Shown here in pieces: positions 1-64,000 of a stretch of DNA of 64,000 bases. Below the pieces are notes generated by a model. The model was not told where the DNA came from. It saw nothing but the letters and a program-made list of their open reading frames with translations, and made no database searches. Numbering within the stretch: the stretch's first letter is position 1; each line of letters opens with the position of its first letter. Source of the stretch: Desmodus rotundus (Eukaryota; Chordata; Mammalia; Chiroptera; Phyllostomidae); contig NC_071395.1 in the NCBI RefSeq assembly GCF_022682495.2, positions 59,039,242-59,103,241 of the forward strand. The letters are read 5' to 3'. The position numbers were made by a program, and so were the translations under genes.

Positions 1-257
1 AGGAACAAGAGGCAGGTCAGGTTGCGCCCCAGCCAGACACTCACAGACTATAGGCACTCACACAGTTAAGGAGCAAGTCCTAATAGGACCCCCTATTTGC
101 TGGGGGCCAAGGGGGAAGCGGCACGACCCTGGCAGGCCACAAATCTCACAGGCTATACAGCTGAAGTGAGAAATGGGCCAGTAGGAAGGAGCAATGGGCC
201 CGCACTTTGGGTGGGGGGCGCTAGGGGCCGCACCCCCACCCGTGGTCCGGCCCTAAC
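1..257 (-). other. ZNF692: ZNF692 intron downstream of the first coding exon (partial)
   Basis: The sequence left of the donor at 257-256 (minus strand, CG|GTTAGG) has no continuation of the protein, so I read it as the start of the next intron. It is moderately GC-rich. The donor is weaker than consensus. I see no repeat in it. Confidence 0.6.
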
Positions 258-433
258 CGATCAAGCAGGAACTTGGCGAGCTGCGAGTGCAGGGAAAACC
301 CCAGCCGCTCCTTGAGGAGGCACCACTGTTCCATGTGGCCGCCCAGGCGGATGCGACACTTGCTGCGGCGCGCGTCCAGCTGCCGCCGCTTCTCCCGCCG
401 CCTGTGGAACGCGTCTGCAGTGGAGGCCGCCAT
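258..433 (-). CDS. ZNF692: ZNF692 (AREBP), first coding exon, partial gene
   Basis: Read on the minus strand from the ATG at 433-431, this 176-nt exon encodes 58 complete residues plus two bases of the next codon. It starts MAASTADAF and continues with a basic RRREKRRQLDARRSKCR stretch and the segment HMEQWCLLKERLGFSLHSQL. That matches my memory of the N-terminus of ZNF692, a C2H2 zinc-finger transcriptional regulator that acts in the nucleus; the zinc fingers are encoded by later exons outside the window. The exon ends in a Leu-Leu-Asp-Arg codon run at a GT donor (257-256, minus strand). A pyrimidine-rich tract ending in CAG (447-445) gives an acceptor just upstream. The reading frame stays open upstream to 541, but I prefer the internal ATG because an acceptor lies 11 nt before it. 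No defect is visible. The gene body must run leftward off the window. Confidence 0.85.
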
Positions 434-444
434 GGGCCCGGGGC

Positions 445-834
445 CTGCGGGACAAAGGACGCTCGTGAGCCGGCCTGACTCACCGGACCGCCCTCGCGGT
501 CTCAGCGGGGGATGACCAGGACCAAACCGTTGCCACAGCACTCGCAGCAGATGATGGGAGGTACCCGGCCACCGAGGGGCGGGAGCGGCGGGCCGGGGCT
601 AGAGTCTTCCATGGGGAACTCCTCCCGGACGGGGGAGCCGGATGTGCAACAACTTCAACTGCAAGGATGCGTCATCCGCGCTGCGGGCGTTCTGCATAGT
701 TGGGTCGCAGTAGCCGGGCCGGGGGTCTGCAACGCGCCCCAACCTGGTTTCGAGCTGCAGCATGTAATGCGTACAAGGCGCGGACCAAGCACTGCAAAGA
801 CCGCCCGCAAACCGCCCGCCCGGCTTGGCCTTAC
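445..834 (-). other. ZNF692: Predicted ZNF692 5' UTR intron
   Basis: On the minus strand a near-consensus donor CAG|GTAAG lies at 835|834, and a pyrimidine-rich CCCGCAG acceptor ends at 445. They define a 390-nt intron between a non-coding first exon (right of 835) and the exon carrying the ATG. A GTGAGT at 483-478 also looks like a donor, but it would leave only a 39-nt intron, so I discount it. This gene model is inference. Confidence 0.5.
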
Positions 835-1010
835 CTGCGCCCCGCGCCAACACGCCCAGCGGAGAGAGGCGGGAAGATGGGATTCACCTTCCGCGCGCCG
901 CCGCCGTTTCTCCTTTGAGAACAACCCGACCCCTAACGCGTCGTCCGCCTCGGCCCGGAACTGGGTCCTGCGCAAGAGGAAGACACCTTGGAGAGGGAAG
1001 AGGTGTGGGT

Positions 1011-1022
1011 TGCGCCTGCGCA
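1011..1022. promoter_or_regulatory. NRF1-like site
   Basis: TGCGCCTGCGCA is one base away from the palindromic NRF1 consensus as I remember it. It lies in the CpG island upstream of the predicted first exon of ZNF692. NRF1 sites are common in TATA-less and bidirectional mammalian promoters. Confidence 0.45.
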
Positions 1023-1160
1023 CTGCCGCACCGCGCAACGCCTGCTGGGAGCTGTGGTTCTTGCACAAATCGCGCGCGGTGCGGTGCCGTTTGAAGTGTG
1101 GTGGGAGTTGGGCGTGTGTCGCTTTTGTGGCGCGCGCCTGGTGACCAAAGGCTTGCGGAA

Positions 1161-2090
1161 ACGGTTCGCTGACTCAGCCCTCCAGTGTGCCGAAGGGGTG
1201 TTGCCTCCTCATTTCTACTTCCCCTTCAATTCTGACTCCCCCGATGACACCGACAAGAACGTGCGGGAGAATCAGCTGCGTTCAAAACCAACTAAAGCCC
1301 TATATGCACCCCAAGGCTGCCGCCAGCCATGGCGCACTCCCATTGTGGATCAAGGGTTCTCAGAAAAGTTGCGTAGATTCGCTACGGATATTTCGTCACT
1401 CTCCAGTAGTTCTTCAATAGGCTAAAGGAGCTTTCCTAGCCACCAGGCCACTGGACTGTGCTTCTCAAGGCCACTTGTGGCGACCACGTTGCCAAATGCG
1501 GTGGTCACTTCTCTACCTCTCCACCCTTAGAGCAACATGTGACGATGTAGATTTTTCCCTCCACAACCCACCCCCCTCACGTCTGTGACTTCATACCCTC
1601 CTGCCTTTCTCCCTCCTCTTTGGCTCCTCCTTTCCTTTGTTGGACCCTCTTCTATGTCCCGCTGAAACATAGATTGTCTCCTGATTCAGACCCTGGACCA
1701 AGTCTCTTTTCTTGGGCTATAGACTTGGCCCCATGGCTTTAAGTACAACTAATAACTTACAGACTTGTATTTCCAACCTAGCCTTCCTTAGCTCCATAAT
1801 CATATCAAATTGACACTCCACAGATAACTGAATTATGAACTTAGCAGTGATACATGCTACTTGGTATTTTCTCAAACACAACTATTAATAATTTCTCCTC
1901 CCCCTATCCTATCTCAGTAATGTTGCCACCCGCCACGCACTTGCACAGAACAAAAACCTGGGAATCATCCTGGGCTCTTCTATGATATCAATACCATATA
2001 TACATCAGCTAGTGCTATGGATACTATCTCCAAAAACAGATCTTGAATCCAATCACTTCTGGCTCTTTCTGTTGCTAAAAACCCTACTCC
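1161..2090. other. Intergenic sequence, no feature recognised
   Basis: The CpG-poor shoulder of the island (1161-1430) passes into AT-rich, pyrimidine-biased sequence. I find no convincing exon, repeat or RNA gene. The plus-strand open frame through 988-1425 is a by-product of GC-rich sequence. Confidence 0.4.
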
Positions 2091-2935
2091 AAGCCACCCA
2101 TATGCATATTTTTGTGGTTACTGTTATCACCACAAACTTGGTGGCTGAAAACAAAGTTATTTTTTTTCACAGTTCTAGAGGCCAGAAATCTTAGTATCAG
2201 ATGTTCATATAAGGGAAATCCTTCTTTTCTTGTGGCCAGCCTTCCCTGACTTGTGGCCACATTACTGAGTCATTGTCTCCCTGGTCATATTCTAACAGTG
2301 AGGAATTGTAATCCACCCACCATTCTTTTGACATTGTTTCTGTCAATGCTGACTCTGACTAATATGTAGCTTATAGATAAACAGCATGTTTGTATAAAAA
2401 TACTAGGAACTAACTTTAAAAGATACAGACTCTGACCTTCAGTCATCTGAGAGATTTGCTGATCTTCAACTATAGAGCAGGGATGACATAAAACCAGGAT
2501 GATGAAAACCAAGATGACACACACTAGACTATCGCTTGAGGTCCTTATTGGAATGGACTGTTATGGTCTCCATGTGGAGAACTTTTTAACCACCTCCCCT
2601 TGATCTCTTTGTTCTGGCTTCCCTCTCCCTCCTTATAAACACCTCTGCCTGCACTGATATGTGGAGATGGGCAAGAGATCCCCATCTTCTCAGAATGCTG
2701 ATATCTGAATAAACCACTTTCCTTTTCACCAGCACATGTCTCATGAGTTTGGCTTTTGTTGTAGCAGGCAGGCGGACCTGCATTCAGTTGCAATATTGCC
2801 TCTTTTTCTTTTGTCTGTATCAAATCTCCCTTTGTTTCTCTTTTATAAGGACACTTATGATGACATTTAGGACCCACCTGGATAATCCAAATAATCTCCC
2901 CATCTCAGTATACTAAAACAATCACATCTGAAAAG
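2091..2935. repeat. Old interspersed repeat, probably MaLR/MLT1-like
   Basis: Phrases such as AGTTCTAGAGGCCAGAAATC (about 2171-2190) and a TTATAAGGACACTTATGATG block (about 2843-2862) resemble ancient mammalian LTR repeats of the MaLR type. The copy is diverged and probably fragmented, so family and boundaries are uncertain. Confidence 0.35.
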
Positions 2936-2984
2936 TATTTGCTAGATAAAGTTATATCACAGGCTCCAGGGATTATGAGATGAA

Positions 2985-5763
2985 TATTTTTCCAGACCAC
3001 TTGTTATTGTTGAACAGTTACAGTTGTCTCCATTTATTCTCCCATTGCTCTCCCCCACCGTGCCCAACCCCTGCTCCCAAAGACAATCCCTACCCCATTG
3101 TCCTTGACCGTGTGTCCTCTGTAAATGATCCTTGACTTGACCCGTCCTCTTCTTTACCCTGTTATTCCCCTCCTCCCTCCACTCTGGTCACTATTAGTGT
3201 GTTCTTTATTTCCATGTCTCCATGTTTTTTTGCTTATCTTTGTTATGTTGATTAGGTTCCACTTATAGGTGAGATCATATAGTATTTGTCATTCACTGCC
3301 CGGATTATTTCACATAGTACAATACTCTCTAGTTCCACCCACGTTGTCGCAAAGTGTAGGAGTTCCTTCTTTCTCCCTGCCGTGTAGTATTTATTCCATT
3401 CGGTAAATGAACCAGTTTTTTGATCCACTCATTTACTGATGGGCACTTAGGCTGTTGCCAGCACTTGGCTATTGTGAATAACACTGCTCTGCATATAAGG
3501 GTGCATAGATTCTTTTGAATTGGTGTTTTGGAATTCTTAGGGTATAGTCCCAGCAGTGGAATTGCTGGATCAAAAGGCAGTTCCATTTTTAGTTCTTTGA
3601 AGAAATTCCATAATATTTATCAGAGTGGCTGCACCAGTCTGCATTCCCACCAATAGTGCACTAGGGTTCCCTTTTCTCCACAACTTAGCTAGTACTTGTT
3701 TCTTGATTTGTTATTGATGGCCATTCTGACTGGTGTGAAGTGGTATCTCATTGTGGTTTTAATTTGCATCTCTCTGATGGCTAGTGATGTTCAGCATTCT
3801 ACAGGCCTTCTGTATGTCCTCCTTGGAGAAGTGTGTGTTCAGGTCTTTGCCCCCTTTTTAATTGGAGTAGTTGTCTTCCTGGAGTGGAATTATATGAGTT
3901 CTTTATATATTTTGGAGATCAAATCCTTATCTGAGGTATCATTAGCAAATATGTTTTCCCATATGGTTGGTTTGCTTTTCACTTTAATGATGTTCTCTTT
4001 AGCCGTACAGAAACTTTTTAATTTGATGTAATCCTATTTGCTTAATCTTTCCTTTATATCCCTTGTCCTAGGGGATGTGTTGGTGAAAATATTGCTGCAT
4101 GGAATATCTGAAATTTTCCTGCCAAAGTTATACACTAGGTCTTTTATGGTGTCACAATTTATATTTAAGCCTTTTATCCATCTTGAGTTTATTTTGACAT
4201 ATGGTGTAAGTTGGTGGTTGGTGGTCTAGTTTCATTTCTTTGAATGTATCTGTCCAGGTCTCCCAATACCATTTATTGAAGAGGCTATTTTTTACTTCAT
4301 TTTATGCTTTGGCACCCTTTGTCAATTATTAATTGACCACAGAGACATGGGTTTATTTCTGGGCTCTCTATTTTGTTCCATTGGTCTTTGTGTCTGTTCT
4401 TATGCCAGTGTCAGACTATTTTGATTACAGTGACCTTGTACTGTAGTTTGATGTCAGGTATCGTGATCCTTTCAATTTTGTTCTTCTTTCTGAAAATTGC
4501 TGAGGCTATTTGGGGTTGTTTATGGTTCCATACAAAGTTTTGAAATGTTTGTTCTATATCTGTGAAATATGTCATTTGCCTTTTAATAGGGATTGCATTT
4601 ATTCTGTAAATTGCTTTGGGAAGTATGGGCATTTTAATGATGTTAATTCTTTCAACCCATGAACCCAGTATGTGCTTCCATTTATTTGTGTCTTCCTTAG
4701 TTTCTTTCTTCACTGTTGTGTAGTTTGCTGAGTACAGGTCTTTTACCTCCATGGCTAAGTTTATTGCTAGGCATTTTATTTTTCTTGTTGATATGTAAGT
4801 GGGATTTCTCCTTCTAATTTTTGTTTCTGATATTTCATTGTTATTATACAAGAATGCCTTCGATTTCTGAATATTGACTTTGTATCCTACCATTTTGCCA
4901 AATTCACTTATTAGATCGAGTATTTTTTTTTTTTGGTGGACTCTACAGGGTTTTCTATGTACACTATCATGTTATCTGCAAACAATGGCAGTTTTACTTC
5001 CTCCTTTCCAATTTTGATGCCTTTTATTTTTTTTCCTTGCCTGATTGCTGTGGCTAGAACTTACAAATCTATGTTGAATAGAAATGGTGAAAGCACACAC
5101 CCTTGTCTTGTGCCTGATCTTAGGGGGAAAGCTTTTAGGTTTTGCGTGTTGAGTATGATGTTGGCTGTAGGTTTCTTGTATGTGGCCTTTTTATGTTGAG
5201 TTGTGCTGCCTCTACTCCCACCTTGCTGAGTGTTTTTATCACAAATGAATGCTGTGCTTTTTCAAATGCTTTTTCAATATCTATTGATATGATCATGTGA
5301 TTTTTGTTTTTCATTTTGTTTATGTGATATTACCTTCATTGACTTGCAAATATTGTACCATCCTTGCATCCCTGGGATGAAATCCACTTGATCATGGTGT
5401 ATGATATTTTTAATGTATTGCTGGGTGCTTTTGTCAATATTTTGTTTAGAATTTTAGCATCTATGTTAATCGGCAATATTCACCGATAGTTTTCGTCCTT
5501 TGTTGTGTATTTATGTCGTTTTAGAATTAGGATGATGCTGGCCTCATTAAAAGAGTTTGGGAGTCTTCCAACTTTTTGGATTTTTTGGAATAGTTTGAGA
5601 AGGATAGGCGTTAGCTCTTTCCATAATGTTTTGTAAAATTCTCCTATGTAGCCATCTGGTCGAGGACTTTTATGTGCCAGTTAAAAAAAAATATATATAT
5701 ATATATATTATTATTATTTTTTTTACTACTTCAATATCATTAGCTGTTATCAGTCTAATATGA
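2985..5763 (-). mobile_element. Old LINE-1, 3' UTR and 3' half of ORF2 (left part of a split element)
   Basis: The minus strand reads an L1 3' UTR (to about 3300) and then the C-terminal and RT-region parts of ORF2, with stops and frameshifts. The open pieces at 3329-3586 and 4411-4893 match ORF2 of the better-preserved L1 copies here. Reading resumes in register at 12653 with the next part of ORF2, so this is one L1 interrupted by the insertion at 5777-12652. Many stops show it is far older than the L1 inside it. Confidence 0.85.
5680..5730. repeat. A-run and (AT)n microsatellite inside the old L1
   Basis: An A-run followed by alternating AT and then ATT and T-rich repeats, lying within old L1 ORF2 sequence. 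Confidence 0.85.
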
Positions 5764-5776
5764 CTTTCTGTGTTTT
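5764..5776. repeat. Target-site duplication, left copy (younger L1)
   Basis: CTTTCTGTGT plus T-run here is repeated at 12653-12667 as CTTTCTGTGTGTTTTT. Joining the two flanks restores continuous old-L1 ORF2 sequence. The exact length is blurred by the adjoining poly-T, which is the poly-A tail of the minus-strand L1. Confidence 0.75.
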
Positions 5777-6038
5777 TTTTTTTAAATTTTTATTGTTATT
5801 CAATTACAGTTGTATGCCTTTTCTCCCCATCCCTCCACCCCACCCCAGGTGAACCCACCTCCTTCCCCCACCTCCACCCTCCCCCATGGTTTTGTCCATG
5901 TGTCCTTTATAGTAGTTCCTATAATCCCCTCTTCCCATTGTCCCCGCCCCCACCACCCACCCCCGCCCTGGCTATTGTTAGATTGTTCTTAACTTCGATG
6001 TCTCTGGTTATATTTTGTTTGCTTTTTTCTTCTATTGA
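5777..6038 (-). other. L1 3' UTR
   Basis: Between the ORF2 end and the poly-A tail, the minus strand is strongly G-rich (C-rich on the plus strand at about 5825-5970), a usual property of mammalian L1 3' UTRs that may allow G-quadruplexes. The same UTR appears at 53265-53575, 45028-45226 and 63845-64000. Confidence 0.75.
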
Positions 6039-9000
6039 TTATGTTCCAGTTAAAGGTGAGATCATATGGTATTTGTCCCTCACCTCCTGGCTTATTTCAC
6101 TTAGCATAATGCTCTCCAGTTTCATCCATGCTGTTGCAAAGGGTATAAGCTCCTTCTTTCTCTCTGCTGCGTAGAATTCCATTGTGTAAATATACCTTAG
6201 TTTTTGGATCCACTCGTTTGCTGATGGGCACTTCGGTTGCTTCCAGTACTTGGCTATTGTAAATTGTGCTGCTATGAACATTGGGGTGCACAGGTTCTTT
6301 TGGATTGGTGTTTCAGGGTTCTTAGGGTATAATCCCAGCAGCGGAATTGCTGGGTCAAAGGGCAGTTCCATTTTTAGTTTTCTGAGGAAATTCCATATGG
6401 TTTTCCACAGTGGCCTCACCAGTCTGCATTCCCACCAACAGTGCACTAGGGTTCCCTTTTCTCCACATCCTCTCCAACATTTGTCTGTGGATTTGTTTAT
6501 GTTGGCCATTCTGACCTGTGTGAGAGGATACCTCATTGTGGTTTTGATTTGCATCTCTCTGATGGCTAGTGATGCTGAGCATCTTTTCATATGTCTCTGG
6601 GCCCTCTGTATGTCTTCCTTGGAGAAGTGTCTGTTCAAGTCCTTTGCCCATTTTTTCATTGGGTTGTTTGTCTTCCTGGAGTGGAGTCGTGTGAGTTCTT
6701 TATATATTTTGGAGATCAGGCCCTTGTCTGAGGTATCATTGGCAAATATGTTTTTCCATACAGTTGGTTCTCTTTGTAATTTGGTGCTGTTTTCTTTAGC
6801 CATGCAGAAGCTTTTTATTTTGATGAGGTCCCATTTGTTTATTCTTTCCTTTATGTCCCTTGCTTTAGGGGATGTGTCTGTGAGGATGTTGCTGCGTGGA
6901 ATGTCTGAGATTTTCCTGCCAATGTTTTCCTCAAGGACTTTTATGGTGTTACGGCTTATATTTAAGTCTTTTTTCCATCTTGAGTTTATTTTCGTGTATG
7001 GCGTAAGTTGGTGATCGAGTTTCATTTTTTTGCACGTAGCTGTCCAGATCTCCCAACACCATCTGTTGAAGAGGCTGTTTTTGCTCCATTTTATGCTCCT
7101 GCCTCCTTTGTCAAATATTAATTGACCGTATAGACTTGAGTTTACTTCTGGGCTCTCTGTTCTGTTCCATTGGTCTATGTGACTGTTTTTATGCCAATAC
7201 CAGGCTGTTTTGATGACAGTGGCCTTGTAATACAGTTTGATATCAGGTATTGTGATCCCTCCTGCTTTGTTCTTCTTCCTCAAAATTGCTGCAGCTATTC
7301 GGGGTCGTTTATGGTTCCATATGAATTTCTGAAATGTTCTATATCTGTGAAATATGTCATGGGTACTCTAATAGGGATTGCATTGAATCTATAAATTGCT
7401 TTCGTTAGTATGGCCTTTTTGATGATGTTAATTCTTCCAATCCATGAACATGGTACGTGCTTCCATTTGTTTGTATCTTCCTTAATTTCTTTCTTCAGTG
7501 TTGTGTTGTTTTCTGAGTACAGGTCTTTTACCTCCTTGGTTAGGTTTATTCCTGGGTACTTTATTTTTCTTGTTGCTATATCGAATGGGATTTTTTCCCT
7601 GTTTTCTGTTTCTGCAGTGTCGTTCCTGGTGTACAGGAATGCCTTTGATTTCTGGGTATTGACTCTGTATCCAGCTGTTTTGCCAAATTCATTTATTAGG
7701 TCGAGTAGTTTTTTGGTGGAGTATATAGGGTTTTCCATGTACACTATCATGTCATCTGCAAACAGTGACAGTTTCATTTCCTCCTTTCCAACTTGGATGC
7801 CTTTTATTTCTTTTTCTTGTCTGATTGCTGTGGCTATGACTTCCAATACTATGTTGAATAGGGTTGGTGAGAGAGGGCATCCTTGTCTTGTTCCTGATCT
7901 TAGTGGAAAAGCTCTCAGTTTTTGTCCATTGAGTATGATGTTGATTGTAGGTCTCTCATATATGGCCTTTATTATGTTGAGGACTGCTCCCTTTATTCCC
8001 ACTTTGCTGAGTGTTTTTATCAGAAATGGGTGCTGTATCTTATCGAACGCTTTTTCCCCATCTATTGATATGATCATGTGATTTTTGTCTTTGCTGTTGT
8101 TGATGTGATGTATTATGTTTATTGATTTGTGCATATTGTACCATCCTTGCATCCCTGGGATGAATCCCACTTGGTCATGGTGTATGATCTTTTTAATATA
8201 TTGCTGGATGTGGTTTGCTAATATTTTGTTGAGAATTTAGGCGTCTATGTTCATCAGCGATATTGGCCTGATGTTTTCTTTCTTCATTGTGTCTTTATCT
8301 GATTTTGGGATTAGGATGATGTTGGCTTCATGAAAAGAGTTTGGGAGTCTTCCATCAGTTTGGATTTTTTCGAATAGTCTGTGAAGGATAGGGGTTAGAT
8401 CTTCCTTAAATGCTTTGTAGAATTGTCCTGTGAAACCATCTGGTCCAGGGCTTTTGTGTGATGGGAGTTTTTTGATGACTGCTTCAATTTCCTTTGCTGT
8501 TATTGGTCTGTTCAGGTTTTCTGTTTCTTCTTCATTCAGTTTTGGAAGATTATATTTGTCTAGAAATGTGCCCATTTCATCTAGGTTTTCAAATTTCTTA
8601 GCATACAGTTCTTCATAGTAATTTCTTACAATCCTTTGTATTTCTGTGGTATCAGTTGTAATCTCTCCTCTTTCATTTCTAATTCTGTTTATTTGGATCC
8701 TCTCTCTTTTCTTCTTGATGAGCCTACTTAAAGGCTTGTCGATTTTGTTTATCTTTTCAAAGAACCAGCTCCTGGATTCATTGATCCTTTGAATTGTGCT
8801 TTCAGTGTCTATGTCATTTAACTCTGCTCTGATCTTGGTTATTTCCTTCCTTCTGCTTGCTCTGGGCTGTCTTTGTTGTTGTTCCTCGAGTTTAAGGGTT
8901 AGGTTGTTTGTTTGAACTGTTTCTAACTTCTTAAGGTAGGCCTGTATTGCTATAAACTTCCCTCTCAGGACTGCCTTTGCTGTGTCCCATAGGTTTTGGG

Positions 9001-9846
9001 TTGTTGTGAGTTCGTTTTCATTTGTTTCCAGGAAGTTTTTGATTTCTTCCCTAATCTCGTTCTTGACCTATTCATTGTTTAATAGCATGCTACTCAGTCT
9101 CCATGATTTTGAGTGTTTTGGGTTTTTTCCTTTGGGATTGGTTTCTAGTTTCAGCCCCTTGTGGTCAGAGAAAATGCTTGATGTGATTTCCATTTTCTTG
9201 AATTTGTTGAGGCTTGCTTTGTGTCCTATCATGTGGTCTATCTTTGAAAAAGTTCCATGGACACTTGAAAAGAATGTGTATTTTGCTTCTTTGGGATGAA
9301 AACCTCTGTATATATCAGTTAAGTCCATTTCCTCTAGGGTATTGTTAAGTGACACAATATCTTTGTTGATATTTTGTTTGGAAGACCTGTCCATTTTTGA
9401 TAGTGGGGTGTTAAAGTCCCCTACTATAATTGTGTTGCTGTCAATATCTTTCTTGAAGTCCTCCAAGATTTTCTTTATGTATTTGGGTGCTCCTATGTTG
9501 GGTGCATATATATTTACAATGTTTATGTCTTCTTGGTGGATTCTTCCTTTGAGTATTATGAAGTACCTTCTGGGTCTCTCTTTATGGCCCTTCTTTGGAA
9601 GTCTATTTTGTCTGATACGAATATTGCTACCCCTGCTTTTTTTTCCTGTCCGTTTGCTTGGTAAATTTGTTTCCAGCCCTTCACTTTCAGTCTGTGTAAG
9701 TCTTTTGTCCTGAGATGGGTCTCTTGTAGGCAGCATATGTGTGGGTCATGTTTTCTTATCCATTCAGCTATTCTATGTCTGTTGATTGGAGCATTTAATC
9801 CATTTACGTTTAAGGTTATCATCGATAGGTAGTTATTCATTGCCAT
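6039..9846 (-). pseudogene. L1 ORF2 (endonuclease-reverse transcriptase), frameshifted
   Basis: ORF2p nicks DNA and reverse-transcribes L1 RNA. It starts at 9846 with the endonuclease domain (MAMNNYLSMITLNVNGLNAP; the QETHL motif is visible). A one-base loss near 9560 shifts the frame, which then continues in open pieces at 9736-9068, 8575-8237, 8170-7295 and 7283-6039. The RT motif FADDMIVYM lies in the 8170-7295 piece, and the C-terminal piece carries the cysteine-containing region. All domains are therefore present, but at least three or four frame breaks prevent a full protein of roughly 1,270 residues. It starts 46 nt after ORF1, as in other L1s. Confidence 0.9.
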
Positions 9847-9892
9847 TTTTTCCTACCTGTGTTCCTCTGTCTTTCTCTTTTCCTTCCTTTCC

Positions 9893-10825
9893 TTAAAGCA
9901 GTCCCTTTAGCATCTCTTGCAGAGCTGGTTTGGTGGAGCTGTATTCTTTTAGACTTCTTTTGTCTGGGAAACTCTTTATTTGTCCTTCTATCTTGATTGA
10001 GAGCGTTACTGGGTAAAGTAGTCTTGGTTGCAGGCCTCTGGTTCTCATTATTTGGAATATTTTTTGCCATTCTCTTCTGGCTTGGAGTGTTTCCATTGAG
10101 AAGTCAGTTGCTAACCTTATTGGGGCTCCCTTGTATGTTACTTCCTTTTTCTCTCTTGCTGCCTTTAAGATCCTCTCTTTGTCTTGGAAATTTGCCATTT
10201 TAATTATGATGTGTCTTGCAGTGGGTCTCTTTGGGTTCCTCTTGCTTGGGACTCTCTGTGATTCCTGGATTTGGGTGACTTTTTCTCTCCTCAGATTAGG
10301 GAAATTTTCCATCATTACCTTTTCAAACAGGTTTTCTATCCCTTGCTCTTCTTCTTCTCCTTCTGGTATTCCTATTATACGGATATTGTTACGTTTCATG
10401 TTGTGCTGCATTTCCCTTATTGCCTCTTCATTCTTTCTGAGCCTCTTTTCCTTTTCTTGCTCTTTCTGGCTGGTTTTTTCTACTTTGTCCTCCAGCTCGC
10501 TGATCTGATCCTCTGCTTCATCAAGTCTGCTTTTTATTCCTTCTAGTGTGTTCTTCAATTCAGAAATTGTATTCTTCATTTCCTCTTGGCCCTTGTTGAT
10601 AGTTTCTATTTCCTTTTTCATGTTGATATACTTTGCAATGAGTTCATTGTAGTTTCCTTGTAGTTTCTGGTAGTTCTCTTTGAGCTCAGAGAGCTCAGTG
10701 AGCTTACTGATGACCATTGCTTTGAACTCAGTATCTGATATTTGACTTGCCTCTTTTTCACTTAGCATTCTTTCTGAGACTTCCTCCTTTCCTTTCATTT
10801 GGGAATTGTTTCTTTGTCTTCCCAT
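9893..10825 (-). CDS. L1 ORF1p, intact RNA-binding protein
   Basis: A 310-residue uninterrupted frame beginning MGRQRNNSQMKGK. ORF1p is a trimeric nucleic-acid chaperone that packages L1 RNA into cytoplasmic particles. Residues of about 45-155 are heptad-rich and Glu/Lys-rich, consistent with the coiled coil. About 156-245 is the RRM, with RIIGIPEGEEEEQGIENLF. About 250-310 is the C-terminal domain, with YKGAPIRLATDFS and LQPRLLYP. The length is a little below the 338 residues of the human protein. The same frame is broken in the plus-strand copy at 48534. Intactness suggests a fairly recent insertion, but whether it is expressed is unknown. Confidence 0.9.
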   Translation of the reverse strand: MGRQRNNSQMKGKEEVSERMLSEKEASQISDTEFKAMVISKLTELSELKENYQKLQGNYNELIAKYINMKKEIETINKGQEEMKNTISELKNTLEGIKSRLDEAEDQISELEDKVEKTSQKEQEKEKRLRKNEEAIREMQHNMKRNNIRIIGIPEGEEEEQGIENLFEKVMMENFPNLRREKVTQIQESQRVPSKRNPKRPTARHIIIKMANFQDKERILKAAREKKEVTYKGAPIRLATDFSMETLQARREWQKIFQIMRTRGLQPRLLYPVTLSIKIEGQIKSFPDKRSLKEYSSTKPALQEMLKGLL

Positions 10826-12445
10826 TGTTTGTGAGACTCTTCTTGTTGGACTCTGCTTCTTAAATTGCTCTATTCTGACTCCCTGGGTTTATGGTATGAA
10901 CTTCTATGGTAGAATGCCAATGGGATTCGGTGGTGCTGTCTCCTTAATCTCCTGTGCTCTCTGGTCTTGAGCTGACGTTTATGGGTTTAACACGGTCTAA
11001 CTCTAGTCTTTTCAGCACTCCAGGTTTTGTTGTCTCACCTGTGGGAAAAAGAGAAAAGTGGGAATAAAGGGAAAAAAAAGATGGGAAGGAGGGAAAAAGG
11101 AAATAGAAAAGGAGGAAAGGAAGGAAGGAGGGAAGAAGGAATAAAGTTAGATCGGAGGCAAGATAAGAAGGAATTTTAACAAAAATTAAAACATAGAAAT
11201 AGATAAAAGAAGGCAGGAAGAAGACATAAAAATGGTAAAGGATGGGAGGAAGAAGGAATGAAGAAAAAAAAAAAAGAGAGAGGAAGAAGGAATTCAGGGG
11301 GAAAGGAGGAAAGGAAAAAAAAAAAAAATCTTCTGCTGGCTTTAAACCGGTCAGGTTAGTTCTGCTGGTCGATCTGTCTGTGCAACAGGAGGGGGTGGTT
11401 GGAAGGATTGGTTTCACTTTTCTCCCTTCCTGGGCCACACTCTTCGCTGTTATTCAGCCTGCAGACTCCCCTAGCCCTGTAGCTTCCCTCTGCTGGGTGT
11501 TCTGCCTTTTTCCTAGAGAGCTAGTAGGCCCTGCAGGGCTCTATGCTCAGGTGTTAGGTAGGCGTTGTAGGTGTGGTCCCTGGCAGGCAATCAGGCTGTT
11601 GATCAGCCAATCCAGCAGCTTTGTTCTTGGGATGCGCAAGCGGTGACTCCAGCTGCTTTGGCTTGGGATGCGTGTGCGCGCAGGAGGGGGATCCAGCCGC
11701 TTTGGGTTTGTGAAGCTCTCAAGCGGCTTTGTGCTTGGAGCTCGCAGCCAGCCGATCCCGCAGCCCTGGGCTTGAGTCTCTCGGGCGGGCGGGGCCGCCC
11801 TGTGACTGAATCACGTGGCACTGGGGTCCGAGGTTTTGGGCCTGTGGGTGGAGCAGCTAACCTCTGCTCCAGATGCTCTCGGAGGTGTCAGGTGTGGGCG
11901 CCCCTCCGGGGTTTCATGTGTGTGCCCCCAGTTCGCTAATCGCGTGCGCGCAACCGGACCTCAGGTGAGCGCCAGGGCTGCTTATCTGGCGCTCGCAGTC
12001 CAGGGGCGGAGGGGGGAGGGGCGCCAGGGGCCACGGATGCTGCCGAGAGTTCTCTAACTAGCCCCTGAGTGTCTCTATTTTCTTTTTCTTTTTGAGAAAT
12101 TCCTCCTATTCAAGCCCCCCTGGTCCAATCAAGCACCTAGCTGCTCACAGCTCAGCCTGGCCCTCTCCTAAGACTCCTGCAGCAGCCCCTGCGCCTGGGC
12201 TGGCGCTTCTGCCGCCCTTGGCCCTTGTACCGCGCGGTCCCGGTCCCGGGTCCCGGGGACCTTATTGTCCTTAAGCACTCTTCTTACCGTCAGATCTTTC
12301 AATGTCCTCTATCTTTGGTCTCTGATCTTCATATATGCTGGAATACTGTTGGCTGTTCGCTCTGCTCCTCAGATCAGCTAGGTATTTCCCTGGCGTTGAG
12401 GGGATGTGGACTCCGTTCCCACCTATGTTGCCGCTATCTTCCTGG
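10826..12445 (-). promoter_or_regulatory. L1 5' UTR and internal promoter
   Basis: The minus strand from about 12445 (GGAAGATAGCGGCAACATAG) to the ORF1 ATG is L1 5' UTR, alignable to 46890-48533. Its middle (about 11640-12060) is rich in CpG and GC, expected of a Pol II internal promoter. A polypyrimidine tract of about 290 nt on the sense strand (11330-11041) ends in a CAG acceptor-like site. Confidence 0.8.
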
Positions 12446-12652
12446 ACGTGAGAAGGTGGAAGGGCTGGGCGCCGGGCTCCTGCCCGCCCCACCGCCAGAG
12501 GGAGCTGAACCCACGGGGAGGCCTGGGGATCACCGGGGACCCAAGTGCTGGGGGACCAGTGGCCGGCGGCCCCGTGCGCACAGACACGAGGTTCCCGTGG
12601 CGAGGAGCGTTTGGCCTTTGCTCCCTCCAGTCTCCCACACGCCTCTTCCCTC
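12446..12652 (-). other. GC-rich segment between L1 5' end and target duplication (candidate 5' transduction)
   Basis: About 205 bp with high GC and several CpGs lie inside the duplicated target sites but outside the L1 5' UTR as defined by the second copy at 46.9 kb. Old-L1 sequence resumes only at 12653. The simplest reading is that an upstream promoter made a longer transcript and its extra 5' end was carried along. A variant 5' UTR is the alternative. Confidence 0.5.
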
Positions 12653-13860
12653 CTTTCTGTGTGTTTTTGATTCAGTTTTGGAAGATTATATGTTTCTACA
12701 AATTTCTCCTTTTTGCCCAAGTTTTAAAATTTCTTAGCATATAGTTCATAGTAGTTTCTTACAATTGTTTGTATTTCTTCAGTATCAGTTGTTACTTCTC
12801 CTCTTTTATTCTGATTGTATTTATTTGGGTCCTTTCTCTTTTTTTTCCTGAAGAGTCTGGTTAAAGGCTTCTCAATTTTATTTTTTCTGAATATATTGAC
12901 CCTTTACCAGTTCTTGGATATATTGACCCTTTGAATTGTTCTTTTAGTCTCTATGTCATTTAAATCTGCTCTGATCTTGATTATTTCCTTCCTTCTCTGG
13001 GCTTTGTTTGTTGTTGTTCCTCCTACATCTTGTAGATGTAGGGTTAGGTTGTTTATTTGAAAATTTGCTATCTTTTGTAGGTAGGCCTGTATTGCTATGA
13101 ACTTCCCTCTGAGGACTGCCTTCACTGTGTCCCATAGGTTTGGGGCTTTTCTGTGTTCCTTTTCATTTGTTTTAGAAACTTTTTGCTTTCTTCCTTGACC
13201 TCATTGTCAAACCATTCATTATTTAATAGAATGTTATTCAGTCCCCATGAATTTGAATGTTTTTGAGTTTTGTCCTTGATGTGATTTCTAGTTTAAAACC
13301 ATTGTGATTCAAGAAAATGCTTGTTATGATTTTAACTTTGTATTTGTTGAGGCTTGTTTTGTGTCCTATCATGTGGTCAGTCTTTCAGCATGTTCCATGT
13401 GCATTTGAAAAGAATGTATTTTGCTTCTGTGTGTTGAAAGGTTCTGTATATATCAGTTAAGTCCATTTGCTCTAGGGTGCCGTTCAGTGCCACAATATTC
13501 TTTTGATTCTTTCTTTGGAAGATCTGTCCATTGTTGACAGTCAGGTGTTAAAATCCTGTAGTATAAGTGTGTTGCTGTCTATATCTTTCTTGAGGTCTTC
13601 CAAGATTTTCCTTATATATTTTGGTGCTCCTGTGTTGGATGCATATGTCTTTACAATGCTTATGTCTTCTGGATGGATGAATTTTTCCCTTCAAGAAGTG
13701 GCCTGTCTTTTTATGTCCTTTGTTTTAAAATCTATTTTATCTGATATAAATATTGCTTTTTTTCCTGTCCCTTTGCTTGGAATATTTTTTTCATAACCCT
13801 TGACTGTCAGTCTATAATGGGTCTCTTATGGGCAGCATATGCAGGTCATGTTTTTTTTGA
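12653..13860 (-). mobile_element. Old LINE-1 ORF2, 5' half (right part of the split element)
   Basis: The minus strand continues the old L1 of 2985-5763, reaching the endonuclease domain; 13830-13860 corresponds to residues about 35-45 of ORF2. The reading frame is broken repeatedly. The target duplication of the younger L1 overlaps its first bases (12653-12667). Confidence 0.85.
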
Positions 13861-13880
13861 GTGTTGTTTCTTTGTGTGTG

Positions 13881-14072
13881 TTTAAAGATTTTAGAGGAAA
13901 AGGAGGGAGAAAGGGAGGAAGAGAAACATCAACATGTGGTTGCCTCTCATGTGTCCCCAACTGGGGACCTGGCCTGCAACCCAGGCATGTGCCCTGACTT
14001 GGAATCTAACCGGTGACCCTTCGCTTCACAGGCCGATGCTCTATCCACTGAGCTACACGCTGGCCACCCAGG
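13881..14072 (-). mobile_element. Ves-type tRNA-derived SINE
   Basis: On the minus strand the element begins with a tRNA-like head containing box A and box B Pol III promoter motifs (around 14060-14000). It continues with the unit GCACATGCCTGGGTTGCAGG (about 13995-13976) and ends in a purine-rich tail at 13920-13881. Ves SINEs are, to my knowledge, limited to microbats. It sits between the old L1's ORF2 and 5' UTR, where ORF1 should be. Target duplications are not clear. Confidence 0.8.
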
Positions 14073-14232
14073 ACTCTGTGTTTTCTTTTTTTCCTACTTG
14101 TTAGCTTTAACTGTTTTGACTGCCTGTCTTCATGGTATGAACCTGTGGTAGGAGACCTGTGGGAGGTTAGTAATGCAGTCTCCCTGATCACTTGCACTTG
14201 ATGCTCTTGTGCTGCTCTTTATGCCTTTTATG
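14073..14232 (-). mobile_element. Old L1, end of 5' UTR next to ORF1 (left of the ERV)
   Basis: The minus strand resembles the sequence just upstream of ORF1 in the other L1s (GGTTCATACCATGAAGAC compared with 48451-48471). With 19337-21440 it forms one old 5' UTR split by the ERV. ORF1 itself is missing. Confidence 0.65.
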
Positions 14233-14238
14233 TGGTTG
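14233..14238. repeat. 6-bp target-site duplication, left (ERV 14239-19330)
   Basis: TGGTTG precedes the element's first bases TGATGCAG. The same hexamer follows the element at 19331-19336. Confidence 0.85.
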
Positions 14239-14783
14239 TGATGCAGATCTCGGCCCACAGGATCTGCTGTTGTGGTCACAATATACAAATACACACGGAC
14301 TACAGAAATCCTGTGGAGGAAAAGGGACGGTGCGGCCACTCTCTCAAGAGGAGAGCGTGTGGACCCTTGCCTTGACAGGCTTTTATTGTTTTTCTAGACC
14401 CCTTACATCAAAGGTGGTCCTCATAGGTTTGTTTTGGGTGGTTATCTTTTGCAGACAACAAAGGAGAGGATGTCACTGAATACATCAAAGAAGGATATTT
14501 GCAATGTAAAAGGAGAAATGGTCGAAAAACAGGCTGTGTTCCATACCTGGAAGGTCTAGCTCAGATTTGGGGAAGATAAAGATGCTCAGTAAACATTTGC
14601 TGCCTCAGGGTGAGGGAGTTTTAGCAAGAGCAAGTCTCATAGCAGTCTAGGTACAATGCAGGCCTGATTTCCCACTGGAGAACCTATCCATGGACGTGGG
14701 TCCTGTCAGCCAATCTCACTCCCCACTGGCTTTTCTGAGTGGGGGCTGAGCCACATTTCCCACGCTTGGAACAGTTCCCCACA
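14239..14783 (-). repeat. LTR, left copy (545 bp)
   Basis: On the minus strand this runs from TGTGGGGAACTG (14783) to CTGCATCA (14239). The poly-A signal AATAAA is at 14387-14382. A polypurine tract abuts the U3 side. It is highly similar to the inverted right copy at 18796-19330, so the pair is of similar age. Confidence 0.85.
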
Positions 14784-14799
14784 TCTCCCCCCTTGTTTT
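14784..14799 (-). other. Polypurine tract next to the left LTR
   Basis: The minus-strand AAACAAGGGGGGAGA directly precedes the LTR's TGTGGGG. This is the expected plus-strand primer site and fixes the U3 boundary and polarity. Confidence 0.8.
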
Positions 14800-15170
14800 T
14801 AGTTAGGACTGCTATAGATCCCACAAAGCTTGCTACTTGCTGGTCTCTCACACGACCCTGGGAAAATAATTTGCAAATGCAGTGGAGTACACAGAGCACT
14901 ATTATAATCAGTAAGCAACCGGAGGTTCCAAAGACCCATATTCTGGATTAAGTTCATCAAACAAGTTTTTTGGGTTTAGCCAGTCGAGATTATGATTGAG
15001 GGTTTGAAAAACCTCTTGCTTAATCAAGCATTGAATGTCCTGCAGCTGCTGATGCAATTCTAGCTGCAATTTAAATTGGTAGAAAAAGTCCCTCTAGGTG
15101 ATGCTGAATATCACTCCAGGAGTACTGGATGGAATTGCACTTCAGGGTGGGTGATATACAGCTTGGAGAA
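14800..15170 (-). pseudogene. ERV env TM (transmembrane subunit) remnant
   Basis: The minus strand reads a broken transmembrane-subunit ectodomain (WSDIQHHLEG near 15100, then DIQCLIKQEVF and LNHNLDWLNP), followed by a hydrophobic segment (around 14905-14870) and a short tail close to the polypurine tract. It resembles betaretrovirus-like Env tails and contains stops and at least one frame change. The surface subunit is missing. In a virus this protein would drive membrane fusion; this copy cannot be functional. Confidence 0.65.
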
Positions 15171-15340
15171 TCCTGGATCAGAAGAGTCCAGTAGGGTGGA
15201 GGTGGGTCGCTGCCAGGGAAGCCTTTTCTCATATGGCTTCAACCTCTTCAGTGCAGCTCTAAAGGTCCATCTGGAGAGAAAAACACAAGCATACCCTCTT
15301 CCCCAAGTTAATAGTGCAACTGGGCCTTCCCATTTTCCTT
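15171..15340 (-). pseudogene. ERV pol integrase C-terminal remnant (left of HAL1)
   Basis: The minus strand reads WEGPVALLTWGRGYACVF, which looks like the C-terminal beta-barrel of a betaretrovirus-type integrase. It continues across the HAL1 insertion at 17303-17420. It is followed within about 150 nt by the TM remnant, so most of env was deleted. Class assignment is moderate confidence. Confidence 0.5.
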
Positions 15341-17302
15341 CCCCTAACGGGTCTTTGTCTTTTTGTTTTTTTAAATATATTTATTGATTATACTATTACA
15401 CTTGTCCCATTTCCCGCCCTCCTCACTCCACTCCATCCTGCCCACCCTCTCCCTCCCACATTCCCCCCTATAGTTCATGTCCATGGGTCATACTTATAAG
15501 TACTTTGGCTTCTACATTTCCTACACTATTCTTACCCTCCCCCTGTCTATTTTCCACCTATCATCTATGCTACTTATTCTCTGTACCTTTCCCCCCACTC
15601 CTCCTCCCACTCCCCTATTGACAACCCTCCATGTGATCTCCATCACTATGGTTCTGTTCCTGTTCTAGTTGTTTGCCTAGTTTGCTCTTGTTTTTGTTTT
15701 AGGTGTGGTCGTTAATAACTGTGAGTTTGCTGTCATTTTTACTGTTCCTATTTTTTACCTTGTTTTTCTTAGGTAATTCCCTTTAACATTTCATATAATA
15801 AGGGCTTGGTGATGATGGACTTCTTTAACTTGACCTTATCTGAGAAGCACTTTATCTTCCCTTCCATTCTAAATGATGGCTTTGCTGGATACAGTAATCT
15901 TGGATGTAGGCCCTTGCCTTTCATGACTTGGAATACTTCTTGCCAGTCCTTTCTTGCCTGTAAGGTCTCTTTGGAGAAATCAGCTGACAGTCTTATGGGA
16001 ACTCCTTTGTAGGTAACTATCTCCTTTTCTCTTGCTGCTTCTAAGATTCTCTCCTGTTTAATCTTAGGTAATGTAATTATGATGTGCCTTGGTGTGTTCC
16101 TCCTTGGGTCCAGCTTCTTTGGGACTCTCTGAGCTTCCTGGACTTCCTGGAAGTCTATTTCCTTTGCCAGATGAGGGAAGTTCTCCTTCATTATTTGTTC
16201 AAATAAGTTTTCAATTTTTTGTTCTTCCTCTTCTCCTTCTGGCACCCCTATAATTTGGATGTTGGAACATTTCAAGATGTCCTGGAGGTTCCTAAGCCTC
16301 TCCTCATTTTTCCGAATTCTTGTTTCTTCATTGTTTTCTGGTTGGATGTTTCTTTCTTCCTTCTGGTCCACACCGTTGATTTGGGCCCCAGTTTCCTTCG
16401 CATCACTATTGGTTCCCTGTACATTTTCCTTTGTTTCTCTTAGCATAGGCTTCATTTTTTTCATCTGGTTTTCAAACAGATTCAACCAATTCTGTGAGCG
16501 TCTTGATAACCAGTGTTTTGAACTGTGCATCTGATAGGTTGGCTATCTCTTCCTCGCTTAGTTGTATTTTTTCTGGAGCTTTGATTTGTTCTTTCATTTA
16601 GGCTTTTTTTTTTTTTTCCTTCTCGGTGCATCTGTTAGGTAGTAAGGGGCGGAGCCTTAGGTGTTCCCCAGGGGGCGGGGGGTGGGGGTAATGCTGGTTG
16701 CTGTGCTGTGATGCTGTATGTGGGGGAGGGGCCGAGAGGGAGCAATGGCGCCCGCTCCACTCTCCACTGGCTTTCAGTCTTTCACTCTGCTACCCACAAT
16801 CAAACTGGCCCCCTCTGGTGCTGGTTCCCGAGTGGGTGGTCTTGTGCACGCCCTAGGCCCCTGTGGGTCTCTCCAACGACCTCTCCTGTGAGGCTGGGAG
16901 TCTCTCCTGCTGCCGCCCCAACCCCCATAGGTGTTTTCAATCAGAGGTTTGAGGCTTTATTTCCCTGCGCTGGAGCCCTGGGTTGCGTGGTGTGCTTTGT
17001 TCCCCACCATTTGTCCGGTTTATCTGTGTGCAAATGTGGGGCCGCAGGGCCTGCTAGTGGTCAGACTGCCTACCCCGTTTGTCCCACACTCCACCAGTCT
17101 TGGTCCCACCACAGCAACTCGAGTCCTCTCCACCCCGGCTGCCCCTCTCCGCCCCTCCCACTGGTCTGGATGAATGTTTATTTTTTATTTCCTTGGTGTT
17201 GGACTTCCTTGCTGTTCGATTTTCTGTCAGTTCTGGTTGTGCAATGAGGCGCAGTGTGTCTACCTACGCCGCCATCTTGGTTCTCCCCTAATGGGTCTTT
17301 GT
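15341..17302 (-). mobile_element. HAL1-like (half-L1) element with 18-bp target duplication
   Basis: CCCCTAACGGGTCTTTGT (15341-15358) and CCCCTAATGGGTCTTTGT (17285-17302) flank the element. On the minus strand it holds a 5' UTR (17284-16600, starting near a CAAGATGGCGGCGTAGG motif), an L1-type ORF1, a 3' UTR (15768-15375) and an A-rich tail, with no ORF2. Half-L1s are known non-autonomous LINEs that must use L1 ORF2p supplied in trans. The insertion lies in the ERV pol remnant, so it is younger than that ERV. Confidence 0.85.
15769..16597 (-). pseudogene. HAL1-like ORF1, one frameshift
   Basis: Translation starts at 16597 (MKEQIKAPEKIQLSEEEIAN), shifts frame near 16530-16480, and then stays open for about 250 residues to 15769. 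The RRM motif IIGVPEGEEEEQKIENLFEQ and the C-terminal block YKGVPIRLSADFSKE are visible. The protein family is L1 ORF1p, an RNA-binding trimer. It is clearly diverged from the L1 ORF1 at 9893 (for example LSADFSKE against LATDFSME), so the element belongs to a separate lineage. Confidence 0.8.
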
Positions 17303-17705
17303 ATAAGACCAAGGGGTGTGGGACTGCAGGCCCATTTTGCCCAAGGTGTTTGTCTATGGGTGACTTTAAATTATCATCACAATTCAAAAAATTGTACGTA
17401 TTCATTGCCAGCATGGTTAAAATCCAGGGAGGTAGTGAGTAACTTCTGTTTACCCAATTATTTGAGGTTGCAAACCTCTGGGGTTAGCACAGAGGGCAGG
17501 GTACTGTGCATTCCCCAGAGTGAGGAGGTCCCTGCCCCAGGAATTGAGTAGGGTGGGAAGTAAGGCTGAATTCATCTAACTTGCCCTTTTAGAACAAAAC
17601 AAGAGACTACACACCTTTCCAGGGTTGAGAAATGTCCCCATTCTAGTTATAGAAATGTAAATGTTATAGAAATCCCTTTTTCAAAAACTAAGCACATTGG
17701 GGGTC
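17303..17705 (-). pseudogene. ERV pol remnant, right of HAL1
   Basis: The first 120 nt continue the integrase-like reading (HPLVLYKDPLG next to the target duplication). Further right the frame is lost and I cannot assign domains. Confidence 0.4.
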
Positions 17706-18795
17706 TCCCCTTGGAGATGTGCAGTCTGCTGCTAGGCGCCCGAGGAGGCTGGGTGCTGCTTGGAACCCCCACCTGGGGCAGCCCGGCAACTCGAGATCAT
17801 GCTGGCGCTGGGCACAGGGAAAGGAGGCGAGAGGACCAATGTCTCCTCCACCCCGGCCTGTCCTTGGCAGAAAAACCTGGCCCTGATGCGCTGGGAGTGT
17901 GCACACACTGACACCTCAGCTGTGCTGTGAGCTTGTGCACACCTGCGCCCCTGCTGAGCTCACCGGGGAGTGCATGTTGCTCGCTGCAGCTGGAGCGAAC
18001 TGCAGAAAGGGCCTAGCTGGCGGGCCTCAGCCCATTCCTCTTTTTGTCTGAGCTTTTCCCGACTATGAGGCTGCTGCACCCTGCTTTTCCCCATATTACA
18101 AATGTAAAGATCCCTTATCTGGGAGACATCCAGCAGCCTTAAAAAGCTGCTGAATTAGCAGAAAACATTGCTCCTGTTCCTTAGAGAGCCTGTTCCCCAT
18201 GGTAGAGGATTCGTAGAAACCTTTAAAGAAAAGTTTTTAACAAATACAAGAACCTTTTCTGAAATTCGTCCCACCGCAAATGTGTCAATTATAAAAGCAG
18301 TCTGTTTTGCTTTTTACTCTGCCTACTCCTTTAAGTCTTACTTCTCGCTAGTGAGGAGAGTGTAGTGGGTCCAAATGTGCTGTTGGTGAAAGACGGTCAG
18401 GGAGAGGGGCACCGGACTTTCCGAGTACCCTAACCCCGCTTATGGGTCTTGGGTCCTCCCCAAGCATTTAGAACCATGAGGATGGGGCTCGAAGTGCCAG
18501 GTGACCAGCCTTTATATCGTGCTTCCCCGGATGAGCCAGAAGTTAGATGAGGTGATGTTGGAGGTCCCTATAAGGCCCCTGCACGTCTTGGGAATTGATC
18601 CCAGACACCCTCGCAAGGTTCTGAGTCACGTGGGAACACCCAATTTCTTGGCCCGAGGGGAGGAAGTGCCTTTTGTCTTCAGAGCTTGGTGAATGCCAAA
18701 AGCTCTCGTACAAAACCTGTGACTAACACTAAATTCTTCTGGAAAGTGATCTTCGGAGTCCAGTGGAAACCAAAACACTCATTCCCTATCCACTT
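17706..18795. other. Unassigned sequence inside the inverted-LTR ERV
   Basis: About 1.1 kb without recognisable retroviral domains. 17706-18010 is GC-rich with scattered CpG and looks more like host exon or promoter DNA; 18040-18360 is AT-rich; 18370-18795 has a plus-strand frame that I do not recognise. It ends abruptly where the right LTR begins. Candidates are a captured host segment or decayed gag/pol. Confidence 0.5.
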
Positions 18796-19330
18796 TTCCA
18801 AGCGTGGGAAATGTGGCTCAGCCCCCACTCAGAAAAGCCAGTGGGGAGCGAGGTTGGAGGGCAGGACCCATGTCCATGGATAGGTTCTACAGTGGGAAAT
18901 CAGGCCTGCATTGTACCTAGACTGCTGTGAGACTTGCTCTTTCTAAAACTCCCTCACCCTGAATTGAGGCAGCAAATGTTTACTGAGTATCTTCATCTTC
19001 CCCAAATCTGAGCTAGACCTTCCAGGTATAGAGCATAGCCATTTAGACCATTTCTCCTTTTACATTGCAAATATCCTTCTTTGATATATTCAGTGACATC
19101 CTCTCCTTTGTTGTCTGCAAAAGATAACCACCCAAAACAAACCTATGAGGACCACCTTTGATGTAAGGGGTCTAGAAAAACAATAAAAGCCTGTCAAGGC
19201 AAGGGTGCACACGCTCTCCTCTTGAGAGAGTGGCCGCACCGTCCCTTTTCCTCCACAGGATTTCTGTAGTCCGTGTGTATTTGTATATTGCAGCCACAAC
19301 AGCAGATCCTGCGGGCCCAGACCTGCGTCA
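18796..19330 (+). repeat. LTR, right copy, lacking the first ~12 bp of U3
   Basis: Plus-strand homologue of the left LTR from TTCCAAGCGTGGG to the terminal CTGCGTCA. The poly-A signal AATAAA is at 19182-19187. The opening TGTGGGGAACTG and the polypurine tract found at the left copy are absent, so the internal junction lies at the very start of U3. Confidence 0.8.
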
Positions 19331-19336
19331 TGGTTG
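19331..19336. repeat. 6-bp target-site duplication, right
   Basis: TGGTTG, identical to 14233-14238, follows the terminal CA of the right LTR. Confidence 0.85.
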
Positions 19337-21440
19337 TAATTGGGTTTTCGTTGTTGTTGGGTCATTCTTTGGTGGGTTCTTCCCTTCTGTCTGACTCACA
19401 GAGTGTCACTCCACCCTCCATGTCTTGTATACTGTTGTACAGGTGCTGCCAGAACAAAAACCAAACAGTCTAGGAAACAGACCCACACCCACAAAGATAT
19501 TCTCCACCCACAGTTACAGTATTTACAACCAATGCACCAATATCAATAAAGGTATAAAGAGATCACAACTATTATAAGAAAGGAAAAATGAATATGAGAT
19601 TACTAACAGAAAGAAAAGAGGTTTTGTGAGGGTAGAGGGAGGGACAATAATAAGAGTAGGGAACAGATACAAGGCAAAGCAGGAAATAAAATAAAATTTA
19701 CTTCATAGCTAAAAAAGGGATGAGGGAAGGTGGAATGGAGTAAGAGGAGAGAAGCATATAGTATTAGGTTAAAACCAAAATTTAATGAAAAAAATATGTA
19801 TTTGTATATATCTAGTGAAAAAAAATAACAGACAGCCACATCAAATACACACACACACACGGCCCTAAGTGCAAAAAATTGCCACAGAGGTATTAGCAAC
19901 CAATGAACTATAATTTATGTAGGTGGAATGGGAATAAGAGGGCACAAAGAAAGAAAGAAGGGCTAAGAGATGTGTAGAGGAAAGGGAAGTTATTTTGAGA
20001 GGACAGAGGGAGAGGGAATACTAAGAGTGCAGGATGAAAACCCAGCTAAGACAGAGAAGAATTAACATTTAAAATGAAAAAAGGCAGGGGCAGGAGGAAG
20101 GCAAAATAGAGTAGGAGATGGTAACAGTGATAGTTGAGATTTGAAATACAAAGATAGTTACCATCTAGTAACAAGACTGAAGAATTGTAACAACTACCTT
20201 ATCCAATACCTATGAGCGAAGATTGAAGGTGGAGAGAGAACACAGGCATTATAAGAGTGGGAAAAAGAATTGAGATAACTATTGGCAAGAAAAATGGTTT
20301 TGAGAGGCTGGTGGGGGGAGAAATAGTAAGAGTGCAGAATGGAAACAAGTTGAAGCAAGAGAGAAAACAAAATTTAAAATGAAAATAAGAGGAAAGAAGA
20401 AAGTGAAAGGGGTCAAAAAGGGAGGAGCAAAATATGAGATTTGAAATAAACTATAATATAAAATCTAATGCACAAACTTGAAGGACAAGAAATGAATGTT
20501 AAAAAACTATGCAGGAGAGGAAGTATTGCAAATCATGAATAAGACCATGGTGTTTTTCATCTTGGTAGCATCTAGTATTTACCACTTTTTTTTTTTTTCC
20601 TTTCTGGATCCATCTCTGGTGATGTCAGGCTGTGTCCAAGTCTGGCCTTAGGCAACCTGTTCAACACTACCTAGGATCCGTACTGTCTGTGGCTGACTCC
20701 TTCAGTTGTTAATCTAGTCACTCTGCACTCAGCAGTTAGGCTTAAGCACTACAGGGTGGGGCAGAGTATTTCTTGCAAGTTGGGCTATTGCTCCTCTCAA
20801 GCTGATGCCAGTTGGAGTGGAGTGTTGTGCCTGAGAGAGATGGCTCCTGTAATATGGGGATGACTCAGCACATGGATCCTGGTGGCTGCTCTTTTAGTTC
20901 TCTCCCCAAAGTCACTGGCCCCAGTCCGTCCTCAAGCATCTATAGTCCTCTCTGCTGTCCCTTTGCCAGAGTTCAGGGTAAGTGGCTGCAAATGAAAATT
21001 TATGTGTTGGCTTTTTAAAAGGCTCACTGCATCTCCAGCTGTCTGTCCTTGGCAGAGAGAAACTCTGCAATTTTTTGCAGCTGGATTTTACCCGGGTATT
21101 TTTCAGGCTCTGATACTATAGTCTGGGGAGCCCAGCTTGGGATTTAGACCCTGTACTTAGTGGGATCCACCCAGCTGCTGAAATATTCCTCCAGTACTTC
21201 AGCTGCTGACCGTGGGAGCCCAGCCAGCCCTCTCATGTTTCCTCTGCACGCCCTACCAGTCACGTTGTGGTGAAGCTGTTTTTTCTATCAGTCCGTAGTT
21301 ATAGGGCTTCCCTCCTCCTATTGTTCAGTTGTTTATTCTGGATGATTTCTCTGTAATTTATTTATAATTCCAGACTTGTCCTGGGAGGAGGTTAGTATAG
21401 CTTCAACTAACTCCTCCGCCATCTTGGATCCATCCTCCAG
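19337..21440 (-). mobile_element. Old LINE-1 5' UTR (right of the ERV)
   Basis: The minus strand begins near 21435 with the L1 5' start (GGATCCAAGATGGCGGAGGA) and runs to the ERV. Its middle, 19560-20570, is purine-rich on the plus strand. The same 5' UTR is found in plus orientation at about 43957-46880, for example AGAGGGAGAGGGAATACTAA here at about 20005-20024. With the parts further left this is one L1 of more than 6 kb before the later insertions. Confidence 0.75.
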
Positions 21441-21449
21441 ATCATTCTT

Positions 21450-21965
21450 TTTAGCCTACCAGACCACTGTCATCTTTCTTCTGGTTTGTTATTAGCTCCT
21501 CCCAATTGATCTGTCTACTCCTTCCACTCAACCTCACAAAGCAGGAAGGGTAACTTCAAAGGGCAAATTTCCTGCTTAAAACCTTTCAATGTTTTCTAGT
21601 GCAATCCAAAACCCTTACATGGTCTCCAGGCCCTGTGAAATCTGGCCCTTGCCTGCTTCTCTGGACTCTTCCTTGCCTTCCCTTGTGTTGTCTACTCTGT
21701 CATAGCTACTTCCATCTTGATATTTCTCAAGTGTGTCAAGTGTGGTGGAAGGAATTCCTTCACTCTGGAGTGCTCAATCCCCTGCAGCTCTTCATGTGGC
21801 TGTTTCATCCTTATCTAAGACTTAACTCCAAGATCACCCATTGATAAAGATCTTTTTTTTGTTCTCTGCCCCACTGTGCACTATTCTATCCCTTTCATAA
21901 CACTCATCATTCTCTGAAATCTTACTTGCTTGTATGTTTGTTGTTGGTATATGACTGTTGGCTGT
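21450..21965 (+). mobile_element. LINE-2 3' remnant
   Basis: Phrases such as CTTAAAACCTTTCAATG, CTCCAGGCCCTGTGAAATCTGGCCC and CATAACACTCATCATT resemble the conserved 3' part of mammalian L2. It is diverged, as expected of an ancient fossil. Confidence 0.6.
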
Positions 21966-22985
21966 CTCAGGCCTCTGCTCTGCAGCCTAAGCAGCCCAAA
22001 TGATATGGTGTTTAATCATGTTATCCTTCGGATAAGCCCAGTATGCCTTGCTCATATTGTCATCTTGGTTTGTGGTACCAATGACTCAATATCACCTAGT
22101 ATAAGGTAGCAAGGAAGATTACCCACCTTGTCCTCACGGTCCCTTAATAGACATCTGCAAAATCCTTTCTCTTCTCTCCTTGGATGAAATCAGTTTCCAT
22201 AATCTTGGTTACTCTTAGGTATAATAAGTCCTTTACTCACTTTGAAACCCAAGACATTCTTTGTTTTCTCAGTATGATAATGTTCAAAATAATAAAAACT
22301 AACCTCCTTAATTCTCCAATACTCCTTTTCAAAAAAACCCTTTTCCTCTCTTATCTTTTCTTCAATTTCTTACATCACTGAAGTCAGGGATGAGCCAAGT
22401 CTCTCAAAATAGTCACCAGCCCCCTCCTTTGTAAGTCCTGAACACCAGCACTAACTTGTTTGGCATGGAGGGGACGGGGATTATCTATATTTTTTCTCTG
22501 AGTTCAGTGTTAACACAGCCAAACCTGAGACTTAGAGAGTTCCTTTTATCATCCTGTTAAAAAGGCTAAGATTAAATTTGAGCTTTTTGCAGTTTTAACT
22601 CCATTGAGTTACAGAGTTTACAGTTTGTTGAATCTGCCAATTCCTTTTCACATGTGAAGTTGTTAGTGTAGGTAGCTAGTTAGTTAAGGAAGGGAGCAAA
22701 TGAAATCAGCATTAGGCCTAATAAACTAGGGAGCCGAGTTGAACATTAAGCGTGGCTTACTAGGACACTGTAACATTCACATGCTCCCCAGGAGACTATC
22801 TCATCCTCCTGAAAGGATTTAATTCCCGAGCAATCCCCTAGTGGGCAGGAAGAATCTCCCCAGGAAACACTCCATTGTTCCCCACAGGTTGGAGGGGGGT
22901 AGGGGGAAATAAGAACTGGTGAAGAGGAAATTCCTTTGCTAGGCACATGCATAGTAAAAGCCAACATGGCAACTATAAAGGTGAG
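21966..22985. other. Intergenic sequence, no feature recognised
   Basis: AT-rich unique-looking sequence. A short G-rich run is present near 22889-22907. No exon, LTR or RNA gene could be supported. Confidence 0.4.
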
Positions 22986-23344
22986 GTGTCTAGCCTTGGA
23001 AGAGGATCGGATTGGATAAAGGACATAAAACCTGGGAAGATCCAGAAAAGGATTGGTAAGAGGGAGGATTCAGCACAAGCCCACAGAAGAGCATTAAAGA
23101 AATTGGATAGTTTGAAAGGCAGCCTGCTCTTTCCCAAGCCAGAGATAATATAATAAGCTTAACAAAGGCCCCTCTTGGTAGCACACCTTCACCTGTTTGT
23201 TTCTGCATTCTCTGTCTGTAGCAGCTGCGTGGTTCCAAGCGCAGGCCCAAGCATGGGTGGAGGTGCAGCAGTGCAGCGCCCTAAAAGCGCAGCTGGGAGC
23301 AGAGATTATGCTGGACTAATGGAGCCTAGGATGATGGCATTTCA

Positions 23345-23785
23345 GTTCTGGATCCTGACCAGATGCAATATTTCCAGCTCTTACAAACGCTCTTAAAGGG
23401 CTTGGGAGTGAAAGTGAAACAAAAAAGTTTTGAGGAATTGTTTTCCTTGATTAAAAAGCATTGTCCTTCTGTCCTTTATAGTGGCTCCTATAGACCCCTC
23501 TCCCCACTATCCGGATGGAGGGATGGGGAGAAAATGCAGACAATTGTAGCTGAATAAAAGTAAATAAATAAAATTTAAAAAAAAGCATTGTTACTGGTTT
23601 CAGCCATCAGGAAAGGCTGCTTTAAATTTGGAGGTTTGGAGACAAGTTATGCGGGCTTTGCGTCTAGCTCATCAGCAGGGGGAGCGAATCCCTTTGTCTG
23701 TGTGGTCGCTTTGTAACCTCGTTTCCTTGGCTCTGGAGCCGCTGCAATCTGACTCCAAAGAGTCAGTTTGTCGCCTCGCAAGGTG
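23345..23785 (+). pseudogene. ERV gag matrix region
   Basis: The reading LDPDQMQYFQLLQTLLKGLG, then an L1 scrap, then WFQPSGKAALNLEVWRQVM is a helical matrix domain of betaretrovirus type. It would line the inner virion membrane. It stops at 23784. Confidence 0.65.
23453..23591 (+). mobile_element. 5'-truncated L1 scrap with target duplication
   Basis: AAAAAGCATTGT at 23453-23464 recurs at 23580-23591. Between them lie about 115 bp of L1 3' UTR (GGATGGGGAGAAAATGCAGA) with an A-rich tail. It splits the gag matrix frame. Confidence 0.85.
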
Positions 23786-24350
23786 ACAGATATTGAGGAT
23801 CATAAAACTAAGTCTTGGCTCTCCAGAGCCTATGAGTCGGCGGATGAAATTCCCGCCCGACCTTAATCTCCAATTCCAGGACCTATTCCTGCACCCGGTG
23901 GTATCGCCCAGACGTTTAAATCAGTGGCTCAGAAACATGAAAGCTGGGAAACGTTGCATCATGAGAATTTGTTTGTTGAAGAAAATGCCACACAAAGAGA
24001 AAGTAAAAGAGTATTTACGGCGCTACAAGCCGAGAGCTCTGACTTGGAGGAAGAGTCAGAGGAGGAAAAAGAGAAATTAAGACAAGAAATGAAAAGTCTT
24101 TAAAAAGATATGCATAAGTTAATAAAAGCAATACAGGCTCCTGAGAAGAAAGTGGAAAAGGAAAAAGAAAAGTTGGAGCCTAAGTTGGAGAAATTGCCTT
24201 TAACCCCTTCAGCTCCTCCTGCACTATGCCCCATATGGGGTAAAGGTATGCACTGGGCAAGTGAGTGCCGCTCTAAATTTAATAAGGTGGGACAGCCTCT
24301 TCAGCGACAGGGAAACTGGGGGAAGGGCACGAAGGCTCAGAACCCAAGAA
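23786..24350 (+). pseudogene. ERV gag C-terminal part with a damaged zinc knuckle
   Basis: A Glu/Lys-rich linker (EEESEEEKEKLRQEMKSL) precedes a stop and then a nucleocapsid segment, [19 protein letters not shown] knuckle needs Cys at the fourth position; here it is Trp, so the zinc site is broken. The capsid domain is absent. Confidence 0.6.
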
Positions 24351-24369
24351 TAAACAATACGAGCTTCCA

Positions 24370-26343
24370 ATTCCATTCATTATATGGATGATATTTTATT
24401 CTCTCATGAAGACAAAGATATTCTATCAAAGATGTTTCAGATAGCTATAAAAGAATTAGCTAAGTATGGGTTAATAATAGCTCCAGAAAAAATTCAGCAA
24501 ACTTCACCTTTTAACTATTTAGGCACCAAGATTGAGGAACAAAAAACTTTTCCTCAAAAGGTGCAACTAAGAATGGATTGTTTGAAAACTCAATGATTTT
24601 CAGAAACTATTGGGAGACATTAATTGGCTCAGACCTTCATTAGGTATTCCTACCTATATATTGCAAAGTTTGTTTTTAACCTTGCAAGGCAATCCTGATC
24701 TTAATAGTCCCAGAACTTTGTCAACAGTAGCCAAAGAAGAATTGGCCATAATTGAACAGCAAATGCAAAATGCTTATTAAGATAGGATCGATCCGTATTT
24801 ACCTACCAGTCTTATTATTTTTCCTTCCAATCACTCTCCTACAGGAATTCTTTGGCAAGACAGAAAAGTTTTGGAATGGTTATTTTTGCCACACAAAGAT
24901 ACTAAAAGGTTATCTACTTATCTCCTTAAAATTGCTAATTTGATCATCAAAGGACGTTTAAGATTAAGACAACTAATAGCTCAAGATCCTAGAGAGATCG
25001 TTGTACCCTTAACACAGGATGAGATCAGTCAAAGCTATAAACTCTCAGATAATTGGCAAATAGCGGTTGGTGATTTTATTGGGAGAATTCATAACAGCTA
25101 TCCTAAGGATAAAAGAATTTCATTTTTGAAAAGGACTCAGTGGATTTTACCTAAAAAAATTAAACTGTAGCCCATACCTAAAGCTGATATGTATTATACT
25201 AATGCCAACAAAACAGGTATGGCTGGATATCATGGGCCAGCCACAAAAGTGATTCAAACACCGTATAACTCAGTTCAGAAAGCAGAATTAAGTGCCATTA
25301 TTCTATTACTTACAGATATTTCTGATGCCATTAATATTGTTATTGACTCTCAGTATGTAGAACAAGTTGTGTTGAATATTGAAACAATGACATTAATACC
25401 TGATGCTACTGAAATTACCAGGTTGTTTTCAGAAATGCAACATCTCCTCTGGGGCAGAACAAATCCAATTTTTATTACTCATATTTGAGCCCATACAGGA
25501 CTTCCAGGATCCACGGCACAAAATAATGATATTATTGATCAATTATTGATTGGATCAGTGGAATTAGCCTCCAAGTTTCATCAAAAAATACATACTAACA
25601 AAGCGAGTCTTATTTAAAAATTTTCTATTACTCATGAACAGGCCTGAACAATTCTAAGACAATGTCCTCAATGTAGTATTATTCAGGCAAATCCTTATCC
25701 TACTGAAGTAAATCCTAGGGGGGATAAAGCCAATATGTTATGGCAAATGGATGTTACCCATGTCCCCTCTTTTGGAAAGCTTTCATATGTACACTGTTCA
25801 ATGGATACTTACTCAGGAATGTCATGGGCTACAGCATTAAGTGGAAAAAAGGCCTTTCATGTCATTCAACATTTATATGAAGCCTTTAATGTTTTACAAT
25901 TTCCTCAGCAAATTAAAACTGATAATGCCTCTGCTTATATGTCTATGAAATTACAAAACTTTTTTAAGGAATGGAATATCCAACGTTCTACAGGTATCCC
26001 TTACAATCCTCAAGGTCAAGCTATTATTGAAAGAAGTCATAGAACCTTGAAAGCTATGTTGCAAAAACAAAAAGGGGGAGATAAGGGATCATTAGTATCA
26101 CCTCATATGAAACTTCATTCAGCTCTTTTTACTCGCAATTTTTTGAATGTTGGAGCAGCCAATCTATCTGCAGCTGATAGACATTGGGTCAAGGAAACTT
26201 CCTCAGTTCTTAATCAACCTGTGTTCTACAAAAATATTAATGATTGGTGGGAAAAAAAGCTTCATCAAAAGATGGGGCCAAGGTTTTGCTCATGTCATTT
26301 CAGAATTAGGAACAGAAATTTGGTTACCTGCCAGGCACATTAA
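24370..26343 (+). pseudogene. ERV pol: RT (from YMDD), RNase H and integrase, with stops
   Basis: The frame begins just before the RT active site YMDD (24381-24392) and continues through the RT thumb and connection. An RNase H-like part lies at about 25190-25490 (YTNANKTGMAGYHG, KAELSAI). Integrase runs from about 25600: CPQC of the zinc domain near 25660, then the catalytic Asp in WQMDVTHV, the second in IKTDNASAY and the Glu in QAIIERSHR. Stops occur near 24778, 25168, 25486, 25615 and 25645. The enzyme would copy and integrate viral DNA; this copy cannot. RT N-terminus and protease are missing upstream. Confidence 0.8.
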
Positions 26344-26397
26344 GCCTCAGGAATGAATTGGCAAAGATATTTCGACTAGAATCCTCCAGTAGATAAC

Positions 26398-27832
26398 ATG
26401 CAACGTCTTACTCTGGGGAGGACCACTGTTAGAGTTCCTCTACCCCGTACCCGGGGTGCTCCACTTCCAACCTGGGGGCAAATCAAAAAGTTAACAAATG
26501 AAGGGGAAAAGATGTTAGAACAAACTGGCCAGGCTAAAACAGCCACTAATTTGTTTTTGGCCATGATTGAGTTGCTGTCTCTCCCGTAAGTAATGTTACT
26601 CACTATAGTTATTGGGCTTATATTCCTAACCCCCCTATTAACAGAGGAGTGCATTGGTGGGATAGCCCTGTTCCCATTTATGTTAATGAAAGTTCAAGGT
26701 CACCAGGGCCACATGATATTAGAGGACCATTAGTGCCAAGTGAGGAGGGAACAAAAGTGAATTACTATGAGGTAGGGGTAGAAGGGTTACCTATATGTAT
26801 TGGATATGGGACTCATTGTCTTAAGAGTCAAGCACAGGCGTGGCTTTCCATTGTTAAAAACAGCACTTGGAAAGATGGCGGCCGAAGAAAAATATTTATT
26901 TTGCAAGGACATGGGTTTAAAGGTAAGAGAAGTGAAGGAAGTCTTGCACCTCCTGACCTTCCTCCATGCCAGACCACTACCGTTGCACACATTAGTGAAT
27001 GGGTGCATTGGGAGGTCTGCAGAGGAGAATGTGCCTGAGTTTTAATTAATAATTCCCAAGGAAGCATCATTGATTGGAGCCCTCGTGGCTCTGCTCAGGT
27101 GGCAGGGCAAGGAAGAGATTTACGATGGCATAGGAATGAAACTGATACATTTAGAACAAGTGGAAATGGATCTATTGTGTGGCATGGAGGAGGCATGGCC
27201 CCTAGTGCTCTGCACTTACTCAGTGACCCAATACAACATTTGTGGAAACTGGTTTTGGCCTTAGGCTATATGTCAGCTTGGAAAGGGCACCTATGGAAGA
27301 ATGTTAATACTAATCAAACTGACTTAGAATTTAATAAGAATACTATTCATTATGTCTCAGCTTGTGTTAGATTACCCTATCTATTAATAGTCGGGCCTGC
27401 CCAGTGGCACTCGCATAATTATTCCATTACTTGTCATAATTTCTCCTCATATACTTGCCTTAATTCTTCTATGCCTTTTGATCAATCTCAAGATAGCATT
27501 TATATTCTCAAGGCTTGAACAGGACTTTGGTTACCTGTGAACTTGAATCGTCTGTGGCAAAATTCACCTTCCATGACGTTATTCCAGCACCTGGTTGAAA
27601 CATTGAAGAAAAGAACAAAAAGGATGATTGGATTTCTTATTTCTTTAATAATTGGACTAATTACTGTGACTGCGACCGCTGCTACGGCTGGAGTGGCTTT
27701 AAGTCAAGTCTGGAGAAGAGGGTCCAAAGGAGAAGAACGAACAGAACAAAGAGCTGCTGTCTTTTCGCTTATGCTGCACAAAATCCAGCAAAAACAAGAA
27801 GTGGGAAGTGTGGAAGAAGGCCTTGAGAAATG
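26398..27832 (+). pseudogene. ERV env, SU and start of TM, truncated
   Basis: The reading opens at 26398, with PTWGQIKKLTNEGEK near 26470, a hydrophobic signal-like segment near 26545-26600 and then a cysteine-bearing SU with N-linked sites. Stops occur at 27037 and 27516. A basic cleavage-like motif KKRTKR (around 27612) precedes a hydrophobic fusion-peptide-like segment (GLITVTATAATAGVAL). After 27715 homology to TM is lost, so the membrane anchor is missing. The layout is that of HML-type betaretroviral Env. It is a broken entry glycoprotein with no expected activity. Confidence 0.75.
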
Positions 27833-27882
27833 AATTGTTCTCACGCATGAGTCTGGTGAAAGGCAGGGCAACAAGGGAAGAG

Positions 27883-28250
27883 TTGTTCACCCTGACATGA
27901 CTGGCAAGCTGGCATTCAAGCTTACCTTGGAGGCATGCCACCAAGAACTGAACAATCTTGCTTGTTCCCTGAAATTCACCAGAGGCATGGAATGGCCTTG
28001 GTTATGTATACACTTGAACCTAACCTTGCTGGGAGTGTACGCGTTTGATAACAGTTGCTTTTTGCTTTGAATGCATTGCTATCCACCCTCTTTTTTCTCC
28101 TGCTCAATAAATATGATGAGAAAATCCAGCTTGGGGCTCTTCAGTCTGATGCTGCTGAGTTCTCTGCTTCTCATCTTATCATCCAGATCAGCAATTGGTC
28201 TTTGTTTGCCACCATTCACACTGCAACACTGACCCTCTTGGTAGACACTC
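27883..28250 (+). repeat. Possible 3' LTR remnant of the class II ERV
   Basis: A weak purine run (CAACAAGGGAAGAG) is followed by TGTTCACCCTG, and a CAATAAA poly-A signal lies near 28104. No 5' counterpart was found, so the boundaries are guesses. Confidence 0.25.
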
Positions 28251-28559
28251 ATGCTCACCAGGCCCAGGACTTATTCCATAGCAAGACAGAGCTAAACCAC
28301 CTGGTTGTGGATAAGACACAGGGCACCTGGGGACAGTCTTTTATTTTTGCTCCAATAAATCTTACCATTACACCTCACCCTGCTATGGGTGGGTCCCGGA
28401 AATGCTTTTCTCCTGACTCTGGGGAAGAACCCTATTTGTTTCAGCAACAAAGTTGCTAAGTTTCCTCAACATGAACTACCACTAACTAGGCCTGTATCCA
28501 TGTTGGCAACATTATATTTACCCTCATGACATTTATTTTTTTCTATACTCTAGTGACAC

Positions 28560-28900
28560 CTTTCTTATTTCCTTCCTTGGGATAAACCAAATCTAATAAT
28601 AGTGCCCTATCCTTGTCAGGGTGGGCGGGGATATCCGCCTGGCAGCCTGAGCGAGGGGAACCACCAATGATGGATCGCGGCCTTGTTCCAGGAGACCAAT
28701 CCCTAGCCCTCAAGGGGAGCCAATCAGAATTTGGTGTATAAAACCCCGCCATATTCCCTCTTGGCACGACTTCCCTGGCCCTGCTCCCCCTTTTGGAGAA
28801 TTTCGGGGGAGAGTGCAAACCCCAATAAAGGTCTGTACTGCCTAATTTTGTGGCTGATTGGCATTTATTCCTCAGCGGAGCCTAAGAAAACCTTTCAATC
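28560..28900 (+). promoter_or_regulatory. LTR-like promoter fragment (CCAAT, TATAAAA, AATAAA)
   Basis: CCAAT boxes lie at 28696-28700 and 28720-28724, TATAAAA at 28737-28743 and AATAAA at 28824-28829. This spacing is typical of U3-R of a gammaretrovirus-like LTR. The sequence does not match the LTRs of the ERV at 30-39 kb, so it may be a solo LTR or fragment of another family. Confidence 0.45.
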
Positions 28901-30070
28901 CTCTAGCTATCAATATCTTTTCTCCAAATAGAAAAACCATTTTCTACCCTCTAACCCAAGATGTAGTTAACCCACTGTTCTAAGACCCTGACAGGACTCA
29001 CTGGCAGTTTATGCCCTGACTTTTACCAGATCCACAGACAGCCTCAGTCCTGCTCAGGCCCCAGACAGTATCTGCACTAGTGCTTCCCCTCAGTCCTTAT
29101 CCAATTGGTGCCCGCCCTTCTCGCGTCTGTTTCCTCCAGCCAACAAACGTCGCGGGGAGCCTCACTGGGCCGTGCCTGTGCCCTGTGGCAGATACCACCC
29201 AAGCGTGGCTTCGTGGTCTGTGACAGCAAGTGGCCCAGAGGGAGGCTGTATATCAGATACTGGCGCGCACTCTTCATTCTGCTCCTGGCTGGCTGTGCCC
29301 CACGCTGGGTTCAGAGGCATCTGCTGTAGTCCACAGGGCAGAGGCCATGAAAGAGAAGGGAGTCTGCATTGAGACTTGCCATCGGAAACGTTGCCACAGC
29401 AGGGGTGCTGACTGTTACCCACAGCACCCCCCCCTCAACCTCCCCTCCCCCCCGCCCGCCGTTGTTAGGCGACCTTGTTTTAGGTGTTACATGTGGTGGA
29501 GCAGGACCTCTTGGACCCAATTGCAAGCAAGGTGACCCGGCTCAGGCAGGAGGGTGCCTCCTGCGCTCCCATCGCTCTTGCCATCTCCCTCCCAACCAAA
29601 CTGCACTTCGTGCCCACATGTCTCTGTCCCCCAAGGGTGACCAGGGCTAGTGCGGCCACCCCACCACTCGCCAACCTGCCAGGCTGCCGAGTACTTGCGG
29701 ATGATCTATGGGTGTATAACTTGTTTATCACCCAGGCTGTGGCAGAAATCCGTGCACCTGGGCCTTGGCTGTGTTGTCGAAGAAGTGAAAGTGTTTCTAG
29801 AATAAATGCCCAGGGAAGGAAAAAAGGATTGGAATTTAGGCAGGGAAGTTTTGGGCGTTTAGAATCCAAGCACTCCCACCACTCCTAATCCTCACCCCCT
29901 TGTGAAGACAGAAACCTGATTTGGCCTCTGTAGAACCTAGGTTTCTGTGGAGTGGATGGGTGAGGACAGCTCAAAGATGGGTTTCCTCTAGTTGAGGAAG
30001 TATCTGCTCACTCCCAGTTCCCCAACCTCCCCCAGTTCAGTATTGCTCCGCTGGCAGGGTATGCATGTTA
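28901..30070. other. Unassigned sequence with a GC-rich block
   Basis: 29100-29890 is GC-rich with some CpG and has several overlapping open frames, the longest 134 residues at 29484-29888 plus. I recognise no protein in any frame and no repeat family. The flanks are ordinary AT-rich DNA. Confidence 0.35.
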
Positions 30071-30074
30071 ACAC

Positions 30075-30386
30075 TGCATGCCCTGCGAGCCTATCAGTGA
30101 CCAGAGGAATGTGATTGTTAAATAAAATATTCCTTTGCCTTTTGGGCCTTGCTTTTCAGGAAATATGTACTATATATATAATTTTTACATCTTAGTTTTT
30201 GTATAGATTTTTGTTCTTGTGTTATTTTAGCTCTTGAATCTATATAGTAGTTTTAGTAACAAATGTTTAAACAGTTATTTTAGCCAGATATTTTGTTAAT
30301 TAAACAAGAGATTCCTTTTCTGTCCACTGAACTGCATTTCCAGAGTTTTTGCCTGTTGGTAGCAAGTGGTAAGGGGTTCAATAACA
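30075..30386 (+). repeat. 5' LTR of the class I ERV, U3 largely missing
   Basis: About 310 bp match the 3' LTR's last third (GTTAAATAAAATATTCCTTT at 30117-30136 compared with 38977-38996) through to a terminal AATAACA. The GC-rich U3 of the 3' LTR has no counterpart to the left. Confidence 0.75.
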
Positions 30387-30639
30387 GAAAATGGTTCCTC
30401 TGTTGGGACCCTAGCTGCTCATGTCAGGTGGGTGTGGAGGAGTGGGACTGTGAGTTTTCCCAGGTGCTGGAAAATTCTCTGCATGCCCACTAGAGGCATC
30501 AGATGCCTGAATGAGCCTGGCAGGTGGAAAGGAAATGGGTCTGGGAAGGGGATAGACTATAAGAAGGAGGAAGGATAACTTGAGTTTTGGGACTGTGAAC
30601 CAGGGTCCAGGTGAAGACTGGCCAAGCTTTGGGGAGGCC

Positions 30640-31870
30640 ATTGGTTGGGGTCCACTGTGAGGTCAGTTGGTAGAAGGCTTGCTTGTGAGCACTGGTTTGG
30701 AATAATGGAGTTGTGGGTTTTAGTTTTACTTATATGTTCACAGTTTGCCAGTATTCCTTCAGTCATAGCTCTAGGCCTGTACGTCTGGGCTAATAATAGC
30801 AATTCTGTGATGGTTCCTGGAGGGAGCCCACTGGGTAGGATTTTGACAGACTAGAGCATGTACTGCCATTATCCAATGTCCAAGGAGGTATTGACTTATT
30901 ATTGTAATACTGTGTGGCCTATATATGTTTTGCATTGTGGGGAAAGGTGGCCCATGGATGGCTCCCTAGATTACTGGACCACTATGCAATTGGAACAACA
31001 TTGTCAACAGTTGCACAAATGGGATGAGATCTGTTATGTCAAGGCATTTATGTCATTGCATAACAGGGTTTCACCAGAGACAGAGGTCCACTTGAAGGTA
31101 CAGAGAAGGGAAGGAGCCTTGAAACTGCCTCCTCATAGTAAGGCAAGGGAAGAAAAGGAGAGTAAGGAGAAAAACTTCATAAATGCCCTGAACCCAGGGG
31201 ACTCAGGGTGAGTAGCAGGAGGAAGCTCTCTGTCATCACCCCCACCAATAGCTACCCCTGAAATAGGTCTCAGAGAGCCAATGGCCCCATCCCTGTATGA
31301 CAAGAGATGGGTTTCCCCCTCAAAGACCTATCAGGGCACCCAATTTGGCCAGGGAGCCTCCCTATTTGGAGCAAGGCAGTTTCCTTTGAGGCAATACCTA
31401 TACATGTAGTAAATCAGGAAGGCCAGCCCACTGGCTACTATTGGGCCCATACTCTGTTCTCCACTTCAGACTTACTGAATTGGACGAATCCCAACCCCAC
31501 ATATAGGGAAAATCCTCAGAGAATGGCAGATCTTATTGCCTCCATTTTTGTCACTCATCATCCAAACTGGGCAGATGTGCAGGCTCTCCTTAACATCTTG
31601 TTAACTGCAGATGAGAGATGGCTGGTTATAAATAAAGCAAATGAAGAGGCCCAATGTTTCCACCAAGAAAATCCCAATGGGAACCCCAACTTAGCCGGGG
31701 CAATTCCCTTGACAAAGCCTGACTAGAACCCAAATGGTGGGGGGCCTAGCCTTCCTAGAACATTTCAGAAAGTGCATACTGGAAGGGCTTAAGAAGGAGG
31801 TGTCTACACAAAAGAGCATGAATATGATACAGGCCCTTCAAAAAAAACACAACAAAAACAAATGAAGACC
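30640..31870 (+). pseudogene. ERV gag: matrix and capsid, broken
   Basis: PLGRILTD at about 30829-30852, followed after a stop by CNTVWPIYVLHCGERWPMDG, looks like a class I matrix domain. 31160-31700 reads a capsid-type sequence (PTGYYWAHTLFSTSDLLNW; LIASIFVTHHPNWADVQALL). Stops occur at 30851, 31209 and 31724. It would be the virion structural polyprotein. Confidence 0.65.
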
Positions 31871-31933
31871 CTTCTGAATTTTTAGTGAGGCCTATAGGGA
31901 GCACACTGATGCTGATCCACAGGCACGAAAGTG

Positions 31934-32768
31934 TGGGGGAGCTTTGTCCAGCAGAGCTCTACCAGCTACCATGGATGAGAATAAGTCTACCAAGACATGA
32001 TTTACTTGGGGAGAAAAGGCTGACCAATCTCTCAGAGGAGAAAGGCCTTAAGCCTCTCTCTCAATGGGCTTTTATTGAGTTTAACTTGCATAGGGATGCA
32101 TATCAAAGAAAGGAGGTATGGTTTGCAGACAACATTTCTGGGACCACGGGGGTCCTTTTGAGTCAGGGTCTGGTAGACAGGGTGATGCCAATCGGCCATA
32201 AAACCCGGGGAAACAAACTCATTTTGTGCTTGGACCCTTAACATTTAAATTGAGGGCATTCTTAGCAAAGCAGGTTTCACAGGATTTAATGCATTCTTTC
32301 TCAGGCCTGATCTCCCCCTCCTCCACCAGGAACCACCAGTTTTGGCACAGGGCTGCACCCCTCTTTGGCATTGTAACAGGCCTGAATCAGGTGGGGGAAG
32401 CAAGGCAGCTGAGAGGAGACTTTAGGAGACTTTACAGATGGAATGAGGACTCAGGCTATGATGAAGCCGAGGGGAGAGGGTCTTTTGTCCCTCCTCCATA
32501 ATCCTCTAAGTCCTTCCCTGATACCCTCTTTGTGACTATGCCTGTCTTAGGTTGTTCCTTCCTTGAGGAATCTTACCCGTCATTGACTATTCAGCCATCC
32601 TCCAGGGGCTAAGCAGGGTGAAGTAAAAGGGGCAGAGGCTGCACCCCTGCTGGGAAGATAAGTTTTGTCTCCTTAGTGGCTTATGGTCCCAAGGTCTCCT
32701 AGTTGTGGGGCCTTTTTGCTTGTCGGCAGAGTTACAGCTTCTGAAACCAGGCAGGATGGTTCCCAACA
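31934..32768 (-). mobile_element. Solo LTR inserted in ERV gag
   Basis: On the minus strand it runs from TGTTGGGAACCATCC (32768) to GCTCCCCCA (31934). It is a diverged copy of the solo LTR at 54909-55730, with AATAAA near 32076. Flanking hexamers (AAAGTG and CCAGAG) are not identical, so any target duplication has decayed. Confidence 0.75.
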
Positions 32769-32959
32769 CCAGAGAATGTATGGATGGTGAACATGACCTT
32801 TATTGGACAAAGTGCCCTGTATATTAGAAGAAAACTCCAGAATTTAGATGGGGCATTGGGAATGAATCCCTCTCAGCTGGTAGACATAGCCTTTAAATCT
32901 ACAATGCCCAGGAAGTGAGAAAGACAAAGCAGGCCACAGTGTTTTTAGAAATAGGCTGG

Positions 32960-33120
32960 TGAGGACAGCAGAAGAAGTGGGACCCTAAAGGAAGGAGGAG
33001 AGGCCTCCCACCAGGTATCAATCAATGTGCCTATTGCAAGGAGGAGGGCCATTAAAGAAAGGACTGCCTGAAATTCAAAAGGGAGAGTAGGGATGGAATC
33101 TCTCACTGAAAATGCTTAAA
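32960..33120 (+). pseudogene. ERV gag nucleocapsid, CCHC knuckle with a stop
   Basis: The reading CAYCKEEGH is followed by a stop and RKDC, giving a single CCHC zinc knuckle of gammaretroviral spacing. It resumes the gag frame right of the solo LTR. Confidence 0.65.
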
Positions 33121-33159
33121 AAGGCAAGGGAAGTCTGGTGATGAATGAAGAGGCCCAGG

Positions 33160-34480
33160 GGCTCCCTCAGACAACTCCCGACATTACTGTTTCCCTGCAC
33201 AAGCCCTGTGTACAGCTAATGGTGGGGAACTGATTTCCTTGTAGATACAGGAACTACGTATTCAGTGTTAAATACAAAATTAAGAAAAGTTTGGATGCAA
33301 TAACAGTTACTGGAGTGACTGTGCAATTACAAAAGCCGGTGTTCCTTCAACCCCTAGAATGCCAGCTTGGGGATCAGAGACTTGCACAGTTTTCTCTACA
33401 TGCCAGATTGTCCCAATGCATTGCTGGGCTGAGACTTACTTTGCAAATTGCAGGAATAACTTTTTCTCCTGTAAAGCAGCAACATTGTATAAGAGGTCCC
33501 ACTGCAACATGCTTGCCACCTCCAGGAGCTCCTGACCTGTCCAGAAGGTCCTGGAGGTGAACTCTTCCCACCTGAGATCTATGAACAGATTGATCAAACT
33601 GTTTGGGCTTATGGGACCCCAGGTAAAGCAATTAATGCCCAATCCATAAAAGTCAACTTAAAAGAAGGGGCACAGATCCCATGGAAGAAATAGTACCCCC
33701 TCAAAAAGGAGGCTTTAGAGGGGATGCAACAAATATTGCAGAATTTCTTAAAATTGGGACTAATTTGGTTATGCCAGGCTCCCTATAACACTCCTACTTT
33801 GCCAATCAAAAAGCCTTACTCTGATGAATATCAATTTGTACAGTATCTTATGGCCATAAGTGACATCGTTCAGGACATTCATCCTACAGTCCCCAGCCCC
33901 TATACTCTGTTGACCATGGTTGGCCATGGAGATAGCAAATGGTTTTCTGTCCTAGACTTGAAGGATGCTTTTTTCTGCATCCCAACAGATGAATAGGCTC
34001 AACTACTGTTCACCTTTGAATGGCAGGACACAGAAACTGAAGCCATGCTCCAATACTGCCACAAGGATTTAAGAACTCCTCAATTATATCTGGTGAAGTA
34101 TTAGTTAAGGGATATTCAGTTGAGATTGGGAGTTCTTCTGAAATAGCTAGATGACATATTGATAACTAGTAATACCTATGAAGACTCCTCAATGCCATCA
34201 CAGTTCTAAATCATTTGGCAAAAAGAGGATATAAGGTGTCACCTCACAAGGCCCAGATTTGCATACAGGAGATGGCATACCTAGGGTTTCAACTGAAACA
34301 GGACACTAGGAGTTTGATGGCAGATAGAAAGCAAACCATTGCTACAGTACCAATCCCAGAGAACCAGAGATAGCTTTGTGGGTTTTTGGGGATTACAAGG
34401 TTCTTCCAAATTTGGGTTCTAAGCTTTGGACTTATAGCAAAACCACCATACAGTTCCTTAAAAGGATTGTACTCTGAACC
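33160..34480 (+). pseudogene. ERV pol: protease and reverse transcriptase, broken
   Basis: The protease active site reads LVDTGTTYSVL (about 33238-33270). RT follows with LWLCQAPYNTP-like text near 33765, FSVLDLKDAFFCIPTDE at about 33944-33994 (first catalytic Asp) and LDDILITS near 34150, the remnant of the YxDD box with a stop just before it. Multiple stops and frameshifts make it non-functional. Confidence 0.7.
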
Positions 34481-34722
34481 TTTCTTTTTTTTTTTTTTTT
34501 TAGAATTGCTTTTGGTTATTTATTTTTAGACAGAAGGGAATGGAAGGACAAAGAGAGGGAGAGAAACATCAACGTGTGGTTGCCTCTCACATACTCCTAC
34601 TGTTGACCTGGCTCACAACCCAGGGATGTGCCCTGACTGGGAATCAAACCTGTGACCATTTGGTTCGCAGGCTGGCACTCAACACACTGAACCACACTAG
34701 CCAGGGTGACTCTGAACCTTTC
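34471..34722 (-). mobile_element. Ves-type SINE with 14-bp target duplication
   Basis: ACTCTGAACCTTTC at 34471-34484 recurs at 34709-34722. The minus strand between them has the Ves tRNA-like head (about 34700-34630), the middle GGGCACATCCCTGGGTTGTG and a tail ending in poly-A. It interrupts the ERV pol frame. Confidence 0.9.
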
Positions 34723-34724
34723 AA

Positions 34725-35790
34725 ATGGACAAGGGATTGTCAGGTAACATTTGATACCTTGAAGGAAAAGCTAGTTTTGGCTTCCACACTAGGATTGCCC
34801 AATTTACAGAAGCCTTTCAAATTGTATGTTCATGAAGGGCAGGGAATTAGGGTGGAGGGGTGGGGAGAAAATGAAGACAACTGTAATTGAACAACAATTA
34901 AAAAAAAAGAAAGGCAGGGAATTGGACTGGAGTTACTAACACAGACTCTGGGAAACATTCCCCGACCCCTAGCCTATCTCTCAAAGAAGTTGCATCACAC
35001 AAGAAAGGGATGGCTACCATGTCTCTGGGCAGTAGCAGCTACCTGTGACATATTACATGAAGCTGAGAAGTTCACTTTGGGACAGCCAGCTACAGTACTA
35101 GTAACACACCAGGTCATAACTTTATTGGAAGAGAAAGGAGGGTATTGACTTATGGCAGGGCACATGGTAAGATACCAGAGCATTCTGTTTGACAACCAAA
35201 ATTTTACCTTGCAGACTACCACAACTTTGAATCCTGCCAATTTGCTCCTGGACTTGGAGGGAGATTCTGCCCTCCAGCATGCGTCTTAGAAATCATTGGC
35301 CAAGTTTATTCTAGCAGGCTGGATCTACTGAACCAACCGTTGGTGGCACCAGACTAGGAGCTATACACAGATGAGAGCAGCTTCATGGAAAATGGTCAAC
35401 AACAAGCAGGGTATGTGGTAGTCACCCTAGACAAGGTAATAGAAGCCCAAGCCCTTGTGCCTGGAACCTCAGCACAGAGGCCTAAACTGATAGCCCTCAT
35501 GAGAGCCTTAGAACTGTCCCAGGAAAAGGTTAACATCTATATGGACTGCAAAAATGCCTTCATGGTAGTCCATACCCATGGAGCAATATGGAAGGAGAGA
35601 GGACTCTTAACCCTGGGGAATAAGATTGTTAAACATGCAGAGGAGATTTTACAATTACTAGTGGCAGTGATCTGCCAGACCAGGTTGCTGTAATGCACAG
35701 CCCAGGACACCAAAGGGACAGCTACCAAACGAGCTAGAGGAACCAAACTGCTGTTAAAGCAGCAAGACAGGTGTCCAGAGGGCCACTGCA
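34725..35790 (+). pseudogene. ERV pol: RT connection and RNase H, broken
   Basis: FKWTRDCQVTFDTLKEKL (34727-34780) is the typical start of the connection region. RNase H reads YTDESSFMENGQQQAGYVVV around 35367-35425 and IYMDCKNAFMVVHTHGAIW near 35538-35595. Stops and an L1 scrap interrupt it. Confidence 0.7.
34835..34923 (+). mobile_element. Very short 5'-truncated L1 with target duplication
   Basis: AAGGGCAGGGAATT (34835-34848) and AAAGGCAGGGAATT (34910-34923) flank about 60 bp of L1 3' terminus (GTAATTGAACAACAATT) with an A tail. Confidence 0.8.
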
Positions 35791-35899
35791 CCTAGGGTCT
35801 TTGTTCCCCCATTTGGACTTGTCGAAATTTAAACCCCACTACACAGAATGAGATGAGGAATGGATTTGAATGGGGATTCACTAACACCGAACCTAATTT

Positions 35900-37020
35900 A
35901 TATGGAAGATTGACACCCATGGTATGATCTTACTTCCTGAGGCTCTAGTGTATCCCATCCTCAAACACCTACATGAAGGGATGCAGCATGGAAGGGATGC
36001 TTTGAAGGACTTTATTAGGCCACATTTGAAGGTCCCTTATTTGCAAAGGACCAGTCAGAGGATCACTCAAGCCTGTCAGAAATATGCCACAAACAATCCT
36101 AAGACAGAGCATGCCCCAGCAGGAAAGGGAGTACAATATAAAGGGTTATGCCTGTTTAAGGATGAGCAAGTGGATTTTACATAAATGCCTAAAACCAAAG
36201 GGAATTTCAAATTTCTGTTAGTTTATGTAGACATTGTTTCTGGATGGAGAGAAGCATACCCCACTAGAACTGAGAAAGCAACTGAAGTAGCAAAACTTTT
36301 ACTTAAAAAGTGATTCCTAGGTTTGGATTTTCTCACATTATTCAGGGTGTCAATGGACTATCATTCACTTTGGAGATCTCCCAAAAGTCTGGACACGCAC
36401 AGCAAACATGATGGAAACTACATGCATATTGGAGACTTCAATCTATGGGAAAGACAGAAAATGAATCACACAATAAAAAATACCCTGGCAAAAATGTGCC
36501 AGTAAACACATTTGAAATGGGACCAGGCACTCCCTATTGTTTTGCTCCAAATTAGGGTGGCACCCAGAAGTGGGTTTAGGTTAAATCCTTCTAAAATAGT
36601 TTATGGGAGACCCTTCCAAATCTCTGTTTTAGGAATGTCCCCATTAGATTTGGAGCATGAGTCAAAAATTAAGCAATATCTTCAACATTTAGGGCAAGCA
36701 CTAACCATTCTGCACAAGTTTGCTCATTGCAGGTCCGCCTATACATCTTAAGAGCCCTTACACCCATTCCAGCTGGGGTTATGAGCCTTACTAAAGACTT
36801 AAGTCCCTGAAAAGCAGGTAGCCGAGCAATGGACTGGTCCCTATGACATCCTGCTGACACAAACTCTTCTCTAAAGCTTGTGGGAATTAAGCCTGGATTC
36901 ACCACACAGATAAAATGGGTACCACCAGAGGAGGATTCAAACACTGCTGCTGTGGTTGATGCTGAAAAGGACTGCTGGACCTGCATTCCAGAAGCAGATT
37001 TGAAATTTCTCTTTTGGAAG
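35900..37020 (+). pseudogene. ERV pol integrase, broken
   Basis: The zinc-binding domain is visible as HLHEGMQHGRDALKDF (about 35960-36010) with a degraded second Cys. The core reads LFKDEQVDFT then VDIVSGWREAYPTRTEKATE (36220-36285), and the C-terminal part PSKIVYGRPFQI (about 36585-36620). Stops occur at 36182, 36313, 36503 and 36750. Confidence 0.7.
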
Positions 37021-37287
37021 AAGACAGTAACCCTCAGTGCAAAGTGACAGTGTTCCTTTACTTTATTTGTGTATTTGCAAATCTAGGGACTTTTGGCTAT
37101 GTGATAATGAGTTAGGGTGCGGTCCTTCCCATTGTTGAAAAGTAAAAGCATATTGAGAGAAAGTTATGTTTATTTCTAAATGAGTATAGAAAAGTGTGAA
37201 AGTTCCAAGCCTGAAGAGAAACCTCAGTTCTTGGTTATAGTTATTTTTTGCTTACTTTCTGAGCTTGGGGGGAACTAGCCATTCTAG

Positions 37288-37660
37288 AGAATGCCTCTGC
37301 CATCTGGACCTAGGAAAGGTGGTCTGTTAGAGTTCGGCTGAGGTGAGAGAGTGTCTCAACCATTGGGGTTTCATGCCATTTGGACCCTGGCACAGTTATT
37401 TGTGGTACTGGTTGGCATGAAATAATGTCTCTGCCATTTGGGCTTTGTGCCTTTTGGACCTAGAAAGGGTCATTTGCATTACCAGTGGTCATCAGGTGCC
37501 AGTTAGAGTCTGGCTGCGGTGAGAGAGAATGTCTTTGCTGTGAGATTGGTTGGTGAGAGGTCATGTCTCTGCCAGGAGACCAGTAGATGCAGTGGTAGGC
37601 AAGGGCATGTCTCTACCACTGGGGCTTTGTGCCATTTGGGACCAGGGAAAGGTGTTTGTG
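37288..37660 (+). repeat. Degenerate tandem repeats between integrase and TM tail
   Basis: Units of the type TCTCTGCCATTTGGGCTTTG, then GTGCCATTTGGACC and AGGAAAGG recur at about 37294, 37352, 37428 and 37610. A second motif, GTTAGAGTCTGGCTG with GGTGAGAGAG, occurs at 37327 and 37502. Spacing is irregular (roughly 60-180 nt). They occupy the place where env SU should be. Confidence 0.65.
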
Positions 37661-38026
37661 TGACCGGTTGGTTAGTAAGACCAGTTGGTGTGGGACAAGG
37701 TTCTAAAGCTACTTCTAGCCGCCCCCCCTTTTCTCTTTCTGCTCTTTTGTTTCTTTTTTGAAAATAAACTGAGGTTTCCAAGGGTTAAAACTTCACATTA
37801 AGTTAGATAGTAAAGTACCTCAGCATCTGATGACATCCCCAGAGGTGTTCAATTTGTAGACAAGAAGGATTGTCTAATTGTCACTGCTTGATATTATTCC
37901 AGCAAAGGCCTTACTGCTGAATATCTTCTCAGAAGACAATCTTGTGTATTCAGAGGTGGTGTAGGCCCCACTTGAGAAGCCCACTTGTATCACCACCTCC
38001 TAAGACTCAGCAGTTGACTGGACTAG

Positions 38027-38340
38027 GTGGTTGAGTTGGTGAATTATAGGGTGGCTTGTTGGCTTCATTTGGAACTTTCCTGCCTTAATGGTTTACATAG
38101 TAAAGGTCCAGTAGAGTTTAAAGGGGACAATTGTAACAGTCCCTACTTTGGTTATTTACTTGTTGTGGTTCTGATTGTGCCTTCTAACCTTCTTGTCAAA
38201 TTTGTTACCTCCATAATACAACAATGTTGCCAATCTGTCCAGCAATGCCATCCTTTGGACAACATGCACACTTTCCAGGGACCTGGAATTTGCAAGATCC
38301 TTCTCCCTGGCATGACCACTCCAAACTCCTTATGTTAGAG
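38027..38340 (+). pseudogene. ERV env: transmembrane anchor and tail remnant
   Basis: The frame carries a hydrophobic segment (FGYLLVVVLIVPSNLLVKFV, about 38141-38200) followed by an Ile-Gln-Gln-rich tail, as in gammaretroviral TM C-termini. No surface subunit, fusion peptide or ectodomain precedes it. Confidence 0.55.
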
Positions 38341-38445
38341 ACTTCTAGAACAAAGGATAGGTAGGATTTGGCCAGCAGGAAGTAGTTACAGAAGAATGAG
38401 ACATTTGCCCATTTGTTCTTGTAAGATTACAAGTGTCCAGAGTGT

Positions 38446-38459
38446 TAAGAGGGGGGAAT
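38446..38459 (+). other. Polypurine tract of the class I ERV
   Basis: AAGAGGGGGGAAT directly before the 3' LTR start TGTAACG. Confidence 0.75.
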
Positions 38460-39262
38460 TGTAACGTGTGTGTCACCCTGGTTGCCAGGGTGACACATGG
38501 GTGCCCAAAGGATTCTGGGGGTTGTAGGAGGGGCAGGGCTGGATACACCAGAAGTCCCTGGAGGGCAGGCTCTGAGAGAGGATCTAGGGGAGTGTCCAAG
38601 CCCTGGGGGGAGAGTGGGCAGCTGCTGGAATTAGGAGGCAGCTGGTGGTAGGAGGTGGGCAAGGAGCCCTAGAAGGAAGGGGTGCAGAGTGAGCATGCAG
38701 GTGGGTGCAGGGAGGCTCTGAGACTGAGCCCAGAGTGGCCTGCATGGTGTCCACGGTTGACTGCTGAGGGGAGAGCCAGGCCAGGGGGAATCCAGTGGTT
38801 GGGCAGACATCTCCTCTGTTCCCTGGCCACCAGGGGCTGCTAGGGTTCCTGGTCTCCAGGCCTGGAAGAGAGTAGGAAGGGGGGACAAGATACTTGGGCT
38901 ACAGACCCCACATGGATTTGTCAATGACTTCAGGCTCTGTGGGCCTGTCAGCGACTGGAGGAAGAGACATATGGTTGTTAAATAAAATATTCCTTTCTTT
39001 TCTAGTCCTGCTTCCCTGGAAATACTTACTATATAGTTTTAACATCTTAGTTGTTTTTCAGATTTTTGTTCTTGTGTTATTTTCAGCTCTTGAATCTATG
39101 TGATACTTGTAATAACAAATATTTAAACAGCTATTTTTGCCAGATATCTTGCTAATTAAAAAAAAAAAAAAGATTCTTTTCCTTTCCACCAAACTCTGCC
39201 TCCAGAGTTTTTGCCTTTTTGTGGTGAGCAGTAGGACCCTTACTGGTTGGGTTCCGTAACAC
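38460..39262 (+). repeat. 3' LTR of the class I ERV (803 bp)
   Basis: Begins TGTAACG and ends CGTAACA, nearly inverted termini. U3 (38460-38960) is GC-rich with a strong hairpin at its start. The distal part matches 30075-30386. AATAAA lies near 38981. Confidence 0.8.
38469..38497. repeat. Perfect 13-bp inverted repeat, 3-nt loop
   Basis: TGTGTCACCCTGG, loop TTG, CCAGGGTGACACA. It sits 9 bp inside the 3' LTR. It could be a protein-binding palindrome (it contains GTTGCC, an RFX-like half site) or simply a cruciform-prone sequence. Confidence 0.8.
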
Positions 39263-40930
39263 ACCTCCCAGGGCCTGATGGATCTTGACCTCCCCAGGCT
39301 GCCATTCAACTGGTGAAAACTGAAACCCTTTCCACTGGTGAGTTCTGGGAAATATGGCTGGAATTTCCTGCTTGTCAGTCTTCAGTTTACTCTCTCCAGG
39401 AGCATTTACAACAGCTTGTAGCTAAACTTCCCATTTGGAGCCCTGAGTAGAAACTGCAGTCTGCTGGAATGGAGTGTTGGGCTTCCTGCCTCATCAGCCT
39501 TGACACCCTTTAGGCTTTCTCCTAAACTCACAGTAGCTAAGCACACCATCCCTTTTCTCCGAGAGTAAAACTAATGAAAGATGCTCTATCTTAAGGCTCA
39601 AATGGGCTGGACTTGGTCACAAAGCATCTCTAAGAGTCACAGAAGCTTGCTGCAGCTATGTGTAAAAATGGTTCCCATCAGTGTCCCTCCCATAGTCCTA
39701 TTTGGAATGTCTGGAAAAGACATAACATGCTAACAGCCCCAGCAGTAAGATAAAGTGAGAAAAGTGTTTGGTAAGGACATGTGCTGGGAATAACTTTTGT
39801 TGTAAGGCCCACCACTGGTTATGCCAACCCTCTCCCTGGGCTGTGAAGATGCCCATAGTGATGCCCAAAGACAAATGCCTATCCCTCAACCTTCGCTAAC
39901 AGGAAAATCCAAGTCTGGCTACTGAATCTATTGAGATGACTACCCTACTCAGTATTTCAAATTTGTTAACAGAAGTATTGATATTCTGAAGGCAGAATCT
40001 CAAGATATTCTGATATTCTAATATTATGATATTCTAATTTCAGACTAGAGCAGAACTGGGATCTGAAAGGACACTAAGATGAGGTGGGATCTGAACTGCT
40101 CGGTAACAAGAAGTGGATGGTGTTAAAGTGAGGTGGTTTATATCTTCACTAAGACTTAAAAATAAGTCTGTATTCGCTTAGAGGGCTTTATGGTGAGGGT
40201 AATAGTATGAACAGTGACATTGGGGTGGTCATTGGGGAATGGCTGGGAGGAAACCCTCTTCCCTACCATGTACACCACTGCAATCCAGTGTGGAGAGAGG
40301 AGGTATGTCAGAGCACTATGGGAGGCATTTTAGGGGCAACTATAAGATCCTCATTTTGTAACTTGGGCATCTAAGCCTGAGTCCCCCACTCCCCTGCTAA
40401 CACCATGTATTGGGAGCCTAGGAGATGGCAGATGTGATGCTGTGTGAGTATGTCCAAGGCCAAGACTAGTTGGAGGGTCTGGGCCTTGCTTACTTATCAA
40501 AGTTCAGTTTATCTTGGGAGATTTTTATTTAGGGAGAGGGGGTAAGGTCAAAGGAGAGCAGAAAAACAACTGGGATACTTGAGGGAAAGATCCTGAGGCA
40601 CTAAAGACTCATGGAGCAAAAGGTTTGAGAGCAGGAACAAAGGACCCCCTCTAAATGCAAATTAGAGGAGCCTGTCCAAACTCTTCCTGTTCATTATTAT
40701 TTCATCCTCCACCCCACAACTCCTACCTTGCACTCGCCTGGCACCACCTCTTCAGCCCACCCACACTTCTTGCCCTGCTCATCCTCTCCCCTCAACCCAC
40801 TCCCTACAACGTAAAAATTTCCCTGACACCAGTACATGGGTATTGTTATCTCATACATATGTAACTACTCCCAGGAGATGAAACTGCAAGAAGGCAGCCC
40901 AGCAGAACTAGAACCAGAGCCAGGGCCAGA
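39263..40930. other. Intergenic sequence, no gene recognised
   Basis: Unique-looking sequence. A small run of GATATTCT-like repeats lies at about 39976-40035. No exon or repeat family is recognisable by eye. Confidence 0.4.
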
Positions 40931-40934
40931 GCCC

Positions 40935-41165
40935 ATATATATAAAATAACAAATGTATATATAAATAAAAAATATATGAATAAAATAAATAAACATAAAT
41001 GAAAAATATATAACTATATATAAATAAAATATAAAAATGTATATATGTAAATAAAATAAATATATATGAAATATATATTTATATTCATATATGCAATATA
41101 TAACAAGTATATATATAAAATAACAAATATATATGTGTGTATATTTATATAACAAATAAGTCAGT
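40935..41165. repeat. AT-rich low-complexity tract
   Basis: TATATA and AAATAAA runs dominate this stretch. The apparent Tyr/Ile-rich frame on the minus strand is a product of that composition. Confidence 0.9.
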
Positions 41166-41463
41166 GTGTTTTTTATTACCACCATAACCTGTCAATGGTG
41201 AACAATGTCAGTGGTGGAACACTTTTCCCAGGTAAAATCTTCCAGTGGTCTAAGTCCTAAACAACTGTTGAATAACGGTATGGTTAGTCTAACTCAAGAT
41301 CCTTATACTCATATTAGCACATTACCATTTATCCTTTGATAAACATTATATTCTACATGGAAATTAATTTGGAGAATTCTTATTATTGAGTCAGCTCTGG
41401 ACACAGACCCACTTAACTACAGTAACTTTCTACAGTTTGGTAGGAACCATTTATACCTGAGTT

Positions 41464-41697
41464 TAAACAGTGGATTTTTAAAAAGATTTTATTTATTTAT
41501 TTTTAGAGAGGGAAAGGTAGAGAGAAAAAAAGGGAGAAAAACATCAAAGTGTGGTTACCTCTCGAGTACCCCCTACTGGGGGCCTGGTCTGCAACCCAGG
41601 CATGTGCCCCAACTAGGAATCCAACCTGTGACCCTTTGGTTTGCAGGCTGGCACTCAGTCCACTGAGCCACACCAGGCCAGGCTAAACAGTGGATTT
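41464..41697 (-). mobile_element. Ves-type SINE with 14-bp target duplication
   Basis: TAAACAGTGGATTT at 41464-41477 recurs at 41684-41697. The minus strand carries the Ves tRNA-like head, the GGGGCACATGCCTGGGTTGC block and an A-rich tail. Confidence 0.9.
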
Positions 41698-42490
41698 GAA
41701 ATAAACCATAGCACAGTGCTGGTAAAGATGGAAGATCAATTTGGGTTAAACAATTTTGTCATTCTTCATAGTCACTTGCTTGGAAGCCAATCAGTGAAAC
41801 AAAGTGTGAACTGCAAATTGTCATATATTTGGTAAGTACAAATTTTAGTTTACGTGTGAAAAGTTTTGTGGAATTTAAACATTTTTAACACTGAAAAATC
41901 TAGAGTGAATGAATCTAGGAAATAAAGCATTCCATCGGTAGTACAACTTAGTCCAAAGTCACCTTTAAAGCATTTTCCCAGTCTTGCTTAGACACTACTA
42001 AACGCTGGTCTTGCTACCTGGGAACATTTCAGAAGCATTCTGCTGTCTAAAACCACCTGCCTTTCTAGTATACTCCTTCTGGTCCACACTTGACCCCACT
42101 AGAACTCCAGCCTGCCTCCTTGTCACTATCCTCCTTCCCCACCTTCCCCACCTTCCAGTACAGGTTCTACCACAGTAGTTGTTCTGCTGGCATGCACCCT
42201 TAATGTCTTTGTCTCCTCTCCCTTAATCTTAACCATTTGGCAGGAAGCCTTGGCTCCTGTCCCTACAGCACTCAGATGGCCAAACATTTACTGGGTATAA
42301 CAGCACCCTCCTTCCTCAGGCCTTCACCCCAGCCATGTCCATCTTTTCTATCACCAATTTTCTCTTCACTTCAGGATTTTTTAACCTGGGACTCCAGTGG
42401 ATGGAACTCAGGGACCCATGAATTTGGATGGAAATAGTTTAAGTGTTTATCTTTACTAACTTGTAGCTGAGTATCTTCTTCCATTAATAA
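41698..42490. other. Intergenic sequence, no feature recognised
   Basis: Ordinary unique-looking DNA with no supportable gene or repeat. Confidence 0.4.
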
Positions 42491-42499
42491 TCTAGACAG

Positions 42500-43850
42500 C
42501 AGGACTTCAGATGAAGATGGAGGTGCAGGCGAACATGCCTGGCCTCCTCCAGAAACCACAGAAAGAATTACAAATAGACCTCAAAACAAATAACACCCAG
42601 AACTATCAGAAAATCAAGCTGTATAGAAGTCTGACAACCAAGGACTAAAAGAAGCCACATGCATCCAGATGGTTAGGAAGGGCAGAGAGGAGGAGATGGG
42701 CAGAGCAGTGTGGAGACTCAGTGTAGTGGCAGAGTGGGTGGTCCCACATTCATGGGTGGTAGATAAAAATCGGGAGGGATACCTTAGGAGCAAGCAATCC
42801 CAGCTCCAGGCCAGGCAGCATAACTCAGGGTTCCAGTGCCAGAAAGATAAATCCCCATAACTTCTGGCTGTTAAAACCAGTGGGGGTTGGGGTGGTGGAA
42901 GAAACTGCCAGGTTTTCAGGAGACTCTGATTAAAGGACCCACACAGGCTTAGAATGTATGCAAACCCACCTCCTCTAGGATTCAAAACCAGGGCAATTGC
43001 TGGAAAAGCTCCAGTCACATCTGGGGAGTAAGTGAACAGACTGGAAACAGGGCAAGTGCTGCTCAAACCTCCAGAAGCCAGGCAGAAGCATTGCCCCCTT
43101 TCCAAGCCCTCCCCCCTCCCAGCCACAAAGTGGTGAAGCAGGTTGCCCTGCCCTGGCAATTACCTGAGGTTTCCCCCCTGCCCCCAAAGAATTTACAGGT
43201 GCCTTTTCTATAATAGGCCACACTATTAACATGGAGTTAAAGCAGCTCTACTTAATACGGAAACAAACACAAGGAGGCTGCCAAATTGAGGAAGCAAAGA
43301 AATATGGCCCAAATGAAAGAACAGAACAAAACCCCAGAAAAAGAACTAAACAAAATGGAGATAACTTATCAGATAAGAGTTCAAAACACTTTTGAATGTT
43401 TAAAGAACTCACTGAGTACAGCAACAACAAAAAAAAGACTCAGGCAGAAATGAAGGTTACACTAAGTGAAAGAAAAATCCACAGGGAATCACCAGTGGAG
43501 AGGAGGAAGCCAGGATTCAAATCAATGATTTGGAACATAAGGAAGAAATAAGCATTCAACCAGAACAGCAAGAAGAAAAATAATTCAAAAAAAATGAGGA
43601 TAGTATAAGGAACCTCTGTGACATCTCCAAATGCACCAACGTCTGAATGATAGGGATGCCAGCAGGAGAAGAGGAAGAGCAAGAAATTGAAAACTTATTT
43701 GAAAAAATAATGAAATAATAATTCCCTCATTTGGCAAAGGAAGTATATATACAAGTCCAGGAACACAGAGTCACAGACAAGTTGGATCCAAGAGGACCAC
43801 ACCAACACACATAATTAAAAGGCCAAAGATTAAAGAAAAGAGAGAATCTT
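42500..43850 (+). mobile_element. Old HAL1/L1-like element: 5' UTR and degenerate ORF1
   Basis: It starts near a GATGAAGATGGAGGTGCAGG motif. 42660-43230 aligns with the 5' UTRs of the HAL1-like copies (for example TCAGGGTTCCAGTGC). From about 43303 (ATATGGCCCAAATGAAAGAA) the ORF1 region can be followed to 43850 with many stops. No 3' UTR is seen before the next element. Confidence 0.65.
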
Positions 43851-43856
43851 AGGATT

Positions 43857-44928
43857 TCCAGCCAAGATGGAGGTATAGGTAGATATACTTTGCCCCCTCA
43901 CACAACCAAAAGAAGGACAACAACAAAATTTAAAAACACATAATAGGTGGAGAGGGAAGATGGTGAAGTGAATGGAGGTCACACTGACCTCCTCCCAGGA
44001 CCAATCTGGAATTACAACTCAATTGTGGAGACACGACCCAGAACAAACAATTGAGCAATAGCCAGAGAGAAGCATATAACTTCAAATGTATGGAACCAGC
44101 TTCAGCACAACTGGTCTGGTAATGAGTGCTGTGGAGACTCGAGAGGGCTGTCTGGGCACCCACAGGCGGCAGCACCGGCAGGATAATTAAGTGGCTGGTT
44201 GGATCCCCCAAAGAAGACTGGGGTCTAAACCCTAAGCTAGGCCTCCTGGCCTAGAACACCAGAGCACAAAAAGTACACAGATAACAACCAGTGTAAAAAG
44301 CAGCAGGGTTGCTCTCTGCCAGAGACAGACAGTTGGAGATGCAAGGGCTGTTTAAAGGGCCAACACACGAATTTTCATTTGCAGCCACTTACCCAGGGCT
44401 CAGGCAAAGGCAGGGGCAGCATGGACTGGAGTTGCTTGAGGAGGTACTGGGTACAGAGGCTTTGGAGAGAGAACTGAGAGAGGAGTCTCTGGGATCCCAG
44501 TGCTGAGTCATTTGCTAGATGGTAGCAGCCTTTGTGCAGCAGTTGCCTGAGGGGAAGCAATAGCCCCTACCCAAGGAGGGTCTCTGCTCTGGCCCTTTGG
44601 TGCTTCAGACTGACTGCTGAGTTGTAGTGACCAGATAAACAACCGAAGGAGACAGCCAGAGACAGTAGATCACCGGCAAAGGAGGGATGGAGTGGACTTG
44701 AGGAGAGACTGGGGACAGAGGCTTTGGGGAGAGAACTGAGAAGGTAGCTTCCAGGATCCGGTGCTGAGTCAACCCCCTTACACAGGAATCATCCTGTTCA
44801 GGCAGACCAACCCCCTCCCAGCAGCAGCTACCTAAGGGGAAACAATAGCCCCCACCACAGGAGGGATTCGGTCCCACCCTACTGTGCATAAACCTGACTG
44901 CTGAGTGCAAAGGGGCCATATTAACAAT
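43857..44928 (+). mobile_element. Old L1 5' UTR, first part
   Basis: A short L1-like 5' start (CCAAGATGGAGGTATAGGTA) is followed at about 43957 by a second one (GGGAAGATGGTGAAG) and then sequence homologous to the old L1 5' UTR at 21435-20600 on the other strand (CCTCCTCCCAGGACCAATCTGG). Confidence 0.65.
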
Positions 44929-45240
44929 AGAAAGAGACATCCCTCTGTATGCCTTCTGCTGGTCTTCCTGTCTGTGAAACGGGAGGGGGTGGTTGGAGGG
45001 ATTGGTTTCACTTTTCTCCCTTCCTGAACAATAGTCAAGGGGGAGTGGGGAGGGGACAGTGAGGAGAGGGGATTACAGGAACTACTACTATAAAGGACAC
45101 ATGGACAAAATCAAGGGGGAGGGTTGAGGTGGGGGAGGGAGGTGGGTTCAGCTGGGGTGGGGTGGAGGGATGGGGAGGAAAGGCATACAACTGTAATTGA
45201 ATAACAATAAAAATTTAAAAAAAAAAAGAAAGAGACAGCC
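44929..45240 (+). mobile_element. 5'-inverted, internally deleted L1 insertion
   Basis: AGAAAGAGACATCC (44929-44942) and AGAAAGAGACAGCC (45227-45240) flank it. 44943-45027 is L1 5' UTR in antisense, matching 11357-11430. 45028-45226 is L1 3' UTR in sense with a poly-A tail. Inverted 5' ends arise by twin priming. Joining 5' UTR to 3' UTR means about 5 kb of L1 is missing. Confidence 0.8.
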
Positions 45241-46880
45241 AGTGACAGCAGATCATTGGAAGTGTCGAACAGGATGCCTCAGGTCCAACGGGGTCAACAT
45301 CTGACATCAGCAGAGGCAGATCCATAAAGAAAAAAAAAACAGTGGTGAATACAAGAGACTACCAATACAAAAGCTACTGTGGTCTCCTTCATGATTTGCA
45401 GTATTTTCTTTTCTGCATAGCTTTATAATATTCATTTCTTGTCCAGTGAATTTGTATATAATAAGTCACTAGATTTTATACTATAGTGTATTTCAATCCA
45501 CACTCTCCCCCCGCCCCCGCCCCCAGCTTAGCCCATCTTACCTTCCTCTTTCCTTGCAATATTCTCATTTCAAGTTTGGTTTTCTCTCTAGCTACAGCTT
45601 GTTTCCATTCCACACTCTTACTATTTATCCCCTGTTCAGACACTCAAAACGAAGTTTCTTGTCAAGGGTCATTTCACATCCTTTTGCCTAGCTATTAAAA
45701 TACCCATGTTCTCTCTACACCTGTAACAACCTTTGCTAATTGGTTGTGGGTAGGGTAGTTGTTGTTGCATTGTTTTTTCAAGGTTATCTCTAGAGTGTCA
45801 CCAATTCTGTATTTCAAATAACAAATTTTGCAGGACACCTCTCCTACTCTTTTTTTTTTTTGACTCAAATTTTAATTATGCTGTCTTAGCCTGTTTTTTT
45901 CTTTTTCTTTTTTTGTCTTTCTTCTATTTCTCTTTCATCCTGCCCTTTTATTTTTCTTTATTCTTTTTTCTTTTCCTTTACATCCCAAATTTTAATTTTC
46001 CCCTCACTTAGTCTAGTTTTTGTCCCTCACTCTTAGTATTCCCTCTCCCTCTATCATTACAAAATCACTTCCCAGTCTCTAAACATCTCTTAGACTTTTC
46101 TTTGTTTCTTTTTTCCCTATTATCCCCATACCACCTATATTAATTTTAGCTCATTGATTATTGATAGTACTCTGGTGGATCTTTCTCTCCAATTTGGCTC
46201 CTACATTTTTATTAATTATTTAATATATTTCTTTCCTTTTTTCTTTCTCTCACTTTATTTTATTTTATCCTATTTTAATTTTCATTTGAACTTAATACTA
46301 TATGCTTCCCTTCTCATATTCCATTCCACACACTTCATTCCCTTTCTTTATTCATGAGGTAAGCCCTACCGTCTCCCCTTCTGTTCCTCCAATCCCAACT
46401 TTTATTATTAGTGCTCTTCCCTCTACCGTCTCAAAATCATTTCTCTTTCAGTAGGTCATCTCATATCTACTCTTTTTTCTTATAATAGTCTTAATCTCGT
46501 TACACCCTTATTAATACTGGTTAATTTGCTATTGATAGTGGAATTCCTGGGGGGAGCTATATTTGTGGGTGACGGTTTGTTTCTTGGGCTCTGTGGTTTT
46601 GTTCAGGCAGCGTCTCCACAACAGCACACAAGATGTGGCGGGTAAAGTGACCCTCAGACAACCAGCAACAGGGAAGGATCCACGAAAGAATGACCCAACA
46701 AAAGTCAAAACCCAAATATGTATGAAAAACAACCATAAAAGACATAAAAGACATCCTAAGAACATCAAGTTCACGTGATTAAGGACCCTGCACCACCGTA
46801 TCTCACAGGACTTCCACCATAGAAATTAACACCACAAAGTCAGAACATCAAAAGAGATCAGTTTAAAAAACAGAAACAGG
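45241..46880 (+). mobile_element. Old L1 5' UTR, second part
   Basis: This continues the old L1 5' UTR. 45890-46500 is pyrimidine-rich and mirrors 19560-20570. 46560-46860 aligns with the empty site of the inverted-LTR ERV (GAATGACCCAACAAAAGTC near 46688; AACAACCATAAAAGACATAA near 46729). Confidence 0.7.
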
Positions 46881-46889
46881 TTGACTGGT

Positions 46890-48533
46890 AGAAGATGGCA
46901 GTGAGATAGGTGGGAGCGGAGTCCACTTCCCCTCAGCACCAGTGAAATACCTAGCTGATCTGAGGTGCAGAGCAAACAGCCCAACGGTATTCCAGCATAT
47001 ATGAAGATCGGAGACCATAGATAGAGGACATTGAAAGATCTGATGGTAAGAAGAGTGCTTAAGGACAATAAAGTCCCCGGGACCTGCACGGGGACGAGGG
47101 CGGCTGAAGCCCCAGCCAGGGCTCAGGGTCTGCTGCAGGATTCTTGGGAGAGAGCCAGGCTGAGCCGTGTGAGCAGCCAGGTACATGTTTGGACCAGGGG
47201 GGCTTGAATAGGAAGAATTTCTCAAAAAGAAAAAGAAAATAAGAGGCACTCAGCGGCTAATTAGAGAAATCTCCGCAGCAGCCGTGGCCTCTGGCAACCC
47301 TCCCCCCTCAGCCCCTGGACGGTGAACGTGGGACAAGCAGCCCTGGTGCTCACCTGAAGCCCCGTTGCGCGCACCCAGATTAGCGGAGTGGGGGCCCACA
47401 CCTGAAACCTCTGGTGGGTGCGCACCGGGAGCTGAGGCTAGCTGCACCACCTACAGGCCCAAAGCAGCAGACCCGAGGGCTGCGGGACTCAGGCCCAAAG
47501 TGGCTGGACTGGCTGGCTGTGCGACTCAGGCCCAGAGCTGGGGACCAGCCAGCCACGAGCAACCCAGGCCCAAAGCAGCAGATCAGCTGATCAATGGCCT
47601 GGGTGCCTGCGAGCAACCACACATACAACTCCTACCTAACCCCTGCGCAAACCGCCCTGCAGGGCCTACTGGCTCTCTAGGACTAAGGCAGAACACACAG
47701 CAGACGGGAGCTGCAGGGCTAGGGGAGACTGCATTCCCCAGAAAGACTCGACCCAGTAGGGGGCTGAACTACCCCATAGCAGCACCAAGAGCCCCTAGCA
47801 TCTAAGACAGCAAAGAGCAAGAAGGGGGAGTGTGAGTTGCCCCTAATTGGTGCAACTCAAGGACAGCACAACTGGTGAACTGAAGGCCTAGTGGGGATCA
47901 GAAGGACCCTGAGGAACTGGACTGGAGGCTGAACAACAGCGAAGAGTGTGGCTCAGGAAGGGAGAAAAATGAAACCAATCCTTCCAACCACCCCCTCCCT
48001 ATCCACAGACAGGGAGACCAGCAGAACTAACCTGACTGGTTTAAAGCCAGCAGAAGACTTTTTTTTTTTCCTTTCATCCTTTCCCCCTGAATTCCTTCTT
48101 CCTTTCTGTCCTTCTGTCTTTTTTTATTCCTCCTTCCTTCCTGCCTTCTTCCTGCCTTCTTTTATTTATTCTTTTGTTTTAATTTTTCTTAAAATTCCTT
48201 CTTATCTTGCCTCCGATCTTTCTTTATGCCTTCGTCCTTGCTTCCTTTCCTTTTCTATTCCCTTTTTCCCTCCTCCCCTTCATTTTTTTCCTCTGCCCCC
48301 TTTTTCTCTTTTTCCCACAGGTGATCCAACAAAACCTGGAGTGCTGAAAAGATCAGAGTTAGACTGTGTTACACCCATAAACGTCAGCTCAAGACCAGTG
48401 AGCACAGGAGATTAAGGAGACAGCACCACTGAATCCCACTGGCATTCTACCATAGAAGTTCATACCATAAACCCAGGGAGTAGGAATAGAGCAATTTCAG
48501 AAGCAGAGGCTAACAAGAAGAGTCTCGCAAACA
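46890..48533 (+). promoter_or_regulatory. L1 5' UTR, decayed internal promoter
   Basis: Alignable to the minus-strand 12445-10826. Many CpGs have become TpG or CpA. A polypyrimidine tract at 48060-48317 ends in CCCACAG at 48320. Confidence 0.75.
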
Positions 48534-49471
48534 ATGGGAAGACAAAGAAACAATTCCCAAATGAAAGGAAAGGAGGAAGCCCCAGAAAGAATGCTAACTG
48601 AAAAAGAGGCAAGTCAACTATCAGATACTGAGTTCAAAGCAATGGTTATCAGGAAGCTCACTGAGCTCTCTGAGCTCACAGAGAACTACCAGAAACTACA
48701 GGGAAACTACAATGAACTCACTGCAAACTATATCAACATGAAAAAGGAAATGGAAACTATCAAAAAGGGCCAAGAGGAAATGAAGAATACAATTTCTGAA
48801 CTGAAGAACACAGTGGAAGGAATGAAAAGCAGACTTGATGAAGCAGAGGATCAGATCAGCGAGCTGGAGGACAAAGTAGAAAAAACCAGCCAGAAAGAGC
48901 AAGAAAAGGAAAAAAGGCTCAGAAAGAATGAAGAGGCAATAAGGGAAATGAAGGACACACGAAATGTAACAATATCCGTGTAATAGGAATACCAGAAGGA
49001 GAAGAAGAAGAGCAAGGGATAGAAAACCTGTTTGAAAAAGTAATGATGGAAAATGTCCCTAATCTGAGGACAGAAAAAGTCACCCAAATCCAGGACACAC
49101 AGAGAATCCCAAGCAAGAGGAACCCAAAGAGGCCCACTGCAAGACACATCATAATTAAAATGGCAACATTCCAAGAGAAAGAGAGGATCTTAAAGGCAGC
49201 AAGGGAGAACCCGGAAGTAACTTACAAGGGAGCCCCAATAAGGTTAGCAACTGACTTCTCAATGGAAACGCTCCAAGCCAGAAGAGAATGGCAAAAAAAA
49301 AAAATACTCCCAGTAATGAGAACCAGAGGCCTGCAGCCAAGACTACTTTACCCAGCAAGGCTCTCAATCAAGATAGAAGGACAAATAAAGAGTTTCCCAG
49401 ACAAAAGAAGTCTAAAAGAATACACTTCCACCAAACCAGCTCTGCAAGAGATGCTAAAGGGACTGCTTTAA
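48534..49471 (+). pseudogene. L1 ORF1, frameshifted
   Basis: The start MGRQRNNSQMKGKEEAPER matches the intact ORF1 at 10825. The frame breaks near 48950-48975 in front of the RRM and again near an A-run at 49291-49303. The coiled coil, RRM and C-terminal domain are otherwise recognisable. Confidence 0.9.
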
Positions 49472-49517
49472 GGAAAGGAAGGAAAAGAGAAAGACAGAGG
49501 AACACAGGTAGGAAAAA

Positions 49518-52500
49518 ATGGCAATGAATAACTACCTATCGATGATAACCTTAAACATAAATGGATTAAATGCTCCAATCAAAAGACATAGAATAGCTGA
49601 ATGGATAAGAAAACATGACCCACACATATGCTGCCTACAAGAGACTCATCTCAGGACAAAAGACTTACACAGACTGAAAGTGAAGGGCTGGAAACAAATT
49701 TTCCAAGCAAACGGACAGGAAAAAAAAGCAGGGGTAGCAATATTCGTATCAGACAAAATAGACTTCCAAAGAAGGGCCATAAAGAGAGACCCAGAAGGTC
49801 ACTTCATATTACTCAAAGGAAGAATCCACCAAGAAGACATAAACATTGTAAATATATATGCACCCAACATAGGAGCACCCAAGTACATTAAGAAAATCTT
49901 GGAGGACTTCAAGAAAGATATTGACAGCAACACAATTATAGTAGGGGACTTTAACACCCCACTATCAAAAATGGACAGGTCTTCCAAACAAAATATCAAC
50001 AAGGATATTGTGTCACTTAACAATACCCTAGAGTAAATGGACTTAACTGATATATACAGAGGTTTTCATCCCAAAGAAGCAAAATACACATTCTTTTCAA
50101 ATGTCCATGGAACTTTCTCAAAGATAGACCACATGATAGGACACAAAGCAAGCCTCAACAAATTCAAGAAAATGGAAATCACATCAAGCATTTTCTCTGA
50201 CCACAAGGGGCTGAAACTAGAAACCAACCCCAAAGGAAAAAACCCAAAACACTCAAAATCATGGAGACTGAGTAGCATGCTATTAAACAATGAATAGGTC
50301 AAGAACGAGATTAGGGAAGAAATCAAAAACTTCCTGGAAACAAATGAAAACGAACTCACAACAACCCAAAACCTATGGGACACAGCAAAGGCAGTCCTGA
50401 GAGGGAAGTTCATAGCAATACATGTTTACCTAAAAAAGATAGAAACATTTCAAACAAACAACCTAACCCTTAAACTCGAGGAACAACAACAAAGACAGCC
50501 CAGAGCAAGCAGAAGGAAGGAAATAACCAAGATCAGAGCAGAGTTAAATGACATAGACACTGAAAGCACAATTCAAAGGATCAATGAATCCAGGAGCTGG
50601 TTCTTTGAAAAGATAAACAAAATCGACAAGCCTTTAAGTAGGCTCATCAAGAAGAAAAGAGAGAGGATCCAAATAAACACAATTAGAAATGAAAGAGGAG
50701 AGATTACAACTGATACCACAGAAATACAAAGGATTGTGAGAAATTACTACGAAGAACTGTATGCCAAGAAATTTGAAAACCTAGGTGAAATGGACACATT
50801 TCTAGACAAATATAATCTTCCAAAACTGAATGAAGAAGAAGCAGAAAACCTGAAGAGACCAATAACAGCAGACGAAATTGAAGCAGTCATCAAAAAACTC
50901 CCAACACACAAAAGCCCTGGACCAGATGGTTTCACAGGAGAATTCTACAAAGCATTTATGGAAGAGCTAACCCCTATCCTTCACAGACTATTCAAAAAAA
51001 TTCAAACTGATGGAAGACTCCCAAACTCTTTTCATGAAGCCAACATCATCCTAATCCCAAAATCAGATAAAGACACAACAAAGAAAGAAAACTTCAGGCC
51101 AATATCGCTGATGAACATAGACACTAAAATTCTCAACAAAATATTGGCAAACCGCATCCAGCAATACATTAAAAAGATCATACACCATGAGCAAGTGGGA
51201 TTCATCTGACGGATGCAAGGATGATACAATATTCGCAAATCAATAAACATAATACATCACATCAACAACAGCCAAGACAAAATTCACATGATCATATCAA
51301 CAGATTCAGAAAAAGCATTTGATAAGGTACAGCACCCATTTCTGATAAAAACACTCAGGAAAGTGGGAATAGAGGAAGCATTCCTCAACATAATAAAGGC
51401 CATATATGAGAGACCTATAGCCAACATCATACTCAATGGACAAAAACTTAGAGCTTTCCCACAAGACAAGGATGCCCTCTCTCACCACTCCTATTCAACA
51501 TAGTATTGGAAGTCCTAGCCACAGCAATCAGACAAGAAAAAGAAATAAAAGGCATCCAGATAGGACAGGAGGAAATGAAACTGTCACTGTTTGCAGATGA
51601 CATGATAGTGTACATGGAAAATCCTATAGACTCCACCAAAGAACTACTCGACTTAATAAATGAATTTGGCAAAACAGCTGGATACAAAGTCAATACTCAG
51701 AAATCAAAGGCATTCCTGTACACTAACAATGAAACTGCAGAAACAGAAATCAGGGGAAAAAAATCCCATTTGATATAGCAACAAGAAAAATAAAGTACCT
51801 AGGAATAAACCTAACTAAGGAGGTAAAAGACCTGTAATCAGAAAACTACACAACACTGAAGAAAGAAATTAAGGAAGACACAAACAAATGGAAGCATGTA
51901 CCATGCTCATGGATTGGAAGAATTAACACCAGCAAAATGGCCATACTACCCAAAGCAATTTATAGATTCAATGCAATCTCTATTAGATTATCCATGACAT
52001 ATTTCACAGATATAGAACAAACATTTCAGAAATTTATATGGAACCATAAACGACCCCAAATAGCTGCAGCAATTTTGAGAAAGAAGAACAAAGCAGGAGG
52101 GATCACAATACCTGATATCAAACTGTATTACAAGGCCACGGTAATCAAAACAGCCTGGTACTGGCATAAAAACAGGCACATAGACCAATGGAACAGAACA
52201 GAGAGCCCAGAAATAAACTCAAGTCTTTACCATCAATTAATATTTGACAAAGGAGGCAGGAGCATAAAATGGAGCAAAAACAGCCTCTTCAACAGACGGT
52301 GTTGGGAGATCTGGACAGCCACGTGCAAAAAAATGAAACTCGATCACCAACTTACGCCATACACAAAGATAAATTCAAGATGGATAAAAGACTTAAATAT
52401 AAGTTGTAACACCATGAAAGTCCTGAGGAAAACATTGGCAGGAAAATCTCAGACATTCCACACAGCAACATCCTCACAGACATGTCCCCTAAAGCAAGGG

Positions 52501-53264
52501 ACATAAAGGAAAGAATAAACAAATGGGACCTCATCAAAATAAAAAGCTTCTGCATGGCTAAAGAAAACAGCAGTAAAATACAAAGAAAACCAACAGTATG
52601 GGAAAACATATTTGCCAATGATACCTCAGACAAGGGCCTGATCTCCAAAATATATAAAGAACTCACACGACTCCACTCCAGGAAGACAAACAACCCAATG
52701 AAAAAATGGGCAAAGGACTTGAACAGACACTTCTCCAAGGAAGACATATAGAGGGCTCAGAGACATATGAGAAGATGCTCAGCATCACTAGCCATCAGAG
52801 AGATGCAAATTAAAACCACAATGAGGTACCATCTCACACCAGTCAGAGTGGCCAACATAAACAAATCCACAAACAAATGTTGGAGAGGATGAGGAGAAAA
52901 GGGAAGCCTAGTGCACTGTTGGTGGGAATGCAGACTGGTGAGGCCACTGTGGAAAACAATATGGATTTTCCTCAGAAAACTAAAAATGGAACTGCCCTTT
53001 GACCCAGCAATTCCGCTGCTGGGATTATACCCTAAGAACCCTGAAACACCAATCCAAAAGAACCTGTGCACCCCAATGTTCATAGCAGCACAACTTGCAA
53101 TAGCCAAGTGCTTTAAAGAAGCGACGTGCCCATCAGCAAATGAGTGGATCCAAAAACCATGGTACATTTACACAATGGAATTCTACCCAGCAGAGAGAAA
53201 GAAGAAGCTTATACCCTTTGTGACAGCATGGAGGGAAGTGGAGAGCGTTATGCTAATGAAATAA
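49518..53264 (+). pseudogene. L1 ORF2, multiple stops and frameshifts
   Basis: The endonuclease domain is open from 49518 to a stop at 50034; further stops fall at 50295, 51207 and 52749, with frameshifts near 51465 and 51765. RT motif [10 protein letters not shown] is at about 51588-51617. The C-terminal region near the end reads [18 protein letters not shown]. Confidence 0.9.
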
Positions 53265-53580
53265 GCCAGGCGGTGAGGGAGAAATACCATATGATCTCAC
53301 CTTCAGCTGGAACCTAATCAACAAAAGAAAAAAGCAAACAAAATATAACCAGAAACATTGAAGTTAAGAGCCATCTAACAATAACTAGAGGGGAGTGGTG
53401 AGGGGATAGTGGGAAGAGGGATTTCCAGGAAATACTCTGAAGGACACATAGACCAAACCAAGAGGGAGAGTAGAAGAAGGGGAGGGAGGTGGGTTTGGCT
53501 GTGATGGGGTGGAGGTGTGGGGAGAAAATGTAGACAACTCTAATTGAACAACAATTTAAAAATGTTTAATTAAAAACAGT
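53265..53580 (+). other. L1 3' UTR and tail
   Basis: G-rich stretch (GGAGGGAGGTGGG around 53480) followed by GTAGACAACTCTAATTGAAC and an A-rich end. Confidence 0.75.
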
Positions 53581-53589
53581 CTTACAACC

Positions 53590-54908
53590 AAACATTTAAA
53601 TAAGCAACATTCATTCAGACTGGTAGGAGGAGTGCAGAGGATGTGCAGCAAGGCGCACACGGGAATACCAGGCTGGCATGGCATCAGATGGTGGACTAAG
53701 CAGTCCCACATTTGCTTACAGATTAACTGGGAGGAACAACAGTGAGGGAGACAGACTGTGTAATTCAGGGTTCCAGCATGGGGAAATAAAGCCTCAAAAC
53801 CTCTGATAGAAAAAACTGGGGGTTGTGGTGGCGGGAGAAACATCCAGCCTCACAGGACATTTCATTGGGAGAGACCCACTAGGTCTTAAAATGCACACAA
53901 ACCCACCCACCTGGGAATAAGCACCAGAAGGGCCCAATTTACATATGAGTAGTGGGGGAAGTGATGGAAAGCTGGCTGAGAGCTGAGCAAGTGACATTGT
54001 TCCCTCTTGGACCCCTCCCACACATACAGTGCCACAACTCAGCCAAGTGGTTTGTCCCGCCCTGGCAAATAACTAAGGCTCTGCTCCTTACAATGTAACA
54101 AGAATGTGGAGACCAAAAAATATGGCCCAAACGAAAGAACAGATCAAAGCTCCAAAAGTAGAGCTAAGGGATGCAGAGATAGCCAACCTATCAGATGCAG
54201 ATTTTAAAACACTGGTAATCAGGATTCTCACAGAAATGACTGAGTCTGATCACAAAATGAAGGAAGAAATGAAGGCTATACAAAGTGAAATAAAGGAAAA
54301 TGTAGAGGGAACCAACAGTGAAGGGAAAGAAATGGGGACTCAAATCAATGATTTGGGGCAGAAGAAAGAAAGAAATATTCAACCAGAATAGAATGAAGAA
54401 ATAATAATTCCAAAAAAAAAAAAAAGAGGTTTAGGAACCCCCAGACAACTTTAAGTGTTCCAACATCCCAATCATAGGGGTTCCAGAAGGAGAATAGGAA
54501 GAACAAGAATATGAAATCTTATTTGAAAATATTACGAAGGAGAACTTTTCCAAGCTGGCAAAGGAAATAGACTTCCAGGAAGTCCAGGAAGCTCATAGTG
54601 TCCCAAAGAAGTTGGACCCAAGGAAGCACACACCAAGGCACATCATCATTAAGTTACCCAAGATTAAAGATAAGGAGAGAATCTTAAAAGCAACAAGAGA
54701 AAAGGTGATAGTTTCCTACAAAGGAGTTCCCATGAGACTATCAGCTGATTTCTCAAAAGAAACTTTGCAGGCAAGAAGGGGCTGGAAAGAAGTATTTGGA
54801 ATCATGAAAGGCAAGGACATACATCCAAGATTACTCTATCCAGTACAGCTATCATTTAGAATGGGAGGGCAGATAAAGTGCTTCCCAGACAAGGTAAAGC
54901 TGAAGGAG
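53590..54908 (+). mobile_element. HAL1-like element, 5' UTR and ORF1 (left of the solo LTR)
   Basis: The 5' UTR (53590-54120) aligns with the 42.6 kb copy and with the minus-strand copies. ORF1 begins near 54104 (MAQTKEQIKAPKVELRD), stops at 54389, and is readable again at 54612-54908 with VPMRLSADFSKETLQ. The interrupted sequence GTAAAGCTGAAGGAG continues at 55731. Confidence 0.75.
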
Positions 54909-55736
54909 TGGGGAAGGGGCTCCACCTGCGGGGCCTCCCCGGCTGCCACTGATGAGAATAAGTCTACCAAGACATGATCTGCTTGGGGAGGAGAGGTGGC
55001 TGATCTCTCAAAGGAGAAGGGCCGAGAGCCTTTTCCTTAATGGGCTTTTATTAGGTTCAATTTGCACAGGAATACAGGTAATGCTCATCAATCATTGTCA
55101 GGCAGTAAGGATCAAACAATAGATAACATACAAAGGACTACGAGGCCTTATTCTGAATCAGGGTCAGTTAGCTAAAGGGGTATAAAACTTTGGGAAACGA
55201 ACTCATTTCATGCTTGGACCCTTATCAGAAAACTGAAGACATTCTTAGCAAAGCAGGTCTCACAGGGTTTTATGTATTCTTTCTTGGCCCTGATCATCCT
55301 GGGGGAATCCGTCCTTTCTAGCACAGGACTGCACTGCCATCTGTCATTGTTTCAGGCTTAAGTCAGGCAGGGGAAGTTAAGCAGCCAAGAGATTAGGAGA
55401 CTGTTTGCAGACAGAATGAGGACTCAGGCTATGTCAAAGCCAAGGGGCGAGGGTCCATCACCCTCTTTTTCTATAGCCTCTCAAGTCCTTCCCTGAGGGC
55501 CTCTTCATGACTGCCTGTCTTTGGTTGTTCCTCCCTTGAGGAATCTTACCCGTCATTGGCTAACTGGTCAGGCTCAGGGCCAAGCAGGGTAAAGTAAAGT
55601 GGGCAGAGGCAGCGCCCCTGCCAGGGAGATAAGCTTTGTTTCCTTAGTGGCTTAAGGTCCCAAGGTCTCTCACTCAGTCTTAGCTATGGGGGTTTACAGC
55701 ATCTGAAACCAAGCAGGATGGTTCACAACAAAGGAG
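54903..55736 (-). mobile_element. Solo LTR with 6-bp target duplication
   Basis: AAGGAG at 54903-54908 recurs at 55731-55736. The 822-bp LTR between them (54909-55730) reads on the minus strand from TGTTGTGAACCATCC to CCCCTTCCCCA, with AATAAAAGCCC near 55055. Excision by LTR-LTR recombination leaves exactly this structure. It is the sister of 31934-32768 and is in the HAL1-like ORF1. Confidence 0.9.
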
Positions 55737-56190
55737 TTCATCATCACAAAGCCATTATTACATGAAATGTTAAAGAGTCATATTTAAGATAAAGAAGATG
55801 AAAACTATGAACATTAAAGTGTCAACAAATTCACAAGTATCAACAACTGAATCTGAAAAAACAAACTAAGCAAACAACCAGAACATGAACAGAATCATAG
55901 ATATGGAGATCACTTGAATTGTTATCAGGTGGGAGGGGGAAGGGGGGGAGTGGGGGAAAATATGTAGGGATTAAGAAGCATTAATGGTATGTGCAAAATA
56001 GACAGGGGGTGTTAAGTATAGTTTAGGAAATGGAGAAGCCAAAGAACTTATGTCCACAACCCATGGACTTGAACTTTTGGAGGAGAGATTGTTGGAGGGA
56101 ATGCGGTACTGGGTGGAGTGGGGCAAAGGGGGACAAATTGGAAAAACTATTAAAATAGCATAATCAATAAAATGTATTTTAAAAAATAAC
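55731..56190 (+). mobile_element. HAL1-like element, end of ORF1 and 3' UTR
   Basis: TTCATCATCACAAAGCC resumes ORF1's end. The 3' UTR has a G-rich run at 55929-55957 and ends ATAATCAATAAAATGTATTT near 56160-56180, the reverse complement of the start of the minus copies at 15375 and 59485. Confidence 0.75.
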
Positions 56191-56454
56191 CTAGACAGCA
56201 AACCAGTTAAGTATTAGTGAGACCTACTATCACAAATAAACATCTTAGATTTTTTTTATCACATTACTGTTGTAAACATTTCAGAGTATCATTTATACTT
56301 ACCACTAACTCACTTATACTTATCAAATGCTACTATAGCTTAGTTAATGTGTTAATAAAAAGTTCACATATTACAATGTCACATATTAATTTTAGTATTT
56401 TGATAACAGAATTTCAACATAATTAGTCTCTTTTGTAATTCTATATATTTTGTC

Positions 56455-57002
56455 TTATGCATTTAAAAACATTGAAGGAGCTTCCTCAACATGATAAAGG
56501 GCATGTATAAAAAACAGCAAGCTAGCTAACATCAGAGTCAATGTGGAAGGACTGAAAGCTTTCTCTTTAGGATCAGAAACAAGGCAAAGATGTCTACCTT
56601 CACCACTGTTATTCAGTACTGTACTGAGAAGTTCTAGCCAATGCAACTAGGTAAGAAAAAAGAAACAGAAGGCATCCAAATTGGAAAGGAAGAAGTAAGA
56701 CTTTCTCTAGTGCAGATGACATGATTGTCCTGCATATAAAGAGTCCCAAAGAATCCACAAAAAATCTAGAGTTAGTGTAAAAGTTTAGTTAAGAGTTAAA
56801 CTACAAGTTTAGCTAAGTTTCAGGACATGAGATCCAAACAAAAAATTAAGTTGAGTTTTACAATAGAAAACAATTACATTTACAATGGCCCCAAAAGAAT
56901 AAAATACTTATCAATTTAACCTAGAAGGTGAAAGACTTGTATATTGAGAACTATAAAACATAGTTGAAATAAATTAAAGATCTAAATAAATGGACTGGAA
57001 CA
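56455..57002 (+). mobile_element. Ancient L1 ORF2 fragment (left of SINE)
   Basis: The plus strand reads degenerate RT-region sequence (GGCATCCAAATTGGAAAGGA; TCAAGTGCAGATGACATGAT-like text near 56708). Stops are frequent. Confidence 0.7.
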
Positions 57003-57226
57003 GAATATTTTTTAAAAATATTTTATTTATTTATTTCCAGAGAGAGGGGAAGGGAAGAAGAGAGGGACAGGAACATCAATGTGTGGTTGCCTCTTGTGCG
57101 CCCCCAGCTGGGGTCCTGGCCTGTAACCCAGGCATGGGCCGTGACTGGGAATTGAACCAGTGACTCTTCGGTTTAGAGGCCAGCACTGAATCCATCTAGC
57201 CACATCAGCCAGGGCAATATTTTTAA
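57003..57226 (-). mobile_element. Ves-type SINE
   Basis: The minus strand has the Ves tRNA-like head (57214-57140), the CCATGCCTGGGTTACAGGCC block and an A-rich tail. GAATATTTTTTA (57003) and CAATATTTTTAA (57215) look like the target duplication. Confidence 0.85.
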
Positions 57227-57950
57227 GAGTCAATATTATCTAAAGGGGTGTGCAGATTCAGTGCAATCTTTAACAAAAGTTCAGTGGATTTTTTTCAGAA
57301 GTGGATGAGCTAATCTTTCAATGCCTCTGGTATTGCAAGGGCTCCCAAATAGCCAGAACACTCTTGAAGAAAAAGAACAAAGTTGGAGGACTAACATTAC
57401 CTGAGTTCAAAATTTACTACAAAAACTACAACAAAAGTAATCAAAAGAGAGTGATTCCAGCATAATAATAGGCACATAGACCACTGGAATAGGATTGAGA
57501 GCCCAGAAATAAGCCCATATTATCTATGGTTAACTGTTTTTGAACAACTGAGTAAAATAGTTTCTTTCACAAATGGTGTTAGCACAACTGGTAAACAATG
57601 CAAAGAATAAAATTGGACAATTAACACATACTATGTACAAAAATTAACTCTAAATGGACCAACAACTTAAACATTAAAGCTAAAATCATAAAACTATTAG
57701 GAAAAAATAGAAGTAAATCTTCATGGCCTTGGATTTGGCAATGGATTCTTAGATATAACAAAATGAAAGTAGATAAATTACACTTAATCAAAATGAAAAA
57801 CTTATGTGCGTCAAAGACATTATGAAGAAAGTGAAAAGACAACATACAGCATGGGAGAAAATTTGCAAGTCATTTAGATAATGAAGGTCTAGTATTCAGA
57901 ATATATAAAGAAGAAAAAGAGAAACAACTCAATTTGAAAAATAGACAGAG
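57227..57950 (+). mobile_element. Ancient L1 ORF2 fragment (right of SINE)
   Basis: Continuation of the L1 at 56455 with sequence equivalent to the ORF2 C-terminal third, for example CATAGACCACTGGAATAGGA near 57475. Confidence 0.7.
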
Positions 57951-58440
57951 AAGAAGAGGCATCGAAATTGGAAAGGAAGAAGTAAACTTAATTGTTCGCA
58001 GATGACATAATACTGTATATATAGAGCCCTAAATATTCCACCAACAAACTACTAGAACTGATAAACGAATTCAGTAAAATAGCAGGATACAAAATAAATA
58101 TCCAGAAATTAGTTGTATTTTTATACACCAATAATGAACTATCAGAAAGAGTAACTAAGTAAACAATTGCATTTACAATTTCATTAAAAAAATGAAATAC
58201 CTAGTAATAAACTTAACCAAGGAGGTAAAAGACCTGTACTTGGAAAATTATATGACACTGGAGAAAGAAATTGTAGAAGATAGAAATAAATGAAAGCATA
58301 TATGGTTCTCGCAGATAGGAAGAATGAATATTATTAAATACCCGTACTACCCAAAGCAATCTATAGATTCAATGCAATTCCTATCAAAGTGCCAATAACT
58401 TATGTCACAGAACTAGAATAAATAATCCAAAAATATATTC
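57951..58440 (+). mobile_element. Second ancient L1 ORF2 fragment
   Basis: The RT region starts again (GCAGATGACATAATACTGTA near 57999), repeating a part already seen at 56700, so this is a separate fragment rather than a continuation. Confidence 0.65.
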
Positions 58441-59482
58441 ACTTAACTTTAAAAATTATTTTATTGTTGTTCAAGTACAGTTCTCTCCATTTACTCCCCA
58501 CCACTTCCCCCCCACCCCCAACCCCAGCCATCCCCACCTCCCTCCCTTGATTACAGACCCACTTGGTTTTGTCTGTGTCCTTTATAGTTGTTGCTGAAAA
58601 ACCTTCCCATCTTCCCCGCCCCCCCCTCACCCCGCCAATTATCCCCTCTCACCTTCCCTCTGGTTACTGTCAGATTGTTCTTAATTTCAATGTCTCTGGT
58701 TATATTTTGCTTGCTTGTTTGTTGTGTTGATTAGGTCCCAGTTAAAGGTGAGATCATATGGTATTTGTCTTTCACCACCTGGCTTATTTCACTTAGCATA
58801 ATACTCTCCAGTTCCATTCATGCTTTTGCAAAGGATAGGAGCTCCTTATTTCTTTCTGCTGCATAGCATTTCATTGTGTAAATGTACCATAGTTTTTTGA
58901 CCCATTCATTTACTGATGGGCACTTAGGTTGCTTCCAGCACTTGGCTATTGTAAGTTGTGCTGCTATGAACATTGGGGTGCATAGGTTCTTATGCATTGG
59001 TGTTTCAGGGTTCTAAGGATATAATCCTAGCTGTGAAATTGCCAGGTCAAAGGGCAGTTCCATTTTTAGTTTTCTGAGGAAATTCCATACTGTTTTCCAC
59101 AGTGGCTGCATCAGTCTACATTCCCACCAACAGTGCAGCATTCCCTTTTCTCCACATCCTCTCCAACACTTGTTTGTTGATATGTTTAAGATGGCCATTC
59201 TCACTGGTGTGAAGTGCTATCTCATTGTGGTTTTAATTTGAATCTCTCTGGTGGCTAGTGATACTAAGCATCTTTTCATATGTCTCTGGGCCCTCTGTAT
59301 GTCCTCCTTGCAAAGTGTCATTTCATGTCTTTTGCCCATGTTTTAATTGGTTTTTTTGTCTTCCTGGAGAGGAGTCATGAGAATACTTTATATATTTTGG
59401 AGATCAAACCCTTGTGTGAGGTATCATTGGCAAATATGTTTTCCCATATTGTTGGTTCTTTTTTCATTTTGATGCTGTTTTT
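58441..59482 (-). mobile_element. L1 3' UTR and ORF2 C-terminus, minus strand
   Basis: A C-rich 3' UTR (58475-58660) and a broken ORF2 C-terminal part ([17 protein letters not shown] at about 59013-59065 in minus reading). It ends at the HAL1-like element. Confidence 0.8.
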
Positions 59483-61435
59483 TAAATATATTTATTGATT
59501 GTGCTATTACAGTTGTCCCATTTCCCCCCTTCACTCTACTCCATCCTGCCCACCCTCTCCCTCCCACATTTCCCCCTGTAGTTCATGTCCATGGGTTATA
59601 AGTTCTTTGACTTCTACATTTCCTATACTATTCTTATCCTCCCCCTGTCTATTTTCTACCTACCATTTATGATACTTATTCTCTGTATCTTTACCCCCTC
59701 TCTCCCCCTCCCACTCCCCTGTTGATAACCTTCCATATGATCTCCATTTCTGTGATTCTGTTCTTGTTCTAGGTGTTTGTTTAGTTTTGTTTTTGTTTTA
59801 GATGTGGTTATTAATAACTGTGAGTTTGTTGTCATTTTACTGTTTGTATTTTTGATCTTCTTTAGAAGATAATTCCCTTTATCATTTCATATAATAAGGG
59901 CTTGGTGATGACGAACTCCTTTAACTTGACCTTATCTGAGAAGCACTTTATCTGCCCTTCCATTCTAAATGATAGTTTTGCTGGATAGAGTAATCTTGGA
60001 TGTAAGTCCTTGCCTTTCAGGACTTTGAATACTTCTTGCCAGTCCCTTCTTGCCTGCAAGGTCTCTTTTGAGAAATCAGCTGACAGTCTAATGGGCACTC
60101 ATTTGTAGGTAACTATCTCTTTTCTCTTGCTGCTTCTAAGATTCTCTCCTTACCTTTCATCTTGGGTAATGTAATTATGATGTGCCTTGGTGTGTTCCTC
60201 CTTGGGTCCAACTTCTTTGGGATTCTCTGGGCTTCTTGGACTTCCTGGAAGTCTATTTCCTTTAACAGATTAGGGAAGTTCTCCTTCATTATGTTTTCAA
60301 ATAAGTTTTCAATTTTTTGTTCTTCCTCTTCTCCTTCTGGTACCCCTATGATTTGGATGTTGGACGTTTCAAGATGTCCTGGAGGTTCCTAAGCCTCTCC
60401 TCATTTTTTCTGAATTCTTGTTTCTTCATTCTGTTCTGGTTAAATGTTTATTTCTTCCTTCTGTTCCAAACTGATGATTTGAGTTCCGATATCCTTCCTG
60501 CCACTGTTGGTTCTGTGTACATTTTCCTTTATTTCTCTTAGCATAGCCTTCATTTCTTCACCTAATTTGCAACCATATTCAACCCTTTCTGTGAGCATCC
60601 TGATTACCAGTTCTTTGCACTGTGCATCTGATAGGTTGGCTACCTCTTCATTGCTTATTTGTATTTTTTTCTGGTGCTTTGATTTGTTCTTTCATTTAGG
60701 CTTTTTTTTTTTTTTTTTCCTTCTCTGTGCATCTGTTAGGTAGTAAGGGGCGGAGCCTTAGGTGTTCACCAGGGTGGGGCAACCCACATTGCTTCCTTGT
60801 GATACTGTATGTGGGGGAGTGATATGAGGGGGAACAATGCAGCTTGCTCTGCTATCTGCTGGTTTTCAGTCACTTCCCCTGCTACCCACAATCAAATTGG
60901 GCCCTTCTGGTGCTGATTCCTGGGTGGGTGGGCTTGTGTACATTATAGGGCCCTGTGGATCTCTTCAAGAACTCTCCTGTGAGGCTGGGAGTTTCTCTGG
61001 CTATCACCTCAACCCCCACATGTGTTTTCAGTCAGAGATTTGAGGCTTTATTTCCCTGTGCTGGAACTCTGGGTTGAGCAGTGTGTCTTACTCCCAGTTG
61101 TTCCTCCCGTTTATCTGCACAAATGTGGGACTGCCAGTCCACAATCTGCTGTCTCACCGGGTCCACCAGTCACTGACTTGGCCGCAAGCTGCAGCCTTGC
61201 CCACTCTGGTCCTCCAGCCACCGTCTTGTGGGGAGTCCTCTCTGCCTGGCTGCACATCTCCGCTCCTCCTACGGATCTGGATGAATGGTTCTTCTTTAGC
61301 TCCTTGGTTGTTGGACTTCCATATAGTTCAATTTTCTGACAGTTCTGGTTGTTTTTTGTTTTTAAGTGTGTTGTTGTACTTCTTTTGGTTGTACAAGGAG
61401 CCACAGTGTGTCCACCTACCTCTCCATCTTGGCCA
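59483..61435 (-). mobile_element. HAL1-like element, minus strand
   Basis: The same structure as at 15359-17284: 3' UTR (59485-59860), ORF1 (about 60695-59862), 5' UTR to a CAAGATGGAGAGGTAGG start at 61435, no ORF2. Flanking L1 sequences are ORF2 but not contiguous: about 570 bp of the matching region is missing between them, and I find no target duplication. Confidence 0.75.
59862..60695 (-). pseudogene. HAL1-like ORF1, decayed
   Basis: In minus reading, the C-terminal block PIRLSADFSKETLQARRDWQ (about 60095-60036) and the RRM region (EEEEQKIENLFE around 60325-60290) are recognisable. Start near 60695. Several stops and frameshifts. Confidence 0.7.
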
Positions 61436-61439
61436 GAAG

Positions 61440-63838
61440 TCCTGTCATTGGTATTTTATTATGCATTGTGTTGAATCTATAAGTTGCTTTGGGTATTATG
61501 GACATTTTGATGATTTTAACTCTTCCTATCCATGAATGTGGTACATGCTTCCATTTGTTTGTGTCTTCAGTGTTGTGTAGTTTGCTGAGTAGAAGTCTTT
61601 TACATCCTTGTTAGCTTTATTCCTAGGTATTTTATTTTTCTTGTTGCTATATCAAATGGGATTTTTTTCCTGATTTCTGTTTCTGATATTTCACTGTTGG
61701 TGTACAAAAATGCCTTTGATTTCCGAATATTGAGTTTGTATCCCACTGTTTTGCCAAATTCACTTATTAGGTCTGGTAGTTTTTTGGTGGAATCTATAGG
61801 ATTTTCTATATACACTGTCATGCCATCTGCAAACAATGACAGTTTTGCTTCCTCTTTTCCAATTTGGATGCCTTTTATTTCTTCTTCTTGTCTGATTGCT
61901 ATGGCAATCTTCTTGTCTAATTCCAATACTATGTTGAATAGGAGTGGTGAAAGCAGACCTCCTTGTCTTGTTCCTGATTTTACTGGGAAAGCTTTTAGTT
62001 TTTCCCCATTGAGTATCATGTTGGTTGTAGGTCTCTCATATATGGCCTTTATTAGGTTGAGGAATGCTTCCTGTATTCCCACTTTGCTGAGTGTTTTTAT
62101 CATAAATGGGTGCTGTACCTTATCAAGTGCTTTTTCCTCATCTATTGCTATGATCATGTGATTTTTGTCTTTCCTTTTTTGTGTGTGACGTACTACGTTT
62201 ATTGATTTGTGAATATTGTACCATACTTGCATCCCTGGGATGAAATTTACTTGATCATGGCATATATTTTTAATGTATCGCTGGATGAGCTTTACCAATA
62301 TTTTGTTGAGGATTTTAGTGTTTATGTTCATCAGCAATATTGGCCTGAAGTTTTCTTTCTTTGTTATGTCTTTATCGGTTTTGGGGTAAGGATAATGCTG
62401 ACTTCATAAAAGAGTTTGGGAGTCTTCTGTCTTCTTGTATTTTTTGGAATAGTATGTGAAGGATAGGGTTTAGCTCATCATTAAAGGCGTTGTAGAATTC
62501 TCCTGTGAAACCCTGGGGTACAGGGCTTTTGTGTATGAGCAGTTTTTGGTTACTGTTTCAATTTCATCAGGTGTTATTGGCCTGTTCGGGCTTTCTGCTT
62601 CTTCTTCATTGAGCTTTGGAAGATTATATTTTTCTAGAAATTTGTCCATTTCACCTAGGTTTTCAAATTTCTTGGCGTATAGTTCTTTGTAGTAATTTCT
62701 TACAATCCTTTGTATTTCTGTGGTATCAGTTGTAATCTCTCCTCTTTCATTTCTAATTGTGTTTATTTGGATCCTCTCTCTTCTTTTCTTGATGAGTCTG
62801 CTCAAAGGCTTGTTGATTTTGTTTATCTTTCCAAAGAACCAGCTCCTGGATCCATTGATCCTTAGAATTGTGCTTTTGGTCTCTATGTCATTTAATTCTG
62901 CTCTGATCTTGGTTATTTCCTTCCTTCTGTTTGCTCTTGGCTGTCTTTGTTGTTGTTCCTCGAGTTCTTGTAGGCATAGGGTTGGGCTGTTTACTTGAAA
63001 TGTTTCTACCTTTTTTTTTTGGTAGGCCTGTATTGCTATGAACTTTCCTCTCAGGACTGTCTTCACTGTGTCCCATAAGTTTTGGACTGTTGGGAGTTCA
63101 TTTTCATTTGTTTCCAGAAATATTTTGATTTCTTCCCTAATCTCATTCTTGACCCATTCATTGTTTTATAGCAAGCTATTCAATCTCCATGACTTTGAAT
63201 GTTTTTGAATTTTTTCTTTGAGGTTGGTTTTGAGTTTCAGTCCCTTGTGGTCAGAGATAATGTTTGATATCATTTCAGTTTTCTTGAATTTGTTGAGGCT
63301 TGTTTTTTGTCCTACCATGTGGTCTATCTTTGAAAATGATCCATGTGCATTTAAAAAGAATGTGTATTTTGCTTCTTTGGGACGAAAGTCTCTCTACATT
63401 TCAGTTAAGTCCACTTCATCTATGACATTGTTCAATGCCTCAATATCTTTGTCGATATTTTGTTTGGAAGATCTGTTTATTTTTGACAGTGGGGTGTCAA
63501 AAGCTCCCAGTATAATTGTGTGCTGTCAATATCTTTCTTGAAGTCCTCCAAGATTTTCCTTGTGTATTTTGGTGTTCCAGTTTTGGGTGCTTATATATTT
63601 ACAATATTTATGTCTTCCTGATGGATTCTTCTGTTACTTATAAAGAAGTGTCCTGTGTCTCTTTTTATGGCCTTTGTTTTGAAATCTCTTTGTCTGATAT
63701 TAGTGTTGCTATGCAGGCTTTTTTTTTTTTTTTCTGTCCATTTGCTTGGAATATTTGTTTCCAGACCTTCACTTTCTGTCCATTTTGTTCTCAGGTGGGT
63801 GTGTTGTAGGCAGCATATGCGTGGATCATGGTTTTTAT
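61440..63838 (-). mobile_element. L1 ORF2 fragment, minus strand
   Basis: It covers the RT domain (open piece 62337-61600 with [12 protein letters not shown], where the second catalytic Asp of the FADD box is Gly) and the endonuclease domain to about 63838. Further breaks near 62400-62560. It may be the same L1 as 58441-59482. Confidence 0.8.
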
Positions 63839-63844
63839 TTTTAT

Positions 63845-64000
63845 TTTAATTTTTAATTTAATTTTTATTGTTATTCAATTACAGTTGTATGCCTTTTCTC
63901 CCCTTCCTTCCACCCCACCCCAGCTGAACCCACCTCCCTCCCCCACCCCCACCATCCCCCCCGATTTTCTCCATGTGTCCTTTATAATAGTTCTGCAATC
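63845..64000 (-). mobile_element. Start of another L1 3' end, runs off the window
   Basis: T-rich tail then TTATTGTTATTCAATTACAG and a C-rich 3' UTR, nearly the same as 5785-5960. It sits in the L1 endonuclease region and continues past the window's end. Confidence 0.8.

What the first reader, a model, noticed from the sequence alone, without database searches (positions are those of the whole stretch)
14233..19336. Endogenous retrovirus with inverted LTRs, both U5 ends outward, bounded by one 6-bp target duplication
Seen: TGGTTG at 14233-14238 and 19331-19336; element ends TGATGCAG and CTGCGTCA; left LTR in minus and right LTR in plus orientation, shown by poly-A signals at 14387-14382 and 19182-19187. 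Deleting the element and one hexamer rebuilds an old L1 5' UTR that aligns with 46,640-46,840. Known: retroviral integrase normally joins one U3 end and one U5 end. Inference: either a palindromic DNA with two U5 ends was integrated (for example after autointegration or recombination between two cDNAs), or an inversion occurred with a breakpoint exactly at the provirus edge. The right LTR lacks only the first ~12 bp of U3, so the rearrangement joint is at the LTR edge.
Basis: partly seen in the sequence, partly recalled or inferred. Interest (0 to 1): 0.82.

Follow-up and report, generated by a model that had tools for sequence, protein, structure and literature searches.

The report
Retrovirus integrated by two identical ends
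An old defective retrovirus copy in this genome was inserted using the same kind of end (U5) on both sides instead of one U3 and one U5 end, and at least two other copies in the same genome show the same oddity, so integration by two U5 ends happens in nature and can be studied from these fossils.

Summary
A defective betaretrovirus-like provirus (14239-19330) has LTRs in opposite orientations, both U5 ends outward, flanked by a perfect 6-bp duplication (TGGTTG). The LTRs are 508/534 identical and sister sequences among 30 compared (100/99 support). Gag start and integrase end both read on the minus strand, so only the right (5') LTR is reversed.

The host genome explains the joint. Ordinary copies have 5' LTR, PBS, roughly 600 bp more leader (616 in L032), then the leader seen here. 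This copy lacks the PBS and that stretch. Its leader stops at ACTTTTCC and continues as U3 does after ACTGTTCC (7 of 8 alike, TTCC exact). That fits a minus-strand cDNA that never reached the PBS and switched onto the 5' end of a minus strand, copying U3-R-U5 out to the end. Later inversion and autointegration fit poorly.

Of 53 other leader-bearing copies looked at (three not assessable), two more (L034, L047) have U5 at both ends, each with a perfect 6-bp duplication (GATGCT, CTTCCC), through joints near the R/U5 border. U5/U5 integration is thus recurrent in this family. Template switching versus end joining of cDNAs cannot be settled from sequence.

The parts
14233..14238 (.). target site duplication, left copy (TGGTTG)
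14239..14783 (-). left LTR, complete (U3-R-U5 on minus strand), the 3' LTR of the provirus; U5 end outward
   Evidence: ends shared with other copies
14382..14387 (-). AATAAA in left LTR
14784..14800 (-). polypurine tract next to U3 of the 3' LTR
   Evidence: a like tract is at the 3' LTR in L055, the 3' part of L047
14801..15340 (-). 3' part of body: env end (assigned by eye) and end of the integrase C-terminal domain (piece 15111-15344)
   Evidence: PF00552, E 5.3e-7; solved integrase chains 3jca, 5d7u, 7usf; start of this stretch shared with L045, L046, L052, whole stretch with L055
15359..17284 (-). later L1-type insertion (5' UTR, ORF1, tail; no room for ORF2) with its own 18-bp TSD (15341-15358 and 17285-17302, 1 mismatch)
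   Evidence: (PF02994, PF17490)
17303..17483 (-). integrase region upstream of the L1 insertion
   Evidence: by eye; 90-95% alike in L045, L046, L052, L055
17480..18200 (-). gag remnant; start codon at 18200-18198
   Evidence: (5 unnamed proteins, 88-94% identical over 57-74% of the 46-aa piece); the name gag is my reading of position and start
18201..18799 (-). 3' part of the leader; native leader homology ends at 18799; PBS and the PBS-side leader are missing
18792..18799 (.). joint: ACTTTTCC (as in leader) versus ACTGTTCC (U3 nt 9-16); TTCC shared exactly
18792..19330 (+). right LTR, reversed relative to a normal provirus; lacks U3 nt 1-8 at least; U5 end outward
19182..19187 (+). AATAAA in right LTR
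19331..19336 (.). target site duplication, right copy (TGGTTG)

Best explanation
A non-autonomous betaretrovirus-like RNA was reverse transcribed, with enzymes presumably from a helper virus. Inferred: minus-strand synthesis ran from the 3' LTR through the body but stopped in the leader several hundred nt short of the PBS, so the normal second strand transfer could not happen. Its 3' end (..ACTTTTCC) paired with the U3 edge (ACTGTTCC) at the 5' end of a minus strand, its own or a sister's, next to the PPT, and copied U3-R-U5 to the end. The resulting linear DNA had a genuine U5 terminus at each end. Shown by the sequence: both termini are exact U5 ...CA ends flanked by one 6-bp duplication, as expected of concerted joining by integrase. 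L034 and L047 fit the same scheme with the switch inside R/U5. Neither LTR reads into the genes, so the copy could not make genomic RNA from its own LTR (inferred).
For: Exact ends and perfect TSD. The arms are sisters among 30 LTRs, 100/99, with similar private changes, 11 left, 14 right, 1 undecided, as for one event. Of 40 scored matches to a query across the joint (2300 first-look candidates), only this locus spans it; 23 others match the leader side, none past 18799, and 16 the LTR side. Seven-of-eight microhomology. In normal copies the 5' LTR and PBS lie further upstream, 616 bp in L032. Two more U5/U5 integrants with perfect TSDs: L034 GATGCT and L047 with L055 CTTCCC. In L034 the arms meet at a palindrome (GGCCACTCTCC..GAGAGAGGGGCC); ordinary LTRs carry a near-palindrome there. 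In all three the extra arm is no longer than one LTR (539, 109, 118 nt), as expected if the template was the 5' end of a minus strand. Precedent for the last step: MMTV integrase preferentially catalysed concerted joining of two viral DNA ends in vitro; the oligonucleotide table seen lists MMTV U5 ends (PMC3790719, passages).
Against: No intermediate can be seen. TTCC microhomology also fits cellular end joining. In L047 the left arm is no closer to its own U5 copies (79/86 to each) than to other LTRs (best of 48: L009, 83/86); in L034 it is 83/86 and 77/86 to its own, best of 48 others 82/86. So a same-molecule origin is not shown for these two. The foldback hairpin in this copy's U5 is not exceptionally stable (z -1.26; 16 of 200 shuffles fold as well). 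L047 has a 45-nt spacer with a second short antisense stretch that a single switch does not explain. No further case among 30 more leader loci.
Confidence: 0.62

Rival explanations
1. Two cDNAs, or a cDNA and an LTR fragment, were joined by microhomology-mediated end joining in the cell, and the joined DNA with two U5 ends was then integrated.
For: TTCC microhomology and small loss at the U3 edge; short arms in L034 and L047 are not demonstrably from the same molecule.
Against: Needs a free LTR-sized duplex with a U5 end, or heavy resection; all three extra arms are one LTR or less.
Confidence: 0.22
2. Integrase joined the U5 ends of two different cDNAs to one target, and the two free distal ends were then resected and sealed by the host.
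For: In vitro, MMTV integrase joins two separate viral-end duplexes concertedly (PMC3790719, passages). This route also gives exact U5 ends and a 6-bp TSD.
Against: It predicts extra arms of any length; the three seen are 539, 109 and 118 nt. The arms of this copy are sisters.
Confidence: 0.1
3. A normal provirus integrated and later suffered an inversion of its right LTR.
For: Inversions occur, and deletions could have removed the PBS and leader.
Against: Needs one breakpoint exactly at the LTR/TSD border, a second at the U5/PBS border, and loss of the PBS with several hundred bp of leader, and the same outer precision again at L034 and L047 with other target sites.
Confidence: 0.03
4. Autointegration: a viral end attacked the viral DNA itself.
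For: Autointegration makes internally rearranged circles (PMC3148978 passages; PMC4751563 passages).
Against: The joint should start with the processed U3 end, but at least U3 nt 1-8 are missing. The products described in those passages are circles, not linear DNA with two free U5 ends.
Confidence: 0.02
5. Assembly error.
For: Inverted repeats are hard to assemble; raw reads were not available.
Against: Perfect TSDs at three separate loci, a 113.9-Mb contig, and arms differing by 26 substitutions.
Confidence: 0.01

Closest known systems
Betaretrovirus-like (class II) endogenous retroviruses; MMTV integrase among the nearest solved chains (that 3jca, 5d7u and 7usf are MMTV is recalled; the table says Integrase or Pr160)
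   Same: Integrase C-terminal domain, 6-bp TSD, PPT next to U3, and in relatives a PBS two bases after the U5 CA.
   Different: The 5' LTR is reversed and U5 is at both termini; the body is a gag start-integrase end-env end remnant.
Autointegration products of MLV, RSV, HIV-1 and Ty1 (Shoemaker 1980/1981, seen only in reference lists and review passages)
   Same: Internal rearrangement of cDNA that can leave LTRs inverted.
   Different: Those are unintegrated circles with a viral end joined internally; here a linear DNA with two free U5 ends was integrated.
DIRS-1-type retrotransposons (PMC5633606, passages)
   Same: Inverted LTRs.
   Different: They use a tyrosine recombinase and circular intermediates; here integrase sequence and a 6-bp TSD are present and inversion is exceptional in the family.
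HIV-1 proviruses with asymmetric LTRs or inversions (PMC9278108, passages)
   Same: Defective proviruses with unequal LTRs or internal inversions (that these are reverse-transcription accidents is my inference).
   Different: The passages seen describe asymmetric LTRs, 3'-LTR deletions and genome inversions, not U5 at both termini.
In vitro concerted integration by MMTV integrase (PMC3790719, passages)
   Same: Two viral ends joined together; the MMTV oligonucleotides listed are U5 ends.
   Different: Purified enzyme and oligonucleotides, not a provirus in a germ line.

Membership tests
Betaretrovirus-like endogenous retrovirus | Betaretroviral integrase | tested here: met
   PF00552 on the piece 15111-15380(-); on the piece 15111-15344(-) integrase chains 3jca E 2.6e-4, 5d7u, 7usf (their MMTV origin is recalled).
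Betaretrovirus-like endogenous retrovirus | 6-bp target duplication | tested here: met
   This copy and L034, L047 exact; 23 of 28 other LTR loci at least 5/6.
Betaretrovirus-like endogenous retrovirus | PBS next to 5' LTR | tested here: not met
   Absent here; a PBS-like stretch, judged by position and resemblance to a recalled tRNA-Lys complement, follows U5 in L032, L040, L047, L052.
Betaretrovirus-like endogenous retrovirus | Two LTRs in direct orientation | tested here: not met
   Inverted. By sequence it belongs to the family; by structure it is a rearranged copy, not an ordinary member.
DIRS-like element | Inverted terminal repeats | tested here: met
DIRS-like element | Tyrosine recombinase | tested here: inconclusive
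   Not among the Pfam matches of the 20 pieces scanned; no dedicated search was made.
DIRS-like element | Insertion by recombinase from a circle, not integrase (recalled: no TSD) | tested here: not met
   6-bp TSD.
DNA transposon with terminal inverted repeats | Transposase, and a family in which copies are bounded by the inverted repeat | tested here: not met
   The repeat is an LTR with AATAAA and PPT; 28 of 28 other repeat loci fetched lack an inverted partner within the fetched 3.3 kb. Transposase was not searched for beyond Pfam on 20 pieces.
Autointegrant | Joint starts at the processed U3 or U5 end | tested here: not met
   U3 nt 1-8 missing at the joint.

The most novel reading that the evidence does not exclude
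U5/U5 integration is a regular by-product of this family, about 4% of its leader-bearing copies (2 of 53 besides this one, 3 of the 53 not assessable). It would be promoted by a long leader that often stops minus-strand synthesis before the PBS and by a palindrome at the R/U5 border, and its integrase uses two U5 ends as readily as a U3/U5 pair in the germ line.
Probability: 0.3. Interest if true: 0.75.

Novelty: new variant of a known kind. Interest (0 to 1): 0.62.

Why it matters
Proviruses are taken to carry one U3 and one U5 terminus. Three germ-line integrations at different sites with two U5 termini and perfect target duplications indicate that a betaretroviral integrase accepted matched U5 ends in vivo. 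They also record what happens when second strand transfer fails. The signature (U5 outward at both ends, intact TSD, joint near the 5' end) can be searched for in any genome and would give a rate for this error. LTR-finding programs that expect direct repeats should miss such copies (inference).

Tried and rejected
Rejected readings: chance inverted repeat; two unrelated solo LTRs (shared TSD and colinear body); DNA transposon; DIRS element; exact flip of the 5' LTR (PBS and PBS-side leader gone); autointegration; larger palindrome (the flanks are not palindromic, score 8 against shuffle maximum 11, and homology does not continue inward, 9 against 15).

Led nowhere: Rfam (0 matches); PDB searches of the gag, env and upstream integrase pieces (0 matches); viral contigs (no relatives); PBS scan with recalled tRNA complements (best 12/18 in the leader, reached in 149 of 300 shuffles); genome-wide exact pattern for the U5 palindrome (12 forward and 8 reverse hits at 17 distinct places; one is L034, the other 16 were fetched, of which 13 are ordinary LTRs and 3 gave no LTR match; the pattern cannot see L047); junction search with L034 (40 of 865 candidates scored, no second copy spanning all 101 bases; three partial matches fetched are ordinary LTRs). 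Paper searches (all ten allowed) listed no provirus with two U5 ends by title or abstract; two searches showed 15 of 306 and 15 of 103 papers, and the library lacks most subscription papers.

Results against or limiting my reading: none of 30 further leader-bearing loci showed a U5-out 5' end. Of these 30, 27 gave LTR matches, all in the normal direction though some only partial, and three gave none (L072, L076, L078); follow-up pieces showed PBS-side leader in L072 and L076, and in L078 a leader cut at nt 68 with no LTR match in the 620 bases beyond. L048 and L052 have other 5' defects. Two pairs of the 30 look like duplicates (L060/L061, L064/L065). The 54 leader loci are the best matches, not a random sample; one search had 267 first-look candidates, 40 scored. 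Gene conversion between the arms cannot be excluded (longest identical run 120, permutation p 0.034), so LTR divergence is a minimum age.

Full report
What is there. The element spans 14239-19330 and is flanked by TGGTTG on both sides. Its arms are LTRs in opposite orientation: the left is complete (545 bp, minus strand), the right is plus strand and starts in U3 at nt 9 or later. Both outer ends are the U5 end (..CTGCATCA and ..CTGCGTCA). Because the LTR begins TG and ends CA in both readings, polarity was fixed by AATAAA in each arm, by a purine tract beside the U3 edge of the left arm only, and by coding remnants.

Body. The integrase C-terminal piece reads on the minus strand (PF00552; solved integrase chains 3jca, 5d7u and 7usf, MMTV by recall), and so does a gag start (5 unnamed database proteins, 88-94% identical). 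The provirus therefore runs right to left, the left LTR is its 3' LTR, and the right (5') LTR is the one reversed. The gag-integrase-env-end body is not private damage: L045, L046 and L052, and L047 with L055, have the same order, so this looks like a non-autonomous family. An L1-type insertion with its own 18-bp duplication came later.

Family. The host genome (2.12 Gb, unnamed) gave 3766 first-look candidates for a 289-base R/U5 query, 40 scored; 30 loci were cut, two of them this element's own arms. The other 28 share the LTR, and 23 of 28 have a 6-bp duplication matching at least 5/6 at the exact ends. In a tree of 30 LTR sequences the two arms are sisters, 100/99 (the program notes that bootstraps had not settled). 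Of the columns where the arms differ, 11 changes fall on the left, 14 on the right and 1 is undecided, as expected if both arms date from one event. K2P between them is 0.051.

The joint. A 200-bp query centred on the joint had 2300 first-look candidates, 40 scored. Only this locus matched completely. Of the 39 others, 23 cover only the leader side, none beyond window 18799, and 16 cover only the LTR side. The leader of relatives reads ..TATCCACTTTTCC then TTATG.. (L032), U3 of the left LTR reads ..GAACTGTTCC then AAGCG.., and here ..TATCCACTTTTCC is followed by AAGCG... In L032 the 5' LTR ends 616 bp further upstream and is followed by TC and a PBS-like stretch (TGGTGCCCAGGAACAGGG, also in L040). 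In the other copies whose LTR match reaches the U5 end this distance is mostly 576-644 bp, and 389-390 in L053 and L054. This copy therefore lost the PBS and several hundred bp of leader, and passes into U3 within a 7-of-8 match.

Other copies with two U5 ends. Loci were chosen by leader similarity, not by structure. Among L032-L054 (23 loci), 19 have a normal U3 5' edge and four do not. L034 starts with reversed U5 (nt 545 to 436), continues as U5 (439 to 545), PBS-like stretch, leader to nt 219, then R-U5 (381 to 545), bounded by GATGCT twice. L047 starts with reversed U5 (545 to 428), a 45-nt spacer, U5 (459 to 545), PBS-like stretch, leader and body, and ends in a normal PPT and 3' LTR (L055), bounded by CTTCCC twice. 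L048 is deleted and L052 begins near R. Thirty more leader loci (L056-L085, from 40 scored of 267 candidates; the rest were this locus and nine already seen) gave no further case: 27 have LTR matches, all in the normal direction, and three have none. Total: 2 of 53 besides this one, with three of the 53 not assessable.

Mechanism. Shown: exact U5 ends, 6-bp duplications, joints away from the outer ends, extra arms no longer than one LTR. Inferred: the growing minus strand switched onto the 5' end of a minus strand (its own or a sister's) and copied it out to the U5 terminus. In this copy the switch came from the leader, beside the PPT. In L034 and L047 it came from within R/U5, where ordinary LTRs carry a near-palindrome. 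Integrase then joined two U5 ends. MMTV integrase catalyses concerted joining of two viral ends in vitro, with U5 oligonucleotides listed for it (PMC3790719, passages), and MMTV makes 6-bp duplications (PMC3790719; PMC9410886, passages). End joining of two cDNAs before integration, or joining of U5 ends from two cDNAs with later repair, remain open; same-molecule origin is not shown for L034 and L047.

Known or new. Inverted LTRs are standard in DIRS-1 (PMC5633606, passages), and autointegration can give circles with inverted LTRs (PMC3148978 and PMC4751563, passages). I found no description of proviruses with U5 at both termini in ten searches of an open-access library, judged from listings and a few passages, which is not proof of absence. 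I rate it a new variant of a known kind.

Noticed in passing
window 15359-17284 and 59478-61352: Two 1.9-kb L1-type copies, 83% alike over the same extent, with 5' UTR, ORF1 and tail but no room for ORF2 (only the first was scanned for ORF1); looks like a non-autonomous half-L1 family.
   Followed up: partly
L021 and L026 (LTR loci): LTRs whose U5 CA is followed by TC, then CGGCGC or TGGCGC, and ten more bases ending in TCA before what looks like the target duplication (L021 AAACAC exact, L026 5 of 6, read by eye), as if a few PBS bases and a second U5 tip had been integrated.
   Followed up: partly
L052, about 2207 in sense orientation: A 5' LTR that begins near the start of R (LTR nt 377) with no U3 match.
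   Followed up: no
L048, 2721-3009 in sense orientation: U3 nt 21-141 joined directly to the leader, with the rest of the LTR and the PBS missing.
   Followed up: no
L034, about 1720 in sense orientation: The leader at nt 219 is joined to R-U5 (from nt 381), as if strong-stop DNA had jumped to the leader instead of the 3' R.
   Followed up: partly
genome C3:192165874, C4:176540343, C6:57919715 (L093, L095, L098): LTRs with perfect palindromic arms at the R/U5 border (GGCCACTCTC..GAGAGTGGCC) in otherwise ordinary orientation.
   Followed up: partly
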